Part shown: in pieces, positions 1-64,000 of the stretch
Position numbering within the stretch: position 1 is the stretch's first letter
How the letters are laid out: every line of letters starts with the position of its first letter
DNA from: Acidobacterium sp. S8
Lineage (GTDB): Bacteria; Acidobacteriota; Terriglobia; Terriglobales; Acidobacteriaceae
DNA: 64,000 nucleotides
Assembly: GCF_009765985.1 (NCBI RefSeq)
Contig: NZ_LMUM01000034.1
Location: forward strand, 97,508-161,507
Direction: 5' to 3'
Made by a program: the position numbers and the translations under genes
The notes under the pieces: generated by a model
Seen by the model: the letters and a program-made list of their open reading frames with translations, nothing else
Told to the model about the DNA's origin: nothing
The model's database searches: none

Positions 1-10
1 AGCCAAATAA

Positions 11-502
11 TCAAAGCATCGTGTTTCGCCGCTCCATCAACATCACATCGCGCCAGACGCCATCCATGCGTCCCAGCTTTTCCCTCACACCAACGACGCG
101 AAACCCACATCGTTTATGCGCCTCGACGCTGGCAATATTCTCAGGAAAAATTCCCGCCTGCAGCGTCCATAGTCCCTGCCTCTCCGACTCCTCCACAAGA
201 GCCGCCAGCAACTGTCGCCCAATCTTCCGGCCGCGCATGCGCTCGGCTACATATAGGCTTACCTCGGCCACGCCGCCATAGACGCATCGCCCCGATACCG
301 GGGCCAGCGCTGCCCAGCCGGCAATCTCGTCACCTGCGCGTCCTATAAGCCGGCTGTGCGATAGATGCGCAGCATCCCATGCGGCCCAATCCGGAGCGGA
401 CTTCTCAAACGTGGCATTGCCCGTCGCAATCCCCTCCAGATAAATAGCGCGTACAGCAGGCCAATCTGCAGGCGTCATTGCATCAATATGGAACTCTTCC
501 AT
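11..502 (-). CDS. GNAT N-acetyltransferase, phosphinothricin acetyltransferase-like
   Basis: A 163-residue GNAT-fold enzyme that would move an acetyl group from acetyl-CoA to an amine. It opens with a typical MTPADWPAVRAIYLEGI helix, and the acetyl-CoA loop RGRKIGRQLL sits mid-protein, followed by the ENIASVEAHKRCGF segment usual in the PAT/Bar subgroup. I start at the ATG before EEFHIDAM; the ORF track begins 19 codons earlier, but that extension is basic and unlike the family. The true substrate cannot be told; many PAT-like enzymes act on amino acid analogues. It stands alone, divergent from the TPR gene. Confidence 0.8.
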   Translation of the reverse strand: MEEFHIDAMTPADWPAVRAIYLEGIATGNATFEKSAPDWAAWDAAHLSHSRLIGRAGDEIAGWAALAPVSGRCVYGGVAEVSLYVAERMRGRKIGRQLLAALVEESERQGLWTLQAGIFPENIASVEAHKRCGFRVVGVREKLGRMDGVWRDVMLMERRNTML

Positions 503-649
503 TTGCCGAAGCCCATTCCTTTTGATAAATCGCAGCCATCGCCGGTTTGACCCGTCCATACCACGCTGCTAGACTTTAAGTATCTCAGCAGACAGCATTT
601 TCCCTGCCTGCCAGTTCCCCCTTCCGCAAAAGGATTTTGAAGGAAACTC

Positions 650-1390
650 GTGGATACACAAACACGTCACGCCCTAAAGCAGGACAGCTTCATTCAGGCA
701 ACCACCTCCAGCATCGGCTGGGTCGAGGCGCATCGCTCGACCGTCATCAAGGTGTCTGTTGTAGCCGTTGCCCTCATCGCCGTCGTTCTCGCTGGCGTCA
801 TCTTTTATAACAATCGCTCCGAGCGCGCTGAAGTCCTCTTTGGCCAGGCCATGGACATTTACAACACGCCGCTCGCCCAGGCGGGACAGCCCGCCGAACC
901 GGGCCTCAAGACCTATGCCTCCTCAGCCGACCGCGCCAAAGCTGCGCACCCCTTATTTGAGGAAGCAGCCGAGAAGTATGGCTGGTTCAAGGCCGGTGCC
1001 AATGCGCGTTACCTCGCAGGCATGACCGCGCTCGATATGGGTCAGAGCTCCGCAGGCGAAAACGATCTCAAGCAGGCAGCTGACGGACACGACAGCGGAG
1101 TCGCCGCACTCGCCAAGCTCGCTCTCGCGGGTCTTTATCACCAGACGAACCGCGACTCGCAGGCCATCGATCTCTATAAGCAGCTCATCGCCAAGCCAAC
1201 TCTGACCGTCCCGGCCAGCATGGCGAAGTTGCAGCTTGCCGCTCTTTACGAAAACACCCGTCCCGACGAGGCGAAAAAGCTCTACGCCGAAATCAAGGAC
1301 CAGGACAAGACCACGGCAGCCGGCCAGATCGCCACGCAGAAGTTGCAGGGCGCAACCGCTCAGCCGCAGCCGCAACCGCTGCAACCGTAA
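650..1390 (+). CDS. Membrane-anchored TPR protein (YfgM/TPR_21-like)
   Basis: 246 residues with a short cytoplasmic N-terminus, one membrane segment at about 32-53, and an extracytoplasmic region built of helical repeats (SGVAALAKLALAGLYHQ and similar). This layout matches the YfgM/TPR_21 group, which helps envelope protein folding in other bacteria; the same role here is inference. The start is GTG with AAGGAAA four bases upstream. A Gln/Pro-rich tail ends the protein. A strong terminator follows at once, so it looks monocistronic. Confidence 0.75.
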   Translation: MDTQTRHALKQDSFIQATTSSIGWVEAHRSTVIKVSVVAVALIAVVLAGVIFYNNRSERAEVLFGQAMDIYNTPLAQAGQPAEPGLKTYASSADRAKAAHPLFEEAAEKYGWFKAGANARYLAGMTALDMGQSSAGENDLKQAADGHDSGVAALAKLALAGLYHQTNRDSQAIDLYKQLIAKPTLTVPASMAKLQLAALYENTRPDEAKKLYAEIKDQDKTTAAGQIATQKLQGATAQPQPQPLQP

Positions 1391-1409
1391 TCTATCCGTT
1401 GAATCCAAA

Positions 1410-1435
1410 GAAGCCCGCCTCGCGCGGGCTTTTTT
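1410..1435 (+). terminator. Rho-independent terminator after the TPR gene
   Basis: AGCCCGC, short loop, GCGGGCT, then six T residues, beginning 20 bases after the TPR stop codon. Confidence 0.9.
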
Positions 1436-1480
1436 CATGAGCGAAATGGCCACCCGGCCCGTCAGTCCTTGGTAGAAGCG

Positions 1481-2062
1481 ATGAGTTCTTTTGAAACACA
1501 AGCCGCCGGGTGGTTTTACACTCAACCTGTCTTGAAATCCCGCGAAGATGTGAGCGAAATCATCACCGCGCTCGTCGCTGAATACTCGACGACGCTTTAC
1601 CGCGTCGCTTATTCGGTCACGCGGAACGCCGCCGAAGCCGAAGATATCGTGCAGGAAACATTTCTTCGCGTGCTGAAACATCAGAACAAGCTGGGCGAAA
1701 TCCGTGATGCTCGCGTCTGGCTTGTGCGCATCGCCTGGAACCTCGCGCTCGACCGCAAGCGCCGAGGCAAGACGCGCCCGGAAACAGAAGACATCGCCGA
1801 CCTCGTCCGCACTCTGCCCTCATCCGAGCGGCGTGCCGACGACGAGGTGATCTCCGCACAGGAACAGGCGCGCGTGCTCGCGCTGATCGACAATCTGCCC
1901 GTAAAAGAGCGGCAGGCGTTGCTGCTCTCTGCTATGGATGAGCTCTCAACCGCAGAAATCGCCGGCATTTGCTCCACGACTGAATCATCGATCCGCTCGC
2001 GTATCTTTCGCGCCCGTCGCGATCTGGCCGCCATGCTGGAAAAACAGGGAAGCAGCCGATGA
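1481..2062 (+). CDS. ECF-type RNA polymerase sigma factor
   Basis: 193 residues. Sigma region 2 lies at about 33-98, with the core-binding helix AEAEDIVQETFLRVLKH and DARVWLVRIAWNLALDRKRR. Region 4 lies at about 132-185 with the helix-turn-helix LSTAEIAGICSTTESSIRSR. It would direct RNA polymerase to a small regulon. The track starts at a TTG 12 bases earlier; I prefer the ATG. The stop overlaps the start of the next gene (ATGA), so the two are translationally coupled, the usual layout for an ECF factor and its membrane anti-sigma partner. Confidence 0.88.
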   Translation: MSSFETQAAGWFYTQPVLKSREDVSEIITALVAEYSTTLYRVAYSVTRNAAEAEDIVQETFLRVLKHQNKLGEIRDARVWLVRIAWNLALDRKRRGKTRPETEDIADLVRTLPSSERRADDEVISAQEQARVLALIDNLPVKERQALLLSAMDELSTAEIAGICSTTESSIRSRIFRARRDLAAMLEKQGSSR

Positions 2063-2523
2063 CCCTTTATCACAACAATCCGGACGAACAGATCGATGCC
2101 GCGCTCCGGCGCCTCGCCAGTGCGGCGCCTCCACCCGATCTTGAACAGCGTGTACGCGCCCGCCTGCGTCATAAATCCGCCGAGCGCAAGACCAGCGGCG
2201 GCAAGCTCATGGATTTCTTCTTCGGTCAGCGGATCGTCTTCGCCTCCGCTGCAGCGGGACTGGTCGGCTTTATGATCGTCGTCGGCAGCGTGCAGCACTC
2301 ACATCAGCGCGCATTTTCCGCCCCCGCTATCCATCTGCCTTCTGGCAATGGACTAGGAGCTGCATCCAGCACCCACATCGCGCCTGCGCCCATCGCCGTC
2401 CCGGAACATTCCCGCGCCCGCTCCGAACATAAAGTAGAAAACGGACGCGCCACCGTCTCTCGCGATGCGCGCAAACCTAAAGGTGTCGCCGTTCCCGAAT
2501 CCACAGCTCCGGAAAAACCGTAA
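2059..2523 (+). CDS. Single-pass membrane protein, putative anti-sigma partner
   Basis: 154 residues: a cytoplasmic segment of about 57 residues (EQIDAALRRLASAAPPPDLEQ), one membrane helix at about 58-78, and a Pro/Ala/Ser-rich extracytoplasmic tail. No zinc-binding HxxxCxxC anti-sigma motif is present. The anti-sigma role is inferred from topology and the 4-base overlap with the ECF gene; the sequence alone would only support a membrane protein of unknown function. Confidence 0.6.
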   Translation: MTLYHNNPDEQIDAALRRLASAAPPPDLEQRVRARLRHKSAERKTSGGKLMDFFFGQRIVFASAAAGLVGFMIVVGSVQHSHQRAFSAPAIHLPSGNGLGAASSTHIAPAPIAVPEHSRARSEHKVENGRATVSRDARKPKGVAVPESTAPEKP

Positions 2524-2536
2524 GTGACAACATGGG

Positions 2537-2575
2537 CGCCCATCCTTTTGTGCTCTTGGCAAAAGGTGGGAAGGC
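2537..2575. repeat. Dispersed hairpin repeat, family A copy 1 (inverted)
   Basis: CCCATCCTTTTG pairs imperfectly with CAAAAGGTGGG. It is the most diverged family A member and the only one outside the 39-51 kb cluster. It lies between the convergent anti-sigma and holin-like genes. Confidence 0.5.
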
Positions 2576-2578
2576 GAA

Positions 2579-2917
2579 TTAGCTCGAAAACCCTTCAAAC
2601 AGCATGTGCAGAACCGCCAGCACAGCCGCACCAATAAACGCTGCGCCGAAAGTCGTCACATAAAACCCCGGCACAATCCCGCTCGCCAGCTTCAGAATCA
2701 CCGCATTGATCACTAGGAAGAACAATCCCAGCGTCAGGATCCCAAGCGGCAATGTAATCAGCTTCAGCAGGAATCCCAGCGTCACATTCAGCAACCCGAT
2801 GACGACCACGGCAATCAACGCAGACGGCAGGTTGGCCACCTTGAAGCCTGGCACCAGCCACGCCACAATCAGCAATGCAATCGCATCCAAAATCCATCTC
2901 ACCAGCAGGCTCAGCAT
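2579..2917 (-). CDS. Phage holin family 4-like membrane protein
   Basis: 112 residues, almost entirely hydrophobic, with four predicted membrane helices. The opening LVRWILDAIALLIVAWLVPGF and the central NVTLGFLLKLITLPLGILTLGLFFLVINAVIL are characteristic of the Phage_holin_4_2/YvlD family. Despite the name, these are common chromosomal inner-membrane proteins with no shown lytic role. No phage gene is nearby. Confidence 0.85.
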   Translation of the reverse strand: MLSLLVRWILDAIALLIVAWLVPGFKVANLPSALIAVVVIGLLNVTLGFLLKLITLPLGILTLGLFFLVINAVILKLASGIVPGFYVTTFGAAFIGAAVLAVLHMLFEGFSS

Positions 2918-2974
2918 ATCGTCGTTCTCCCTTTCGTATGAGGAACCATTTCGACTCTACCAGCGTATCCTGAG

Positions 2975-3826
2975 ATGTTGAAGAAGCACAGACTCCTTTT
3001 CGCCAACGGCATCATCGTTCTCGCGGTCGCGCGCGCCTGTGCGCAGACCGCGCAAGCGCCCCTGCCTGACGTGCCCACCCTCATGAAGCAGGTGGAAGAG
3101 CACCAGCACAAAATGGACCAGGTGCGCGAGAACTATACCTATCACGAAACCGTCATCACTCACGAGCTGGACAAACAAGGCAACGTCAAGAAAATCGAGA
3201 GCGAGGAAGACAATGTCTTCTTCGTGAACAGCCATGAAATTCACTCAAGGGTGAAGAAAGATGGCAAAGAGCTGAGCGCCAGCGATCAGAAAAAGGAACA
3301 GGAGCGGGTTCAGAAAGACGTTGAGAAAGCTTCCAAGACGCCGCCCGGTCAATCGCCAGATAAGGACGACGTCACCGTCACCCGCCTCCTCCAGATCTTG
3401 AAAGTTTCAAACCCCCGCCGCGAGCAGATGGACAACCGCAGCGTCATCGCCTTCGACTTTACCGGTGACCCGCACGCAAAAACACACGGCATGGCAGAAG
3501 ACGCATCGAAGAAACTTGGTGGCACCATCTGGATCGATGAGAGCGACCGCGAGGTGCGCCGCATGATCGCTCACTTTAACGACAACTTTCACATCGGTTT
3601 TGGCCTGTTTTCCGTTGGAAAAGGAAGCACTTTCGTCTTCGACCAAAAGCTCGTTAACAATGAGCTATGGCTTCCCACGGACGCGCAGGCTCACGTCATC
3701 GCGCATGCAATTGGTGTCATCGGCTGGCGTGGTGATCTTGCCGTCACCGACAACGACTACAAAAAATTCCACGCCGATGCCGCAGAACAGCCCGGAGCGG
3801 CTGTCATGCCTCCACCCACGCACTAG
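2975..3826 (+). CDS. Secreted protein of unknown function
   Basis: 283 residues with an N-terminal hydrophobic stretch ending in CAQTAQA, consistent with a signal peptide. The mature part is charged, with a Lys/Glu/Gln-rich segment (KKEQERVQKDVEKA), then a beta-rich half ending in GDLAVTDNDYKKF. The second half vaguely recalls LolA-like lipoprotein-binding sheets (GGTIWIDESDREVRRM), but I would not assign that fold. Similar secreted proteins seem frequent in acidobacteria. Confidence 0.6.
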   Translation: MLKKHRLLFANGIIVLAVARACAQTAQAPLPDVPTLMKQVEEHQHKMDQVRENYTYHETVITHELDKQGNVKKIESEEDNVFFVNSHEIHSRVKKDGKELSASDQKKEQERVQKDVEKASKTPPGQSPDKDDVTVTRLLQILKVSNPRREQMDNRSVIAFDFTGDPHAKTHGMAEDASKKLGGTIWIDESDREVRRMIAHFNDNFHIGFGLFSVGKGSTFVFDQKLVNNELWLPTDAQAHVIAHAIGVIGWRGDLAVTDNDYKKFHADAAEQPGAAVMPPPTH

Positions 3827-3877
3827 AGCGCGCCGACGCTGAGCATCTGGCGAAGAAAGATATCAGCACTTACCCAT

Positions 3878-3912
3878 AAAAAGAGCCGCCCTCGCAGGGC
3901 GGCTCTTTTTGT
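3878..3912. terminator. Bidirectional terminator
   Basis: AAAAAGAGCCGCCCT, short loop, AGGGCGGCTCTTTTT: a perfect stem flanked by A and T runs, placed between two convergent genes so it can serve both. Confidence 0.92.
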
Positions 3913-3930
3913 AACTATAGCAGGCACAAA

Positions 3931-4374
3931 TTACTGTTGTGGCTGTGCCGGAGGTGCCGCAGCATCGCCAGAGGCTCCGCCGTGCCTTTCCTGCATACGT
4001 TCCTGCATCTTCTGCTGCATGGCTTCGTATTTCTGTTTCTGCTGATCGTTCAGCACCGCTTCGATCTTGCCGGTCGTGTCCTCGTGCAGACTCTTTGCCT
4101 TCGCCATCTTGTCATCGCGCGAGAGCGATGTGTCCTGATGCAGCTGCATCATCTGCTGCTGCTGATTTTCGAGGATCGGCTTGATCTGCGTTTGCTGATC
4201 CGAAGTTAGATTGAGCGTCTTCGTCAAATGCTCAAGTTGTTTGTCGGGGCTGAATCCCTGGCCCCTCGGTCCGTGCATAGGTGGGGCGGGAGCCGTAGAT
4301 TGATCCTGCGCGAAGCCTGTCATTCCAAGTCCGAGCAAGCCAGTGAGTGCGATACTACAGAGCAATTTCCGCAT
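3931..4374 (-). CDS. Spy/CpxP-like periplasmic protein (LTxxQ family)
   Basis: 147 residues with a clear signal peptide (MRKLLCSIALTGLLGLGMTGFAQ). The mature part is helical and Gln/Met/Lys-rich, carrying LNLTSDQQTQIKPIL, which fits the LTxxQ signature of Spy and CpxP, and a second related motif LNDQQKQKYEAM. Family members are ATP-independent chaperones or envelope stress sensors. A Pro/Ala/Gln tail ends it. No Cpx two-component genes lie nearby. Confidence 0.78.
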   Translation of the reverse strand: MRKLLCSIALTGLLGLGMTGFAQDQSTAPAPPMHGPRGQGFSPDKQLEHLTKTLNLTSDQQTQIKPILENQQQQMMQLHQDTSLSRDDKMAKAKSLHEDTTGKIEAVLNDQQKQKYEAMQQKMQERMQERHGGASGDAAAPPAQPQQ

Positions 4375-4521
4375 ATCGTGTTATTTCCTCCAACACTTCT
4401 TCTAAACACCATCCGGCACGCCGGGTTGCGTACCAAACGCTTCCGAAGCAGATAGACGATGGAATCCCTGCGGAAGACCACCTCGCACATAATTTTTATC
4501 TGTGAATCGTTTTGGCTGACT

Positions 4522-5130
4522 CTATTTCGTAGTCGTAAGTGGAGGCATCACCACCGGCTCCGAACGCAGTCCGCAAGGCAGCAAATCGTCCGCATGTTCT
4601 TGAGGATGCGGGACATACGCATAAGCGAAAATTGCCCTGTACTCACGTTCTCCGGGGTTATTACAGATGGCGCAACTGGGCCGGTAAGTGAGTGAGGGAT
4701 GGTCATGCACCGTCTCGGTCCACTCCTGCGAAGCATGCGCAGCTACGGTCATATATTCGGGATGCTGCGGCAACTCCTTCGGCTGATAAGCAAAGACCTC
4801 GCCCTTTTCGTTGTAGGCATCTACAAAACTGCCGCCTGAGCCGCTCGATGCCCTCCATAGCCACTTGCTGCCTACATGCGCATACCAGTGCGCGCTCGAT
4901 GGCACCGGCCTGGCCAGACGAATGTTCTTATTTGTATCGTTCTTGATTACAAATATAAATCCGGGGCCTTTGCCCGGCTCAGCCTCCGCCAGATAACTGG
5001 CCGTCAAATTGATATGCGAGCACAAAGGCACGTAAGGACCGGGATGATGGGTAACCGCGCTTCCCGTCGAAACGGAGACGGCGGTAAGTACAGCGATAGC
5101 TGCTGAAAAAGAGCCCTTGCGCATATTCAT
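4522..5130 (-). CDS. Secreted protein of unknown function
   Basis: 202 residues. The N-terminus MNMRKGSFSAAIAVLTAVSVSTGSAV looks like a signal peptide. The rest is rich in aromatic residues and beta-prone stretches (GPGFIFVIKNDTNKNIRL), hinting at an immunoglobulin-like sandwich. Two cysteines in SCAICNNPGE could form a disulfide or bind metal. I recognise no family. It precedes the Spy-like gene on the same strand with a gap of about 147 bases. Confidence 0.6.
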   Translation of the reverse strand: MNMRKGSFSAAIAVLTAVSVSTGSAVTHHPGPYVPLCSHINLTASYLAEAEPGKGPGFIFVIKNDTNKNIRLARPVPSSAHWYAHVGSKWLWRASSGSGGSFVDAYNEKGEVFAYQPKELPQHPEYMTVAAHASQEWTETVHDHPSLTYRPSCAICNNPGEREYRAIFAYAYVPHPQEHADDLLPCGLRSEPVVMPPLTTTK

Positions 5131-5210
5131 CTGATCCAGACTATCGTGCTCAGCGCGTTTTTGCTGCGAGTGGCAGACGTCGATGTTACTATCCTCGCAA
5201 ACGAAATACT

Positions 5211-6179
5211 ATGCGGCGTGCTCTTCCATTAGCGCTGGTCGCCCTTGCTACTGCGTCCATGTATGCGTCTGATCTGACGCTGACGCATACTTCTGAATTC
5301 GCTGGCCAAACAGGTCGCGTCATGCGGACCAACTCCACCATCATGATCCATAACCAGCGCAGCCGCATACCCGCAGCGGATGAAGGAAAAGCCAACGGCC
5401 AGCGCATCGCATTCGTCCGGCAATGTGATCTCAAGCAGTCCATCACCATCGATCTCGACAACCAGATTTACTCCGTTCACCCACTCCCTAAAGGATTAAC
5501 CCACGCAGAATACGAAGCCGCGAAAGTAAAAGCCCAGTCGCAGCCAAAGCCCGCAGAAACGCTCACGATCATAACCAACGTCGAAGATACAGGCGAGACA
5601 AAGCTCCTCTTTGGCCGCATCGCGTACCATTACAAAATCCATACCAAACGCGAGCCAAGCTCCGGGGCCAATGCCGAAGCTCGCGAGGAATTCACTGACG
5701 GCTGGTTCATCGATATCCCCGAATATCAGCAGCTGCGTAGCTGCGACCCATTTGCAGAATCGGGCACACGACACGCAGCCGTCTTCATCAACTATTCCGA
5801 TTCCAGTCCAATGAACTATCGCATCGTACCGAAAATCACCGGAGCAAAAATGCAAGCCACGTATCCCGCCGACACCTTTACCACCACGCACGAATGGTTA
5901 AAGCAGCCCGACGGCAGCGTAAACGAGTACACCAGCACCACTAAAGAAAAAATCGCTACGCTCAGCACCGATCCACTCGACCCCGGGCTCTTCGACGCGC
6001 CGAAAGATTACGCTCGCGTCTCTGAAGTAAAAACCATCCCCACACCCTCATGGATCTACCGCGCGGAAATAGCCTGGGCAAAGTTCTGGAGTGGGTTGGA
6101 TTCTGAGAGCGGAAACCCAATAAGAATAAACACAGAGATTGGCATTTCACTTCGCACCGTGATATCACCGAAAGCATGA
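5211..6179 (+). CDS. Secreted protein of unknown function, coupled to rpiA
   Basis: 322 residues with a short signal peptide (MRRALPLALVALATASMYAS). The body alternates beta strands, such as QSITIDLDNQIYSVHPL and TLTIITNVEDTGETKLLFG, suggesting a LolA/DUF4412-like sheet; this is a weak resemblance only. Its stop overlaps the rpiA start in ATGA, so expression is coupled to a pentose-phosphate enzyme with no obvious functional link. Confidence 0.6.
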   Translation: MRRALPLALVALATASMYASDLTLTHTSEFAGQTGRVMRTNSTIMIHNQRSRIPAADEGKANGQRIAFVRQCDLKQSITIDLDNQIYSVHPLPKGLTHAEYEAAKVKAQSQPKPAETLTIITNVEDTGETKLLFGRIAYHYKIHTKREPSSGANAEAREEFTDGWFIDIPEYQQLRSCDPFAESGTRHAAVFINYSDSSPMNYRIVPKITGAKMQATYPADTFTTTHEWLKQPDGSVNEYTSTTKEKIATLSTDPLDPGLFDAPKDYARVSEVKTIPTPSWIYRAEIAWAKFWSGLDSESGNPIRINTEIGISLRTVISPKA

Positions 6180-6901
6180 CGACTCTTCAACAGGATCCGG
6201 CAGAAGCAGCCAAGCGCAGGGCGGCCGAGTGGGCCGCATCACAAGTAGAAGAAGGCATGGCCGTCGGTCTCGGTTCCGGTACAACTTCGGCGCTGGTCAT
6301 TGAAGAAGTAGGCCGCCGGGTTGCTACTGGTCTGCGCATCACCGCTATCGCTACCTCCGAGCAGTCACATCGCCAGGCTATCTCACTCGGCATCCCCATG
6401 ACAGACTTCGCCCGTCAGCCGCACCTCGATCTCACCATCGACGGCGCCGACGAAGTCCAACAGGGCACACTGCATCTCATCAAGGGCCATGGAGGCGCAT
6501 TGTTGCGCGAGAAAATTGTTGCGATGGCCAGCAGCAAATTGCTCATCGCTGTCGATCCGCGAAAGCTTGTAATAGCTCTTGGCTCAACCTTCACCGTGCC
6601 GGTAGAAACCGTTCCTTTCGGATGGGAAACCACCGCCACCCGTCTGCGCGATCTCGGCTTCGCTCCCGAGCTAAGAGTGAATGACAATGGCCAACCCTAC
6701 ATCACTGACGGTCAGCACTACATCCTGCACTGCAGCCTGCCCAAGTCCGGCCTTACACCAGAGCAGGCCGCCGAAGCATTCAACCAGACCGTAGGCGTCG
6801 TTGAGCACGGCCTCTTCCTCGGCATGGCGGACAAGGTCGTCATCGGACGCGTTGACGGCGTTGAGATTTTGGAACCCATGTCGGCCACGCTTCCCGGCTA
6901 G
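6176..6901 (+). CDS. rpiA: Ribose-5-phosphate isomerase A
   Basis: 241 residues, close to the usual RpiA length of about 220-230. It interconverts ribose 5-phosphate and ribulose 5-phosphate in the pentose phosphate pathway. Diagnostic motifs are GLGSGTTS at 31-38, DGADE at 89-93 and KGHGGALLREK at 103-113, which hold the phosphate-binding and catalytic residues. The N-terminal few residues are extra. Its stop shares the palindrome CTAG with the convergent DinB-like gene. Confidence 0.95.
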   Translation: MTTLQQDPAEAAKRRAAEWAASQVEEGMAVGLGSGTTSALVIEEVGRRVATGLRITAIATSEQSHRQAISLGIPMTDFARQPHLDLTIDGADEVQQGTLHLIKGHGGALLREKIVAMASSKLLIAVDPRKLVIALGSTFTVPVETVPFGWETTATRLRDLGFAPELRVNDNGQPYITDGQHYILHCSLPKSGLTPEQAAEAFNQTVGVVEHGLFLGMADKVVIGRVDGVEILEPMSATLPG

Positions 6902-7440
6902 TTCCCGCTGTGCCCCGTGCATCGCAATACGCCGAGATATTGCTTCCACGGACCAACAGCGTCACGGTATTGATAGGCCATCACCCGGGAGATCTGGTGC
7001 AGATGCGTCAAATCATGAGTAGCCCAAGTTGCCAGCAGTTGCGACAGCGTTACTGCTCCAAACGCAGGGTGGAGTCCACGCGCAGATAATCTTTCCGGCG
7101 ATAAATCCCATCGGGACAGCTCCTCGATGTTCCCCGCTCGAAGCCGTGCAAATTCATCCAGCAATTCTTCCAGAGACTTCCCGGCGCCTTCCCGCTTGTG
7201 CCCTTCGCGATCGAACGGCTCGAATGCCCGGCTCTCACAGAATTGCAAAATCCACTTTGCCCGCAACATCCAGTTCACGCGTTCGCCGTCAATCAGATGG
7301 CCAATGACATCGAACACACTCCACGTACCATGGCCTTCATTTCTCAGCGTCCAGACTTCCGGCAGGTCGCGCAGAAGGGCATTAAGAGCACGAGGTGTGC
7401 GAGAAAGCAGCGCTATCGTTTCTTCGAGACTATGTTCCAT
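6898..7440 (-). CDS. DinB-like (DinB_2) protein
   Basis: 180 residues forming the predicted four-helix DinB fold. The metal-binding histidine triad is visible: H48 in VIGHLIDGE, then H142 and H146 in THDLTHLHQ. The superfamily includes thiol-dependent transferases such as bacillithiol S-transferases, but the substrate here is unknown. No bacillithiol gene is in the window. Confidence 0.82.
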   Translation of the reverse strand: MEHSLEETIALLSRTPRALNALLRDLPEVWTLRNEGHGTWSVFDVIGHLIDGERVNWMLRAKWILQFCESRAFEPFDREGHKREGAGKSLEELLDEFARLRAGNIEELSRWDLSPERLSARGLHPAFGAVTLSQLLATWATHDLTHLHQISRVMAYQYRDAVGPWKQYLGVLRCTGHSGN

Positions 7441-7515
7441 CGCACTTCACTCCGTTTCGCTTGTGATTACGGATGGCGAGAGCTTTTTTACAGCAGTTGA
7501 TACCACGCATTAAGT

Positions 7516-8832
7516 TCAGCGCGAAACCCAGCGTACACGCCAGCTTTTCTCCGCAGCCTGAAACAGAAACACGCAGAAGACCGTGATCAAAGGTTCCAGC
7601 GGATGCCGGAATCTTGCACCTGGCGTGACGAAATAATAGCTGATGGGCAGCAGTAGAAACGCCCATGCAAACAGGCCTGATGCAGGAATGCGCCGTCGCC
7701 ATGAAAGCCACAACCCAAGAAGAGCGGCAAAACTCAACAAGCTGTAATTGATCTCTCGCAGATACTCAGCTGCGGCCTGCCGCTCATCCGAATGAGGCAC
7801 GCCGACCCAGTAAAAATAAAACCGCTTCAGGCTGATTTTGAGGAAGTGTTCGCGATGCGCGCGAATGTATGCCTTCGCTTTGTCACCCTGCATTTTCACG
7901 TATCGAACCTCGCCCATCTCGCGATAGACGGCGATCCGGTTTGCGCCATCGATAATCGGCAGCGTGCCGCCCCACGGAAATCCCTCCGAGCCCGGCCCGT
8001 TGCCCGCATACAGTTCCGCGCCAAGGTTCCCTCGAATGGGAATGAAGGTGTGAAAGACGTGCCAGTTGCGAACAATCCACGGCATCAGGCAGGCCCAGAA
8101 AACAATCGACCCCAGTACAGCTCCGCGAATGGCCGCAGCCTTGTTCTTCGCGCCAAAAACAATCCAAAGCCCGCAGATCGGAAGCATTAGCAGCGGCGAA
8201 GGATTCGACAGCGCCACGCCCGCCCACACCAGCCCGAACAGAAGCCAGTACGGAAGCGTGTTTCGCTCGCGGTCGTCGCCAACACCGCGCATCCGCAATG
8301 CAATCACCAGCACCCAGGCGAAGAGCATTGTGGTCAGCGTCATCTCCCACACCCAGCGAACGGCATACTGCATCGCCGCCGGATACAACGCCCACAACCA
8401 GCCCGACCACTGTGCGATGCTCGCGCCGTTGCGTTCTTTCGCGTAGCAGCGCTTCGCAATCTCGTAAACCGCAGGCACCGTAGCCGCCGAGAAGACGCTG
8501 TTCACGCACAGAATCGCCCATCCCGAGAGCTTCGTATACACGCCGAAAATCTTGAAAACCGCGGCGAGAATCAGCGGATAGAGCGGTGGATTCCAGGCCG
8601 TCGGCCCGGTATTGCTCACAAACGGATCGGCATACCCGCGACCGATCGCCAGCGCGCGCGAAATGCGCCCCATCTCCCATCCGAACTCGAAATGATCGTT
8701 GAAGGTGTGAAAGCGATAGCTGCGGGTGATCGTAATGTAGAGCACGCGTACCAAAAGCGCCACCCAGAACATCGTCCAGGGCGACTTCCAATCGATCCGC
8801 TTCTTTGTCTCTGTGGACTCTATGACAGCCAT
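7516..8832 (-). CDS. GT-C (family 39-like) membrane glycosyltransferase
   Basis: 438 residues with roughly ten membrane helices and a large extracytoplasmic loop after the first helix containing NDHFEFGWEMGRISRAL. This matches GT-C enzymes of the PMT/ArnT type, which move sugars from polyprenyl phosphate carriers. The acidic residues in that loop are where the catalytic base sits in this fold. It overlaps the upstream epimerase by 13 bases, so the two probably act in one cell-surface sugar pathway. Confidence 0.8.
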   Translation of the reverse strand: MAVIESTETKKRIDWKSPWTMFWVALLVRVLYITITRSYRFHTFNDHFEFGWEMGRISRALAIGRGYADPFVSNTGPTAWNPPLYPLILAAVFKIFGVYTKLSGWAILCVNSVFSAATVPAVYEIAKRCYAKERNGASIAQWSGWLWALYPAAMQYAVRWVWEMTLTTMLFAWVLVIALRMRGVGDDRERNTLPYWLLFGLVWAGVALSNPSPLLMLPICGLWIVFGAKNKAAAIRGAVLGSIVFWACLMPWIVRNWHVFHTFIPIRGNLGAELYAGNGPGSEGFPWGGTLPIIDGANRIAVYREMGEVRYVKMQGDKAKAYIRAHREHFLKISLKRFYFYWVGVPHSDERQAAAEYLREINYSLLSFAALLGLWLSWRRRIPASGLFAWAFLLLPISYYFVTPGARFRHPLEPLITVFCVFLFQAAEKSWRVRWVSR

Positions 8833-9857
8833 TTCAGCAGCCGGATGGCTCCCATCGACGCTGGTTTCGAATGCGCCGACGCATCGGTGCGCGCATGGAT
8901 CTCATCCTTCCTCTCCGCATAGTATTCATAAGCGCGCGTCAGCATCTCTTCATTGGTCACAGTCGGCTGCCATCCCAGCTGTGCTTTCGCCTTGGTCGTG
9001 TCGAAGAGGAAGTCTTCCGCAATCATCTGGTAGTGATAAGGTCCCAGCGGCGATACCTTCAGCACGTGCGCCAGCTTCATCGCCGCCAGCGTCGGACCCT
9101 TCGGCAGCGAACGTACGCGCGATTTGCTTCCCGCCTTGCGAATCACCGCCTCGTACACCTCGCGAAGGGTCTTCACGTTGTCCGAGCCAACGTGAAAGGT
9201 ATCCGATCCCTGATAGTCAAGCGCACGGATGCACGCCGAAGCCAGGTCCTGTGCATAGATGAACTGGTAGCGATTGTCACCCTTGCCGACTACCCAGATC
9301 GTATTGCCGTCGTGCATGAACTCGAAGAGGATGGCAAGCAATCCCAGCCGCCCGCTGTCGATGATCGTAGGACAGCGCAGTGTTACGATGTCGAGCTTGT
9401 CGGTATATTTTGTCAGGCCCTGTTCTGCAGCCAGCTTTGACTTGCCGTAGATCTCGATCGGCTGCGGCGGCTCCGTCTCGGCAACCGGATGCCCCAGGTT
9501 GCTGGCCCATAGACAGTTTGTCGAGATGAAGACCATCTTCTTTACGCCGGCCGTAACACAGGCTTTCGCAAGGTTCAGCGTACCGTCGATATTGGAGGTC
9601 CACAGCTGGTCGCTGTCGATCTTTCCGTGCGCGAGCATCGCCGCACAATGAATGACGCCGTCGAAGCGCTCTTCGTAGAAGACTTTTGCGAGCAGCGCCG
9701 TGTCCCTCAGATCACCCTGCACGCTCTGCAGTCCGGGCAATCGGTCCGTGTCAGGAAGCAGGTCGTAATTCACGCAGGTGTAGCCTTCGGCCAGCAGTCT
9801 GCGTTTGAGTACGCCGCCGAAAAAGCCGGACCCGCCAGTGACAAGAATATGGGGCAT
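8820..9857 (-). CDS. NAD-dependent epimerase/dehydratase (extended SDR)
   Basis: 345 residues. The Rossmann motif TGGSGFFG lies at the N-terminus, the active-site YGKSK follows mid-protein, and the serine/threonine of the triad is in the FISTNCLW strand. Enzymes like this modify nucleotide sugars or sterol-like substrates. The C-terminal LGWQPTVTNEEMLTRAYEYY is typical of extended SDRs acting on sugars. It is the first gene of a two-gene operon with the GT-C enzyme. Confidence 0.88.
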   Translation of the reverse strand: MPHILVTGGSGFFGGVLKRRLLAEGYTCVNYDLLPDTDRLPGLQSVQGDLRDTALLAKVFYEERFDGVIHCAAMLAHGKIDSDQLWTSNIDGTLNLAKACVTAGVKKMVFISTNCLWASNLGHPVAETEPPQPIEIYGKSKLAAEQGLTKYTDKLDIVTLRCPTIIDSGRLGLLAILFEFMHDGNTIWVVGKGDNRYQFIYAQDLASACIRALDYQGSDTFHVGSDNVKTLREVYEAVIRKAGSKSRVRSLPKGPTLAAMKLAHVLKVSPLGPYHYQMIAEDFLFDTTKAKAQLGWQPTVTNEEMLTRAYEYYAERKDEIHARTDASAHSKPASMGAIRLLKWLS

Positions 9858-9875
9858 TTTTCCCAGTCTACTCTG

Positions 9876-9956
9876 CCGTCATTCTGACGACCAACGGAAG
9901 GAAGAATCTCAAGCCAGGCCGATTTGGGATTCTTCTCCCATGGCTCAGAATCACGG
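9876..9956. repeat. Dispersed hairpin repeat, family B copies 1a/1b in inverted pair
   Basis: CCGTCATTCTGACG...AGAATCTC is an inverted copy, followed about 13 bases later by the forward copy GGGATTCTTC...CTCAGAATCACGG. The two arms can pair with each other. It lies between the divergent epimerase and DUF1080 genes. Confidence 0.6.
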
Positions 9957-10049
9957 CTTTCATACTTGATCTACATCAAAGGAAAGCTTAATTCCTGACG
10001 CAAATGTCGGAGCTGCATGCGCTGCGGGCGACGGTGTATCCTCAACACC

Positions 10050-10844
10050 ATGATGCGCATACGTCCTATCTTGGTGTTTCCGATCGCCTCCCTCGCCTTC
10101 ATTGCCTTTCCGCTTTTCGCGCAGCAGGCAGACAAGCCCAAGCCCGAAGACACAGAGGTTTGGGAACCGGTACCGGCAGTGGTGACCCCGGGAGCGACAC
10201 CCACCGCGGCTCCCTCCGACGCGATCATCCTCTTCGACGGTAAGAATGAGGACGAATGGGTATCCGCGCAGGACAAATCTCCAGCCAAATGGATCGTCTC
10301 CGATGGCGTACTGACCGTCAGTAAAGCGCCCGGTGTGGGCAACATCGAAACCAAACGAACATTCAAGAACTATCAACTTCACATCGAGTGGAAGGTCCCT
10401 GAAAATATCACCGGCTCGGGCCAGGCGCGCGGCAACAGCGGTGTTTTTCTTGCCTCTACCGGTCCCGGCGACGATGGATATGAATTGCAGGTTCTCGATT
10501 GCTACAACAACAAAACCTACGTCAATGGAATGGTCGGAAGCATCTACAAGCAGGCTATTCCTCTGGCGAATGCGGCCCGTAAACCCGGAGAATGGCAGAG
10601 CTACGACGTGGTGTGGACCGCGCCGACCTTCAATGAAGATGGTTCTTTGAAAACACCCTCCTATGTCACGGTCTTCTTCAATGGCGTATTGGTAGAGAAC
10701 CATTTCGAGTTGAAAGGCCAAACCCTGTATATCGGAAAGCCTTTCTATAAGAAATACGATTCGGCCCCGATCAAGCTGCAGGCGCACGGCGACCACAGCG
10801 AGCCCCTCAGCTTCCGGAACATCTGGGTGAGAGAGCTGAACTAG
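10050..10844 (+). CDS. DUF1080 (3-keto-disaccharide hydrolase-like) secreted protein
   Basis: 264 residues from the first ATG of an MM start; the track begins 11 codons earlier without reason. A signal peptide (ILVFPIASLAFIAFPLFAQ) leads to one DUF1080 domain, recognised by IILFDGKNEDEWVS, the NSGVFL strand and YELQVLDCYNN. The fold is a concanavalin-type jelly roll. Some DUF1080 proteins hydrolyse 3-keto-glycosides, so an extracytoplasmic role in glycan breakdown fits, but the reaction is inference. Confidence 0.88.
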   Translation: MMRIRPILVFPIASLAFIAFPLFAQQADKPKPEDTEVWEPVPAVVTPGATPTAAPSDAIILFDGKNEDEWVSAQDKSPAKWIVSDGVLTVSKAPGVGNIETKRTFKNYQLHIEWKVPENITGSGQARGNSGVFLASTGPGDDGYELQVLDCYNNKTYVNGMVGSIYKQAIPLANAARKPGEWQSYDVVWTAPTFNEDGSLKTPSYVTVFFNGVLVENHFELKGQTLYIGKPFYKKYDSAPIKLQAHGDHSEPLSFRNIWVRELN

Positions 10845-10875
10845 GCGCTTTTCAGAGACGGCGAACGTGCATGCC

Positions 10876-10904
10876 TTGCCACAAAACCGGGTCTGGGGTA
10901 GACT
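10876..10904 (+). promoter_or_regulatory. Sigma-70 promoter for rpmB
   Basis: TTGCCA, 17-base spacer, TAGACT; the -10 ends about 120 bases before the rpmB start. It shares the TAxACT -10 form with the rplU promoter. Confidence 0.6.
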
Positions 10905-11025
10905 AAAGATTCGGCACCAGTATGGGCATCGGTCTGTCTGCTTGCCCGCCCTCCTCGCACAAGCGAAGAACGCAGTTTCAGCGGGCTCTGGTATGCACGA
11001 AAGTTCAGGATTTTTGGAGTGAGTT

Positions 11026-11214
11026 ATGGCTCAGGTCTGCGAAATCTGCGGCAAAGGCCCGCAATTCGGTAATAACATCTCGCACGCGCACAACATCACC
11101 AAGCGGCGCTGGAACGTCAACCTCCGTCCAGTCAAAGCCAAGGTGGAAGGTGGCGCGAAGAAGTTGCGCGTCTGCACCAGCTGCATCAAGAGCGGCAAGG
11201 TCGTCAAAGCTTAA
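11026..11214 (+). CDS. rpmB: 50S ribosomal protein L28
   Basis: 62 residues, complete. The core [18 protein letters not shown] identifies L28 of the large ribosomal subunit. It is the zinc-ribbon form: C5xxC8 and C50xxC53 are all present, so it should bind one Zn. Many bacteria carry a zinc-free paralogue used under zinc starvation; none is in the window. It is flanked by its own promoter and terminator, so it is a single-gene unit. Confidence 0.96.
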
Positions 11215-11233
11215 CCTGCGGATCATTCCGCAA

Positions 11234-11264
11234 TAAAAAGCCCCGGAAACGGGGCTTTTTCTAT
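11234..11264. terminator. Terminator between rpmB and ADOP gene
   Basis: AAAAAGCCCCG, GAAA loop, CGGGGCTTTTT. A and T runs on both sides let it serve both convergent genes; it touches the stop codon of the permease gene. Confidence 0.92.
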
Positions 11265-13684
11265 TCATCCCGCAGCAATTGCGCTGGCTCCGCTAAAAGC
11301 GCTCGCCGCGCCGGAATAGCCGCCGAAAGCAGCCCCACCAGGGCCATCGTCAGCACCGCAGCCAGAATCACCAGCGGGTCCGAGGCCGAAGCTTGGTACA
11401 CAATGCTGGCCAGTACCCAGCTGGCGGTCAGGCCCAGTATTAGCCCGGCCAGCGACCCCGCTCCCAGCAGCAGCGTCGCTCGTCCCAGAGCCGCACGCAA
11501 TACATGCCGGTTCTGCGCACCCAGGGCTACGCGAATACCCAGCTCCCGCATACGCTTCGAGACGGTATAGCTCGCCATTCCGAAGATGCCTGTGATCGCC
11601 AGCATCATGCCCAGCGCTCCCAGAATGCCGAGTGCAACCGTAGCCGCGCGCGCCGGCAGCATCACAAAACTCAACGCGTCAGGCCATGCGCTGAGGCTGA
11701 ACACCGGCAGCGCCGGATCGACGCCCGCAATCGCCTGCCGCATGGCTGGAATGATCTCTGCCCCGCTGCGGTCAGAGCGCGCCAGCAGCACCAGGCTGCT
11801 GTCCCTGCTCTGCGCAAACGGCCGATAGACCACAGGCTTCAGGTCTTCCGCCAGGGTCTCGTACTTGCCGTCTTCGACGACGCCGACGATCTCGGTATTT
11901 TGACCCATCCCCGCCATGTAGAGCTTGCCCACCACGTTCTCGGTTCCGAAGAGCTGTTTTGCAAATGTCCGGTTCACGATGGCGACCTGCGGCGCGTGCT
12001 TGTCGTCATGCACGGTAAAGGCGCGGCCCGCCAGAAGCCTCGTTCCAGCCACGGAGAAATAGTCCGGGGAAACCTTGTAGACGTTAGCGTTGAACTTCAT
12101 CCCTGCGACGCCGAAATCCGTTGTGCCCGGCGCATAGATCGCCGACCCATTCTGATTCAGGCTCAGCGGCGTCGTATCCGAAAACGCCGCTGCGGTCACT
12201 CCCGGAATATGTGCGACGGCATCGAGCAGACGCTGCTGTGCTGCGGGAATATCTGCATCGCCGTATCCGGCAAGATGCAGGTCCATGCTGGCCAGCGTAA
12301 CGCCATCCGGACGAATGCCGATCGGCATGGTAAAAGTGCGCAGCAAACCGCGCAGCGAAACAAACGACGCCGTCACCAGCAGGCAGCAGAGCGCAATCTG
12401 CACCGCCAGCAGAATGTCGCGCAGCGCAAACCTGCGCTGGCCCGCGTCTGTAGCTCCGGCTGCTTTCAACACCTGGTTCGGGTCCGTCTTCCATATCTGG
12501 CGTGCCGGAACCACCCCAAAGAGCACTCCGGTAAACAAGGCCAGCAATACGGCAAAGATATAGATGCCTGCACCCGGCTCGACCAGAAACTGCACCGGAA
12601 TCTCCGACTGCGGACGCCATACCGTGAGCAGGTGCAGCAATTGCGCCGCGGCAAAGGCAGCGACTGCGCCTCCAGCCACTGCCAGCAGCACAGACTCGGT
12701 CAGCAGCTGCCGCAATATCCTCCTGCGGCTGGAGCCGACAGCGATGCGAATGCCCATCTCGCGGGCGCGATCCGCCGAGCGTGCCGCGAACAATCCACCC
12801 AGATTGGCGCAGGCGGCCAGCAACACCAGCAGGGCCAGCCCCATCACTCCATACAGAAAGGCGTGCACCGGCCCGCTCAGCGCATTGCCCAGCAGGCCCG
12901 GCTGCGTCAGCGTCAGGTGCAGCTTCCTGTCATCCTCCGGATATTGCTGTGCCAGCAGCGCGGCTACATTGGCGAGATCGGCTGTAGCCTGCGCAGGCGT
13001 TATCCCGGGTTTGAGCCGTCCAATGTCCCACGAATTGCTGTTTCCGCGGCTGTCGAGCCAGCTGTAGCCTTCGATCTGTTCCTCGTCCTGCACCGGAACC
13101 CATATCTCCGGCCAGAAAAAACGCTCCGTGCCGTTGAAGCTTTGAGGCGCGACTCCAATCACCGTATAGGGCTGTTTGTTCAACCGCACCGTCTTGCCTA
13201 CAACATTCGGATCGCCGCCAAACCGCACCTTCCAGCAGGCATAACTAAGCACGGCATTCGGGCTCCCGTTCTTATTCGCGTCATCGGCAGGATGCAGAAA
13301 GCGGCCCAGCACAGGCTTTATACCGAGCATGTCGAAGTAGTTGCCGCTAACCTCATATCCCCAGACCGGCTGGGCGGTTCCGTTTGCATCGAACCCGATA
13401 CGCGCCAGCCGGTACATTGCCACATTGGAAAATGTGCGGTTGCGGTCTCGGATATCGCGGTAGTTGGGATACGACATGGCGATGCCGCCGGGATGCTGAA
13501 TCTGGAAGATGCGGCTCGCCTCCGGCACCGGCAGCGAATGCAGCACCAGCGCATTGAGCACTCCGAAGACGACGACATTCGCCCCGATAGCCAGTGTGAG
13601 CGTAAGGATGGCGGTCAGAGCAAACCCGGGCGAGCGGCGAAGCTGCCGCAATGTGTAGCGGATATCCTGCAATACCTCGTGCAT
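11261..13684 (-). CDS. ADOP-type ABC transporter permease (MacB/FtsX-like), copy 1
   Basis: 807 residues from the ATG preceded by GAGGG; the track's 66-residue extension is rejected because this start gives exactly the length of the second copy at 43.7 kb. The protein opens with LQDIRYTLRQLRRSPGFALTAI, then an N-terminal helix, a MacB-type periplasmic core, three FtsX helices, and a second such block ending in AIPARRALLAEPAQLLRDE. This duplicated layout defines acidobacterial duplicated orphan permeases. They lack an adjacent ATPase, so the partner and cargo are unknown. Confidence 0.9.
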   Translation of the reverse strand: MHEVLQDIRYTLRQLRRSPGFALTAILTLTLAIGANVVVFGVLNALVLHSLPVPEASRIFQIQHPGGIAMSYPNYRDIRDRNRTFSNVAMYRLARIGFDANGTAQPVWGYEVSGNYFDMLGIKPVLGRFLHPADDANKNGSPNAVLSYACWKVRFGGDPNVVGKTVRLNKQPYTVIGVAPQSFNGTERFFWPEIWVPVQDEEQIEGYSWLDSRGNSNSWDIGRLKPGITPAQATADLANVAALLAQQYPEDDRKLHLTLTQPGLLGNALSGPVHAFLYGVMGLALLVLLAACANLGGLFAARSADRAREMGIRIAVGSSRRRILRQLLTESVLLAVAGGAVAAFAAAQLLHLLTVWRPQSEIPVQFLVEPGAGIYIFAVLLALFTGVLFGVVPARQIWKTDPNQVLKAAGATDAGQRRFALRDILLAVQIALCCLLVTASFVSLRGLLRTFTMPIGIRPDGVTLASMDLHLAGYGDADIPAAQQRLLDAVAHIPGVTAAAFSDTTPLSLNQNGSAIYAPGTTDFGVAGMKFNANVYKVSPDYFSVAGTRLLAGRAFTVHDDKHAPQVAIVNRTFAKQLFGTENVVGKLYMAGMGQNTEIVGVVEDGKYETLAEDLKPVVYRPFAQSRDSSLVLLARSDRSGAEIIPAMRQAIAGVDPALPVFSLSAWPDALSFVMLPARAATVALGILGALGMMLAITGIFGMASYTVSKRMRELGIRVALGAQNRHVLRAALGRATLLLGAGSLAGLILGLTASWVLASIVYQASASDPLVILAAVLTMALVGLLSAAIPARRALLAEPAQLLRDE

Positions 13685-13875
13685 GTAGAGCCCTCGGCAG
13701 AAACTGTCGCCTATCAGATACGGCACGTACAGCACCACACCCAGGTTGGGATGAACGATTGATTCCATGCGGGTTATCGCCCACCTCCTGCATACGCACT
13801 TTGCAGGGTGTTCGATTCCGCATTCATGCGTCCACATGCGGACACCCCTATTCATCGAAAACCTCAGCATTTCTA

Positions 13876-13905
13876 TTGACATGTGACTAAATGGTCACGT
13901 AATGT
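13876..13905 (+). promoter_or_regulatory. Dyad operator candidate upstream of the ArsR-SRPBCC gene
   Basis: GTGAC, six bases, GTCAC, centred about 11 bases before the ATG and just after a TTGACA hexamer. The position suits autorepression by the gene's own ArsR-type domain. Binding is inferred. Confidence 0.5.
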
Positions 13906-14702
13906 CTCTAACCATGGACGACGTCTTCAAAGCGCTGGCTGATCCGACACGACGCAGCCTGCTCGACGAGCTCTTCAAAAAAGACGGACAGACGTTGACT
14001 GAGTTGGAGGAGCGCCTGCCCATGACCCGCTTCGGCGTCATGAAGCACCTCAAACTCCTCGAAGAGGCAGGCCTCGTCGCCACGCGCCGTCGTGGACGCG
14101 AAAAGCTGCACTATCTCAATGCCATTCCTATCCGGCTCATTCATGACCGCTGGGTGAGCAAATACACCGAGCCCTGGGTAGAAACCCTCGCCAACCTCAA
14201 ACACACATTGGAGAGCAAAACCATGGAAAAAGTATTCGAAATCTATATCAAGACCACGCCTGAACGCCTCTGGAAGGCGATCACGGATGCCGAAATGCGG
14301 AAAAAATATAACTTCGGACTAACAGTGACATCCGACTGGACTGTCGGATCGACTTACAAAGGCGTCGGCGGAGAAACGACGATCCTCGAAGGGGAAAACC
14401 TGGAGGTTGATCCACCACGGAAGCTGGTGCAAACCTTCCGCGCACTTTGGGGTGAGGACGTGAAGAGTGAGGGTACGTCCCGCGTAACGTGGGAGATTGT
14501 GCCGGTCGCTGACTCCTGCCTGCTTAAAGTGACGCACGATCAGCTTCACGAGGGTGCCAACAATCAGTTGTATGGCGGCTGGCCGATGATTCTCTCCGGC
14601 ATCAAAACGCTGCTGGAAACAGGAGAGCTGCTCACCACACCAGGATCGCTGATGTGGGTAGAAAACTCACAGCAACCTTCGCAGGTATGCGGCACAAGAT
14701 AG
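13902..14702 (+). CDS. ArsR-family HTH fused to SRPBCC (AHSA1-like) domain
   Basis: 266 residues. The first 100 form a winged helix (MDDVFKALADPTRRSLLDEL, then MTRFGVMKHLKLLEEAGLV as recognition region). From about 106 an SRPBCC/AHSA1 ligand-binding domain follows (EKVFEIYIKTTPERLWKAI, with the usual GGWPMILSGIKTLLETGE C-terminal helix). No metal-sensing cysteine pair is seen, so the effector is likely a hydrophobic small molecule held in the SRPBCC cavity. It is divergent from the ADOP permease, which may be its target. A later ATG (codon 5) is also possible. Confidence 0.85.
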   Translation: MSLTMDDVFKALADPTRRSLLDELFKKDGQTLTELEERLPMTRFGVMKHLKLLEEAGLVATRRRGREKLHYLNAIPIRLIHDRWVSKYTEPWVETLANLKHTLESKTMEKVFEIYIKTTPERLWKAITDAEMRKKYNFGLTVTSDWTVGSTYKGVGGETTILEGENLEVDPPRKLVQTFRALWGEDVKSEGTSRVTWEIVPVADSCLLKVTHDQLHEGANNQLYGGWPMILSGIKTLLETGELLTTPGSLMWVENSQQPSQVCGTR

Positions 14703-14771
14703 CAAATTGCCGAGGCAGGGAAATCGTATGGCACGGTTTCCCACCGCCTCTGTTTGATCATCGGTCTTCAG

Positions 14772-16293
14772 CTAGTTGCATTTCTGAATATGGCCGCCGA
14801 TCGAAAACTGTATATCGACCTGATTGCCGGTTCCTTTGAAAGGAGGACACACACTCGCTAAACCTTTTGGGCCGGAAGCTTGCGCCCAACTGTTGAGGAT
14901 GACATGGACATTCGTGATAGTGAACTGAGAGTTTTGTGCACTAAACGAGCCCCAGATTGGGCTCTGTTTTGAAACGGCTGCTTTATCGACGATATGAAAA
15001 TTTTCAAATGTCACTTGCTGATAAGGGGCCTGCGGAAATCGAATGGCGGGATATACATCATGCAGAAAAGACGAATCGTAAGTAGCGTCGACATTAGATA
15101 TCTTTAGATTTTTGCTGGTCAGCAAATCCAGAAACCCGTCGGGACGGTATGACTTATATCCATCCACTACAACGTCGATTCCGCCGATTTTGAGCGAGTT
15201 GGCATATCCGCTGCCCGGGTCAGAGCCGCCCTTATCGCGGGCCGTTCCAACGCGAATGCCATAGTCGATCACATCGGTGATGCGAATATTGCGATTTTCG
15301 AGTCCGGCCTGCGTCGGGAGGTAGTTCAGGTAAAAGAGATGCGGTGGAGCAAACCATTTTCCGATGCCTCCTACGTTTCCACCCTGGTCATCCTGCACGT
15401 CGCCATACCGGTGTGCTCGCACATGCTCAAAGACCGTGTTCTGGAATGATCCCTGCCATCCCATGTAATACCCGTCCAGGTCAATATTGGAAAATGTGAC
15501 ATTGCTGGGAACTGAATAAAACTCTGATGTGATGGGTAACTGATGCGAAGCCGTTTGATTGCCGTTATAGCTCCCGATCGATGAGCAGATCATAGGAATA
15601 AACTGGCTGCCTTTGGCCTGCGGCGCAACAAAACATTTTGAGATTCCGGACCTCCAGATCCTTTACCGCACCAACGAGAAAGAAGATCGCAGAAGTATTC
15701 GTGTATCCGGCCCACGGTGCGGCTGCCTGGACAAAATGGATTCCTCGATTCGCTGCCAGCCATGCGGTCAGGCTGCGGTCACTGAAGGCAGGGGACGGTT
15801 CGTAATTCTGGCTATGCGATAGAATCCCTTTCTCGTAATAGCCTCCGACCTTCTGATTGACAGGCAATTGACCCGTATATTGCACGTTCCAGCTCAGCAG
15901 GCGAATCTTTGAACTATTGGCGATGATGAACGCGGGGATATGCACATTGTCCACTTTGAACAGTCCATTTTGGGTGAACTGTACAGTGGTTCCGTTATCG
16001 ATGTATATGGGGCGGTCAATGTCATATCCCACGTGGATAAATACCGGGCAATCCACTGTCAGCGTGAACGCGCCATTCTTCGCCGCGGCGAAGGCCGCTA
16101 TCACGCCCGCATCATCATCTGTCTTGCCGTCGCAGTGAACCCAACTATGTATCGAACGGCTTGTTGTGGCGCCGGACTGTGCGTGTGCCGCCGCAATCAT
16201 GGCAGGAAAGAGGAACACAGGCACAAGGATCGAGCAAATCAGGCATAGCTGAAATAGAAGCTTTTTCACGATTCGGTCTCCTGTAGATTTCAT
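14772..16293 (-). pseudogene. Secreted right-handed beta-helix protein (pectate lyase/GH28-like), frameshifted
   Basis: Two track ORFs (start to 15565, and 15593 to 14772) are halves of one gene. The first half has a signal peptide ending AAAHAQ and a beta-helix opening (SWVHCDGKTDDDAGVIAAF); it breaks after NLKMF. Removing one base from the four-base run at 15630-15633 joins KMF to VAPQAKGSQFIPMICSS and gives a 506-residue protein; the span of 1522 bases is 3x507+1. Such proteins often cut or bind polysaccharides. It may be a real mutation, a sequencing error or, less likely, a +1 frameshift. The start is the ATG with AGGATGGTG upstream. Confidence 0.75.
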
Positions 16294-16368
16294 GATCACC
16301 ATCCTGCGCCCTTCAGGGCGTCGCCGTGCGCTGATGCCTGATACCGAGAGAGAAAGCCGAATCCACCC

Positions 16369-16638
16369 TCAGTGAGCGAATCTCTCTGCGGTGCGGGCCT
16401 TGGCTTTTTCGGCTTCTTCTTCTCGGTTCTTTGGCGGTGCGGTTGTTTCAAGCGAGCGCAGCAACCGTGTTGCAGCAGCAGCTACTTGGTCAATCGCATC
16501 GTTGAAAGCATCTTCATTCACCTTCGAGGGCTTGTTGAATCCGCTGATCTTTCGTACGAACTGCAGCGAAGCGGCTCGAATCTCCTCGTCAGTGACAGGC
16601 GGATCGAAGTTGAAGAGGTTTTTGACGTTTCGACACAT
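16369..16638 (-). CDS. DUF2277 family protein
   Basis: 89 residues. The opening MCRNVKNLFNFDPPVTDEEI and the core LQFVRKISGFNKPSKVNEDAF match DUF2277, a small soluble family of unknown function found in several phyla. A helical tail rich in Glu, Lys and Arg ends it. No operon partner is evident; the frameshifted beta-helix gene lies downstream on the same strand. Confidence 0.85.
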   Translation of the reverse strand: MCRNVKNLFNFDPPVTDEEIRAASLQFVRKISGFNKPSKVNEDAFNDAIDQVAAAATRLLRSLETTAPPKNREEEAEKAKARTAERFAH

Positions 16639-17052
16639 GGCTGGCCTCTTGTCTGAGTCTGACTGAAGGCATGTGAGCGGTCAATTCCCTAAAGACGGTA
16701 GAATGAAAATGCCCGCACGAACTTCTGCGGCCTGAGATTACATCGCAGCAACTCCACAGAACGGCGTTGCACCAAGGCACGAGACGCGCGTCTGAATGAT
16801 TATCTGACCCCAATTAAGCATCCGGCACTAGGCAAAATAGGCCTGGAAGCGACCTTCGGTGATTGACCCGAACCCCGATAACCAGTAAACTAATTAAGTT
16901 TGGCGATCCTGCCTGTTGCCCCGTGCGCATAGTCGTCTGGCGCTTTCAGCTCACCGCGTTTTTCGGTTAGAGCATCGGTGCCCGAGGCAAGCATGTATCT
17001 GCCCAGCTTCAATGAGTTTACGCGCCTTTTTACGAGGGCCGTTGGAGGATTT
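16639..17052. other. Intergenic region upstream of rplU
   Basis: About 410 bases with no convincing gene. It holds the rplU promoter and a transcribed leader of roughly 155 bases. No L21-binding leader motif could be identified by eye. Confidence 0.6.
16863..16891 (+). promoter_or_regulatory. Sigma-70 promoter for rplU-rpmA
   Basis: TTGACC, 17-base spacer, TAAACT: the best promoter match seen in the window. It predicts a long 5' leader before rplU. Confidence 0.65.
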
Positions 17053-17382
17053 ATGTACGCGGTCATCCGCACTGGTGGTAAACAGTATCGTGTCGCTCCG
17101 GGCGACGTGGTGAAAATTGAGAAGGCGGCCGCGAACGAGAACGGCACCGTCGAGTTTAGCGATGTGCTGGCATTTTCCGGCGATGCGGGTGCGGTGTCCA
17201 AGCCTGAATCGGCGAAGGTAATTGCCACTGTACTCGGCGATGGCCGTGGCGACAAGATCCTGGTCTTCCACTATAAGCGGAAGAAGCAGTACAAGAAGCT
17301 GCAGGGACACCGTCAGGCGTTCACACAGGTTCGCATCAACGAAATCCAGGTCGACGGTACGACCTATAGCGCCCAGAAGTAA
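17053..17382 (+). CDS. rplU: 50S ribosomal protein L21
   Basis: 109 residues, standard L21 length. MYAVIRTGGKQYRVAPGD is the family signature, and KRKKQYKKLQGHRQ is the rRNA-binding basic segment. The start is the ATG eight codons upstream of GGKQY, preceded by GGAGG at 17044-17048; the track extends 25 codons too far. It binds 23S rRNA in the large subunit and is paired with rpmA as in most bacteria. The usual third neighbour, obgE, is absent. Confidence 0.96.
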   Translation: MYAVIRTGGKQYRVAPGDVVKIEKAAANENGTVEFSDVLAFSGDAGAVSKPESAKVIATVLGDGRGDKILVFHYKRKKQYKKLQGHRQAFTQVRINEIQVDGTTYSAQK

Positions 17383-17431
17383 GCTGGCGCAAAATTTTGA
17401 AGGCCAGTGCAGCTGGCGTGAGGATTAAGAA

Positions 17432-17695
17432 ATGGCACATAAAAAAGGTGGCGGAAGTTCTAATAACGGGCGCGATTCTAACGCGCAGCGACTGGGCGTC
17501 AAGGCCTTCGGTGGCGAGTTGGTCACTGGCGGGTCGATTATCGTGCGCCAGCGCGGCACACGGCTAAAGCCAGGCCTCAACGTGGGTCGTGGCAGCGATG
17601 ACACGCTCTTTGCCAAGATTGACGGTAAGGTGAAATTCGTCGACCGTGGGCGCATGGGTCGTTTTGTGGCCATCGAGCCAATCGTGGCTGAGTAA
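17432..17695 (+). CDS. rpmA: 50S ribosomal protein L27
   Basis: 87 residues. [20 protein letters not shown] is the family's N-terminus, which reaches toward the peptidyl transferase centre; no cleavable N-terminal extension of the Firmicutes type is present. A TGAGGA ribosome site lies seven bases before the start. It forms an operon with rplU, separated by about 50 bases. Confidence 0.97.
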
Positions 17696-17708
17696 GCCTT
17701 CTTTCTAT

Positions 17709-17739
17709 AAAAGGCCGGAGCACATTGCTCCGGCCTTTT
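17709..17739 (+). terminator. Terminator of the rplU-rpmA operon
   Basis: AAAAGGCCGGAGC, short loop, GCTCCGGCCTTTT: perfect stem with T run. Confidence 0.9.
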
Positions 17740-17770
17740 GCGTTGGGTGTAACAAATTTCCCTGTGGAAC

Positions 17771-17805
17771 AAAAAGAGCCCCGGAAAAATACTCCGGGGC
17801 TTGTC
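17771..17805 (-). terminator. Terminator of the minus-strand membrane protein gene
   Basis: On the minus strand GCCCCGGAG, loop, CCGGGGCTCTTTTT. It lies just past the stop at 17824. Confidence 0.85.
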
Positions 17806-17823
17806 GTTTCCAAAACTTGTGGA

Positions 17824-18690
17824 TTAGCCGCCGCCCACTGAATTCTTAGCAAGTACCCTGTCTACTACGCTTTCCACATTCTGCAGGAAGCCGCTCTGTT
17901 GCATGGCAGGTTGTGGCTGAGTGTTCGGACCCAGTTCCTGCGCCAAATCGTTCCACTGCGACAGGGTAGACGAGACGGCAGCTACGTCCTTCTGCTCTCT
18001 TCGCGCTTCAGGGATAAACATGTAGGCGATCCAGATCGCAAGAGCAACAAGGGTGGCGATTCCGCCTGCGTTATAGGTCCACACGCGCAGGCCGGCAACG
18101 CTGAAGGCCGAAGCGACCAATTCTGCGGCCGCCATAACTCCGCTTCCCAGGCAGATACCAAATCCCCAGCTGCGATAAGACTGGCCGAGAGAATGGGCGC
18201 ATACCACCAGCAGAGACAACAGGCAGAGCACCAGGATGCTCATTCCGCTGCTGATGCTTGCGGCGACAGCGGGCAGGTGTGCCCCGGCCGGCAGGGCCGC
18301 GAAATCGATGCTGACCGAAAGTACGGAGATCCCGAGCGAAACCACGGCTGCCCAGCGGAAGAGAATCGAGCCCACCCGGCTGAGGCCGGGCAATGGCGCC
18401 ATGATGGAAAGGAAAATATCCCGCAGGGCAAAATACATTGCGACACAGCCAGCAATATATACAACCCAATAAGCTGCGGAAAATGCGCTCGTCTTTAGAA
18501 ACGCGCCCGGAATGATCTGCGGCGCATGGCTGATTCCTAACAAAAGGAATGCGCCGAATGTGCGAATCGCAAGAAAAACCTGAAAGGCGGGGAAAGAAGC
18601 CCTGCTCTTGAAACGAAGAGGAAAACAGAGAGCCGTCGCCCAAAGAAGGGGCTCAAGGTAGGACATCGCCGTGATGGGGGTAAAATTCAT
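17824..18690 (-). CDS. Polytopic membrane protein of unknown function
   Basis: 288 residues from the chosen ATG (MNFTPITAMSYLEPLLW); a GTG 27 codons earlier and an ATG 8 codons later are alternatives. About seven membrane helices are predicted, followed by a soluble Gln/Asn-rich tail of some 60 residues (REQKDVAAVSSTLSQWND onward). The seven-helix count recalls sensory or light-input modules, but no motif supports that. It is divergent from the ATP-grasp-like gene across 260 bases. Confidence 0.65.
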   Translation of the reverse strand: MNFTPITAMSYLEPLLWATALCFPLRFKSRASFPAFQVFLAIRTFGAFLLLGISHAPQIIPGAFLKTSAFSAAYWVVYIAGCVAMYFALRDIFLSIMAPLPGLSRVGSILFRWAAVVSLGISVLSVSIDFAALPAGAHLPAVAASISSGMSILVLCLLSLLVVCAHSLGQSYRSWGFGICLGSGVMAAAELVASAFSVAGLRVWTYNAGGIATLVALAIWIAYMFIPEARREQKDVAAVSSTLSQWNDLAQELGPNTQPQPAMQQSGFLQNVESVVDRVLAKNSVGGG

Positions 18691-18952
18691 GCGCTGGTCC
18701 AAGCCACTGTATTCGACAATAATGCGAGATACGTCCGGCAACAAGACTGACTTTCCACAAAGTAGTAACACTCAAATTGTTACTAAAGCATGGATCATCA
18801 ATCGGATGAGCCGCATATCTATTGGTTGCTGGTTGCGGTCTAGGATGCCCTTTAGTCATACATTGTTGTCCTGCCGGGATGAAAAATATGTCCATTTCCG
18901 CGCTGCCAGCCATCATTGATTTGCGGTAACCTGTTGGCCGGGGCCGCATACC

Positions 18953-20182
18953 GTGATCGAATCCCTGCGCCGCGACTTTAACCAGCGCTTTCGTCCAGAA
19001 ACCTACCGCAGGATGCTGCATAGTCTGGACGCCTGCGTCCGCACTCATGTCAGCTTCCGCGTCGCAGAGACGCCTTGTTTTTTCCCAAAAAGCCTGATGG
19101 ACGAGATGGCTGAGATTGGAGCGGAACTGACACATCTTCTCGTCGAAAACGCTCCCTATCTTAAGGCTTCGCGGGCCATGATTCCGGAGCAGTTTCTCGC
19201 AGCGGACGAGACCGGCCATCCGCATTTCATGACTGCCGATTTCGGATTGGTGCGCGAAAAGGATGGCAAACTGTCGCCAAAACTAGTCGAAATGCAGGCT
19301 TTTCCCTCAGTTTTTGCCTATCAATTCGTGCTCAATGAGGTCTACCGCTCGGCTTTCGATCTGGATAGTTCGCTTGGTTACCTGCTCGGAGGCCATACGG
19401 AAGCGAGCTTTTGGAAGCTGATGGAGCGGGTCATTCTGCGCGGCCATCATCCTGAAAATGTGGTGCTTACGGAAATTGAGCCACTGAAACAGAAAACCTT
19501 GCCTGATTTCAGGGTGACGACTGAGCGCCTGGGAATCGAAATTGTAGACATCTGTGACCTGGTGCCAGACATTCAACCCGGAAAACAGACGCGTCTGTGC
19601 TATCGCAAAGGGAAAAAATTAATTCCCATACGCCGCCTCTACAACCGCGCCATTGTGGATGAGCTGATCGTTAAGGGAATTAGTTTGCCTTTTGATTTCC
19701 ATGATTCGTTCGATGTGGAATGGGCCGGGCATCCTAACTGGTACTTCCATATCAGCAAGTTCTCTATCCCGCACCTCGACCATCCTGCGGTTCCACCGGC
19801 AGTCTTTCTTGATGATTGGATGGCAGGCAGGAATAAAGATCGCCTGCCGCAGGATCGTAATAAATTGATTTTAAAGCCGCTATTCTCGTTTGCGGGAAAA
19901 GGGATTGAGTTTGCTCCTTCCGATGAGTTGCTGGCTTCGATTCCCAAGGCGGACCGCAGGGCATATCTTCTTCAGGAACGGGTACAGTTTGAATCTGTCA
20001 TCGAAACTCCCGAAGGTCCCACACAGCCAGAAATCCGCATTCTTTATCTGTGGCCGGATGGTGGGCATCTCGAACCCGTGCTTTCTCTGGTTCGACTGGG
20101 GAGGGGAAAGATGATGGGGGTGGACCATAACCGTAATAAGGAGTGGGTGGGCGGCTCCGCTGCCTTCTATCCGCACGAGTGA
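18953..20182 (+). CDS. ATP-grasp-like protein of unknown function
   Basis: 409 residues from a GTG start. Several stretches recall ATP-grasp ligases: NKLILKPLFSFAGKGIEF resembles the lysine plus glycine-rich nucleotide loop, YLLQERVQFE the adenine-contact strand, and LVEMQAFPSVFAYQF a metal-binding strand that, if so, precedes the nucleotide loop, as in circularly permuted ATP-grasp proteins of the glutathionylspermidine synthase type. No substrate can be named. The assignment is by eye and needs a profile search. Confidence 0.55.
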   Translation: MIESLRRDFNQRFRPETYRRMLHSLDACVRTHVSFRVAETPCFFPKSLMDEMAEIGAELTHLLVENAPYLKASRAMIPEQFLAADETGHPHFMTADFGLVREKDGKLSPKLVEMQAFPSVFAYQFVLNEVYRSAFDLDSSLGYLLGGHTEASFWKLMERVILRGHHPENVVLTEIEPLKQKTLPDFRVTTERLGIEIVDICDLVPDIQPGKQTRLCYRKGKKLIPIRRLYNRAIVDELIVKGISLPFDFHDSFDVEWAGHPNWYFHISKFSIPHLDHPAVPPAVFLDDWMAGRNKDRLPQDRNKLILKPLFSFAGKGIEFAPSDELLASIPKADRRAYLLQERVQFESVIETPEGPTQPEIRILYLWPDGGHLEPVLSLVRLGRGKMMGVDHNRNKEWVGGSAAFYPHE

Positions 20183-20331
20183 ATTCTGCGACTCCGTGGA
20201 ACATAGGAAGACACCTCTTGCGAACAGATTCGACCAGTAAACCTATGAAAAGTTGTTGTCCTTTGGTTATATAAACGGTGTAAACTTTGGTAATTCGGAA
20301 CAGGGCTTGATTTTAGGTATTTTGAAAGAGC

Positions 20332-20347
20332 GCCTGACCGGTCAGGC
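20332..20347. promoter_or_regulatory. Perfect 16-base palindrome before the PilZ gene
   Basis: GCCTGACCGGTCAGGC, ending 14 bases before the ATG. It could be an operator or a hairpin masking the ribosome site (GGGAG just after). Confidence 0.5.
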
Positions 20348-20361
20348 TCGGGAGCAGCGGA

Positions 20362-20694
20362 ATGGTATCGGAGAATTCTTATCCTTTTGAGATTAATGCA
20401 GAAGGAAACCGTTTCTCCATGCGATTTCCTCTCCATTTACCGGTTCGTATTCTTTCCGGAAATCGTGAGTTTTCAGGAACGACCGAGAATATCTCGGCGA
20501 ACGGAGTTCTTTTCCGTCTCACTGCCTCGATCCCGGTAGATGCGCCAGTGGAATTTTTGCTCGAGATTTCCGCAGATGAGCTTGGAGGACAGAATGCCGC
20601 CGCTGTTCACTGCTCTGGACGGATCATCCGTTCCTATCGAGAGCAATCAAATTGTTTTGCGGCAGCGGTGATTGATGAGTATCGCTTCCAATAA
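20362..20694 (+). CDS. PilZ domain protein
   Basis: 110 residues, a single PilZ domain. The c-di-GMP-binding signature appears as RFSMRFPLHLPVRI (the arginine cluster) and TENISANGVLF (the NxSxxG turn). It would act as a cytoplasmic c-di-GMP receptor. Its 3' end overlaps the start of the LuxR-type gene by about 20 bases, so the two are probably co-translated and may work together. Confidence 0.85.
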   Translation: MVSENSYPFEINAEGNRFSMRFPLHLPVRILSGNREFSGTTENISANGVLFRLTASIPVDAPVEFLLEISADELGGQNAAAVHCSGRIIRSYREQSNCFAAAVIDEYRFQ

Positions 20695-21505
20695 AAATGG
20701 ATATACGGATCAAACGATGAGCTCGGAAGCAAAGCAGAACACGCTGAATCATGCCGCAGTATCTATGAGTGGACCAGACGAATCACCATCCCCGAAGCGG
20801 ACCATCCGCCTGATTATGGCGGATTCTCAGGCGATCTATCGCGTTGGTATGCGAAAGGTCTTTGCCGTAGAAGAAGATATCGACGTGGTAGTGCAGGTCG
20901 ATAGCATTGCCAATCTGCAGATATCGCTTCCTCATCATCCGGCCGACGTGCTGGTAATGGAAGGCAATCTGCTCGCGGGAAAAGGTGCGGCGATCGCCGA
21001 TATCCTGCGACTTTCGCCGGATCTGAAGATCATTGTGCAGGCCACGGCTGCCGACGAGGCGCACACCGTCGAGCTTTATCGCCGGGGCGTTCGGGGAATC
21101 ATTCCACGGTCGATTTCGCCCGATCTGCTGGTGAAATGCGTGCGTAAAATTGCGGCGGGTGAGACCTGGATCGACAATCAGTCTGTGACGTGGGTCATCG
21201 AGGCGTATCGTACACAGGCTTCGGCGATGGCCAGCCCAAAAAACCAGCCCCGCCTGTCACCAAAAGAGCTTGCGATCATCAGCTGTATCACGCAGGGCAA
21301 GCGTAATAAAGAGATTGCTTACCAGCTGGGAACGAGCGAGCAGGTCATAAAGAATTATCTGCGCAAGATCTATGACAAGCTGGGCGTTTCCGACAGACTG
21401 GAACTGGCTCTTTACTGCCTGCATCACCAGATCCACACTAAGGGCATGGAACCGGATGCCAGGGCCAGCATCGAAGCTGCGCTCGGGGAACCGATTAAGC
21501 TCTAG
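20675..21505 (+). CDS. NarL/LuxR-type regulator with degenerate receiver
   Basis: 276 residues from the ATG inside pilZ; the ATG at 20717 is an alternative. After a 40-residue variable leader comes a receiver-like domain (IRLIMADSQAIYRVGMRKVF) and then a LuxR HTH (LSPKELAIISCITQGKRNKEIAYQLGTS). The phospho-acceptor position in ADVLVMEGNLL is Glu rather than Asp, and the conserved lysine of GYLLK is Arg (GIIPRS). The protein is therefore unlikely to be switched by phosphorylation; the Glu may mimic the phosphorylated state. No histidine kinase is adjacent. Confidence 0.82.
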   Translation: MSIASNKNGYTDQTMSSEAKQNTLNHAAVSMSGPDESPSPKRTIRLIMADSQAIYRVGMRKVFAVEEDIDVVVQVDSIANLQISLPHHPADVLVMEGNLLAGKGAAIADILRLSPDLKIIVQATAADEAHTVELYRRGVRGIIPRSISPDLLVKCVRKIAAGETWIDNQSVTWVIEAYRTQASAMASPKNQPRLSPKELAIISCITQGKRNKEIAYQLGTSEQVIKNYLRKIYDKLGVSDRLELALYCLHHQIHTKGMEPDARASIEAALGEPIKL

Positions 21506-21508
21506 CCT

Positions 21509-21982
21509 CTAATCAGTTACGCTGCCACGTGCCTCTTCGAGCAGGGCAATCAGTGTCGTGAGCTTTTCACGGCTCATGTGGCCCAGAATTTCCTTCACGC
21601 TATCATTCACGACAGGATCCATGTCTTTGAGCAGCCGGAGTCCTTCCGCCGTGATGGTAGCGTAGATGACCCGGCGATCTTTTGGATCGCGTTTGCGCTT
21701 GATGAGCTTTTGCTTTTGCAGGCGGTCGAGCAGGCGAGTGATATCAGGATCGCTGCTGACAAGCCGTTCGCCTATCTCGGAGCATCGCATACCGGCATCG
21801 CCGGCGCCACGCAAAATGCGTAACACGTTGTATTGAGTCGGGGTAACTCCGTGCGGCTTGAATAGCTGCTGCGAATAGTGCTGCAAGCGATCCGAAGTTC
21901 GCCGTATGTTCAGCAGAGCTTCTTCTTCCAGCGTAACGAACGGGCGGGTTTGTTTGATTTCTTCCTGTAATTTGCTGACCAT
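21509..21982 (-). CDS. MarR family transcriptional regulator
   Basis: 157 residues from the ATG with AAAGG upstream; the track adds 20 basic residues. The winged helix is clear: GVTPTQYNVLRILRGAGDAGM, then CSEIGERLVSSDPDITRLLDRLQKQKLI as recognition helix and KRKRDPKDRRVIYATITAEG as wing. MarR proteins are dimeric repressors often released by small phenolic ligands. It follows yceI on the same strand with an inverted repeat in the gap, so it may regulate yceI. Confidence 0.9.
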   Translation of the reverse strand: MVSKLQEEIKQTRPFVTLEEEALLNIRRTSDRLQHYSQQLFKPHGVTPTQYNVLRILRGAGDAGMRCSEIGERLVSSDPDITRLLDRLQKQKLIKRKRDPKDRRVIYATITAEGLRLLKDMDPVVNDSVKEILGHMSREKLTTLIALLEEARGSVTD

Positions 21983-22001
21983 GAGCGCCTTTACATGGAG
22001 A

Positions 22002-22033
22002 CGGCGTGCTCTCCCGTGCCGGGCAGCACGCCG
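22002..22033. promoter_or_regulatory. Inverted repeat between yceI and marR
   Basis: CGGCGTGCT, 14 bases, AGCACGCCG. There is no T run, so it is a weak terminator candidate; it may be an operator or an attenuating hairpin ahead of marR. Confidence 0.4.
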
Positions 22034-22053
22034 AACTAACATTATGACAGTTT

Positions 22054-22650
22054 TTACAGCTTGATCAGTTCGATATCCAATTCGACCTTAACATCGTCTC
22101 CGACAACAGAGTCGCCAGACTTCAGGCTGCCATTCCATGTAAGTCCAAAATCCTGCCGGTGAATGGTTGTCGTTCCCGAAAAAGCGCGGCGGATTTTGCC
22201 ATAGGGGTCGGCCTGCTCCTTGCTGGGGCCGTCGAGCGCCAGGGTGACAGATTTGGTGACACCGTGAAGCGTGAGGTCGCCGGTGAGTTGCAGCTGCCCG
22301 TTACTGTTCGACAGGCTCTTGCTGACGAAGGTCATCTGCGGGTATTTCGCGGCATCGAAGAAGTCGGGACTCTTGAGATGCGTATCGCGCTGCGCCACGC
22401 CGGTGTCAATAGTGGTGATATCAATCGCCGCGTTCGTGCTGGACTTCGTGAGGTCCTTCTCGTCGAGAATGAGAGTGCCGTTGATGCTGCCGAAGCGTCC
22501 GTGCACGTTCGAGATGCCCATGTGACGGATGGAAAAGTCGGCCTCGCTGTGGGCCGGATCGATCTGCCATTTCGATACCTGCGCCGAGGCGGCAGACGCG
22601 ATGGCCAAAATTGCGGCCAGAACTGCGGATGTCTTTTTCAGAGCTTGCAT
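22054..22650 (-). CDS. YceI family periplasmic protein
   Basis: 198 residues with a signal peptide ending ASAASAQ. The lipocalin-like YceI domain is shown by WQIDPAHSEADFSIRHMGISNVHGRF, KSPDFFDAAKYPQMTFVS and LTLHGVTKSVTLALDG. Family members bind polyisoprenoid chains in a hydrophobic barrel; the cellular role is usually unknown. It is followed by marR. Confidence 0.93.
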   Translation of the reverse strand: MQALKKTSAVLAAILAIASAASAQVSKWQIDPAHSEADFSIRHMGISNVHGRFGSINGTLILDEKDLTKSSTNAAIDITTIDTGVAQRDTHLKSPDFFDAAKYPQMTFVSKSLSNSNGQLQLTGDLTLHGVTKSVTLALDGPSKEQADPYGKIRRAFSGTTTIHRQDFGLTWNGSLKSGDSVVGDDVKVELDIELIKL

Positions 22651-22813
22651 TGTGATCTTTCTCCAGGACTTCGTTGTCGGATCGCCAGAGTCGCTGGCGA
22701 AGTTAATATATAGATACGCAGAAACGATAATCGTTGCAACAAATATTTATCTGAAATAAATCAAATAGGATTGGCCGGACACTCTGGTAAGCTCCTAGAT
22801 TCGGGCCCTGACG

Positions 22814-24070
22814 ATGCCACCACCCCGTTACTTTTCCCATTTTCGGTCGCTGACATCGCCGCAACGGCATGCCTTTGCCGCCTGCTTTTTGGGCTGGTCG
22901 CTCGATGCCTTCGATTATTTCCTGCTTGTTTTCTGTGTTTCAGCGATTGCGGCCGACTTCCATGCGCGTGCCTCGGCAGTCGCTGAGGCGCTTTTTCTCA
23001 CGCTGGCTTTTCGCCCGGTGGGCGCATTTCTCTTTGGGTTCTTGGCAGATAAATGGGGCCGGCGTCCGGCGCTGATGTTGAATATTGCCTGCTATTCGAT
23101 CTTTGAGCTGGCATGCGCTTTTTCTCCATCGCTGCATAGTCTATTGATTCTCCGTGCGCTTTTCGGAATCGCCATGGGCGGGGAATGGGGCGTGGGCGCG
23201 GCACTGGCATTTGAGACGCTGCCGAAAGAAGGGCGCGGTTTCTTTTCCGGACTGCTTCAGGAGGGCTACGCCGTCGGATACCTGGTGGCGGCAGCGGTCT
23301 ATGCTGTGCTCTTCAAACCGTTTTCACATCTGATGTGGCACGGGCACGTCGTAGGCTGGCGTGGACTTTTTATCGTCGGTGCTGCGCCCGCGCTTCTTGT
23401 TCTGTATATCGGGCTCAAGGTTGAAGAGTCACCAGTATGGCGCGTCGGGCTGGGTGAAAAGACGAAGATCTCAGTTGCGAGCGGTATCCGGCAATACGCG
23501 CCTACGTTTCTTTTCCTGATCATTCTCATGGCCGGATTCAATGCCTTTTCGCATGGCACGCAGGATTTATACCCGACATTTCTGCAGAAAGATCATGGCT
23601 ATTCGGCTGCGCTGACGGGCGGTGTCGCCATCGTGTACAACATCGGAGCGTTGTTGGGTGGCATTCTCTTCGGCAGCCTGTCAGAACGCTTTGGGCGCAA
23701 GCGCGCCATCATCGCTGCTGCGTTATTAGCGCTGCCTGTAATTCCGTTATTCGCCTTTGGTCACTCTCTCTACGTTCTGGCGGCTGGAGCTTTCCTCATG
23801 CAATTCATGGTGCAGGGAGCGTGGGGAGTGGTTCCTGCTTATCTCACGGAGTTGTCGCCGGGGCCTGTGCGCGCTACGTTTCCCGGGCTTGCCTACCAGC
23901 TTGGAAACCTGTTGACCTCGCGTAATGCCGTGCTGCAGGCAAAGGCAGCGGAGCGTTACGGCAGCTACGGGATGGTGCTTGCGGTGACCGTCTTCATTGT
24001 GGCGATCTTTCTTGCAATCGTTACCACGTTCGGACGCGAAGCGCGCGGAGTTGCGATGACGGTCGAGTGA
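22814..24070 (+). CDS. MFS transporter, metabolite:H+ symporter type
   Basis: 418 residues with twelve predicted helices. GWSLDAFDYFLLVF in helix 1 and GFLADKWGRRPALML between helices 2 and 3 are typical of the NanT/ShiA-like sugar-acid and aromatic-acid symporters. A second related motif, GSLSERFGRKRAII, follows helix 8. The substrate is not predictable from sequence alone. It stands alone with no catabolic partner. Confidence 0.88.
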   Translation: MPPPRYFSHFRSLTSPQRHAFAACFLGWSLDAFDYFLLVFCVSAIAADFHARASAVAEALFLTLAFRPVGAFLFGFLADKWGRRPALMLNIACYSIFELACAFSPSLHSLLILRALFGIAMGGEWGVGAALAFETLPKEGRGFFSGLLQEGYAVGYLVAAAVYAVLFKPFSHLMWHGHVVGWRGLFIVGAAPALLVLYIGLKVEESPVWRVGLGEKTKISVASGIRQYAPTFLFLIILMAGFNAFSHGTQDLYPTFLQKDHGYSAALTGGVAIVYNIGALLGGILFGSLSERFGRKRAIIAAALLALPVIPLFAFGHSLYVLAAGAFLMQFMVQGAWGVVPAYLTELSPGPVRATFPGLAYQLGNLLTSRNAVLQAKAAERYGSYGMVLAVTVFIVAIFLAIVTTFGREARGVAMTVE

Positions 24071-24308
24071 AGGTTTTGCCTGCAGGTGCGAAATTTTTTC
24101 TAGGCGAGAGTCGAACCTGCGGAATGCCAGCCTATAAAACGATTGAATAATGCGGGTACGGCGCGGATGTACTCCTGGAACAAAAATTGCATCAGAGGAA
24201 AGTGTGTGTAGTTAGTGTTGTGTGGTCGAATTGGCAAACGTGACATCCAGAGGACGATGACGCTGAGCATCTCGGCAAATCGCTAGCTGTCGTGCTTGCC
24301 AAATTGAG

Positions 24309-24342
24309 CAAAAAGCGGCCCCCTTCGCGGGGCCGCTTTTAT
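24309..24342. terminator. Bidirectional terminator
   Basis: AAAAGCGGCCCC, CTTC loop, GGGGCCGCTTTT, placed between the MFS and GNAT genes and touching the GNAT stop codon. Confidence 0.92.
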
Positions 24343-24801
24343 TTATGCCAGTAAACGATAGCGGCATTTCTGACGTTGACCGAGAGCATAGCCGCCGTAG
24401 GTTGGAGGCAGGTTTACGATGTCCACGAATTCGGCTCCCGCCAGTTCGCAGCTGCGGCGTGAAGCGGCATTATCCGGATCACAGGTGATCCAAAGAGGAG
24501 CGATGTCGAGCTGACGCGCCAGCGGCAGCAATAGTCGAACCGATCGCGCCGCGTACCGGCGACCCCGATATGGTTCGTGTACGGCGTATCCGATGTGCCC
24601 GGAAAAACGCTCGATGGTGGAGTTGGTTTCAGCGCGCAGGTTGATGCGGCCCATTTCTTCGCTGGTATCCGCATGGACCATCAGGAAGTGATATGCGGGA
24701 ACTAGAAAAAATTTGTGAGGCTCGTAGCGGGAAAATTTCAGGACTAGATCTTCGTCGTGTAGCAAGCCTGGATCGATATGCGAATCGAGAGTCGTAATCA
24801 T
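24343..24801 (-). CDS. GNAT N-acetyltransferase, RimJ/RimL-like
   Basis: 152 residues. GHIGYAVHEPYRGRRYAARSVRLLLPLAR holds the acetyl-CoA loop, and DPDNAASRRSCELAGAEF is the conserved C-terminal part of GNATs that acetylate proteins or small amines. The C-terminus ends with a YRLLA strand. It is monocistronic; the substrate is unknown. Confidence 0.85.
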   Translation of the reverse strand: MITTLDSHIDPGLLHDEDLVLKFSRYEPHKFFLVPAYHFLMVHADTSEEMGRINLRAETNSTIERFSGHIGYAVHEPYRGRRYAARSVRLLLPLARQLDIAPLWITCDPDNAASRRSCELAGAEFVDIVNLPPTYGGYALGQRQKCRYRLLA

Positions 24802-24812
24802 AAGACGTTATC

Positions 24813-24885
24813 GTTTGAGCGAAGCGAGGTCTTGTTCTTTCTATAGTATCGAAGCAGATTTCTCGCTTCGCTCAGAGTGACAACG
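24813..24885. repeat. Dispersed hairpin repeat, family B copies 2a/2b in inverted pair
   Basis: TTTGAGCGAAGCGAGGT is an inverted core, and TTCTCGCTTCGCTCAGAG a forward core, about 30 bases apart between the GNAT and hppD genes. They are diverged from the 39-48 kb copies. Confidence 0.45.
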
Positions 24886-24920
24886 ATGCGCCGCCGATGC
24901 GGCAGCTCATTCAGCTTTCT

Positions 24921-26045
24921 TTATAGATTTCCGCGTGCTTCCTGTTCGCGTTCAATCGCTTCGAACAGCGCCTTGAAATTCCCCTTACCGAAGCTACGAC
25001 TGCCTTTGCGTTGAATGATCTCGTAGAACAAAGTGGGCCGATCTTCTACTGGACGAGTAAAGATCTGCAACATGTAGCCCTCGTCGTCGCGATCGACGAG
25101 GATGCCGAGCTGTTCGAGTTCCTGAATGGGCTCGTCAATCTTGCCGACGCGCGCTTCCAGTTCAGAGTAGTAACTGTGCGGAACCTTCAGGAATTCGACG
25201 CCTTGTTGTTGCAATCTATCAACCGTGTGCAGAATATTGTCAGTTGCAAGCGCGAGATGCTGTACGCCGGAACCGTGATAGTACTCAAGGTATTCTTCGA
25301 TCTGTGATTTTCTGCGGCCCTCCGCCGGTTCGTTAATAGGAAACTTTACGCGCCCGTTCCCATTGGCCATGACCTTCGACATCAAAGCCGAGTATTCCGT
25401 GGAGATGTCTTTATCGTCGAAGTGCTGGTAGAGAGAGAAGCCCATGATGTCCGAGTAGAAATCAACCCAACGATTCATCTCGTTCCAACCCACATTGCCC
25501 ACCATGTGGTCGATGTAAAGCAGTCCGACGGGACGGGCAACGGGATCATTTTCGACAACTCGATAACCCGGCATGAACGGGCCGCCATATTCCCTGCGTT
25601 CGACAAAGGTGTGGACCGTATCGCCATAAGTAGCGATCGTGGAGAGCTTCACGACACCGTGCTCGTCGCGGACTTCAAAAGGCTCGCGAACACTACGGGC
25701 GCCCCGCTTTGTCGTCTCTTTCCATGCCAGTTTTGCATCATCTACCCAGAGCGCGACGTCGTGCACTCCGTCACCGTGGCGATGCACATGCTCAGCGATT
25801 TCTCCATCTGGACGCAGTGGTGTTGTAAGTACGAATCGTACTTTTCCCTGCTGCAACACATAGGAAGCGCGGCTGCGAACGCCAGTCTCAGGGCCGGCGT
25901 ATGCCACAAGTTTCATGCCGAAAGCTACGCGGTAGTAATAAGCCGCCTGACGCGCATTACCCACGTAAAATTCAACATAGTCTGTTCCATTGAGGGGAAG
26001 AAAGTCTTTCTGAGTTTGTACTTCAGGGTGCAGAAGAGTGGACAT
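24921..26045 (-). CDS. hppD: 4-hydroxyphenylpyruvate dioxygenase
   Basis: 374 residues. It converts 4-hydroxyphenylpyruvate to homogentisate in tyrosine breakdown, using non-haem Fe(II). Two vicinal-oxygen-chelate domains are seen; iron ligands are expected at the His of LYIDHMVGNV, the His of GVQHLALAT and the Glu of RPTLFYEIIQRKG. The start is the second Met of the track ORF, preceded by GGGAG. It is divergent from pncA and phhA; homogentisate dioxygenase is not in the window. Confidence 0.95.
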   Translation of the reverse strand: MSTLLHPEVQTQKDFLPLNGTDYVEFYVGNARQAAYYYRVAFGMKLVAYAGPETGVRSRASYVLQQGKVRFVLTTPLRPDGEIAEHVHRHGDGVHDVALWVDDAKLAWKETTKRGARSVREPFEVRDEHGVVKLSTIATYGDTVHTFVERREYGGPFMPGYRVVENDPVARPVGLLYIDHMVGNVGWNEMNRWVDFYSDIMGFSLYQHFDDKDISTEYSALMSKVMANGNGRVKFPINEPAEGRRKSQIEEYLEYYHGSGVQHLALATDNILHTVDRLQQQGVEFLKVPHSYYSELEARVGKIDEPIQELEQLGILVDRDDEGYMLQIFTRPVEDRPTLFYEIIQRKGSRSFGKGNFKALFEAIEREQEARGNL

Positions 26046-26157
26046 CGAAGAGTACTCCCATTTCACTTAAGTTAGACGCGCCGTCTGTATCTTCGGATTA
26101 CCTGACATATGCGGCTGCGACCCAATACCATATACCCAGGGAAACACGCTTGACCAG

Positions 26158-26805
26158 ATGGCAGAGTATGAAATGCCGATAAAAATTACGGACCGTGACC
26201 TGCTGCTTGTCATCGACGTGCAAAACGATTTTTGCCCGGGTGGCGCGCTTCCTGTACCTCATGGAGATGAAGTGGTTCCTGTCATCCACAAGGTTTTGCC
26301 GTTGTTCCAGCATGTGATCCTCACGCAGGACTGGCATCCGAAAGGCCATCTTTCGTTTGCGTCGAGCCATGCAGGAGCGGAAGAATTTGTTCCAATCAAA
26401 GTTACATATGGAGAGCAGACGTTATGGCCCGACCATTGCGTGCAGGGAAGCCGCGGAGCCGAATTTCATTCCAGTCTTGACACACAAAGAGCAGAGTTGA
26501 TTCTGCGTAAAGGATTTCGACGCGAGATCGATTCTTATTCCGCGTTTCAGGAAAATGACCGCGCGACGAAGACGGGACTGGATGGACATTTGCGCGAACG
26601 CGGGATTGAGCGCGTCTTTCTTGCGGGACTCGCTTATGATTTCTGCGTGCGCTACTCAGCGGTGGATGCGCGTGCGGCTGGATTTGCAGCTTTTGTCATA
26701 GCAGACGCTTGCCGGGCGATTGATTTGCAGGATTCGGTTGAGGCTACGCGAAGGGACTTTGCGGCTGCCGGCGTAGAGGAAATTGCGGTGGGGGAGCTTT
26801 CCTGA
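26158..26805 (+). CDS. pncA: Nicotinamidase
   Basis: 215 residues of the isochorismatase fold. The catalytic triad is D20 (in VIDVQNDF), K118 (RKGF) and C163 (AYDFCVRYSA); DWHPKGHLSF at 58-67 is the metal-binding loop. It hydrolyses nicotinamide to nicotinate for NAD salvage. It lies 26 bases upstream of the extended phhA frame and may share its transcript. No other NAD salvage gene is nearby. Confidence 0.93.
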   Translation: MAEYEMPIKITDRDLLLVIDVQNDFCPGGALPVPHGDEVVPVIHKVLPLFQHVILTQDWHPKGHLSFASSHAGAEEFVPIKVTYGEQTLWPDHCVQGSRGAEFHSSLDTQRAELILRKGFRREIDSYSAFQENDRATKTGLDGHLRERGIERVFLAGLAYDFCVRYSAVDARAAGFAAFVIADACRAIDLQDSVEATRRDFAAAGVEEIAVGELS

Positions 26806-26891
26806 GATCAACGAGAATTTACAGTGGGAAATTGACACGTCTCCCGCTGGAATGCGATGCTCAAGAGTTTTGTACGAAGGGGTGTCCGGTC

Positions 26892-27653
26892 ATGAACCCG
26901 CTCACAGCGAATTTGCCAATTGCTGAATCGTTTCTCATCCAGCAGGACTGGGCTGCCTATACGCCCGACCAGCATTCCGTCTGGGCTGAGCTGGTGCGGC
27001 GACGCATGCCACAGCTTGAAGAGCACGCCTGCGAGGAGTATCTCCAGGGCTTTCAACAGATTGGGCTGCGTGAGGATTCGATTCCTGATCTCGCGGAAGT
27101 GAATAAGCGTCTTGGGCCGCGCACTGGATGGAACGCGACGCCTGTGAGCGGTTTTCTGCCGCCGGATGCTTTTTTTGAAATGCTCGCAGCGCGCCAGTTT
27201 CCCACCACGACGTGGCTGCGCAAACGCGAATCGCTCGAATACACACCGGAGCCGGATATCTTCCATGATGTTTTCGGTCATGTGCCGATGCACGCGCACC
27301 CGGTATTTGCCGATTTTCTGCAGCAGTACGGCCGTGTCTGTGCCGGGCTGATGCACGACAAGGACAAGCTGGAGCGTATGGGGCGGCTCTTCTGGTTTAC
27401 GGTTGAATTCGGCGTCATCCGGCAGAAGGGCACGATCAAGCTTTATGGCAGTGGGCTCATCTCCTCGCATGGCGAATCGACGAATGTAATCAACAGAACA
27501 GACGAGGGCGGTCCTGAAATTCGCGATTTCGATCTGGATGCCGTCCTGAATCAGCAATTTCTGGTTTCTGAGATGCAGAAGGTTTTATACGCCGTCGAAT
27601 CGTTCGATCAGATTTACGAAGCAGCCAGAGAAGCCGAGCACCGATTGGCATAA
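26892..27653 (+). CDS. phhA: Phenylalanine 4-monooxygenase
   Basis: 253 residues from the internal ATG (MNPLTANLPIAE); the track extends 20 codons too far. It hydroxylates phenylalanine to tyrosine using tetrahydropterin. The iron triad is H125 and H130 in FHDVFGHVPMHAHPVF and E172 in FWFTVEFGVI. It is the bacterial single-domain type without an ACT regulatory domain. Along with the divergent hppD it supports phenylalanine degradation. Confidence 0.95.
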   Translation: MNPLTANLPIAESFLIQQDWAAYTPDQHSVWAELVRRRMPQLEEHACEEYLQGFQQIGLREDSIPDLAEVNKRLGPRTGWNATPVSGFLPPDAFFEMLAARQFPTTTWLRKRESLEYTPEPDIFHDVFGHVPMHAHPVFADFLQQYGRVCAGLMHDKDKLERMGRLFWFTVEFGVIRQKGTIKLYGSGLISSHGESTNVINRTDEGGPEIRDFDLDAVLNQQFLVSEMQKVLYAVESFDQIYEAAREAEHRLA

Positions 27654-27682
27654 AGTATCCAAATCGCGGCTCATCGAATCAA

Positions 27683-27967
27683 ATGCGTATGCAGGCGCAG
27701 GAAAACAGTCGGGTTAAGAAGATCATGCGCCAGACGGGTGGATACGCCTGCGTCGCAGTTGGCGCGGCGGGATGCGTACTCCCGATTCTTCCCGGTATTC
27801 CTTTGATGCTCCTCGGTCTGGGCCTGCTCGCAGTCGATAGTCCTCGCGCCGCCCGGCTGCGGGATCGGCTGAAGGCACATGCAAATCGGCAGATCGCCCG
27901 CCTGCGCGGGAAAGCAGATCCGGCAAAAGACGCAGACAAGAGTACGTCGCGAGATTCGATAGTCTAG
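27683..27967 (+). CDS. Small membrane protein with PGxPLMLLGLGLLA motif
   Basis: 94 residues, with one or two membrane helices around GYACVAVGAAGCVLPILPGIPLMLLGLGLL and then a basic Arg/Lys-rich tail. The proline-glycine turn between hydrophobic halves resembles DUF454/YbaN and PGPGW-type membrane proteins. Function unknown. It lies between phhA and tex on the same strand. Confidence 0.65.
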   Translation: MRMQAQENSRVKKIMRQTGGYACVAVGAAGCVLPILPGIPLMLLGLGLLAVDSPRAARLRDRLKAHANRQIARLRGKADPAKDADKSTSRDSIV

Positions 27968-28028
27968 TCCCCGAATTCGAAACCTAAATTTCCTCATCCG
28001 TGGCATGTAGCATGAACAGAGACAGTTC

Positions 28029-30290
28029 ATGAGCGACGCAAAATCTCTTTCCCCTGAAATTCTTCTTCACATCTCTCAATCTCTTAACCTTCCTCTACAC
28101 GGTCTTGTTGCCGTAATCGGATTACTGGACGAAGGCGGGACAGTTCCGTTCATCGCGCGTTATCGCAAAGAGGCAACCGGCAATCTCGATGAGGTGCAGA
28201 TCCGCGACATCGAAGAGAAGCTGGCCTATTTCCGCGAACTGGAAGAACGCCGCGCCACTATCTTGGCTTCCATTGCAGAGCAGGGAAAACTGACGGATGC
28301 ATTGAAGGCGCGCATCGAAGGCACCCTCGATAAGAGCGAGCTTGAAGACCTCTACCTTCCTTACAAGCCCAAGCGCCGCACCAAGGCGACAATGGCTCGG
28401 GAAAAGGGGCTGGAGCCGCTGGCGCAATATCTCTGGGCGCAGCAGGCCGGCGTAGAAACGCTTGAGACGCTCGCTCCGACATTCGTGAATGTCGAGCTTG
28501 GAGTCGCTACAGCGGACGAAGCGCTCGAAGGTGCGCGCCACATTGTCGCTGAGTGGATCAGCGAAAGTGCCGATCTGCGCAAGGCTCTTCGCCAGCTCAT
28601 GTTTGACGAGGGCATTGTGATCAGCCGCAAGGCGCTCGACGCCAAAGACGAGCAGGAAAAGTTCAAGATGTATTACGAGTACAAGGAGCCGGTGAAGACG
28701 ATTCCTTCGCACCGCATGCTGGCTATTCGCCGCGGTGAAAGCGAAAACGTGCTTTATTTCCTGATTGAACTCGAAGCGCAGCGGTCCATCGGGGTCATAC
28801 AGTCGCATGTGTTGCGGCAGCGGGGTGACTGGACGCGTCACCTGGAGCTCGCGATTGAAGACGCCTGGACGCGACTGCTTAACTCCTCCATTCAGGCAGA
28901 GATTCGCTTCGAGTTGAAACAGCGTTCCGATACGGAAGCGATTCAGGTCTTCCGCGACAATCTTTATCACTTGCTGCTCGCGCCTCCGGCTGGACCGATC
29001 TCAGTGCTCGGTATCGATCCTGGACTACGCACCGGCTGCAAGATAGCTGTCGTCGACGAAACCGGCAAGATGCTGGCGCACGATGTTATTTATCCGCATA
29101 CCTCGAAGCACGGTGTTGTTGAAGCTAACCATAAAATCGAAGCTCTTCTGCGGCAACACAACGTCCGCGCCATCGCGATAGGCAATGGCACAGCCTCACG
29201 CGAAACGGATGCCTTTGTGCGCGAGTTCCTGCGGGAAAAGCAGATTCAGGACATCTTCTCCGTTACCGTCAGCGAATCAGGCGCGAGCGTCTACTCCGCG
29301 TCAGATATTGCGCGGCAAGAGTTTCCCGACCTCGATCTGACTGTGCGCGGAGCCATCTCGATTGCGCGGCGGTTACAGGACCCGCTATCGGAATTAGTGA
29401 AGGTCGACCCGAAATCGATTGGTGTTGGCCAGTATCAGCATGACGTCGATCAACGGCAACTTCAGGAGTCGCTCGAAAATGTCATTGAAAGCTGCGTAAA
29501 TCGAGTGGGCGTGGATCTGAACACATCCTCGTGGACGCTGCTGCGTTACGTTGCCGGAGTCACCGAGCGTACGGCGATCAACATCGTCAACCATCGCAAC
29601 CAGAATGGCCGTTTCCGCTCGCGCACACAGTTGATGGAAGTTTCCGGTATCGGACCGAAGACGTTTGAGCAGGCTGCCGGATTCCTTCGTATTCGCAATG
29701 GAGATAATCCCCTCGACATGACCGCAGTACACCCTGAATCGTATTCGGTGGTTGAGCAGATTGCCGAATCATTGCAGACGCCAATTGATGAGGTTATCCG
29801 CAATCCGCAGGTGCTGGAAAAGATAGACCGCAACCAGCTCTCGGCAGGAACTTTCACGCTGAACGACATTCTGGAAGAACTGTGCAAGCCGGGCCGCGAT
29901 CCCCGCGACAAGTTTGTTGCGCCCAGTTTCCATGAAGGTGTGAAGGAAATCTCTGACGTGCAGGTGGGAATGGTGCTCGAAGGCGTGGTGACGAATGTGA
30001 CAAAGTTTGGAGCCTTCGTCGACATCGGCGTGCATCAGGACGGCCTTGTTCACATCAGCGAGCTCTCCAACCGCTTCATCAAGGAACCCTCAGAAGCGGT
30101 GAAAGCCGGGCAGATCGTAAAAGTGAAAGTGTTGAGCGCCGATGCCAGGACCAAGCGAATTTCGCTCTCAATGAAAGCGTTGATGGAGCCCGCGGAACGC
30201 CCGGCTGTCAAGATGAAGCAGCCGCCGAAACCACAGGCTACGTTGAATGAAAAGCTGGCGACACTTTCCACAAAGTGGAAGGTGCGCTAG
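28029..30290 (+). CDS. tex: Tex family RNA-binding transcription accessory protein
   Basis: 753 residues, typical Tex length. The N-terminal helical region opens with LSLPLHGLVAVIGLLDEGGTVPFIARYRKE. A YqgF-like domain starts near 326 (VLGIDPGLRTGCKIAVVDETG), HhH motifs follow (LMEVSGIGPKTFEQAAGFLRI), and an S1 RNA-binding domain lies at about 640-715 (GMVLEGVVTNVTKFGAFVDIG). Tex is a conserved nucleic-acid-binding factor linked to transcription in other bacteria. Confidence 0.95.
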   Translation: MSDAKSLSPEILLHISQSLNLPLHGLVAVIGLLDEGGTVPFIARYRKEATGNLDEVQIRDIEEKLAYFRELEERRATILASIAEQGKLTDALKARIEGTLDKSELEDLYLPYKPKRRTKATMAREKGLEPLAQYLWAQQAGVETLETLAPTFVNVELGVATADEALEGARHIVAEWISESADLRKALRQLMFDEGIVISRKALDAKDEQEKFKMYYEYKEPVKTIPSHRMLAIRRGESENVLYFLIELEAQRSIGVIQSHVLRQRGDWTRHLELAIEDAWTRLLNSSIQAEIRFELKQRSDTEAIQVFRDNLYHLLLAPPAGPISVLGIDPGLRTGCKIAVVDETGKMLAHDVIYPHTSKHGVVEANHKIEALLRQHNVRAIAIGNGTASRETDAFVREFLREKQIQDIFSVTVSESGASVYSASDIARQEFPDLDLTVRGAISIARRLQDPLSELVKVDPKSIGVGQYQHDVDQRQLQESLENVIESCVNRVGVDLNTSSWTLLRYVAGVTERTAINIVNHRNQNGRFRSRTQLMEVSGIGPKTFEQAAGFLRIRNGDNPLDMTAVHPESYSVVEQIAESLQTPIDEVIRNPQVLEKIDRNQLSAGTFTLNDILEELCKPGRDPRDKFVAPSFHEGVKEISDVQVGMVLEGVVTNVTKFGAFVDIGVHQDGLVHISELSNRFIKEPSEAVKAGQIVKVKVLSADARTKRISLSMKALMEPAERPAVKMKQPPKPQATLNEKLATLSTKWKVR

Positions 30291-30318
30291 AGCCTGCTGT
30301 TCTTTTCAGAAGTAAAAG

Positions 30319-30355
30319 GGAACTCAGCCACGCTGCCGATGGTGGTGAGTTCCCA
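30319..30355. other. Hairpin between tex and phoU
   Basis: GGGAACTCAgCCAC, 10 bases, GTGGTGAGTTCCC: thirteen pairs with one bulge. There is no T run on the plus strand, so it may be a Rho-assisted or mRNA-stabilising structure rather than a terminator. Confidence 0.6.
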
Positions 30356-30475
30356 GTTACTGACCAGATCCATAATGGGTGCGTAGAGTTTGGTAACAGT
30401 CTCAAGCGTCTCCGCACATATGTTTTCGCGGAATTTTTACATATTTGTTGCATACTGAAGGCTGGAGGGATTCCC

Positions 30476-31147
30476 TTGCCCCGCATTCATTTCCAGCAGC
30501 AGCTCGCCGAGTTAAAAGACAAAATTCTGGGGATGGCCGCGCTTTCTCAGCAGGCACTGGATGCCTCCGTCGACGCATATTTACAGCGCGACGCGAGCCT
30601 CTGCCAGTTTGTGCGGGAGAACGAAAAGGCTATTAATTCCTCGCAGCGTGAACTGGATGAGATGGCCTACGACCTGCTTGCCAAGGAACAACCCATGGCG
30701 ATTGATCTGCGGTTCATCCTCGCAGTGATCAAGATCAACAGCGATCTGGAGCGGATCGGGGACCAGTCCATGAGCATCGCCATTCGCACGCTGGATATGC
30801 TTCGAGGTGATCCGGTCGATCTGCCCATCGACATTGACTGCATGCGTAACTGCGCCGCACGTATGATCCGCACGGCCCTACAGTCGCTGCTTGACGCGGA
30901 TGCGCACGTCGCGGAGTCAGTGCTGGAGATGGACGATGAGATCGATCGTATGAACCGCATTGCTCACGAAGATTTGACAAGATTTATTCAGGCTCGTCCG
31001 GAGCTGAGCCAACCGGCGCTGCACGCAATCATCATTTCGCGCAATCTGGAGCGGATCGCGGATCACGCGACCAACATTGCCATGGATGTGATTTTCTGGG
31101 TGCGCGGCGCAGACGTGCGTCATCAGCTGAGCGCGGCCATCGACTAG
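30476..31147 (+). CDS. phoU: Phosphate signalling protein PhoU
   Basis: 223 residues from a TTG preceded by GGAGGG at six-base spacing. The track extends 67 codons upstream through the hairpin, which is implausible. Two PhoU repeats are visible, each with the metal-binding E/DxxxD pattern: NSDLERIGDQSMSIA and SRNLERIADHATNIA. PhoU dampens the PhoR/PstSCAB phosphate response. No pst or phoB/phoR gene accompanies it here, which is unusual. Confidence 0.93.
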   Translation: MPRIHFQQQLAELKDKILGMAALSQQALDASVDAYLQRDASLCQFVRENEKAINSSQRELDEMAYDLLAKEQPMAIDLRFILAVIKINSDLERIGDQSMSIAIRTLDMLRGDPVDLPIDIDCMRNCAARMIRTALQSLLDADAHVAESVLEMDDEIDRMNRIAHEDLTRFIQARPELSQPALHAIIISRNLERIADHATNIAMDVIFWVRGADVRHQLSAAID

Positions 31148-31185
31148 CAAACAGCGGCTATTTCCACGAAGCTGTAATCACAAAG

Positions 31186-31230
31186 AACGCCGTGTGGTAG
31201 CCCAGGATGGCTACTCCGGCGTTTTCTTTT
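31186..31230 (+). terminator. Terminator of phoU
   Basis: AACGCCG and GTAGCC form a two-part stem with GGCTAC and CGGCGTT, followed by TTCTTTT. Confidence 0.85.
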
Positions 31231-31238
31231 GAAGTCAG

Positions 31239-31290
31239 AGTAAGGAGCCGGGATGCAGGGCATCCCGGCCGGACGAACGAGCTCCTTACT
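31239..31290 (-). terminator. Nested hairpin overlapping the stop of the small membrane gene
   Basis: Outer arms AGTAAGGAGC/GCTCCTTACT enclose a perfect inner stem CCGGGATGC, AGG, GCATCCCGG. There is no clear T run; it may end the minus-strand transcript. Confidence 0.55.
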
Positions 31291-31558
31291 TGAATTGGCT
31301 AATCGCGTCCCAAACGTATACGCCAATAATAGTTGCGGACAGAACACACGTAGCGCCCGTCATAATGCGAACGAGCGGTTGAACCCGATTCACTTTCTGT
31401 ACAATCAGGGTTTGCTCCTGCTCCTGGTGACCGGAAGACGGGTCAAGGAAGAGCTGATCTTCCTCGTAGCGGGTCAGGGTTCCACGGTAAGCAAGGAGCG
31501 CTAAAAGAAGGGTTGTGACAACGGCCCAAACGATCCACAGCATAAGCATGATGCTCAT
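31286..31558 (-). CDS. Small two-helix membrane protein
   Basis: 90 residues: a helix at the N-terminus (MLWIVWAVVTTLLLALLAY), a soluble loop of about 40 residues with DQLFLDPSSGHQEQEQ, and a second helix near the C-terminus (VLSATIIGVYVWDAI). Function unknown. It is convergent with phoU and divergent from the HhH lipoprotein gene. Confidence 0.65.
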   Translation of the reverse strand: MSIMLMLWIVWAVVTTLLLALLAYRGTLTRYEEDQLFLDPSSGHQEQEQTLIVQKVNRVQPLVRIMTGATCVLSATIIGVYVWDAISQFK

Positions 31559-31774
31559 AGAGCACCTCAGGATTCGAGTTGGAGCTGTCCCAGGTACAAG
31601 CGGGTCCGAAATTTACCGGGCTCGGGGGTAGGTGGGGCCGCTTCGATTTGGATCATAGTCCTATCGCAACTGGGTTGAACAGGGGCTTTTTTCGCGAAAT
31701 GAAACCAGTTTGGCAACCTCTTGATATTTTGAGGACTCCATACGTTTGATTGTTTACGGGTTTGGAGGAGAAAG

Positions 31775-32215
31775 ATGCGTTTTGCCTTGAATACTTTTGC
31801 CGCACTCACCATCAGTGTGGCGTCCCTGGGATTCACTGCGTGCAATAATAATCAGCCGGCGTCGGACCAACAGGTGCAGGATCAAGCCGCTAAGACGACC
31901 CAGGACGTGAAAGCAGGCGCGAAACAGGCAGCAGCTGACGCGAAGGTTGCAGCCGCCAACGCGGAGCGCAAAGTAAACGACATAGCGGCTGGAGTGAAAG
32001 AAGGGTTGAAGTCAAATGCAAAGCCCGGCGCTGGCACAGTGAACATCAACTCCGCTACGGAAGAGCAACTTGTTGAATTACCAGGAATTACGGGAAAAAG
32101 GGCACAGCTGATTGTTCAGGGTCGACCTTATGGTTCGGCGAGTGATCTGGTGAGCAAGGGTATCCTCACACAGGCGCAATATGACCGGATATCCGGCCAG
32201 GTTATCGCCCAGTAA
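31775..32215 (+). CDS. Lipoprotein with LEA-like helix and ComEA-type HhH domain
   Basis: 146 residues. A lipobox-like LGFTAC puts the lipidated cysteine at about 23. An Ala/Lys-rich amphipathic segment (KAGAKQAAADAKVAAANAE) resembles LEA proteins. The C-terminal third is one helix-hairpin-helix domain, VNINSATEEQLVELPGITGKRAQLIV, as in ComEA. ComEA binds incoming DNA in competence, but here the tether is a long helical stalk; DNA binding is inference. GGAGGAGAAAG precedes the start. Confidence 0.78.
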   Translation: MRFALNTFAALTISVASLGFTACNNNQPASDQQVQDQAAKTTQDVKAGAKQAAADAKVAAANAERKVNDIAAGVKEGLKSNAKPGAGTVNINSATEEQLVELPGITGKRAQLIVQGRPYGSASDLVSKGILTQAQYDRISGQVIAQ

Positions 32216-32316
32216 GACTGAATCCAAAGCGTACATCCGTCATCCAAATATGAGGAGTTGTATGGCCGGGTGAGCGGCTGTACACTTATAGAAGCTTATT
32301 TACCAGGGAGATTTAC

Positions 32317-32691
32317 ATGGCAACTGCAACCCTTACGCCCGCGGAAACACCTGAAGTCAAGAAAACACCCTTGTCTCTGAGCGATACGGCGGTCGGTAAA
32401 GTCCGCGAAATCATGGCGACGCAGGATCCGCTTCCTGCCGGATTACGCATTGGCGTTGTAGGCGGCGGTTGTTCAGGCTTCCAGTACTCCATGTCCTTTG
32501 AGAATCAGTCGGGCATGATGGATAAGGTGTTCACCTTCGACGGACTCAAGGTCTTTGTCGATGCAACATCGTTGATGTACCTGAACGGTTGCGTCGTCGA
32601 TTACGTCGAAACGCTGGAAGCAGCTGGCTTCAAGTTCGAGAATCCGAACACGAAGAGCACCTGTGGCTGCGGATCCTCCTTCAGCGTGTAA
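32317..32691 (+). CDS. erpA: ErpA/IscA-type iron-sulfur cluster insertion protein
   Basis: 124 residues. Three conserved cysteines are present: C52 in GGGCSGFQY, and C116 and C118 in STCGCGSSFSV. These carry an Fe-S cluster for transfer to apoproteins. Length and motif spacing fit the A-type carrier family; ErpA versus IscA cannot be told apart with certainty. No isc or suf operon is in the window. Confidence 0.92.
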   Translation: MATATLTPAETPEVKKTPLSLSDTAVGKVREIMATQDPLPAGLRIGVVGGGCSGFQYSMSFENQSGMMDKVFTFDGLKVFVDATSLMYLNGCVVDYVETLEAAGFKFENPNTKSTCGCGSSFSV

Positions 32692-32713
32692 TCACTTTTT
32701 GTTAGAAGATTAG

Positions 32714-32745
32714 GAAAAGGCCTCGCACTGCGCGAGGCCTTTTCT
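32714..32745. terminator. Bidirectional terminator
   Basis: GAAAAGGCCTCGC, ACT loop, GCGAGGCCTTTTC, placed between the Fe-S gene and the pseudopilin gene. Confidence 0.92.
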
Positions 32746-33601
32746 ATTGCTGCGGCGAAGTCGGTGTGCTGCTGGGAAAGCCGCTCGACGGTGCGGTTGG
32801 ATTGCTGCCGGGCGAAGTTGGGCTGGAACTACCGGCGCCATTGGTTCCGTTGGTGCCGTTGACGTTTGTGCTGGCTCCGCCGAAAAGGCTTACGGCGCTC
32901 ATCAGGTCTTCGACGGGATCGTAGACAAATTCCCATTCGTTGTAATGCTTCTGCAGCTTGTATTGCCTGATGGATGTCTTGGTGTTCTTGCTTGCGACTC
33001 CCACTATGGGAGCGCCACCCATCGTCTGACCGCTGCTGGGTGAGCTGGGCGACGTTCCGCCGAAAGAACTGGTGGTGCTGCCGCCCGGCGTCGTGCTGTT
33101 ACCGAATGTACTTGAAGTTCCGCTTGAGTCCGTCGAACTACTCGATGATGAGAAGGTGCTGCCGTTGGAGCTTCCGCCAAAGGTTGGCGTCGTCCCAACC
33201 ATACCGCTATTTCCTGCTGTCGTCGTCGCTCCGCCATTTTGGATCGGTTGACTGAAGAGGCCCATGGGCTTCACGTGAGCTTCACCCAGGTGAATGAGCT
33301 TCCAGTCGTCTTTGCCTGTCATCGGATCCGCGTAGCGCTTGCGCAGGAAATGGATGTTGTTGGAGTTTTCCAGCTGATCAATGGATCCGGGATAGCGGCC
33401 GAACTTTTTGTAATAGAGCTTAATGGCCCGTTTGTATTGCTCGCCGCGACGCACCAGTTCCGTTTCGCGATCACGCTGAATATCGGCAGCGATGCGCGGG
33501 GCAGCCACAGCCAGCGCGATCAGCAACAGCAGCGTCATAAAAATCACTGCCATCAGGATGTAACCTGCTTCCGCCTGCGAAGATGGGCTGCGGCGTTTCA
33601 T
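32744..33601 (-). CDS. Pseudopilin-like protein with Ser/Gly/Thr-rich inserts
   Basis: 285 residues. The N-terminus has a type III signal-like sequence (EAGYILMAVIFMTLLLLIALAVAAP) but lacks the Glu at position 5 of the mature protein. A helix and KLYYKKFGRYPGSIDQLENSN resemble GspG. Two low-complexity inserts follow, at about 118-195 and 245-285, rich in Ser, Gly, Thr, Asn and Pro; between them NTKTSIRQYKLQKHYNEWEFVYDP looks ordered. It is the last gene of the secretion-like operon, four bases after the GspC-like gene. Confidence 0.78.
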   Translation of the reverse strand: MKRRSPSSQAEAGYILMAVIFMTLLLLIALAVAAPRIAADIQRDRETELVRRGEQYKRAIKLYYKKFGRYPGSIDQLENSNNIHFLRKRYADPMTGKDDWKLIHLGEAHVKPMGLFSQPIQNGGATTTAGNSGMVGTTPTFGGSSNGSTFSSSSSSTDSSGTSSTFGNSTTPGGSTTSSFGGTSPSSPSSGQTMGGAPIVGVASKNTKTSIRQYKLQKHYNEWEFVYDPVEDLMSAVSLFGGASTNVNGTNGTNGAGSSSPTSPGSNPTAPSSGFPSSTPTSPQQ

Positions 33602-33605
33602 GGAA

Positions 33606-34220
33606 TCAGTTCTGCACCAGTGGCAGCGGCTGCGCGTTCCGGTATGGAATATCCTCGATCTGTATCGAGAATGGCGAAATCTTCAAGACCTTGTACCGAT
33701 GATCGACCACGTCTCCCTCAGATGCAATGAACACATCATCGCCATGCAGAAGAAATGCTTTGCGGGTGCCATCCTTGGGCGACTCATAGCCGAAAAATTT
33801 TAGATCGATCGCTGGTGGTGGCGGGGGGCCCTGCGGAACCTGTGCGACAGAACCCGAAGGCCGAATCGGAGCCTTTACTTTTTCAATCTCCACCGGAGCC
33901 GACGATTGCGAGAAGATGTTGCGGCCTTTGCCTGAATATTCAAGCGATTCGGCCTGCGCCATCCATTCCGGATGCAGCGTTGGATCGAGGCTTGCGCCAA
34001 TGCCGGGGATGCGGACCGCTGCGTGCTCGCCCGCTGTTCTGGTTGAAGTCGTGCGCGCCGGCCGCGTCGTGGTGGTTTGTGGCGGTGGCGCAGGTGCTGG
34101 CGTCGATCCTCCGCCGAAGTAACTCATCAACACATTAACGAGCAGACCGATGACGACAACGCCCAGCGAACCGGCGATGATGACTTTTTTCTTATCTTCC
34201 GCGCCCAGTTTCAGAGCCAT
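33606..34220 (-). CDS. GspC/PilP-like inner-membrane protein
   Basis: 204 residues: one membrane helix near the N-terminus (VIIAGSLGVVVIGLLVNVLMSYF), a Pro/Thr-rich linker, and a C-terminal beta domain (LKFFGYESPKDGTRKAFLLHGDDVFIASEGDVV). That domain resembles the HR/PilP fold linking the inner-membrane platform to a secretin. Position after the PilO-like gene, sharing one base (TGATG), supports this. Sequence similarity is weak. Confidence 0.65.
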   Translation of the reverse strand: MALKLGAEDKKKVIIAGSLGVVVIGLLVNVLMSYFGGGSTPAPAPPPQTTTTRPARTTSTRTAGEHAAVRIPGIGASLDPTLHPEWMAQAESLEYSGKGRNIFSQSSAPVEIEKVKAPIRPSGSVAQVPQGPPPPPAIDLKFFGYESPKDGTRKAFLLHGDDVFIASEGDVVDHRYKVLKISPFSIQIEDIPYRNAQPLPLVQN

Positions 34221-34846
34221 CAGCGAACCTCCGGAGACTGCAGGGAGGCCTGCTGATTTGCTACTGCATTCTGATCACCGGTCGCCGCAGGAAGATCATC
34301 GCTCGACTGTAGATAGGTGGTCATGCGCAGGCGCAGATTGACGAGTCCACCCTGCTGCCCGCTGAAAGTCAGCGTGTTGATAGTGAAGAAAACGTCATTC
34401 TTATCGCGCTCGATATCGTTGATGAAATGCATCAGCGAAGTGTATTCGCCACTCAGGCTGGCATCGATGCGCACTTCTGTCAGTCCATGAATAGCCGGCA
34501 CAGGTGTATATTGTGCGCGCGTCAGGCGCACATTGTTCTTGCTGGTTAACGCGCCGAGTTCGCCAGCCATCGTCGAGTAGTTCGGGGCGATGCGCTTTCC
34601 ATAAAACTTGTCGGCATCCGTACGTGCCTGATCCACTTTTTCGGGAAGGCCCTGCAGGTGTGACATCTGCGCTTGTAACTGCTCATAAGTCACGTGGCTC
34701 GCTTCGTAGTCCGCCGTTTGATCGGAACTTGCGGCATGCCACGCGAGGACCAGGCGCGTCAGCAGGAAAAGGTTCAATCCAAGCAAAATGACCACGCCGG
34801 CAAAATGCAGATTCAGCATTGTAAGCAATTTGCGCAGGTTGTTCAT
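34220..34846 (-). CDS. PilO-like platform protein
   Basis: 208 residues with one N-terminal membrane helix (FAGVVILLGLNLFLLTRLVLAW), a coiled-coil stretch (YEQLQAQMSHLQGLPEKVDQ) and a ferredoxin-like C-terminal domain (GEYTSLMHFINDIERDKNDVFF). This is the PilO/GspM layout. Its start overlaps the PilN-like gene by four bases (ATGA). Confidence 0.75.
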   Translation of the reverse strand: MNNLRKLLTMLNLHFAGVVILLGLNLFLLTRLVLAWHAASSDQTADYEASHVTYEQLQAQMSHLQGLPEKVDQARTDADKFYGKRIAPNYSTMAGELGALTSKNNVRLTRAQYTPVPAIHGLTEVRIDASLSGEYTSLMHFINDIERDKNDVFFTINTLTFSGQQGGLVNLRLRMTTYLQSSDDLPAATGDQNAVANQQASLQSPEVR

Positions 34847-35535
34847 CGCGCGCCTCGCTTCGTTTTCTGTACAGGCTGCGGTTGCTGTGACTTTTGTTCC
34901 GGCTGTTTTGCCTGCTTACTTTCGGAGTTTTCCGGTGCGAGCGGCAGCGGCCTGTAATCGGCAAGGATGTCGAAGTTTACATCGCTTGATGCGTTGACGG
35001 GCATCGCCTGCCCGTTGCCATTGTTCGAAGTGGCGAGAGCTTCGTTCGAGAGGCGGGGCGAGGCGAAATGCTTTGATTTTTCCAGGTTCTTCACCAGTTC
35101 AATCGCGCGGTCACGCGCGCCGCTTACCCGCATGCGAATCGTGACGTGTCCATCAGAAGAAACCTGAGGATCGATGCTCATGACCTGTACGCCACCGGGC
35201 AGAACCGTCTCAAGGTCCGTCATCGTTGAGGTCCACGAGAATGCCTTGCGACGGAAGAGATCGTTTAGAAAGTCAGACTGCGTCAGCACAGCCGCATTTT
35301 GCGGCTGACGCATCAGCGCCTGGTAACTCTGCTGTTGGCGCTGCATCTGCTGCACGCTGCCTTGCATGGTATGTACCCTTGCCGTAGCCGCCGCTGCTTT
35401 TTGCTGCTCGACATGAGAGAGAAACCACAGCGGAATCGCCAGCACGAAAAGAATCGCCATCCAGAGGCGAAGCCGCTTGTAGACGGGCCGCAGCTCGATA
35501 AATTGTTTAGTAGCAAGATTGACGGTAATGCGCAT
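34843..35535 (-). CDS. PilN-like platform protein
   Basis: 230 residues. MRITVNLATKQFIELRPVYKRLRLW is a PilN-type N-terminus that docks on PilM, then a membrane helix, a coiled coil (QQKAAAATARVHTMQGSVQQMQ) and a C-terminal domain (VLPGGVQVMSIDPQVSSDGHV). A basic Gln/Lys tail follows. It shares one base with the PilM-like gene (TAATG). Confidence 0.8.
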   Translation of the reverse strand: MRITVNLATKQFIELRPVYKRLRLWMAILFVLAIPLWFLSHVEQQKAAAATARVHTMQGSVQQMQRQQQSYQALMRQPQNAAVLTQSDFLNDLFRRKAFSWTSTMTDLETVLPGGVQVMSIDPQVSSDGHVTIRMRVSGARDRAIELVKNLEKSKHFASPRLSNEALATSNNGNGQAMPVNASSDVNFDILADYRPLPLAPENSESKQAKQPEQKSQQPQPVQKTKRGAR

Positions 35536-36428
35536 TAGCTTGCGAGCGCTCCTGACACTCCGGACATCAAACCCTTGGGCACGTTGCCCGTTCCAGCTAC
35601 CGCTGCCGAAGTCAGGTCGCGGATGCGGAACTGTTCAAGCTCGAGAACGCGTGATAACTCCGGCGCGCCGCCAGGCCCGGCATAAAAAACCGCATTCGGG
35701 ATGGATGAGAGTGTGTCTTCAAAATAAGCAATCGATACAGAAACGGCATGGCGAAGCTCTTCATCATGAAGTGTTTCGTCATCGGGTAGCTCAAGGCTGC
35801 GATGCAGCAGCAGCTCATCGCCGCGCGTGATCGCTGTCGTCACCGAACTTCCATTGAGATTAACGAAGAGTGCGGGTTCAGCCTCCGACAATGCCGCGAG
35901 CGCGGCCAGCGTGCTGGGTATTACGACACCAGGTTCGTATCCCGCGAGTCGCACAGCCTCTTCGTACTCGCTGATCACAGCACGCGGCATCGCAGTGACT
36001 AAAACGCGCGCTTCATCCGCGTTCTGCGTCATGATCTGGTAGCTGATGGCCGCGTCATCGACTTCAAAAGGAACCAGCTTACGCAAACGGAAACGTACGA
36101 CCGGCAGGGCTTCGGCAAGCTTTGAGGGCAGCGTGTCGAAATCGAGCAGCAACACTCGGGCGGCCGCATCGGGAACTACCAGCGTGAGACGCTTGTCCCG
36201 CGCATCGACCGCATCAAGAGCGCGCTTCAGAGCAGCGACGACCGCAGCCTTGTCGAGGATGTTCGGCGTCTTCAGGCCGGGTATCAAAGCGCCGGCAAAA
36301 AGCGCAGCGAAAGAGGTTGCCGTCTGCGGCGTATCGTTCAGACGTGCGGCGACAACGCCGGCGGGCGCAAGCTCGCATGCCAGCCGGGGACGTAAATGCG
36401 TATTCGGCAAAAGAAATTCGAATGCCAC
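35535..36428 (-). CDS. PilM/GspL-like cytoplasmic platform protein
   Basis: 297 residues from a GTG start that shares the G of the upstream TAG stop. It has an actin-like arrangement expected of PilM (VRFRLRKLVPFEVDDAAISYQIM in the linking region). The nucleotide motifs are degenerate by eye. PilM-type proteins connect the PilN/O platform to the ATPase. Identification rests on gene order as much as sequence. Confidence 0.7.
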   Translation of the reverse strand: MAFEFLLPNTHLRPRLACELAPAGVVAARLNDTPQTATSFAALFAGALIPGLKTPNILDKAAVVAALKRALDAVDARDKRLTLVVPDAAARVLLLDFDTLPSKLAEALPVVRFRLRKLVPFEVDDAAISYQIMTQNADEARVLVTAMPRAVISEYEEAVRLAGYEPGVVIPSTLAALAALSEAEPALFVNLNGSSVTTAITRGDELLLHRSLELPDDETLHDEELRHAVSVSIAYFEDTLSSIPNAVFYAGPGGAPELSRVLELEQFRIRDLTSAAVAGTGNVPKGLMSGVSGALAS

Positions 36429-38053
36429 TAGCGGGTCGCCTCGATGAACGTAACCTTGTTGATTTCCTTGAGCGTCGTAAATCCATTCCGCACGCGATCC
36501 AGCGCAGATTCGCGCAGAAACTGCATACCTTCCTGCTGTGCGAGCTTGCGGACTTCGGAGCTGGGCTTCTTCTCCAGAATGATTTCGCGGATCGGATCAG
36601 TGAGATCGAGCAGCTCGTGGATCGCCGTTCGTCCGCGATAACCGGTGCCCCCGCATTCAATGCAGCCCGCACCTTCGCGGAAATCGAAGTTGCGCCACTC
36701 GTCGAGATTGAGGCCGCTGGCGATCAGCGTCTCTTCATCGTGCTTCACCGAGCGGACACAGTATTCACATATGGTACGCACGAGACGTTGCGCGAGGATG
36801 CAGTTGAGCGCCGAGATGAAGTTGTACGGCTCGACGCCCATATTCAAAAAGCGGCCGAGCACGTCAAAGACGTTGTTTGCGTGGACGGTAGTGAAGACAA
36901 GGTGTCCGGTCAGCGCAGAGTTGATAGCGATCTGCGCCGTTTCCTGGTCGCGGATTTCGCCGACGAGAATCTTGTCCGGGTCGTGGCGCAGGATAGAGCG
37001 CAGTCCGCGCGCGAAAGTAAGACCTTTTTTCTCGTTGACGGGAATCTGCGTAACGCCGCGAATCTGGTATTCGACCGGGTCTTCGATGGTGATGATCTTG
37101 TCTTCTTCGCTCTTGATCTCGTTGAGCGCAGCGTAAAGTGTGGTGGTTTTGCCGGAGCCGGTCGGACCGGTAACGAGCACCATGCCGTAGGGCTCTTTGA
37201 TGTAGCGGCGGAAGCGGCGCAGATCTTCATCGGCGAAGCCAACAACATCAAGCGAGAGCTTGGTGAATTTCTCGCTCATGGACTCTTTATCGAGCACGCG
37301 AAGCACAGCGTTTTCGCCATGTACCGTAGGCATGACGGAGACGCGGAAGTCGATGAGACGCGTCTTGTACCGCACCCGGAAGCGGCCGTCCTGTGGCACG
37401 CGGCGCTCGGCGATATCGAGCTCGCTCATGACCTTGATACGCGAAAGAATCGTCGAGTGGTGCTCGCGTGCGATGGGGGCCATCGCCTGCTGCAGCACGC
37501 CGTCAATGCGGTACTTGACGATAACGGAGTCGTCGTAGGTCTCTATGTGGATATCGGAAGCGCGACGTTCGAGGGCTGTGAAGATCGTAGTGTCGACGAG
37601 GCGGATGATCGGGCTGATGTCTTCTTCTGAGGTCAGCTTTTCGATCGAGATGTTTTCGTCGGGATTGTCATCCCCGGAAAGAACATCGAAGGTCAAACCT
37701 TCAGAAGCCTCGTCGAGGACGCGCTGCGACTGCTCGGTTTTTTTGAGCAGATCGGTGATCTGCGAAAGGGTAGCCACGCGGGTGGAAATGCGCTGGCCGA
37801 GAAGGCTTGCGATTTCATCCAGCACCATCAGGCGGCTGGGGTCGCTCACGGCGATGACGAGCCGGTCCTCGTGCTGTTCGAGCGGCACGAAGTTGTAGCG
37901 GAACATCATGTCCACGGGCACGGTGCGGAAGAGATCGTGCTGAATGCGGAAGTTCTTGAGATCGACGAACTCACAACGATAGCGGATGGCGAGCGCCTGT
38001 GCGCGCGCTGTCTCGTCCTGCTCGATGGGAATGAATGCTGGTGCCTGTGCCAT
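36428..38053 (-). CDS. GspE/PilB-type secretion or pilus assembly ATPase
   Basis: 541 residues. An MshEN-like N-terminal domain spans about 1-130. The ATPase core has Walker A GPTGSGKT at 296-303, the Asp box ITIEDPVEYQI, Walker B ILVGEIRDQETAQIA and the His box LVFTTVHANN. CEYC and CIEC near the C-terminus are the zinc tetracysteine of GspE/PilB. As the assembly motor it pushes pseudopilin subunits into a filament. No PilT-type retraction ATPase is nearby, which favours a type II-like system. Confidence 0.93.
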   Translation of the reverse strand: MAQAPAFIPIEQDETARAQALAIRYRCEFVDLKNFRIQHDLFRTVPVDMMFRYNFVPLEQHEDRLVIAVSDPSRLMVLDEIASLLGQRISTRVATLSQITDLLKKTEQSQRVLDEASEGLTFDVLSGDDNPDENISIEKLTSEEDISPIIRLVDTTIFTALERRASDIHIETYDDSVIVKYRIDGVLQQAMAPIAREHHSTILSRIKVMSELDIAERRVPQDGRFRVRYKTRLIDFRVSVMPTVHGENAVLRVLDKESMSEKFTKLSLDVVGFADEDLRRFRRYIKEPYGMVLVTGPTGSGKTTTLYAALNEIKSEEDKIITIEDPVEYQIRGVTQIPVNEKKGLTFARGLRSILRHDPDKILVGEIRDQETAQIAINSALTGHLVFTTVHANNVFDVLGRFLNMGVEPYNFISALNCILAQRLVRTICEYCVRSVKHDEETLIASGLNLDEWRNFDFREGAGCIECGGTGYRGRTAIHELLDLTDPIREIILEKKPSSEVRKLAQQEGMQFLRESALDRVRNGFTTLKEINKVTFIEATR

Positions 38054-38062
38054 AAAAATCCT

Positions 38063-39262
38063 TTACCGCTGGAACGTGCCTGCCTGGCTGAGCGAGAAGA
38101 TGGGGAGATAAAGCGCGATGAGAATAATAACCACTACAACACCCATCACGATAAGAATGGCAGGCTCGATCAGCGCGAGCGATGCCGTCAGAGCAGTCTG
38201 CACGTCTTCTTCAAAAAATTCCGCGACCGAATTCAGCATCTGCGGTAATGCGCCGGTCGATTCGCCTACCTCGATCATCTCCGTCGAAAGCTCGGGAAAG
38301 ACTTTGGTGCTAATGAGGCTTTTCGCGAGGCTCTTGCCTTCGCGCACGCTGCCTACAGACGAGAATACTGCTTTCGCGATGCGTTTGCTGGCGATCGATC
38401 TCGCGGCAGTTTCGAGCGACGGTACCAGGGGTAAGCCGCCGGAGAGCAGAGTCGAGAGCGTCCGGGAGAAGAGGGCGACCTGATACTTGAGCCAGATGTT
38501 GCCGAAGATGGGAAGCTTGATGCGGATGCCATCAATGCGGTCGGCGCCGGTTTCGGTCTTGCTCCAACGGTAAAGCAGATAGCCGATGATCGCTGCACAA
38601 GGCAGGATATAGAGGATATAGTGTTGCGCTCCGTTGCCTAAAGCGAGCAGAAAGAGCGTGATTGCCGGCAGTTTGGTGCCGATCTGGTCGTAGAGCAGGG
38701 CAAAACGCGGGACGACGAAGGTGATCAGGAAGATGAAGAGTCCGAAGACTAGTGTGATGAGCAGTGCCGGATAGACGAGCGAGGCCTGTAACTTCTTGCG
38801 GAATGTGAGGGATACGCGCTGGAACGACAGATAGCGGCCAAGCACCTCTTCCAGGTTGCCGCTGCGTTCACCTGCCAGAAGCGTCGTGGTGTAGATGAGC
38901 GGGAAGCCGCCCTGCGCCTCGAAAGCCGAGGAGATGGATTCGCCAGTGCGTACACGCGCCGAAACGTTCTGTAATTGCGCAGAAAACGTCGGATTTTTCT
39001 GGTTTTTTGCCAGCATTTCGAGCGAGCTGAGGATCGGGAGACCAGCCCGGATCAGGGTTAGAAATTGCTGGTTAAATATAAGAAATGTTTCGAGTTTCGC
39101 CCGTTTTCGGCCGCCGCCGGCGAGGCCGCGGGGCTTGACCGAATAAACATAATATCCGGCTTGCGAAAATCGCTGGCGCAATTCTTCGGCTGAGGCAGCG
39201 GACTGGATCTGTTCCTGTACGCGCCCGCGCTCATCGGCCAGCTTGATGACGAATTCTGCCAT
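38063..39262 (-). CDS. GspF/PilC-type inner-membrane platform protein
   Basis: 399 residues from the ATG of MAEFVIKLADERGR, preceded by GGAAAAG; the track adds 22 residues. Two repeated T2SSF domains each carry membrane helices: QQFLTLIRAGLPILSSLEML and VALFSRTLSTLLSGGLPLVPSLE are the paired signatures. It forms the membrane base turned by the ATPase. It heads the operon, nine bases before the GspE-like gene. Confidence 0.93.
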   Translation of the reverse strand: MAEFVIKLADERGRVQEQIQSAASAEELRQRFSQAGYYVYSVKPRGLAGGGRKRAKLETFLIFNQQFLTLIRAGLPILSSLEMLAKNQKNPTFSAQLQNVSARVRTGESISSAFEAQGGFPLIYTTTLLAGERSGNLEEVLGRYLSFQRVSLTFRKKLQASLVYPALLITLVFGLFIFLITFVVPRFALLYDQIGTKLPAITLFLLALGNGAQHYILYILPCAAIIGYLLYRWSKTETGADRIDGIRIKLPIFGNIWLKYQVALFSRTLSTLLSGGLPLVPSLETAARSIASKRIAKAVFSSVGSVREGKSLAKSLISTKVFPELSTEMIEVGESTGALPQMLNSVAEFFEEDVQTALTASLALIEPAILIVMGVVVVIILIALYLPIFSLSQAGTFQR

Positions 39263-39385
39263 TCTTTTCCACGATACCAGTTTGCAGGCCGGGAAATCCC
39301 CCGAAAACCCGGCCTGCCGTGTTTCCATTCTTAGGTGCTGCTAATCAGACGCAACCGGCGTGTGGTTCGCTCAAATTCTGCTTCG

Positions 39386-39418
39386 CCCACTCTTTCGCAT
39401 AAGCGCGAAAGAATAGGG
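39386..39418. repeat. Hairpin repeat, family A copy 2 (forward)
   Basis: CCCACTCTTTCGC, ATAA, GCGCGAAAGAATAGGG: hairpin with GCGCCCGG flank on the right. A family B copy follows 30 bases later. Confidence 0.6.
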
Positions 39419-39447
39419 CGCCCGGTTCTTGGGTCCTGCGCCTGACT

Positions 39448-39488
39448 GGAGATTCTTCATTCCGCTTCGCTTCATTCAGAATGACGGC
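39448..39488. repeat. Hairpin repeat, family B copy 3 (forward)
   Basis: GATTCTTCATTCCGCTTCGC followed by TTCATTCAGAATGACGGC; the ends can pair as GATTCT/AGAATG-type arms. Confidence 0.65.
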
Positions 39489-39694
39489 GTGCTGCCAGGG
39501 GTACCCCTCCCCGTTTTGTACGGAGATTTTTTATTTTCAGTGGTTTACAAGGCATAGCATCTACGGAGATCTTTTGTTTTCTATGAGTTGCGAAGGATAG
39601 AGAAGCTGCTCCGACGATTTTGTCCGCTCCTTACTACTATTTACCAATTTGGGCAGTAATTATCGGCAATGCTATGTCGTTGTTGATGCTCGAT

Positions 39695-40807
39695 TTAGCG
39701 GACTGAAGGGGTTGACACCACTCCATTGCCTGCGGATGGCAGGGCGCCTAATTTTGCGATTCGCCCTTTCGGGCCGACAATCCATGGAAGGCTGAGGGCG
39801 TTCCAGTTGTCGTTGTCGAGTGGCTTCCAGGTTTTGCCGTCGTCGTAGCTGATATCGGAGCCGCTGGTTCCTGCGGCGATCCATGCTTGAGCGTCTGCGT
39901 CCCAGGCGACGGTAGAACGGTAGCCGTGCGGCGGTTTCGTGGCGGCAGTCCAATGTTGGCCCCCGTCGGTGGTCCAAGCGGCGGTTCCGTTGGATTCGTC
40001 CGGCTTGGTGTAGTCGCCTCCTACGGCTACAGCGATAGTCTTGTCTGCATTCATTGCAATCGAGAAAATTCCCGCCGAAGCCGTGGTTCCAGCCATGGGC
40101 AGCTTCTTCTTTTCAAAGAGCAAGGATTTTTCAAAGCAGGTTGCTGGGCTCATTTGTGCCGTAATTGATGTACAGACACTGTCCCCAGTATAGAGATAGG
40201 GACCGTCTGGTCCGCTTGTCCCAAACCATGGCACATGGGAGGGGCCATACAGAAGCGCCGAATTACTGGCTGCAAAAGCTCCGATCCTAACCTTGCCGAT
40301 ATCAAGGTTCGCTGTGTTGACGCGATCCCATGTTTTCCCAGCGTCCAGGGTAAAAAGCAGTACGAGTCTGTCTTTTACCGGGTCACCCAGAGCAAATCCG
40401 TGGTCTTGATCCTCAAACGCCAACGCGTCCCAGAAGCCGCCCTTGTCTGGGTTGGTGTAGAGCAGTGTCCAGTGGGAGCAGCCGTCCGTTGTCTTGTAGA
40501 GGCGGGACTGGTCGCCGGGGCCGCTGGACATGACGATGGCGGTGTTGGCGTCCCAGGCCCAGATGCCGCGGAAGTCGAGCTTTTCCGCTCCCGGCGGCAT
40601 GGCGCAGCTTTGCCACATGTAGCCGCTGTCCTCGGTGCGCAGGACAATGCCGTCGGTTCCGCTGGCCCAGGCTACTCCGCCGCCGACGGCATGGATGCCG
40701 CGCAGACTGGCCGTGGTGCCGCTGTTCTGCATCTCCCATGGGCCGGATTTCTCGGTTTGCGCGCTGGCGGTGAGGGTGATGGCGAGGAGCATGGCGGCGG
40801 CTTTCAT
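39695..40807 (-). CDS. Secreted beta-propeller protein (YCF48/BNR-like)
   Basis: 370 residues with a signal peptide (AAAMLLAITLTASAQ). Repeated strand motifs with aspartate-box character, such as YKTTDGCSHWTLLYTN, FTLDAGKTWDRVNT, WTTDGGQHWTAAT and SYDDGKTWKPLDND, indicate a propeller of the BNR/YCF48 type. These are seen in sialidases and in plant photosystem assembly factors, but no catalytic residue set is visible, so a binding role is likelier. The product is extracytoplasmic. Confidence 0.82.
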   Translation of the reverse strand: MKAAAMLLAITLTASAQTEKSGPWEMQNSGTTASLRGIHAVGGGVAWASGTDGIVLRTEDSGYMWQSCAMPPGAEKLDFRGIWAWDANTAIVMSSGPGDQSRLYKTTDGCSHWTLLYTNPDKGGFWDALAFEDQDHGFALGDPVKDRLVLLFTLDAGKTWDRVNTANLDIGKVRIGAFAASNSALLYGPSHVPWFGTSGPDGPYLYTGDSVCTSITAQMSPATCFEKSLLFEKKKLPMAGTTASAGIFSIAMNADKTIAVAVGGDYTKPDESNGTAAWTTDGGQHWTAATKPPHGYRSTVAWDADAQAWIAAGTSGSDISYDDGKTWKPLDNDNWNALSLPWIVGPKGRIAKLGALPSAGNGVVSTPSVR

Positions 40808-40843
40808 CGTGGTTCAAGGATATTTGATTTTGGAAGGTGGACC

Positions 40844-40897
40844 GGGGCTGAAGCCCCTCTTTTTGCGTGGCGGGATTCACCGGGCAAAAGCCCGGTG
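40844..40897. repeat. Two short perfect hairpins
   Basis: GGGGCTGAAGCCCC at 40844-40857 and CACCGGGCAAAAGCCCGGTG at 40878-40897. The first is followed by TCTTTTT. They are a different sequence class from families A and B. Confidence 0.65.
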
Positions 40898-40978
40898 CTT
40901 CTACCCTCTCGTCTTTCTGGGCCAATCCGATGTCTGAGAAGGCGATGGGTGTTTTGTCGCTTTGGAAGTGACTGCGAT

Positions 40979-41016
40979 CCCACCCTTTCGCCTTCGGCTC
41001 AGAATGGGGCACCCGG
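40979..41016. repeat. Hairpin repeat, family A copy 3 (forward)
   Basis: CCCACCCTTTCGCC...GAATGGGGCACCCGG; stem shortened by an inner TTCGGCTC loop. A family B copy follows about 50 bases later. Confidence 0.65.
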
Positions 41017-41067
41017 CTTTGCTTTTCTGGTTGAAGGTTTGGGCGATCATGCCTGCCGGGGTATTTC

Positions 41068-41105
41068 ATGGATTCTTCGTCGCTGCGCTCCTCAGAATGA
41101 CGGCC
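41068..41105. repeat. Hairpin repeat, family B copy 4 (forward)
   Basis: GGATTCTTCGTCGCTGCGCT followed by CCTCAGAATGACGG. Confidence 0.65.
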
Positions 41106-41134
41106 TGAGGTTTGATTATGAATTTGGTTTGGTT

Positions 41135-41188
41135 AGGAAAAAGAAAGGCCCGCCAGCCGGAGTGCGAACTGCACATGGCTGACGGGCG
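41135..41188 (-). terminator. Terminator of the GH3 gene
   Basis: On the minus strand GCCCGTCAGCC pairs with GGCTGGCGGGC with one mismatch, then CTTTCTTTTTCC. Confidence 0.75.
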
Positions 41189-41220
41189 GGAGAAGTGTCG
41201 GAGACTCCTTGAAAGTTTAC

Positions 41221-43470
41221 TTAGTGGATGTCGAGGCTACCCTTCAGCGGGGTTTCCGCTGAGGACGGGCCGGCGACGATCTTGTACTTGCCGGAGAGCA
41301 GCTGCCAGCTTTCTTTCTGCTCGTCGAAGATCGAGATCACCTGCGGATCGACGGTGATGGTGACGGTCTTCGATTCGCCGGGAGATAGATCGACGCGCTC
41401 AAAGCCGACGAGGTGCTTGAAGGACTCGTCAGATTTATCGGGAAGTGTGGCGTAGACTTCGGCAATTTCGGTTCCGGAGCGCTTGCCAGTGTTCTTTACC
41501 TTGAAGGACACGGTCTTCTGATCGCTGTCTGTCTTCAGATCAGAATAAGAGAAGCTGGTGTAGGAGAGCCCATAGCCGAAGGGGAAGAGCGGCTGCTTGT
41601 GCTCGGCTTCGTACCACTTGTATCCCACCTTCACACCTTCGTCATAGCTGACGCTGTACTTCGATTCGGCATGGGTGCGGCCATTGACAGCGCCTGTGCC
41701 CTGGCCTTCGTCCTCTTTGGTCAAAGGCGCGATGGTGGGACGCGGCAGATCGGCTTCACTCTTCGGGAAGGTCATGGCGAGCTTGCCTGAAGGGTTGACC
41801 TCTCCGGTGAGAACGTTGGCGAGTGCGATGTGACCGCTGGTGCCTGCGTACCAGGCTTCGACTACGCCACTGACATTGTCGAGCCACGGCATGGTGACGG
41901 CTGTGCCGGATTCAAGGACGACGATGGTGTGCGGATTGGCGGCGGCGATCTTTTCGATCAGCGCATCCTGATTGTCGGGCAGTGAGAGCGAGGGTAGGTC
42001 CATGCCTTCAGAGATCCACTGGTAGGCGAAGACGATAGCTACGTCAGAGCTCTTGGCCAGCGATGCAGCGGAGTCGAGGTCCTGACCATCGTTGTACTCG
42101 ATCTTGGTGCTGGGCAGCTTTTCGCGCAGCGCCTTGAGTGGTGAGGTGGGGAACCAGATGTGTTCCTGCCAGTGGGTTGAGCCCTGTCCTGGAGGCATGA
42201 TGGCGTTGCCGCCTGGAGGATCGACCTGCGCGGAGCCGCCACCGGAGATCATGCCAACGTCGGCATGGCCGCCGATGAGGGCGATGCTGTGAATCTTACC
42301 GGAGTTGAGGGGCAGGATGCTCTTGTCATTCTTGAGCAGGACGATGCTCTGCTCTTCGATGTGCTGCGCGACTTCAAAGCCGTGGCGCACGTCGACTACG
42401 CCCTTCTCGCCGGGGTTATCAACAAGACCATCGGCAAATATGGAGCGGAGAACGCGGCGTGCATGGTCGTCAATTTCAGACTGCGGCACGCGGCCTGCTT
42501 CGACGGCTTCCTTGAGCTTGGGGCCGAAGAAGTCGCCCATGGGCTCCTCGTTGTCGAGACCTGCAGCGGATGCCTTCTCGGTGCTGTGCGTGCCACCCCA
42601 GTCGGAGACGACGAAGCCTGGAAACTTCCACTGATCTTTGAGGACGGTGGTGAGGGTGTATTTATTTTCGCAGGCGTAGTCGCCATTGATGCGGTTGTAG
42701 GAGCACATGACGGCGCCGGGGTCAGCGATCTGGATGCCAATGTGGAAGGCGAGAAGGTCGCTTTCCTGCATGGCGCGATGCGAGATGGTGGCGTTGACGA
42801 TGTTGCGGCCGGTTTCCTGATCGTTGATGGCGTAGTGCTTGATGTCGCCGATGACGTGCTCGGCCTGTTCGCACTTCATGAGGTTGCCAACGAGCGTTCC
42901 GGCCAGGAGCGGATCTTCGCCCATGTACTCAAAGCTGCGTCCGTTGCGGGGCTCGCGGGTGAGGTTGACGCCGCCGCCGAGGGTCATGTTGTAGCCCTGG
43001 GCGCGCAGTTCGCTGCCGATGACCTGACCGAAGCTGCAAGCTGCCTGCGGGTTCCAGCTGGAGGCTGCGCCGAGGTTGGAGGGAAGCGCGGTGGAGTAGC
43101 GGCCATTCTCGCCGCTGCTGCGGACGCCATAGGCGGCGTCGGACATATAGATGTTGGGGATGCCGAGGCGCTCCGGTCCGACAGTCATGCCCGCTCCGCC
43201 ATTGGCCTGCGAGGTGAGAGGCATCTGCCAGTTAGGCGTGTGGGGCATGCCATTGCCGTGCAGCAGATCGATCTTTTCATCGAGCGTCATCTGCTTGAGG
43301 ACGAGCTCGGCACGCTCGTCTGGCGAGAGGCTTTTGTTCATCCACGGCTGGTTCTGGACGTCGGGGGCTTTTTGATGGTGCTTCTGCGCCTGCATTGGCG
43401 CGGCTGGCGTGAGCATGGTGAAAATGCCGGCGGCCAGGGGCAGGCATTTTATGAACGTACGAATCCGCAT
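41221..43470 (-). CDS. bglX: Secreted GH3 beta-glucosidase
   Basis: 749 residues with a signal peptide of about 28. The GH3 N-terminal barrel carries the nucleophile D290 in FVVSDWGGTHS and the substrate loop GDIKHYAINDQETGR. The second alpha/beta domain and a C-terminal fibronectin-III-like domain (TDSDQKTVSFKVKNTGKRSGTEIAEVY) follow, the usual BglX layout. It releases glucose or xylose from oligosaccharides outside the inner membrane. A palindrome just upstream may be its operator. Confidence 0.95.
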   Translation of the reverse strand: MRIRTFIKCLPLAAGIFTMLTPAAPMQAQKHHQKAPDVQNQPWMNKSLSPDERAELVLKQMTLDEKIDLLHGNGMPHTPNWQMPLTSQANGGAGMTVGPERLGIPNIYMSDAAYGVRSSGENGRYSTALPSNLGAASSWNPQAACSFGQVIGSELRAQGYNMTLGGGVNLTREPRNGRSFEYMGEDPLLAGTLVGNLMKCEQAEHVIGDIKHYAINDQETGRNIVNATISHRAMQESDLLAFHIGIQIADPGAVMCSYNRINGDYACENKYTLTTVLKDQWKFPGFVVSDWGGTHSTEKASAAGLDNEEPMGDFFGPKLKEAVEAGRVPQSEIDDHARRVLRSIFADGLVDNPGEKGVVDVRHGFEVAQHIEEQSIVLLKNDKSILPLNSGKIHSIALIGGHADVGMISGGGSAQVDPPGGNAIMPPGQGSTHWQEHIWFPTSPLKALREKLPSTKIEYNDGQDLDSAASLAKSSDVAIVFAYQWISEGMDLPSLSLPDNQDALIEKIAAANPHTIVVLESGTAVTMPWLDNVSGVVEAWYAGTSGHIALANVLTGEVNPSGKLAMTFPKSEADLPRPTIAPLTKEDEGQGTGAVNGRTHAESKYSVSYDEGVKVGYKWYEAEHKQPLFPFGYGLSYTSFSYSDLKTDSDQKTVSFKVKNTGKRSGTEIAEVYATLPDKSDESFKHLVGFERVDLSPGESKTVTITVDPQVISIFDEQKESWQLLSGKYKIVAGPSSAETPLKGSLDIH

Positions 43471-43500
43471 GTTGTTCCCTCAGGGTTTTCGATTGCGTGG

Positions 43501-43517
43501 CCATGCTAAAAGCATGG
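43501..43517. promoter_or_regulatory. Palindrome upstream of the GH3 gene
   Basis: CCATGCT, AAA, AGCATGG, about 31-47 bases before the GH3 start, with a TTGACG hexamer further upstream on the minus strand. The position fits an operator overlapping the promoter. Confidence 0.45.
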
Positions 43518-43712
43518 AAATACGATCGTCAAGCTCAAACGATTTAGTAAAACCGGAAAATTGATTTGCGTCGAAGGCTAATTGGAGTCAATCGTTTGTC
43601 TTGGAAGACAGTTCAGGTTAGCACGGCGGAGATGTCTTCACTGTCATACGGCGGTGAATTTGGGATAGCATCATCTTGCCCAAGATAAGCTTGTTTCCGT
43701 GGGGGAAGACCG

Positions 43713-46136
43713 ATGCAGATACTCCTGCAAGACCTGCGCTATGCCTTTCGCCAGCTACGCAAGAATCCTGGCTTTGCTCTGACGGCGATATTGACGCTGG
43801 CTCTCGGAATTGGCGCGACGACAGCTGTTTTCAGCGTGGCTTATGGCGTGCTGATCGATCCGTTTCCGTATAAGGACGTGCATACGCTGGCTACGCCGAA
43901 GCTCTGCTCTTCGGAGTGGCCGTGGGGCTGCGGGTGGAATGTGTATACGGGCGCGCAGTTCAACGAGATTGCGCAGAAGACCGATATCTTCAGCGGCGTA
44001 ACGGCTTCGACGATCAGCAATGTGGTGCTGACGGGAGGCGCGGAGCCGCAGCGGATTCGGGGCAATTACGTTACGGCGAATACGTTTGACGTGCTGGGTG
44101 TGCAGCCGATTCTCGGACGGGCGTCGACGGAGAACGACGTGCTGCCGGGTCATGGAGAGGTGGCTCTGCTGAGCTATCGGTATTGGCAGGCACACTACGG
44201 CGGGAATCGCTCGGTGCTGGGTAAGGTGCTGACGCTGGATGGGCATCCATGCACGGTGATTGGAGTCATGCCACCGCGGTTTCTGTGGCGCGGCGGGGAC
44301 GTGTATCTGCCCATTCAAATTACGAATGAGCGTGAGGTACATGGGCAGCACTTTTTCGCGCTGGTAGGACGGCTGAAGCCGGGTGTAACGGATGCGCAGG
44401 CAACGGCTGAGCTGGCGCCGATCTTTGCTGATTTTGCGAAGACCGATCCGCATGGATATCCGAAGGATCTCCGCCTGGGGATTATGCCGTTCGACCAGAT
44501 GTTTCAGTCAGGACTGGCGAGCACGCTTTATCTGCTGTTGGGCGCGGTGGGTGTGCTGCTGCTGATTGCATGCGTGAATGTGTCGAGCCTGCTGCTGGCA
44601 AGGGCGGTATATCGTGAGCATGAATTTGTAGTACGGGCTGCGATTGGGGCTTCGCGAATGCGGCTGGTGCGGTATGCGCTTACCGAGTCGCTGCTGCTGG
44701 CTGCGGTCGCGATGCCGGTGGCTCTGGGATTCGCCTATGCCGGGCTGCAGGCCACGCTGAGGATTGTGCCGGCGGAAACGATTCCGGATGAAGCGGTAGT
44801 GACGATGAATGTGCCGGTGCTGCTGGTGTCGATTGGCATAGCGCTGGCGACGGTGCTGATCTTCGGGCTGGCTCCGGCATGGCACAGCGCGAATCCGAGA
44901 TTGGCGGCGGTGTTGAACAGCGTACGCTCTTCGGGGAGCAGGGCGCAGCGGCGACTGTTGAGCGGCTTTGTGGTGACAGAGGTTGCGTTGTCGCTGGTGT
45001 TGCTCATCCTGGCGGGGCTGATGGTGCGCTCGCTGATGGCGGTTGAAAATGCTCCGGTGCCATTTTCTCCGGATCACACGCTGATGATGCGGATTCCGCT
45101 GACGGATGAGCGGTATCCAACCGCGGAGCGTCGAGCGCAGTTCTTCCGCGAATTGACGGAGAAGGTGCGCTCGCTGCCGGGCGTGAAGAATGCAACGATA
45201 GATGATGCGTTTCCTCTTATGGACATGTATGGAGACCATGTGCAGATAGCGGGACAGCCAGTGGATAAGCGCTTTACGAATATTCATCTGACCGACGCGG
45301 TGTATACGCAGATGGCGGGCCGCAGGATTCTGCAGGGGCATGCTCTGGATGAGCGGGAGATTGAGGAAAAAGCGCATGAGATCGTGGTAACGGAGAATTT
45401 CGCCAAGCGCTATTTCAGCGGTCAGAATGTGCTGGGGCGGACGGTGCATCTGCCGGAGTTTCAGCCAGACGGGAAGAACAAATTGCAGGACGATGCCTTT
45501 ACGGTTGTGGGCGTGATGGATGACCTGCCGCTCTTTGCCGGGTTCCGCGAGGATTATCCGCATATCTTTATGCCGTACACGATTGCGCCGGAGGCGGACA
45601 GCGCGCTGATTGTGGAGACGGCAGTGCCTGCGGATGACCTGATGAATGCTGTGCGGCAGGCGGTCTATTCGATCGACAAGGACCAGCCGATTGTTGCTGC
45701 CATGAGTCTGCGGCAGATGCTGGATATGTATGGATATGCGGGGCCACGGTTTGCGCTGGCGTTGTTTGGGACCTTTGCGGCAGCGGCGCTGGTGCTCTCA
45801 CTGGTTGGGATTTATGGGGTGCTGTCGTTTGTGACTTCGCAGCGTACGCAGGAGATCGGGATTCGCATGGCATTGGGCGCCGATCGAGGCAAAGTGATGT
45901 GGATGGTGCTGCGCCATGCGTGTGTGCTGGCGCTGCTCGGAGTCGCTGCAGGCTTGCCGTTGGCATTTTTTGCCGGACGCTTTGCCAAGGACGAGCTGAT
46001 CAACACTTCGCAGCATGATCCGGTCGCGATTTTGGTGGCGGTGTGCATTCTGCCGCTGCTGGCTGTGGCGGGAACATGGCTGCCTGCGCGGCGGGCTGCG
46101 GGAATCGATCCGGTCAAGGCGCTGCGAGCGGAGTGA
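43713..46136 (+). CDS. ADOP-type ABC transporter permease (MacB/FtsX-like), copy 2
   Basis: 807 residues, the same length as copy 1. It begins LLQDLRYAFRQLRKNPGFALTAILTLALGIGATTAVFSV and ends LPARRAAGIDPVKALRAE, with FtsX helix sets in the middle and at the C-terminus (TQEIGIRMALGADRGKVMWMVL). No ATPase, membrane-fusion protein or regulator flanks it, so it is an orphan. It probably forms a MacB-like mechanotransmission complex with an ATPase encoded elsewhere. Confidence 0.92.
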   Translation: MQILLQDLRYAFRQLRKNPGFALTAILTLALGIGATTAVFSVAYGVLIDPFPYKDVHTLATPKLCSSEWPWGCGWNVYTGAQFNEIAQKTDIFSGVTASTISNVVLTGGAEPQRIRGNYVTANTFDVLGVQPILGRASTENDVLPGHGEVALLSYRYWQAHYGGNRSVLGKVLTLDGHPCTVIGVMPPRFLWRGGDVYLPIQITNEREVHGQHFFALVGRLKPGVTDAQATAELAPIFADFAKTDPHGYPKDLRLGIMPFDQMFQSGLASTLYLLLGAVGVLLLIACVNVSSLLLARAVYREHEFVVRAAIGASRMRLVRYALTESLLLAAVAMPVALGFAYAGLQATLRIVPAETIPDEAVVTMNVPVLLVSIGIALATVLIFGLAPAWHSANPRLAAVLNSVRSSGSRAQRRLLSGFVVTEVALSLVLLILAGLMVRSLMAVENAPVPFSPDHTLMMRIPLTDERYPTAERRAQFFRELTEKVRSLPGVKNATIDDAFPLMDMYGDHVQIAGQPVDKRFTNIHLTDAVYTQMAGRRILQGHALDEREIEEKAHEIVVTENFAKRYFSGQNVLGRTVHLPEFQPDGKNKLQDDAFTVVGVMDDLPLFAGFREDYPHIFMPYTIAPEADSALIVETAVPADDLMNAVRQAVYSIDKDQPIVAAMSLRQMLDMYGYAGPRFALALFGTFAAAALVLSLVGIYGVLSFVTSQRTQEIGIRMALGADRGKVMWMVLRHACVLALLGVAAGLPLAFFAGRFAKDELINTSQHDPVAILVAVCILPLLAVAGTWLPARRAAGIDPVKALRAE

Positions 46137-46327
46137 GCGTTATCTTTTGGGAATTCGTGCGTCTGTCATTTTGAACAGGACGGCTGCCGATTGCCTCGAT
46201 CTTGCTTAAGCCCACATCTCTTCAAGATGTCGGTTATCGGAGGGCACGCTGAGGGGAATCCGATGAGGTTCACCAGAGCAAGCGTCTTTCGGACTGCATC
46301 AGAATCTTTTCTTTCGGAGGCATTTTT

Positions 46328-46672
46328 TTGAAGAACTTTACAGTCACAAACGCGCTGTTGACGGTGATTGCGATTGCGTTGGTGTCGATTGCGATTCGGC
46401 CATACGTTGCGCCGCAGACAGCGCAGGCACAGGCAACGGCTCCCTATCCGTTTTATTTCGAGCCGGGGACGCAGATGCTGAAGGCTTCTGATGGAAGCAA
46501 GCAGCTTTATGGTCGCGTGGTGGTCGATATGCGGAATGGGAAGATATGGGGTTTTCCAACGAATACGCCGGACACCTATCCGTGGAATCCGGTGGATGCC
46601 AAGCCACAGATCTCACATCCGTTTTATCTGGGTAAATTTGCTTTTGAGGATACGGACAAGATCGACAGGTAA
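46328..46672 (+). CDS. Small secreted or anchored protein of unknown function
   Basis: 114 residues from a TTG start with GGAGG eight bases upstream. The N-terminal hydrophobic helix (NALLTVIAIALVSIAIRPYV) and Ala/Gln-rich stretch could be a signal peptide or an anchor. The rest, with KQLYGRVVVDMRNGKIWGFP, looks like a small beta domain. I recognise no family, though proteins of this shape seem recurrent in acidobacteria. Confidence 0.7.
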   Translation: MKNFTVTNALLTVIAIALVSIAIRPYVAPQTAQAQATAPYPFYFEPGTQMLKASDGSKQLYGRVVVDMRNGKIWGFPTNTPDTYPWNPVDAKPQISHPFYLGKFAFEDTDKIDR

Positions 46673-46727
46673 TAGCTGGATCGAGGAGCGGGAAAACCCA
46701 GGAAGGTATTTCGACTATCTGCATTCT

Positions 46728-46769
46728 CTGGATTCTTCACTCCGCTTCGCTGCGTTCAGAATGACGGCT
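46728..46769. repeat. Hairpin repeat, family B copy 5 (forward)
   Basis: TGGATTCTTCACTCCGCTTC followed by GCTGCGTTCAGAATGACGG; nearly identical to copy 6. A family A copy lies 32 bases downstream. Confidence 0.7.
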
Positions 46770-46801
46770 CTTGAGTGATACGCCTTTCTAAATCGGCGGC
46801 C

Positions 46802-46844
46802 GGGTGCCCCATCCTTTCGCGCATTTTGTGAAAGGGTGGGAGAC
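46802..46844. repeat. Hairpin repeat, family A copy 4 (inverted)
   Basis: GGGTGCCCCATCCTTTCGCG, loop, TGAAAGGGTGGGAGACG: near-perfect stem. Confidence 0.75.
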
Positions 46845-46881
46845 GAAAATACTCACCAGGCTAAATGACGGCTCATCTGTT

Positions 46882-47559
46882 CTAAATCGGCGGCATACCT
46901 TCGATGATGTGCGCTCCGGTGGGGGTGTGAAAGACGAAGTCGGCGTCGGTGGCCGGGGCGTTCGGCTGCTCGTCTGCGAACGCGAATGTGTTGATGGCGC
47001 CGTCGGTCTCTTCGATGCGCATGGACTGGATAACGCCTTCAGTGTTTGCCGTGATGCTGAAGGAAGCGATGCGCTGCTCCATGTTTTTGGGGATGCCGGA
47101 GAGGGTGTAAGCACCATTGTCGGCCGGAGCGATCTGAAGATTAGTTAATTCTTTGGAAAGTTGCGTGTGGCCGAGAAGGAAGCGCAGCGGCGAGCGAAGG
47201 TCATCGAGTTTCCTGGCCGGGACGCGCGGAATTTCCATGTCACCGGGGGCGTAGAAGTACGCGTTCTGTCCATCGAGGACGAAGAGCTTTCCTTGTGGCA
47301 GTGAGTATGTCCAGCGCATCTTGCCCGGCTTTTTCAGGAGCAGGATGCCGCTCTCTACGCGGTGCATGCCCATGCCGTCGTATTTCTGAGTGAATTTTAC
47401 TGACAGAGAATGAAGCGCGTTGTAGTGCTTGTCGATGCGGGCGGCCTGAGACTCGGCAGTGGGAGTCTGGGCGTGGAGCTGGATGGATGTGAATGCCAGG
47501 AGGAGCGCGAGAAACCCGGAGAAGAATTGCGGGGAGTTGAGTCTATATGGATTCTTCAC
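46882..47559 (-). CDS. lolA: Outer-membrane lipoprotein carrier protein LolA
   Basis: 225 residues with a signal peptide (FFSGFLALLLAFTSIQLHAQ). The LolA half-barrel is shown by YNALHSLSVKFTQKY, GILLLKKPGKMRWTYSLPQGKLFVLDGQNAYFYAP and QSMRIEETDGAINTFAF. It ferries lipoproteins across the periplasm. The only usable start is a GTG lying inside family B copy 6, so the first residues (MKNPYR) are encoded by repeat sequence. LolB and LolCDE are not in the window. Confidence 0.9.
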   Translation of the reverse strand: MKNPYRLNSPQFFSGFLALLLAFTSIQLHAQTPTAESQAARIDKHYNALHSLSVKFTQKYDGMGMHRVESGILLLKKPGKMRWTYSLPQGKLFVLDGQNAYFYAPGDMEIPRVPARKLDDLRSPLRFLLGHTQLSKELTNLQIAPADNGAYTLSGIPKNMEQRIASFSITANTEGVIQSMRIEETDGAINTFAFADEQPNAPATDADFVFHTPTGAHIIEGMPPI

Positions 47560-47587
47560 TCCGCTTTGCTCCGTTCAGAATGACAGG
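47547..47587. repeat. Hairpin repeat, family B copy 6 (forward), overlaps lolA start
   Basis: TGGATTCTTCACTCCGCTTT followed by GCTCCGTTCAGAATGACAGG. Its first 13 bases are the start of the lolA reading frame on the opposite strand. Confidence 0.7.
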
Positions 47588-47602
47588 TGTTGGGATGGAC
47601 GA

Positions 47603-47643
47603 TATCCCACCCTTTCGCAAAATGCGCGAAAGGATGGGACACC
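47603..47643. repeat. Hairpin repeat, family A copy 5 (forward)
   Basis: TATCCCACCCTTTCGCAAAA followed by TGCGCGAAAGGATGGGACACC; stem of about 14 pairs, 15 bases after a family B copy. Confidence 0.75.
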
Positions 47644-47710
47644 TAGGTTTTGTGGCTGTAGAAAAAAAGCAGGTCCTTCGACTCGGCGCCCTGGACGAAG
47701 GGCTCGAATG

Positions 47711-48235
47711 CTACTGCAGTGGCACCGTGCAATTGGTTCCGCCTGCTGGATCGGCCTTGATTTCGCCGGTGATGTCGATGCAGAAGCCGCGGTGGCCGGT
47801 TTTGCCTACGGCCTGGGGCACGGCGGTCGCTTCATAGCCGGTGTACATGTCCTGGTTATTCACCGTCGTCTTGGTGCAGTTGACGATGTTGAAGGCGTAT
47901 CCAGCCTTTACCCCGGTCGCGAGGTCGCGCTGCAGCAACTGGGAGTTCGTTGCGCTCGGCGGCCCTGAGTTCGAATCGCCGCCCAGCGCCTGCAGCGAGC
48001 AGGCAAACCCGTTGGCGGGGTAGTTCGTCTGGAATTGAATTTCCGACTGGTAGATGGCACGCAGAGACTGAATGGCCGAAGTCTCATTCGCCTGGCTGCG
48101 CAGATTGAGCATGTTGGGGATGGCAATGAGCATGAGGATCAGCATGATCGAGATAACGATCAGCAGTTCCATCAGGGTAAATCCAGCTTGCCGCCTGCGG
48201 CGGTCCGAAGGTCTTTGCATTTGAAGATCAATCAT
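47711..48235 (-). CDS. Type IV pilin/pseudopilin major subunit-like protein
   Basis: 174 residues. The prepilin peptidase site AGFTLMELLIVISIMLILMLIAIPNML has the required Gly before the cut and Glu at mature position 5. The globular part contains four cysteines that could form disulfides. The leader is long (about 17 residues) and basic. It is about 15 kb away from the secretion operon but could supply its filament subunit. A start five codons later is possible but has no ribosome site. Confidence 0.88.
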   Translation of the reverse strand: MIDLQMQRPSDRRRRQAGFTLMELLIVISIMLILMLIAIPNMLNLRSQANETSAIQSLRAIYQSEIQFQTNYPANGFACSLQALGGDSNSGPPSATNSQLLQRDLATGVKAGYAFNIVNCTKTTVNNQDMYTGYEATAVPQAVGKTGHRGFCIDITGEIKADPAGGTNCTVPLQ

Positions 48236-48349
48236 GGGTCGTGTGCTTCTCCCCGTAGGCTGCCAAAAAGACAGCCGCCGAGAGAAATCCTAAATTAGTA
48301 GGACGCAGGATGCCAGCGAAGCGCTCATTTACTGGGCACAGGGGTTTAC

Positions 48350-48389
48350 TATCCCACCCTTCGCCTGTGGCTCAGGATGGGGCACCCGA
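48350..48389. repeat. Hairpin repeat, family A copy 6 (forward)
   Basis: TATCCCACCCTTCGCC...TCAGGATGGGGCACCCG; shortened inner stem like copies 3 and 8. Confidence 0.65.
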
Positions 48390-48420
48390 TGTACCTGACT
48401 TTCAAAAATGAGGCGATGCC

Positions 48421-48466
48421 GGGTACCCCATCCTTTCGCGCACTTTGCGAAAGGGTGGGATAGCCC
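48421..48466. repeat. Hairpin repeat, family A copy 7 (inverted)
   Basis: GGGTACCCCATCCTTTCGCG followed by CACTTTGCGAAAGGGTGGGATA; inverted relative to copy 6, 31 bases away. Confidence 0.75.
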
Positions 48467-48479
48467 TTGTGACCTGACC

Positions 48480-49754
48480 CTAGCAATCAAGCTGGCTGCG
48501 ATTGAGCTTTACGCCGTCGAGGCGGCCCAGCAGCGTCACCGCGACCAATCCCGGCTGGAAGAGATGGTTGGCCATGGCCAGCACCTGATCCTCGCTGATG
48601 GCTTCGACCTTGTCGAGGATCTCCTGCATGCCGAAGAAGTAGTTGAAGTGCATCTGCTGGCGCGCGAGGTTCGACATGCGCGACATGGAGCTTTCAAGAG
48701 AGAGCAGCAGGTTGCCCTTGAGCTGGTCTTTGGCGCGGCGCAGCTCATCGGCTGGCAGGGGCTCATTCTTCAAACGGCGGAACTGCTCCATGACTAACTG
48801 GACGACCTGCACTGCGCGGTCGGCGGAGGTTCCGGCGTAGACGCAGAGCGATCCGGTATCGCTGTAAGGATTCAGGTCGCTGTAGATCGAGTAGGCGAGG
48901 CCGCGCTCTTCACGGACAGTCTGGAAGAGGCGCGAGGACATGCCACCGCCGAGAATCGTATTCAAGACAAGCGTGACGTAGCGCGACTCGTCGGCAATGG
49001 CCGGAGCAGGGACGCCGAGGCAGAGCTGGACCTGTTCGAGCGACTTCTTATTCTTGAGAATGATGCGAGCCGCGGTCTTTGGAGAGACGGCAAAGCTCAC
49101 AGATTCGCCTGCCGGCAGCGATTCGAAGCGACGCGTGACCTGCTCGACGAAGGCATCGTGGTCGAGATTTCCGGCAGCGGAAAAGATCATATTGCCGCCG
49201 TGGAACTTCTGGCCGTAGTAGCTACAAAGCGTATCGCGCTCGAAGCGTCGCACAGTCTCTTTCGTTCCGAGGATCGGCCTGCCCAGCGGGTGGTCCTTCC
49301 AGAACGCCTGAGTGAAGATTTCGTGGACCAGATAATCAGGGTTGTCTTCGTCCATCTTGATCTCTTCAAGGATGACGCCGCGTTCGCGCGTGATCTCATC
49401 ACTGGCGAAGACGGGATTGAGGACGAGGTCGGAGAGGACGTCGAGGGCTACCGGGACGTGCTCGTCGAGCACCTTCATGTTGAAGCAGACCGTTTCTTTG
49501 CCGGTGAAGGCGTCGAGATTGCCGCCGATGGCGTCGACTTCGCGGGCGATGTGTTGCGCGGACCGCGACTTGGTGCCCTTGAAGACCATGTGCTCGACAA
49601 AGTGCGAGATGCCGTTGACCTCAGGCATTTCGTGGCGCGAGCCCGCGCGAATCCAGACGCCCATGGCGACGGAGCGGACGTAATCCATTTTTTCGGTCAG
49701 AATCGTAAGCCCGTTAGGCAGGACGGTGCGGCGTATATTGCGTTCGTTATCCAT
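48480..49754 (-). CDS. M16 family zinc metallopeptidase
   Basis: 424 residues, the single-chain two-domain form. The inverted zinc motif HFVEH gives ligands H51 and H55 with catalytic E54; the third ligand Glu lies about 75 residues on. The C-terminal half holds the R/Y substrate clamp region (GLAYSIYSDLNPYSDTGSLCVYAGT). These processing peptidases degrade short peptides or trim proteins. The gene is divergent from rlmN. Confidence 0.93.
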   Translation of the reverse strand: MDNERNIRRTVLPNGLTILTEKMDYVRSVAMGVWIRAGSRHEMPEVNGISHFVEHMVFKGTKSRSAQHIAREVDAIGGNLDAFTGKETVCFNMKVLDEHVPVALDVLSDLVLNPVFASDEITRERGVILEEIKMDEDNPDYLVHEIFTQAFWKDHPLGRPILGTKETVRRFERDTLCSYYGQKFHGGNMIFSAAGNLDHDAFVEQVTRRFESLPAGESVSFAVSPKTAARIILKNKKSLEQVQLCLGVPAPAIADESRYVTLVLNTILGGGMSSRLFQTVREERGLAYSIYSDLNPYSDTGSLCVYAGTSADRAVQVVQLVMEQFRRLKNEPLPADELRRAKDQLKGNLLLSLESSMSRMSNLARQQMHFNYFFGMQEILDKVEAISEDQVLAMANHLFQPGLVAVTLLGRLDGVKLNRSQLDC

Positions 49755-49849
49755 TTGATAATTCCTGGTTGGTTGCTGCCCGTGCGGACTATGGGACTGC
49801 TCTCTGTGGCAGGGAGAATGCGCTATGCTGTCTCAACGGAGCTGTTGCT

Positions 49850-51004
49850 ATGATGCCGCCGGGCAGGAAAAAACCTATCTCCATTTTAGACTCTCTTGGG
49901 GCTGCCGCGACTCAACCTCTTTTTGGCCTTAAAAATCAACAACTTAAAGATTTGCTCAGAGAATTTGCCGAGCCGGCCTACCGCGTAAAGCAGCTTTCCG
50001 GGGCACTTTACCGGGAATGGGTCGACGATCTGGCAGAGGTTTCCACGCTGCCGAAGACTCTCCGGGATGCCATTTCAGAGCGCGGATATCAGGTTGGATT
50101 GCCGAAAATTGTCGAAGCATTTACCTCGGTCGATGGCACCGAGCGCTATCTGATTTCCGGGAACGATGGGCAGACGGTCGAGACAGTCTGGATGCCGGAT
50201 GGCGATGGCGGCGAGGCGGACGATGGTTCGGAAGCCGGAACGGATTTGCGACGGGCAACGATCTGCGTTTCGAGCCAGATTGGCTGCGCGGTGAATTGCC
50301 AGTTTTGCCTGACGGCGAAGCTGGGAATCATTCGCAACCTGACCGCCGGCGAGATTGCCGGGCAGGTGGTCACGGTGCTGAAGCGGCAGAAGGTTCGGAT
50401 CGGAAGGGATCGCATCAACCTCGTCTTTATGGGGATGGGCGAGCCGTTTCTCAACTACGACGAGTTCATGGCGGCGGTGCGGCTGCTGGTAGAAGAAGTT
50501 GGGATTCCCGAGTCGCGGATGACGGTTTCGACTTCGGGAATTGTGCCGGGGATTTTGCGGTTCGCCGAAGAGACGCTGCGACCGAAGCTGGCGATTTCAC
50601 TGAACGCTCCGAATGATGCGATTCGCGCTGGGATTATGCCGATTACGCGCAAGTGGGATATCTCGGATGTGATGACGGCGGTGAAGCGGGTTTCGCTGCG
50701 CGCGAAAGAGAAGATCACGTTTGAGTATGTGCTGCTAGGCGGCTTGAATGACCGCCTCGATGACGCGGACGAGGTCGGACGGCTGCTCAGGCGCGCGAAT
50801 CTGCCGCTGAAGGTGAATCTGATTGTCTGGAATCCGGGGCCGGGGATGCCGTATCGCATGTCAGATCCGGATACGGTGGCTCAGTTTCAGGAGCGGCTGC
50901 GGTTGAGTGGTATTCCAGCGTTCGTGCGCAGGCCGCGCGGACGGGATATCTATGCGGCTTGCGGTCAGTTGAAGCGGACTACGGAGCTGGTTCAGGTTGA
51001 ATAG
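49850..51004 (+). CDS. rlmN: 23S rRNA (adenine-C2)-methyltransferase RlmN
   Basis: 384 residues from the first ATG of an MM pair; the track extends 27 codons too far. The radical-SAM cluster motif is CAVNCQFC, and INLVFMGMGEPFLNYD is a family hallmark. Two further conserved cysteines are expected for the methyl transfer; the C-terminal one is in IYAACGQL. It methylates A2503 of 23S rRNA and A37 of some tRNAs. Confidence 0.95.
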   Translation: MMPPGRKKPISILDSLGAAATQPLFGLKNQQLKDLLREFAEPAYRVKQLSGALYREWVDDLAEVSTLPKTLRDAISERGYQVGLPKIVEAFTSVDGTERYLISGNDGQTVETVWMPDGDGGEADDGSEAGTDLRRATICVSSQIGCAVNCQFCLTAKLGIIRNLTAGEIAGQVVTVLKRQKVRIGRDRINLVFMGMGEPFLNYDEFMAAVRLLVEEVGIPESRMTVSTSGIVPGILRFAEETLRPKLAISLNAPNDAIRAGIMPITRKWDISDVMTAVKRVSLRAKEKITFEYVLLGGLNDRLDDADEVGRLLRRANLPLKVNLIVWNPGPGMPYRMSDPDTVAQFQERLRLSGIPAFVRRPRGRDIYAACGQLKRTTELVQVE

Positions 51005-51029
51005 AAATTGTCGGCTCTCTGGAAACTGA

Positions 51030-51057
51030 CCCCACCCTTCGCTCAGGATGGGTACCC
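51030..51057. repeat. Hairpin repeat, family A copy 8 (forward, short)
   Basis: CCCCACCCTTCGCTCAGGATGGGTACCC, between the convergent rlmN and yvcK-fusion genes. Confidence 0.6.
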
Positions 51058-51078
51058 ACGGTAGTTACTCTCGTGCTT

Positions 51079-52881
51079 TTATCCGCGCATTTTGTCGTTC
51101 TCGTTTTGTTGGTTGAGAGCCAGTTGCAACACCTGGACGGCGACGCGATCGGCGGCGTGGCGGAGGACATTGCCTTCCTCGGCGAAGTTGCCCTGGATGC
51201 AGTGGATGCCCATGGCTTCGATGCGTTCGATATCAGGATCGATCGGCTCCGCGCCTTCGGCGGCGTAGCGGTCCCGTGTTTCTGCTGAGATGGGCGCGGT
51301 ATTCACCAGGGCGTAGTCGAAGATCGGGCCGCGAGCGTGTTCGTAAATGCGCTTGATGTGCTCGGAAGCGGTGAGGTGCAGGCTTTCGTTAGCCTGCGTC
51401 ATCAAATTGCAGACATAAACCCGCAGGCCGTGGGCGTTGGTCAGTGCTTCTGGGATTCCTTTGACCAGCAGATTGGTGATGATGCTGGTGAAGAGCGAAC
51501 CGGGCCCGATGGTGATGATGTCGGCCTGCTCAATGGCTTCGAGGGTTTCGGGCATGGGCGCGGCATCGGGCGGGTCCATGCTCAGCTCGGTGATGTGTTT
51601 TTTACTGGCGGTAATGTTGGTTTCGCCCTCGACGATTTCACCGTCGTCCATCTGTGCTGCGAGGGTTACGTTGGCGGTGGTCGCCGGGTAAATGTGGCCG
51701 CGGGTAGCCAGAATCTCGGCGGCGAGACGGATGGCCTGTGCGAAGTCGCCGGTCATCTCGGAGAGCGCCGCCACGAAGAGATTGCCGAAGCTGTGGCCTT
51801 CGAGGCCGGCTCCGGAACGAAAGCGGTGATTGAAGAGGCGGGCGATGAGGTGCTCATCTTCCGAGAGGGCCACCATGCAGTTGCGCAGATCGCCGGGTGG
51901 CAGCATGTTGAAGTCTTTGCGCAGGCGGCCGCTCGATCCTCCGTCGTCGGTAACGGTGACGATGGCGGAGAGATGGCTGATGAGGCAGGGGTAATCATCG
52001 CATTCGGGCTGGGTGGCCCCCGGCGAGGGAACGAAACGCTTGAATCCTCGCAGCAGGGTGGAAAGGCCGGTTCCACCGCCCATGGCAACCACGCGCAGAC
52101 TCACTCTTTCTGCGGCGGAGAACGAGGCGGGCGAGGGTGCAGCGGTCGCTTGCTTCATGAGCGGCTCAAAAAAGAGTGTATCGGAAGAGGAATGGTCAGG
52201 GCTCCTTCTCAGCAGGTTGCAGGTGAAGTTGCGGATCTGAGGAATCATATCGGCCGTACCCAGAACCAGACGTGTGCCGGAAAGCAGGCTGACATTTCGC
52301 TTGTCACAGTGGAGTAATTCGGCAAAATGCGGTCCTTCAGCGATTCCAAGGCGCATGGGTATGGCTCCCACCACTGCACCGATGCGGATGGCGGAAGTTG
52401 CTTCTTCCGGCGCCGTATTGTCATCATGCGCGATCACTCCCGATGCAGTGGACATGCCTCCGCTGCCGGCTGGGAGAACCGAATGAAGGGGCACGCGTAA
52501 GGAGTCCGGCGCCGTGATTTCGAGGATGTGAAGGGCGAGCGCGGTGCGTGAATGATCTTCGCAATCGGCACTCTCTATGAGAAGCCCTAAGGACGATTCC
52601 GGAGAAGATTTCGTGTGCCGCACTGCCGAGACAACGTTGCCGTAATGGTTGCTCCAAGGAAACAGAGTGCAAGCCGGGACGCTCCACCATGAAAGCACTC
52701 TGGCCTGGAAGGCTTCACCGACCCTGGTGTGTCCGGCATCGATGCCAGTGACCAGTTTGGCTTCAAGATAGCCGGAAGCTGGCTGCTGGATATTCTGCGC
52801 GAATGACGCTGCGGTGGCACCAAGGCATAGGATTCCCAGAAAAATCAGCAGATGAATTGTCTGACGATCTGGAGCTCTCAA
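51079..52881 (-). CDS. Secreted-type N-terminal domain fused to a YvcK/CofD-like domain
   Basis: 600 residues in one open frame from a TTG with GGAAAGAG just upstream. Residues 1-29 are a signal peptide (LLIFLGILCLGATAASFAQ). Residues 30-240 resemble secreted acidobacterial beta domains (AGHTRVGEAFQARVL, LLSGTRLVLGT). Residues 262-600 are a full YvcK: VVAMGGGTGLSTLLRGF, VTDDGGSSGRLRKDF, PPGDLRNCMVALS, IGPGSLFTSIITNLL. YvcK is cytoplasmic, binds UDP-sugars and affects cell-wall growth and gluconeogenesis, so the signal peptide is a paradox. An internal ATG at 52158 would give a normal 359-residue YvcK. Confidence 0.82.
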   Translation of the reverse strand: MRAPDRQTIHLLIFLGILCLGATAASFAQNIQQPASGYLEAKLVTGIDAGHTRVGEAFQARVLSWWSVPACTLFPWSNHYGNVVSAVRHTKSSPESSLGLLIESADCEDHSRTALALHILEITAPDSLRVPLHSVLPAGSGGMSTASGVIAHDDNTAPEEATSAIRIGAVVGAIPMRLGIAEGPHFAELLHCDKRNVSLLSGTRLVLGTADMIPQIRNFTCNLLRRSPDHSSSDTLFFEPLMKQATAAPSPASFSAAERVSLRVVAMGGGTGLSTLLRGFKRFVPSPGATQPECDDYPCLISHLSAIVTVTDDGGSSGRLRKDFNMLPPGDLRNCMVALSEDEHLIARLFNHRFRSGAGLEGHSFGNLFVAALSEMTGDFAQAIRLAAEILATRGHIYPATTANVTLAAQMDDGEIVEGETNITASKKHITELSMDPPDAAPMPETLEAIEQADIITIGPGSLFTSIITNLLVKGIPEALTNAHGLRVYVCNLMTQANESLHLTASEHIKRIYEHARGPIFDYALVNTAPISAETRDRYAAEGAEPIDPDIERIEAMGIHCIQGNFAEEGNVLRHAADRVAVQVLQLALNQQNENDKMRG

Positions 52882-52900
52882 ATTCTCTTTCCACGGGCAG

Positions 52901-53473
52901 CTAGGGCGTCTCCGGATACAGCAACTCGGTGAAGCGCGGATCGTCTGCCATGTCCTGAAAATCGGAGTCGGTGCGCGCCTGGATGCGGTTCTTCGGATTG
53001 AGCTGAATGGCTGTCGTCAGATGCTCGAGGCACTCCTCAGCCTGTCCGGTCATGCTGTCGAGGATAGCCAGCCCGTAGTGTGCGTAGTCGGCCGAGGGGT
53101 TCTTTTTGAGAATGCCTTCGAGCTGGTCGCGGGCATCTTCGTAATCTCCAGTATTGAGCAGCGAGATAGCGTAGTCATACTGCTCGCCGGGTGTGGCGAA
53201 TGCGAGTGCAGCATGGCTGGCGTGGCGCTGACAGGCTGCCAGATAAACGCGGGAGCGGTCAGCCAGCGCAAGAGGTGCGCTCGCGCTGAGCTTTTCGAAT
53301 GCGACGCGGGCCTTCTCGTATTTGCCCTCTTGCATGAGCTGTACGGCACCCTGGAAATGTTCCACCGCCTGAAGCTGCGCCTTATCTGCTGCTTTATCGG
53401 GTTCGTGCTTTACTTTTTCAGAAGTTGCGCGAATGGTGCGGCGGGCTCCAGCACCGTGACGTGTATCTTGCAT
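52901..53473 (-). CDS. TPR protein
   Basis: 190 residues from the second Met of the track ORF. Helical repeats are visible: AVEHFQGAVQLMQEGKYEKARVAFEKL, YDYAISLLNTGDYEDARDQLEGIL and SADYAHYGLAILDSMTGQAEECLEHL. No signal peptide or membrane helix, so it is cytoplasmic. It ends 20 bases before the YvcK fusion and is probably in the same operon. Confidence 0.82.
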   Translation of the reverse strand: MQDTRHGAGARRTIRATSEKVKHEPDKAADKAQLQAVEHFQGAVQLMQEGKYEKARVAFEKLSASAPLALADRSRVYLAACQRHASHAALAFATPGEQYDYAISLLNTGDYEDARDQLEGILKKNPSADYAHYGLAILDSMTGQAEECLEHLTTAIQLNPKNRIQARTDSDFQDMADDPRFTELLYPETP

Positions 53474-53754
53474 ATGAATGATTTCCCTTGGTTTCCCTGG
53501 CATATGCGCGCTCTCAAGCGAGCATTTAGAAATTTCCCGCTGAATTCGTTTTTATACGCAGAACCGTGCTTCGAGTCAACCGCACGCCCCGCCAGTCGGG
53601 AGTGCAGGAACTCCATTGTCTGCCATACTGATGCCGATTCCCCAGATGGAACGGCTTCGATCGCACTCTTTCCAGCTTGTCGCGCAATGACTTAATATCC
53701 ACTTCGTACATATCAGACCATACAGCAAGTTCAGTCCCCGCCGGGTCGGCGCGA

Positions 53755-54288
53755 TCAAGCGGGAACGTACGTCAACCGAATCACGTCCTCGCCAATTCGA
53801 TCGCTGGCAACAAGGCGGAGCGGCGGTCGGGGGCCGGAGAAGAATGGCGTGCCGCGACCAAGCACGACGGGGTGGAGGTAAAGTCGATACTCATCGATAA
53901 GACCAAGGTTGGTTAGGCTTCCGGCCAGGTCCGGTCCGGCAACGTCAATCTCCCCATCCAGCTGAGCCTTCAGCTCACGTATCACCGCCTCGAAGTCATT
54001 GCCGACAAGTGTGGCGTCGGGGCCGACCGATTTCAACGAGCGCGACACAACCCACTTCCGCTGGCCCCGCCACACCGCCGCGAAGTCGCGGTCCTCCGCG
54101 TCCCAGTCCGGAAGGTCATCGTCCCAATACCGCATGATCTCGTACATGCGGCGACCGTACACAACGCCCGTCAAGCCGCGCGCCTGCTCTATGAAGTGAC
54201 GGGAGAGCGCAGGGTCCGGCGGTCCTATTTCCAGGTGGTCGACGTAGCCGTCCAGGGATTGGCTCAATCCATACACGAGCTTTGCCAT
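53755..54288 (-). CDS. RibD C-terminal/dihydrofolate reductase-like protein
   Basis: 177 residues. MAKLVYGLSQSLDGYVDHLEIG and VVYGRRMYEIMRYWDD are typical of stand-alone RibD_C/DHFR-fold reductases, and ELKAQLDGEIDVAGPDLAGSLTNLGLIDEYRLYLHPVVLG is the conserved C-terminal half. These bind NADPH; the substrate is unknown and not folate by default. It is monocistronic; 250 bases upstream of it on the other side hold nothing I recognise. Confidence 0.9.
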   Translation of the reverse strand: MAKLVYGLSQSLDGYVDHLEIGPPDPALSRHFIEQARGLTGVVYGRRMYEIMRYWDDDLPDWDAEDRDFAAVWRGQRKWVVSRSLKSVGPDATLVGNDFEAVIRELKAQLDGEIDVAGPDLAGSLTNLGLIDEYRLYLHPVVLGRGTPFFSGPRPPLRLVASDRIGEDVIRLTYVPA

Positions 54289-54381
54289 GGTACAAAATCT
54301 TACCCCAGGTTCTTGAGAATAGCTTGAGCCGACGTTCCGCAGAATTGAGGTCGGATACGATCTGCTGCGAAACAGGCGAAG

Positions 54382-55806
54382 TTACGACTTCTCCAGCGAA
54401 GACGCAGTCTCGCGATAGTGGTCGCGGAATCCGGGCGAAGCTGTATCGAGTGGAGTTTCATCGGGAGCGACCAGAACACCCTGCTGTTCGGCCCAGCCCG
54501 GGAGCACCTGGCTTCCGGTGATGAGGCGGGCGCCATGGGTGAAGGTGAAGTAAGTCCATGCCCAATCAAAGAAAACGGTAATGCGGTTTCGGAAGCCGAT
54601 AAGGAAATAGATGTGGATGGTGAGCCATGTCATCCAGGCGGGGAAGCCGCTCCAATGAGCCTTGAACGGCCATTTGATGTTGGCTACAGCGGCGAGACGG
54701 CCAATGGTAGCCATATCGCCCTTGTCGAAGTAGCGGAAGGGCTTGCGTGGATGGTGTTTCAAGTCCTGGTTAACCATGACCGCCACGTGATCGCCCATCT
54801 GCATCGCGGGTTGGGCGACGCCCGGCACCTGCTTGCCGTCCTGCTCGAAGTGCGCGAGGTCGCCGCAGATAAAGATTTCCGGATATCCGGCGGGATTGAG
54901 TGTGTCGTTGACCATGACGCAGCCGCGGCGGTCGGTTTCTACGCCGAGAAGCGCGCCCAGGGGCGATGCCTGAACGCCGGCCGCCCAGATCGTGACGACC
55001 GCATCGAGTCGGTTGCCGCTCACGGTGACATACCCGGGCTTCACATCGGTAACTTTTGCGCCGGTGTGTACCTCAACGCCGAGATCGGCCAGTTGTTGCA
55101 CCGCTTTCTGCGAGAGGTCCTCAGGATAGGCCGCAAGGATTCGCGGCCCGCCTTCGAGGATGAGAACCCGCGCTTTGGCGGGATCGATATGGCGGAAGTC
55201 GTGGCGCATGTATAGCTTAGCGATGTCGGAAATGGCTCCGGCGAGCTCTACGCCTGTGGGGCCGCCGCCGATAATGACGAAGTTCAGCGGGGGGTGCGAG
55301 CCTGTTTCCAGCATCTGACGCTCAGCCAGCTCGAAGGCCAGCAGGACGCGGCGGCGAATCTCTGTGGCGTCTTCGATCGTTTTGAGCCCTGGAGCGGACT
55401 CTGCCCAGGCATCGTTGCCGAAATAGGAGTGCGTCGAACCTGTAGCCAGGACCAGATAGTCGTATTCCATTTCGACGCCGCTCTTCATAGTCACACGGCG
55501 CTGATCTCTATCGAAGCTTATTACCTCGTCCATCAGCACTTCCGCGTTCTTGTACCCGCGCAGGATGCTACGGATGGGCGTGGCGATATCCGCGGGAGAA
55601 AGTACGGCCAGGGCCACCTGATAGAGCAGCGGCTGGAAAGTATGGTGGTTGCGGCGGTCGATGACCGTGATGTCGACAGGCAGTTTCGCCAGGGCCAGTG
55701 ACGCATGAAGCCCGGCGAATCCTCCGCCGACGATCAGCACTCGCGGCCTGCGCCCCTCCTCCACCGCGGGAATTCGCACCAAGGCTGCGCTCGCAGTCGT
55801 ACCCAT
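54382..55806 (-). CDS. ndh: Type II NADH dehydrogenase
   Basis: 474 residues from the ATG after GAGGAGGG; the track adds 16 residues. The FAD motif VLIVGGGFAGLHASLAL is at the N-terminus, the second Rossmann fold for NADH is at FVIIGGGPTGVELAGAI, and IFICGDLAHFE is the FAD-closing strand. A C-terminal membrane-binding stretch contains AWMTWLTIHIYFLIGF. It passes electrons from NADH to quinone without pumping protons. Confidence 0.92.
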   Translation of the reverse strand: MGTTASAALVRIPAVEEGRRPRVLIVGGGFAGLHASLALAKLPVDITVIDRRNHHTFQPLLYQVALAVLSPADIATPIRSILRGYKNAEVLMDEVISFDRDQRRVTMKSGVEMEYDYLVLATGSTHSYFGNDAWAESAPGLKTIEDATEIRRRVLLAFELAERQMLETGSHPPLNFVIIGGGPTGVELAGAISDIAKLYMRHDFRHIDPAKARVLILEGGPRILAAYPEDLSQKAVQQLADLGVEVHTGAKVTDVKPGYVTVSGNRLDAVVTIWAAGVQASPLGALLGVETDRRGCVMVNDTLNPAGYPEIFICGDLAHFEQDGKQVPGVAQPAMQMGDHVAVMVNQDLKHHPRKPFRYFDKGDMATIGRLAAVANIKWPFKAHWSGFPAWMTWLTIHIYFLIGFRNRITVFFDWAWTYFTFTHGARLITGSQVLPGWAEQQGVLVAPDETPLDTASPGFRDHYRETASSLEKS

Positions 55807-55959
55807 CTCACCCTCCTCAAAAAAGTTAAGCCTAAAAGTAGAGATGCCGCACACAGGCTAATCGACGCCAGCGAATTGGACTGATGCATGTGGTGAACAC
55901 CGGGATAACCGCCCGAGACCATGCCGCATCTCCCTACTTGATTCGAGGGAGATGAAAAC

Positions 55960-56136
55960 ATGAGCGATCGGGAAGAGCAATTCAAGCAGCTAAAAGCCAA
56001 CGTTGAAAAGGCGCTCGAGGAACTGACGCAAGTTTCCTCAACGCACGATCCTGAAAGCTCCGAAGTGAATGAGGCCAAGGAACGCCGTGCCCAGGCCGAA
56101 AAAGCACTGGTCGACTTCAGGGCTCAGGAGCCGTGA
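55960..56136 (+). CDS. Small acidic helical protein, absent from the ORF track
   Basis: 58 residues (MSDREEQFKQLKANVEKALE at the start), too short for the track. GAGGGAGA lies eight bases before the ATG and the stop is TGA. The sequence is mostly charged with heptad-like Leu/Ala/Val spacing, suggesting one or two coiled-coil helices. It lies in the 360-base gap between ndh and the pseudo-matrixin gene and is transcribed opposite to both. Function unknown. Confidence 0.6.
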   Translation: MSDREEQFKQLKANVEKALEELTQVSSTHDPESSEVNEAKERRAQAEKALVDFRAQEP

Positions 56137-56165
56137 ACGGAATCATACACATCGCCGGTCAGGGT

Positions 56166-59063
56166 TCAGGGATGTTGATCAATTTCAAAGTTCAGAACTG
56201 CCACATTTCCGGTTACAGCGGTGACGCCCAATCGCGTGGGCTGACCGTTGCCGCTGAGCGGAAACAAGGTCACCAGGCCGTCTGAGCCGGATGTTGCCTG
56301 GACCGACTGCGAAGCAAGCTGTGGGGCCGCCGGGCATCTTCCCTGTGGGGGACAGTCTGAAGTCCATTGCCACAGAGTTTCATAGAAGGTCACAACGCCT
56401 CCCGCCATGGGATGGCCGACCGCATCCGTGACCCGTAAAACCACCGGGGCTGGAGTCGCGCTCGCAGCCAGGGTCTGCCCTGCGCCGCTGACAGCGACGA
56501 GTGCCGCCACCTCCGCATGGACGCTGTAGACCTGATACGTGGCGCACACAGTGTTGCCGGGTAGACACGCATACAGAGGTGTATCCGCGCCCTCTGCCAA
56601 CGGCCCGATGTTCAGGCTCGTTGTTGCGATTCCGTTCTGATCTGTGAGACTCGTTGCTGACGCCGGCGCGGCTGCGCTGGGAGCGGTCCAGACGACGCTT
56701 TGGCCGGGAACTGGAACGCCGTTGCTTAATACCTCGACCTGGGGGGACCAGGATGCGGTGGCTCCAATGGCAATATAGAGTGCCGGCGTAAGGGGCGCGA
56801 TGGAAGGCGGCGCACTGCCGCTGAATTCGGTGATGACACTGGCGCCGTCACTCAATGACGCCGTGACCTGGGCAAGAGCGGTTGAAGTCGCGGAGATATT
56901 CATGGTCGCGATGCCGTCACCGCCCGACATCACACTGCAGGTTGGCTGGCCGCAGCCGAGAACGGCGGTTCCTTCGCTTACGGTGAAGGTCACGCTCACG
57001 CCTGCGGCTGGGGTCTGAACATCCGGAGCGAGCGCTTTGACTGTGAACGGGGTGGGAACGCCGCTTGGAATCGTTCCGAAGGGTGCCGTGACGATACTGA
57101 GCGCATCGCCGCCCATCGCGTCATAGCTGAGACCGTCCTGAATTGCGGTGACGGCGAGCGTGGCGGGATCGCTGACTGTCAACAGGACTACTCCATTGGC
57201 CCCATTTGCGGGAGGCGCAATCGCCGTAATTTCAGTGGGCGTGACGCTGGTGACGGCCGCGGCAACTCCGTGAACGGTGACTATGGAATTTGCGCGAAAA
57301 CCTACGCCGCGGATGGTAATAGGGCCGCCGCTGAGTGCAAGGCGCGTCGGCGTGACGCTGTCAGCGTACAGCAGGCGGCCGCGGTAGAGATAGTCGGGGC
57401 GTCCATCACCCCGGCTGTCAGCGACCCCAAGGCGCAGCGATCCCTGGGCCACTGTCGCAATGGAGAGAGTCGTCAGGCCGGTCTGGTCGCCGTTGAAGGG
57501 CTGCACCGTGGCGCTCACCGGCGATGTGCCTGCTGCGTCGCTTCCATTCCAGGCGCCGAGGACGAGCCGCGCCTTGTCCTGTGCAGGCTGGCCATTGGGA
57601 TCGAGAGCCTGCACCTCAACGGTGAGCTCGCGATTCGGGCGCACTGGCCAATCGAACCAGCCTGTGTGTCCGTAGCTGGTGATTCTGCCGGTCCACTCGC
57701 CCGCTGCCGGAATGCGCGCCGGGGCGGTTTCCGTGCCGTCGTTGCCGGTGAACGATTCGTCGGCGGAATCCTGAATCACCACGTCCTCAGTGGTGGTAGT
57801 TCCCGCAGTCAGGCCGTGCAGTGTGATCGTCGGCATCGTGCCTGAGGGGCTGACCTGCCCCTGTGTGTAGGGGCCTACCGAATACCCGGCGGAGTAGAGC
57901 GGATTGATCGCTTCAAAACTGAGCTGGTAGTCCGAGATGGTCATGCCGACCGGCAATGGAACTCCGCTCAAATCGAACTGGCCTTCGAGAGTCTGATCAT
58001 CGCTACCGTATTTGTTGAAGGGATTTCCCTGACTGTCATTCGCTCCGTTTACCGGGTCAGGAGCCGCGCCCTGAAAGAATGCGCCGCTCACAGCAGTGAC
58101 GGTGTAGCGGATATCGGGCGTGCTGGTTCCGGGTTTGAGCGGACTAAGCACGACATTGACACCCTGCATGCCTTGACCGGTGCTGAAGTGGATTGTTCCC
58201 TTCACTGAGATGGTGGCGGCTGCCGTGACCTTCTTGCCGGGAAAGCTGCTCTGGTTGGCTGCGGTGACGGTATAGAGCCGGCTGATCGAAGCGATATCGT
58301 CATAGCGCAGAGTCAGGCCGCTGGTGGTGCAGGGAATTCCGGTGATGCTGCAGACGTATTCGACCGGATGCATAAGGGGCCATCCTGCGATACCATCTGC
58401 GGTGATCTGATCGCCCGCGAACATCGATTCGTTCGCCTGCGACCAGTCGAGCCCGAGAATTCTGCCGAAACCACGCACAATTTGATACTGCATGATGTCG
58501 AGCTGGCCGTTGTTCTGCGCGCAGAGGCCATTGAGCAGCATGAGGGCGTGGGCGATGGTGCCGTCGGTTCCAACATTGTCGACGATCGTCATGACACCGT
58601 TGTCGCGGCAGTCGCCGGGATCGCTGGCGCCCTGTCCAAAGAATGCATTGATCACCGATCCGTCGGCATCGTAGACGATTGCCACCGGTTTGGAGGTAGC
58701 CGTCGATTGAATATCGGTGGGCATGGTGATGCCGCTTGCAGTCGCAATGACGTTGGAACCGGTCACGTCTTCGTTGAGATTGCCGCCGTTGGTGATCGAG
58801 ACGCCTGCTGTTGGCACGCTGTTCCAGACGGCAGCTGATTGCGCGATGAAGCTGGTCATGTAGGTGTGATACCCGAGAGAGGAAAGGGCGTTCTGGTCGA
58901 GGTAATACGAGATGGCTCCGTTCTTCCAGTGAACCGGCTGGCCTTTCGCCGAAGAATTGAAGTAACTGGAGCCGGCAACCCACCGCGGTCCGCCTGCAAA
59001 GGCGAGATGTGCGAGAGAGAAAACCAGAAGCCAGATCGAGAACCTGTAACCGCTGCGAAGCAT
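56166..59063 (-). CDS. Large secreted pseudo-matrixin with Ig/IPT-like domains
   Basis: 965 residues with a signal peptide (IWLLVFSLAHLAFA). The N-terminal 240 residues look like a matrixin-type metalloprotease, but the zinc motif HExxHxxGxxH is replaced by RGFGRILGLDW at 197-207, losing all three histidines and the glutamate; an LMHP turn at 230-233 sits where the Met-turn should be. A beta domain follows, then an IPT/TIG domain (LSGGPITIRGVGF) and Ig-like Big_1-type domains (AAGVSVTFTVSEGTAVLG, GGVVTFYETLW). Probably an adhesin or binding protein at the cell surface. Confidence 0.82.
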   Translation of the reverse strand: MLRSGYRFSIWLLVFSLAHLAFAGGPRWVAGSSYFNSSAKGQPVHWKNGAISYYLDQNALSSLGYHTYMTSFIAQSAAVWNSVPTAGVSITNGGNLNEDVTGSNVIATASGITMPTDIQSTATSKPVAIVYDADGSVINAFFGQGASDPGDCRDNGVMTIVDNVGTDGTIAHALMLLNGLCAQNNGQLDIMQYQIVRGFGRILGLDWSQANESMFAGDQITADGIAGWPLMHPVEYVCSITGIPCTTSGLTLRYDDIASISRLYTVTAANQSSFPGKKVTAAATISVKGTIHFSTGQGMQGVNVVLSPLKPGTSTPDIRYTVTAVSGAFFQGAAPDPVNGANDSQGNPFNKYGSDDQTLEGQFDLSGVPLPVGMTISDYQLSFEAINPLYSAGYSVGPYTQGQVSPSGTMPTITLHGLTAGTTTTEDVVIQDSADESFTGNDGTETAPARIPAAGEWTGRITSYGHTGWFDWPVRPNRELTVEVQALDPNGQPAQDKARLVLGAWNGSDAAGTSPVSATVQPFNGDQTGLTTLSIATVAQGSLRLGVADSRGDGRPDYLYRGRLLYADSVTPTRLALSGGPITIRGVGFRANSIVTVHGVAAAVTSVTPTEITAIAPPANGANGVVLLTVSDPATLAVTAIQDGLSYDAMGGDALSIVTAPFGTIPSGVPTPFTVKALAPDVQTPAAGVSVTFTVSEGTAVLGCGQPTCSVMSGGDGIATMNISATSTALAQVTASLSDGASVITEFSGSAPPSIAPLTPALYIAIGATASWSPQVEVLSNGVPVPGQSVVWTAPSAAAPASATSLTDQNGIATTSLNIGPLAEGADTPLYACLPGNTVCATYQVYSVHAEVAALVAVSGAGQTLAASATPAPVVLRVTDAVGHPMAGGVVTFYETLWQWTSDCPPQGRCPAAPQLASQSVQATSGSDGLVTLFPLSGNGQPTRLGVTAVTGNVAVLNFEIDQHP

Positions 59064-59207
59064 GGCTCTATTCGGCCATGAAGCAGGAAAACTTTAGCCG
59101 TAAAAGAGGTGTCACCGGCACGGTGGTTTCAGTCTGGAACGGCTCGTATAAGGCGGTTTCAAGACGGGAATTGCCCCGAAAAAATTGGATTGACAGGCTT
59201 TCCGCGG

Positions 59208-59408
59208 TCAGATTTCGGGGAAGAAATCAAAGAAAGCGTCGATACTCTGGCGCAGCTGCGCCTCGATCTGTTCCCGCGATCCCTCAAGGATGTGCATCGT
59301 CACTCGTGCTGAGTTGCCGTTTTTCAGTTGAATGGGAGCGTCGCTCACCTGCTCGATTTCATCCGCGGGCAGGAGCCGTAATCCATAGACTAAAGTCAGG
59401 TTTGCCAT
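59208..59408 (-). CDS. Small protein of unknown function
   Basis: 66 residues beginning MANLTLVYGLRLLPADEIEQ. It has beta strands (QLKNGNSARVTMHILEG) and an amphipathic C-terminal helix ending DAFFDFFPEI. No clear ribosome site. It lies upstream of the pseudo-matrixin on the same strand and divergent from trxB. The regular composition and full use of the gap suggest a real gene, but the support is modest. Confidence 0.55.
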   Translation of the reverse strand: MANLTLVYGLRLLPADEIEQVSDAPIQLKNGNSARVTMHILEGSREQIEAQLRQSIDAFFDFFPEI

Positions 59409-59496
59409 AGGGGTATATTAGCGCCGCGCATCTTTTCCGGGCACCGGGCATCTACCATCTACCGGTCAAACGGTACAATCAAATTCGACCGTTCAT

Positions 59497-60432
59497 ATGT
59501 CAGACACGATACGCGACACCGTTATTATTGGCTCCGGCTGCGCCGGACTCACCGCCGCCATTTATACCGCCCGCGCCAACCTGAAGCCGCTTGTGCTTGA
59601 GGGCCACGAGCCGGGAGGACAGCTTTCGATTACGACTCTGGTGGAGAATTTCCCCGGCTGGCCAGAGGGCATCCAAGGGCCGCAGCTCATTGAGAACATG
59701 AAGCTGCAGGCGACGCGCTTCGGCGCAGAGTTCCGCATGGGGCACCTGGCCTCGGCTGATCTGTCGAAGCGCCCGTTTGCGCTGAAGATCGGCAGCGAGA
59801 CGATCCATACCCGAACACTGATCATTGCCAGCGGTGCATCGGCGCGTTGGCTGGGCCTGCCGTCGGAACAGGCGTTGATTGGGCACGGGGTCAGCTCCTG
59901 CGCAACCTGCGATGGATTTTTCTTTTCCGGCAGGGAGATTGCCGTAGTTGGCGGCGGCGACTCGGCGATGGAAGAAGCTCTCTTCCTGACGCGATTCGCA
60001 GAGAAGGTGACGCTGCTGCACCGTCGTGAGCAGTTCCGCGCTTCGCGCATCATGCTCGACCGCGCGATTGCCCACCCGAAGATCCAGTTCCGTGCAAACA
60101 CCATTATCGAAGAAGTACTGGGCGTCGAGCAGAAGGAAGTATCCGGCCTTCGCATCCGCGATATTGTGACCAATGAAGAGTCGACCCTTCCTATCAGCGG
60201 ACTCTTTCTCGGTATCGGCCATATTCCCAACGCGAAGATGTTCGAAGGCCAGATCGATCTCGACGAGGACGGCTATATCAAGACGCATGATTCGGTCTTC
60301 ACCAGGGTCGCCGGCGTCTATGCCTGTGGCGATGTGCAGGATCGCCGTTATCGCCAGGCGATTACCGCTGCCGGCTCAGGCTGCATGGCTGCGCTGGAAG
60401 TTGAGAAGTATCTCGAAGAGCACGGCCGTTAA
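59497..60432 (+). CDS. trxB: Thioredoxin-disulfide reductase
   Basis: 311 residues. The FAD motif is [18 protein letters not shown] at the N-terminus, the redox pair is C135/C138 in [11 protein letters not shown], the NADPH motif is [15 protein letters not shown] and [21 protein letters not shown] closes the FAD site. It reduces thioredoxin with NADPH. Its stop shares TTAA with the convergent DUF4254 gene. Confidence 0.96.
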
Positions 60433-61049
60433 GTGCGGGATTTGTATACCACTGGATTGAGCGCCGGATCGTTGTACATTTTGAGCTGGCGGTAGAGCTT
60501 GAACCGGCGTTCTCCAGCGAGTACCTGCTGCCAGAGGCGATCCAGACAACCAACAAGATCGCTGCGCTGCATGGTGAGGATTTCCAGGCGCTCACGATTG
60601 CGTTCGGCATGACCCGCCGGAGCACCGGGCCGTTCGATTTCTTCTGCCGTGTGAAAAAGCTTCAGCGCGAGGATCGAGAGCCGGTCGATTATAAGACCAG
60701 GGCTTTCCGAGTGCAGCTCGGCTTCCGGATTCGGCAGGTTCGCGGTCCGCAGATTCTCCAACAATAAAATGTCGCAGCGCTCGGCAAGATCATTGCGGCG
60801 CTGATTGATGCGATCGATGGCGCGCTTCACTTCAGCCAATTCGTGATCGGTGGCCTGCGGTGCGCGAGCCCTGTCTTCGGTGTGCCAGAGCTCGAAATTC
60901 GCAAGATGCTGGGCGAAGACGGTTGCTAGGAAGTCGCTTGAGGGCGAGAGTGGGACGTCGGGCGCTTCCGCGTGCCACAGTGCGGTAAGAGTGTCATGCT
61001 GCCGGGCAATTTCTTCGGCTGAAAAGATCATGGAGTCAGGTTGAGGCAT
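60429..61049 (-). CDS. DUF4254 family protein
   Basis: 206 residues, all helical and soluble. [16 protein letters not shown] and [20 protein letters not shown] are the DUF4254 core, and [26 protein letters not shown] the second block. The function is unknown. A start at Met7 is possible. Confidence 0.85.
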
Positions 61050-61135
61050 AGTTGCAACGAGGCGGCCTCGCTGTTGTCGCAGAGGTGCGCCAGCCCTTAT
61101 GGTAGAGCCAGTCCATAACAGATGCGAGGCTACTG

Positions 61136-61516
61136 ATGAAATTTGCTCGAATCGTATTCTGGCTTGCTGGCGCGTGGGGCTTTCTGGTTCTCACGCCAAT
61201 GTATTTTCTCTATGACACAGTGGGCAGGCAGACGCCTCCACCCTTGACCCATCCCGGCTTCTATTACGGGTTCGTTGGGGTGGGACTGGCTTGGCAGCTA
61301 GCCTTTTTCTTTATCGGTTCGGATCCGGTTCGGTATTGCCCGATGATGATTCCGGCAATGGCGGAAAAGTTTCTTTATGGCGCAACGCTGGTCGTGCTTT
61401 ACTTGCAGGGACGCATCGGACCGAAGGAAATGTTCGGAATGGCAGATATTATCCTGGGTCTCTTCTTTGTGATGGCATTCTGGCGGACACGCGCGCTACC
61501 GCGAAATTCCGCCTGA
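61136..61516 (+). CDS. Small four-helix membrane protein
   Basis: 126 residues with four predicted membrane helices ([39 protein letters not shown], a third around [18 protein letters not shown], and [13 protein letters not shown]). Function unknown. It precedes the ATP-grasp gene by 22 bases on the same strand, so an operon is likely. Confidence 0.72.
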
Positions 61517-61538
61517 CAGGCGAGATGGAATTTCGACG

Positions 61539-62732
61539 ATGAACGAGCGAATTCTCTGTATTTCGACATACGAAAAAGGGCAGGCGTTTATGCGCCGGTG
61601 TGCGGCAATGGGTTGCCGCGTGGCGCTGTTAACAGTCGAAAAGCTGAAAGACGCCGATTGGCCGCGTGACATCTTGGAAGAGCTCGTGACCATGCCGGCC
61701 AATCTTTCCTTAGAACAGATCATCCACACTGTGACCTACGTCGCTCGCGGCTGGAAGATCGACCGCCTTGTGGCGCTGGATGAGTTTGACATGGAAACGG
61801 TGGCCGCTCTGCGCGAGCATATGCGCATCCCCGGCATGGGCCGCACGACCACGGCATATTTTCGAGACAAACTGGCCATGCGGTTTGAGGCGCAAAGGGC
61901 CGGGGTGCTGGTGCCGGAGTTTTCCCCGGTGCTCAACTACGACGATTTGCGTGTCTACATGGACAACGTGCCCGGGCCATGGGTTTTGAAGCCACGCGCC
62001 GAAGCGTCAGCAATCGGCATCAGGAAAATTCACGAACCGGAACAACTGTGGCGCACGCTCGATGAACTGGGCGACCGGCAAAGTTACTATCTTCTGGAAC
62101 GGTTTGTCCCCGGCGATATTTATCATGTCGACGCGATTACCAGTGAGCGGCGAGTGATGTTCGCCGAGGTCAGCCGCTACGGCAAGCCTCCGATGCAGGT
62201 AATGCACGAGGGTGGGGTATTTACGACACGGGTCGTGGACCGCGCAGGCGACGACGCGCGGCAACTTATTGCCCTGAACGCGCGGCTGATTCCCGCACTG
62301 GGTATGGTACGGGGAGTGACGCATGCCGAGTACATTCGCGGGAGAGACGGCAGATATTATTTTCTCGAGGTGGCAGCGCGTGTCGGCGGGGCCTTTATCG
62401 CCGACGTGGTGGAATTCGCTACCGGCGTGAACCTCTGGGAGGAGTGGGCGCGCATTGAAGTGTGCTCAGTGCGTGGAGAGGCGTATAAGCCGCCGGTCCA
62501 GTTGCGGGATTATGCGGGGAGCGTGCTGTGCCTGGCCCGTTCCGCCGATCCGGATGTCTCCGCCTTCGATGCGCCGGAGATTGTCTACCGCATGAAGAAA
62601 CATCACCACGCAGGCCTCATTGTGAGGTCAGAAGACCCCGAGCGCGTGAAGACGCTGCTGGACGACTATGGAATGCGCTTCGCCGAGATGTACCTCGCGG
62701 TGCAGCCTGTTCCCGACAAGCCGACCGCCTGA
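61539..62732 (+). CDS. ATP-grasp ligase of unknown substrate
   Basis: 397 residues. The pre-grasp domain opens RILCISTYEKGQAFMRR. The ATP-grasp core holds VLKPRAEASAIGIRKI (lysine and glycine-rich loop), YLLERFVPGDIYHVD and the metal site YFLEVAARVGGAFIADV, where the usual Asn after Glu is Ala. The layout recalls carboxylate-amine ligases such as those making dipeptides or modifying natural products. Neighbours do not reveal the substrate. Confidence 0.82.
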   Translation: MNERILCISTYEKGQAFMRRCAAMGCRVALLTVEKLKDADWPRDILEELVTMPANLSLEQIIHTVTYVARGWKIDRLVALDEFDMETVAALREHMRIPGMGRTTTAYFRDKLAMRFEAQRAGVLVPEFSPVLNYDDLRVYMDNVPGPWVLKPRAEASAIGIRKIHEPEQLWRTLDELGDRQSYYLLERFVPGDIYHVDAITSERRVMFAEVSRYGKPPMQVMHEGGVFTTRVVDRAGDDARQLIALNARLIPALGMVRGVTHAEYIRGRDGRYYFLEVAARVGGAFIADVVEFATGVNLWEEWARIEVCSVRGEAYKPPVQLRDYAGSVLCLARSADPDVSAFDAPEIVYRMKKHHHAGLIVRSEDPERVKTLLDDYGMRFAEMYLAVQPVPDKPTA

Positions 62733-62843
62733 CCTCGGATCCGGAACAACGCAAGTTTCCTCCCCTATGTAGAAAACTATATAATGCCGCTCTCGCTCGT
62801 GTTCAGAGATCGCCGGGCGGATAGTTTTCTGCGTGAGGTGAAC

Positions 62844-64000
62844 ATGAGGCTTATCGGAAGCAAAGTGTCCAATCGCTTTTGGATTGTTGTTTGTGTTCTC
62901 GCATCTGCTGGGCGAGCACAGATGGCTACTTCGCAATATGACAATGCGCGGACCGGGGCTTATCTCAATGAAACCCGGTTAACGCCGCAAAACGTCAATC
63001 CAAAGCAGTTTGGAAGGCTTTTTACTCTGAAAGTAGACGGGGACGTATACGCGCAGCCGCTCTTCCTGGCCGGCGTGCAGATCCCGGGCAAAGGGCGGCA
63101 TGATGTCGTATTCATTGCGACGGAGCATGACAGTGTCTACGCATTCGATGCCTACGGAAATCCCTCCACGCCGCTGTGGCAGGTCAGCTTCCTCAAAGAC
63201 GGCGCCTCTACGATTTCGGCACGCGAAGTGGAATGCCCATTTATTGTGCCGGAAGTGGGGATCACACCCACTCCTGTCATGGATGCGAAATCAGGCACGC
63301 TCTATGTGCTTGCCCGCACCGAGCAGACACATTATCTTACCCGCGATTTTCACCAGAAACTTCACGCTCTGGCAGTAACAACCGGAGTAGAAAAATTTGG
63401 AGGCCCAACGGAAATACACGCTACGGTGCATGGCCAGGGAAACGGCAGTTCGGGCGGCAATGTGGCTTTCGAGCCATTGCGAGAGAATCCTCGGGCGGCC
63501 TTATTGCTTGCAAATGGCACGGTTTATCTCTCCTGGGCGTCTTCCTGTGATGTCGGCCCTTATCACGGCTGGCTCATGGCATACGATGCCCATACCCTGC
63601 AACAGAAGGCCGTATGGAATGCCTCACCGGATGCGGATGACAGCGGCATATGGGCGAGCGATACAGGACCTGCGGCAGATAAAGATGGCAATGTTTATGT
63701 CGCCACCGGCAACGGACTTTTCGACGCAGCCGGAGGGGCCTACGATTATGGAGATACATTCTTAAAACTGAGTGGGCAGACTCTGAAGCCCGTGGATTAC
63801 TTTGCTCCTTATAACGTGAAAGAACTCGATGCGAATGATGGTGATCTCGGCTCTGGCGGGCCGATGCTCCTGCCGGACCAGCCCGGACCGCATCCGCACC
63901 TCGCCGTTGTTGGCGGCAAAGATCCGCTCATTTACGTGCTCGACCGCGATCATCTCGGCCACTATCGCGCGGCAGGCAATACCCAGGCAGTGCAGACGAT
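62844..64000 (+). CDS. Secreted PQQ-type beta-propeller protein, partial at right edge
   Basis: The frame opens with GTGAGGTG before the ATG and remains open for 385 codons to the window end, so the track missed it. A signal peptide (FWIVVCVLASAGRAQ) is followed by QYDNARTGAYLNETRLTPQNV, typical of acidobacterial PQQ-like propeller proteins. Blade motifs include VVFIATEHDSVYAFDAYG, GTLYVLARTE, VYVATGNGLFD and DPLIYVLDRDHLG. A quinoprotein dehydrogenase role is possible, but no catalytic residue can be confirmed without the C-terminus. Confidence 0.82.
   Translation, partial: MRLIGSKVSNRFWIVVCVLASAGRAQMATSQYDNARTGAYLNETRLTPQNVNPKQFGRLFTLKVDGDVYAQPLFLAGVQIPGKGRHDVVFIATEHDSVYAFDAYGNPSTPLWQVSFLKDGASTISAREVECPFIVPEVGITPTPVMDAKSGTLYVLARTEQTHYLTRDFHQKLHALAVTTGVEKFGGPTEIHATVHGQGNGSSGGNVAFEPLRENPRAALLLANGTVYLSWASSCDVGPYHGWLMAYDAHTLQQKAVWNASPDADDSGIWASDTGPAADKDGNVYVATGNGLFDAAGGAYDYGDTFLKLSGQTLKPVDYFAPYNVKELDANDGDLGSGGPMLLPDQPGPHPHLAVVGGKDPLIYVLDRDHLGHYRAAGNTQAVQT

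Follow-up and report, generated by a model that had tools for sequence, protein, structure and literature searches.

Two families of REP-type intergenic hairpins in Acidobacterium sp. S8 and their putative RAYT and GIY-YIG nuclease partners

The window analysed here is a stretch of 64,000 nucleotides (C27:97508-161507 of genome G000, which comprises 5.44 Mb in 38 contigs), in which a preliminary description had recognised two families of intergenic hairpin repeats, A and B. All of the named A copies were found in the sequence, i.e. seven between 39386 and 51057 plus a degenerate one read at about 2536-2572 (plus strand), as were four B copies in the same region and a B pair at 9877-9957; a second inverted B pair, placed near 24.8 kb, turned out to be only a degenerate remnant. 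The pair at 9877-9957 is a dimer with CGTC facing outward, of which the left half (9877-9910, plus strand) has the CGTC foot and the centre GACGACC..GGAAGG, and the right half (9927-9957, minus strand) a degenerate foot (GTGATT).

The region from 39386 onwards begins with a degenerate A hairpin (about 39386-39424, minus strand), followed by a B hairpin (CGTCATTCTGAATGAAGCG..GAAGAATCTC; 39449-39487, minus strand) that has two mismatches relative to the first hairpin (1850-1887) beside the intact GIY-YIG gene of contig C20 (see below). A short A hairpin, whose foot (GGGTGCCCCAT) is that of A and whose centre (CTGAGCC..GGCGAAAG) is of the B type, lies at 40979-41015 (minus strand), next to a B hairpin with the centre GAGGAGCGCAGCGAC at 41069-41103 (minus strand). 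Farther on, a B hairpin (46729-46767, minus strand) precedes an A hairpin with the foot GGTGC (CCCATCCTTTCGC..GTGAAAGGGTGGG; 46803-46841, plus strand), a B hairpin (47548-47586, minus strand) precedes an A hairpin (47605-47643, minus strand), and a short A hairpin with a B-type centre (48353-48388, minus strand) precedes an A hairpin with the foot GGGTAC (about 48421-48460, plus strand), while 51031-51057 (minus strand) holds a minimal short A hairpin, which reads GGGTACCCATCCTGAGCGAAGGGTGGG on that strand. The seven copies counted as A are thus all present, but three of them (at 40979, 48353 and 51031) are a short variant with a B centre. The close spacing of A and B in four gaps was also confirmed, at roughly 19-54 bp. 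Hairpins of a third family, C (GGGGCTGAAGCCCC, ATTCACCGGGCAAAAGCCCGGTGCTTCTACC; 40844-40905, plus strand), had been overlooked.

Over the whole genome, the strict pattern of family B, which is specific for one stem type, matches 119 copies (121 with the reverse-complement form) and family A is found at about 52 strict places, while the reversed patterns of both families match nothing. A census of 1.234 Mb of assembled stretches (23% of the genome) gave 29 A, 8 short A, 12 A2 (a family related to A), 41 B and 13-14 C hairpins, versus zero in Markov-shuffled sequence; the lack of matches in the reversed and shuffled controls excludes chance as the source of the A and B copy numbers. Against census genes called with a simple script based on codon usage, 67 of the 70 A and B copies fall entirely between genes and three reach over a gene edge, in DNA that is only ~17% intergenic, which agrees with the confinement to gaps and gene edges that had been described. 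Divergent (promoter) gaps hold only 9 of 103 elements, although they make up 27% of the gaps (p=6e-6).

Family A consists of 5'-GGGTGC, the stem CCCATCCTTTCGC..loop..GCGAAAGGGTGGG and ANAGC, whereas A2 has GGGTGC followed by CCCAGGTTCGCGAAGCTAACCTGGG, short A has GGGTGC followed by CCCATYCTGAGC..GCGAAGGGTGGG, and family C reads ATTCACCGGGCTAAAGCCCGGTGCTTCTACC. Family B consists of CGTC, ATTCTGA..centre..GAAGAAT and CYA; its centres are of at least five types, and its pairs mostly have CGTC facing outward. Since short A unites the foot of A with the centre of B (CTGAGC..GCGAAG), hairpin feet and centres appear to have been swapped between the two families. Upon folding, A forms a strong hairpin (z -5), and B gains no added stability in nearest-neighbour folding (z about 0). 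Pairing of B depends on its conserved ends and on possible tandem G.A pairs, which in the sheared form its CTGAG/CGAAG register would permit.

Occupancy of the sites differs between congeners. Two of these (G003 and G001) were compared at about 80% identity, a divergence that, together with some unalignable gaps, limits claims at the level of single bases. G003 has the A hairpin at 39386, a site that is empty in G001, while the B hairpin at 39449 is found in neither; G001 has a B-like copy at the site of 47548 and lacks the neighbouring A hairpin at 47605; and both copies of the pair at 48353-48460 are missing from G003 and G001 alike. Likewise, at C27:336-338 kb, G003 lacks three A-type copies and one B copy is common to both genomes. 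Most copies do not hold positions conserved in relatives, which the preliminary description had expected of fixed terminators. Its suggestion that the repeats are REP-like is upheld by their copy number, intergenic siting, occurrence in both orientations, polymorphism among congeners and, as set out below, their bracketing of nuclease genes.

The window is indeed devoid of a RAYT, as had been stated, and a search of the rest of the genome for a REP-associated transposase led to three Y1 genes, none in the window and all above the NCBIfam REP_Tyr_transpos cut-off. One of them (C27:739629-740144, i.e. L053:9629-10144) is bracketed by family A hairpins (L053 9393-9428, 9523-9565 and 10154-10189); it scores 100.5 bits versus a REP_Tyr_transpos cut-off of 80, stays under the IS200 cut-off, and has E. 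coli TnpA-REP (4ER8) as its best solved relative. The second RAYT (C27:499480) is accompanied by A2 hairpins and the third (on contig C5) by hairpins of family C. Orthologues of the first in G001 and G002 are likewise bracketed by A, at a locus that is common to G000 and G001 and a different one in G002, while G003 has no cognate RAYT, yet has kept at least 19 A copies. Beside RAYTs of this clade in relatives, the stems differ and the foot is constant, with a tag density of 2.1/kb beside the gene versus 0.13/kb farther away. The foot GGGTGCCC occurs at 29 of 35 RAYTs of the PEH-motif clade versus 0 of 10 outside it, and is clustered on the tree (4 changes versus 12.7 shuffled). A foot of this kind, GGGTGC, that is specific to a clade predicts which hairpins go with which acidobacterial RAYT.

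Family B brackets GIY-YIG genes instead. The first, a frameshifted gene (C27:378644-378933), came to light in the sequence that separates two inverted B copies spaced 507 bp apart, and an intact one (C20:1973-2296, 107 aa) lies between tpiA and pgk, surrounded by B hairpins at 1850-1887, 1908-1940 and 2301-2333. These two copies are only about 57% identical and hence not recent. The position of the gene between tpiA and pgk is kept across the genus while the hairpin type varies, a pattern that domestication or hairpin replacement fits as well as mobility does. The named nearest relatives of the protein are from Acidobacteriota, e.g. Edaphobacter and Granulicella.

In their anatomy, the B hairpins match the CGTC REP superfamily, which was reported from five phyla (Acidobacteria not among them), with no dedicated transposase found, and is defined by an unpaired CGTC/TGTC end, a stem of 8-9 bp starting with AT, a loop of 4-5 and a tail that is mostly CCA (Di Nocera 2013, PMC3733652). 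In family B, GTC is preceded by C or T in nearly all of 41 copies, the stem starts with AT (an outer stem of 5 bp that leads into possible tandem G.A and a variable centre), and the tails, such as ATCCA or ATCTC, are short, unpaired and of the CCA type. As the missing transposase is a reported absence rather than a structural criterion, the assignment of B to this superfamily stands. A Y1 transposase was also considered as the partner of B, and the 30 Y1 loci read in six genomes that carry B have no B copy beside them. In one genome (G056), which has 37 B copies, a GIY-YIG homologue was not detected.

The bracketing of GIY-YIG genes (hereafter giy) extends far beyond this genome. With a detector for CGTC hairpins (GTCAT plus three paired bases, G.A mismatches tolerated), the GIY-YIG loci of 30 relatives have hairpins within 250 bp on both sides in 13 cases and at least one hairpin in 19, at a density of 2.87/kb near the gene versus 0.29/kb far from it. 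In 16 named plasmid or replicon records (Sinorhizobium, Shinella, Rhizobium, Azospirillum lipoferum 4B, Aeromonas, Spirosoma, Planktothrix and others), CGTC hairpins, including canonical forms such as CGTCATCCTCGGGCTTGACCCGAGGATCCA, reach 3.6/kb versus 0.35/kb, and in three of the apparent negatives, variants with CGTCACCCC or CGTCGCCCC lie to either side of the gene. A contig search with a four-sequence alignment gave 80 homologous loci from many phyla, with hairpins within 250 bp on both sides at 51, on one side at 14 and on none at 15 (4.47/kb near versus 0.32/kb far). The loci bracketed on both sides come from at least 14 phyla, as read from the record titles, and the nearest hairpins face CGTC-outward in 84 of 116 instances (p=1.5e-6). 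By comparison, random 270-bp intervals of the same loci were bracketed in 41 of 2981 draws (1.4%), and CGTC hairpins bracket 5 of the 887 census genes. A relaxed detector found at least one hairpin at 72 of the 80 loci, with 1.5% of random intervals bracketed.

The hairpins at giy loci have a foot with C or T before GTC in 172 of 178 cases and a CCA tail in 134 of 178, letters that the detector did not demand, and they fall into 16 stem types, with both sides sharing the stem base at 40 of 51 loci versus 10.7 after shuffling. From the constancy of foot and tail across 16 stem types it follows that foot and tail stay while the stems change. RAYT loci and GIY loci moreover show a double dissociation, in that the GGGTGC tag reaches 2.54/kb and CGTC 0.07/kb at the former, whereas CGTC reaches 2.50/kb and the GGGTGC tag 0.06/kb at the latter. 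The whole unit varies between relatives as well. In Azospirillum lipoferum 4B, giy with hairpins on either side lies between sufB and sufC, a place at which three relatives lack the unit altogether, and a single site in Sphingobium exists in three states, i.e. empty (TYG72, TYG65), with a solo CGTC hairpin (TYG64, TYG74) and with hairpin-giy-hairpin (TomMM7A). Genomes carry 1-7 giy genes. No paper on a link between GIY-YIG proteins and REPs was found in open-licence full-text PMC, and with subscription papers and preprints outside that scope, priority is unproven; palindromes go unmentioned in the 2006 GIY-YIG survey (PMC1564403), as do both GIY-YIG and transposases in a REP survey of 2025.

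The protein belongs to PF01541 and its active-site residues (the GIY-YIG tyrosines, Arg, His, Glu and Asn) are invariant. Its structural model is confident (pLDDT 94), with UPF0213 (1ZG2) as the nearest fold, followed by Slx1 and the UvrC domain. It is a single domain of about 90-107 aa in which no extra recognition or DNA-binding domain is visible, and 50,697 phage records contained no homologue. Slx1 acts on branched DNA, and by analogy the GIY-YIG protein may plausibly cleave a hairpin or cruciform.

Following these results, it seems reasonably probable that the window contains members of two REP-type systems which are independent of one another and are each linked with a nuclease gene of their own in another part of the genome. 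The hairpins of family A would be non-autonomous derivatives of the RAYT module; the RAYT, an HUH tyrosine nuclease, would recognise the foot GGGTGC plus the hairpin and nick single-stranded DNA there, as TnpA-REP does, and this nicking would have spread A between genes. The partner of B would be the small GIY-YIG nuclease encoded inside the CGTC-outward brackets, which may bind the foot of the hairpin or cruciform (CGTC..ATCCA) and cut there, leading to copying or gene conversion of the hairpins and, on rare occasions, of the hairpin-giy-hairpin module as a whole. The data show that the hairpins exist, how many copies there are, that they bracket the nuclease genes with specific feet and that their sites are polymorphic; recognition, cleavage and the direction of cause are what we infer here for both systems, and association alone proves of neither enzyme that it moves hairpins. 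Against this reading stand the A copies that G003 has kept with no cognate RAYT, the B copies of G056, the conserved position of giy between tpiA and pgk, and the lack of added stability of B upon folding. The chances are about evenly balanced that a dedicated GIY-YIG nuclease spreads CGTC REPs, in which case HUH-Y1 and GIY-YIG folds would independently have become hairpin partners, hairpin-giy-hairpin would be the autonomous unit, and the CGTC hairpins scattered across phyla would be non-autonomous derivatives of it.

The main rival is homing, in which a selfish giy gene would use CGTC REPs as landing sites: a solo REP would be cut, and repair of the break with a REP-giy-REP unit as donor would copy the gene in, while the REPs would be of other origin. 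The three states of the Sphingobium site fit such a course, and GIY-YIG is among the classical folds of homing endonucleases (PMC1564403). Polymorphic sites, as found here, are one mark of a homing gene, the other being precise insertion at a defined target. On the other hand, the handful of giy genes in a genome faces up to hundreds of REP targets, the two copies in this genome are too diverged to be recent, and the protein has neither a phage homologue nor a visible added recognition domain, so that we regard homing as rather unlikely. A few diverged giy genes among many hairpins is a ratio that resembles that of RAYTs, which favours the RAYT-like partnership. That hairpins and small nuclease genes merely gather in the same permissive gaps, with no functional link, might be expected from their shared intergenic siting and from the avoidance of divergent gaps; however, the enrichment is specific to each family, the hairpins at giy loci are biased towards CGTC-outward and have matching stems on the two sides, and giy is bracketed tens of times more often than random intervals. 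This explanation is largely refuted and its residual probability very small.

A role of the hairpins as fixed terminators of transcription, or as signals for RNA processing, at the genes next to them is also very improbable, if slightly less so. A part in termination and in the stability of mRNA has been hypothesised for REPs (PMC3733652), the A hairpin is strong, and promoter gaps are avoided, but neither A nor B is followed by the T-run that comes after the GC-rich hairpin of an intrinsic terminator, no copy of either is among the hits when the region is scanned for terminators, no Rfam family was matched in the window, and presence at the same sites varies between congeners. The earlier proposal that A and B together make up a single composite mobile element, which drew on the four close pairs and might be extended to the short A copies with their B centre, is not supported and has hardly any probability left. 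Genome-wide, adjacency is not above chance (with strict patterns, B lies within 120 bp of 4 of 37 A copies versus 2.0 expected at random in gaps, with a maximum of 9 in 300 simulations), the four pairs vary in order, orientation and spacing, the nuclease partners are separate, and A and B vary in presence independently of each other at the same sites in relatives. A and B are two unrelated REP-type systems.

The putative GIY-YIG partner of these hairpins is the main result. How CGTC REPs have spread through many phyla was left open in the 2013 survey, and with a candidate for the missing mover this becomes directly testable. If the partnership is true, enzymes of two unrelated kinds would have arrived at the REP/RAYT lifestyle, and there would be a lead toward a very small hairpin-specific nuclease.

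Compared with known systems, family A resembles the GTAG REP/RAYT systems (REPtrons, REPINs, E. coli TnpA-REP) in its short, foot-tagged intergenic hairpins that bracket a single-copy HUH Y1 gene, and this genome also shares with RAYT systems the presence of several RAYTs, each with its own hairpins. It differs from the GTAG superfamily in its foot, GGGTGC next to CCC rather than GTAG or GT[AG]G, and it does not match the TIRYT motif GGGGWSAS either, since its tag on the other strand (GGGGCACC) has C rather than A/T as the fifth base. Acidobacterial TIRYTs have been reported before, one with a repeated family in Koribacter (PMC3733652, PMC6006769), and family A joins the known RAYT/TIRYT-associated hairpins of Acidobacteria (PMC3733652) with a distinct foot. 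The GIY-YIG partner has the PF01541 domain and active-site residues in common with UPF0213, Slx1, UvrC and the homing endonucleases (PMC1564403), from which it differs by its single small domain with no DNA-binding appendage seen, the lack of a phage match and its REP brackets. Family B, finally, is like the CGTC REP superfamily in its unpaired CGTC foot, AT stem start, CCA-type tail, inverted dimers and intergenic siting, and differs from the CGTC REPs of 2013 in its long variable stem centres, its acidobacterial host and the GIY-YIG genes that it brackets.

Each RAYT (REP-associated tyrosine transposase) paralogue of the genome has a separate hairpin family. The third RAYT (L001/L337, on contig C5) is flanked by hairpins of family C (ATTCACCGGGCTAAAGCCCGGTGCTTCTACC), of which 13-14 copies were counted in the 1.23 Mb of assembled stretches that served as repeat census. 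This third hairpin family is also present in the window, at 40844-40905. The second RAYT (in the stretch C27:499283-501498, L002) is accompanied by hairpins of family A2 (CCCAGGTTCGCGAAGCTAACCTGGG), with a copy number of 12 in the same census. In the congener G003, at least 19 copies of family A are kept although the single close RAYT of that genome is paired with another hairpin, which indicates that the repeats outlive the enzyme.

Chimeric hairpins, in which an A foot is combined with a B centre, lie in the window at 40979-41015, 48353-48388 and 51031-51057, and such chimeras also bracket a RAYT in another genome (G029, locus L107). They suggest that feet and centres can be swapped between hairpin families.

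An additional CGTC-like family (GTCATCCTGACCCTGAACGGAGTGAAGGGGAAGGACCTGC; stems ATCCT, tails GACCTGC) occurs at C27:331750-331900, and G003 has many matches to it. At the orthologous tpiA-giy-pgk locus of three congeners (L335, L207 and L336), the small GIY-YIG nuclease gene (giy) is kept and the types of the flanking CGTC hairpins differ, as if the hairpins beside giy had been replaced in place. On a Planktothrix plasmid (L236), a hairpin-bracketed GIY-YIG gene sits between an MmeI-type restriction gene and the DISARM gene drmA.
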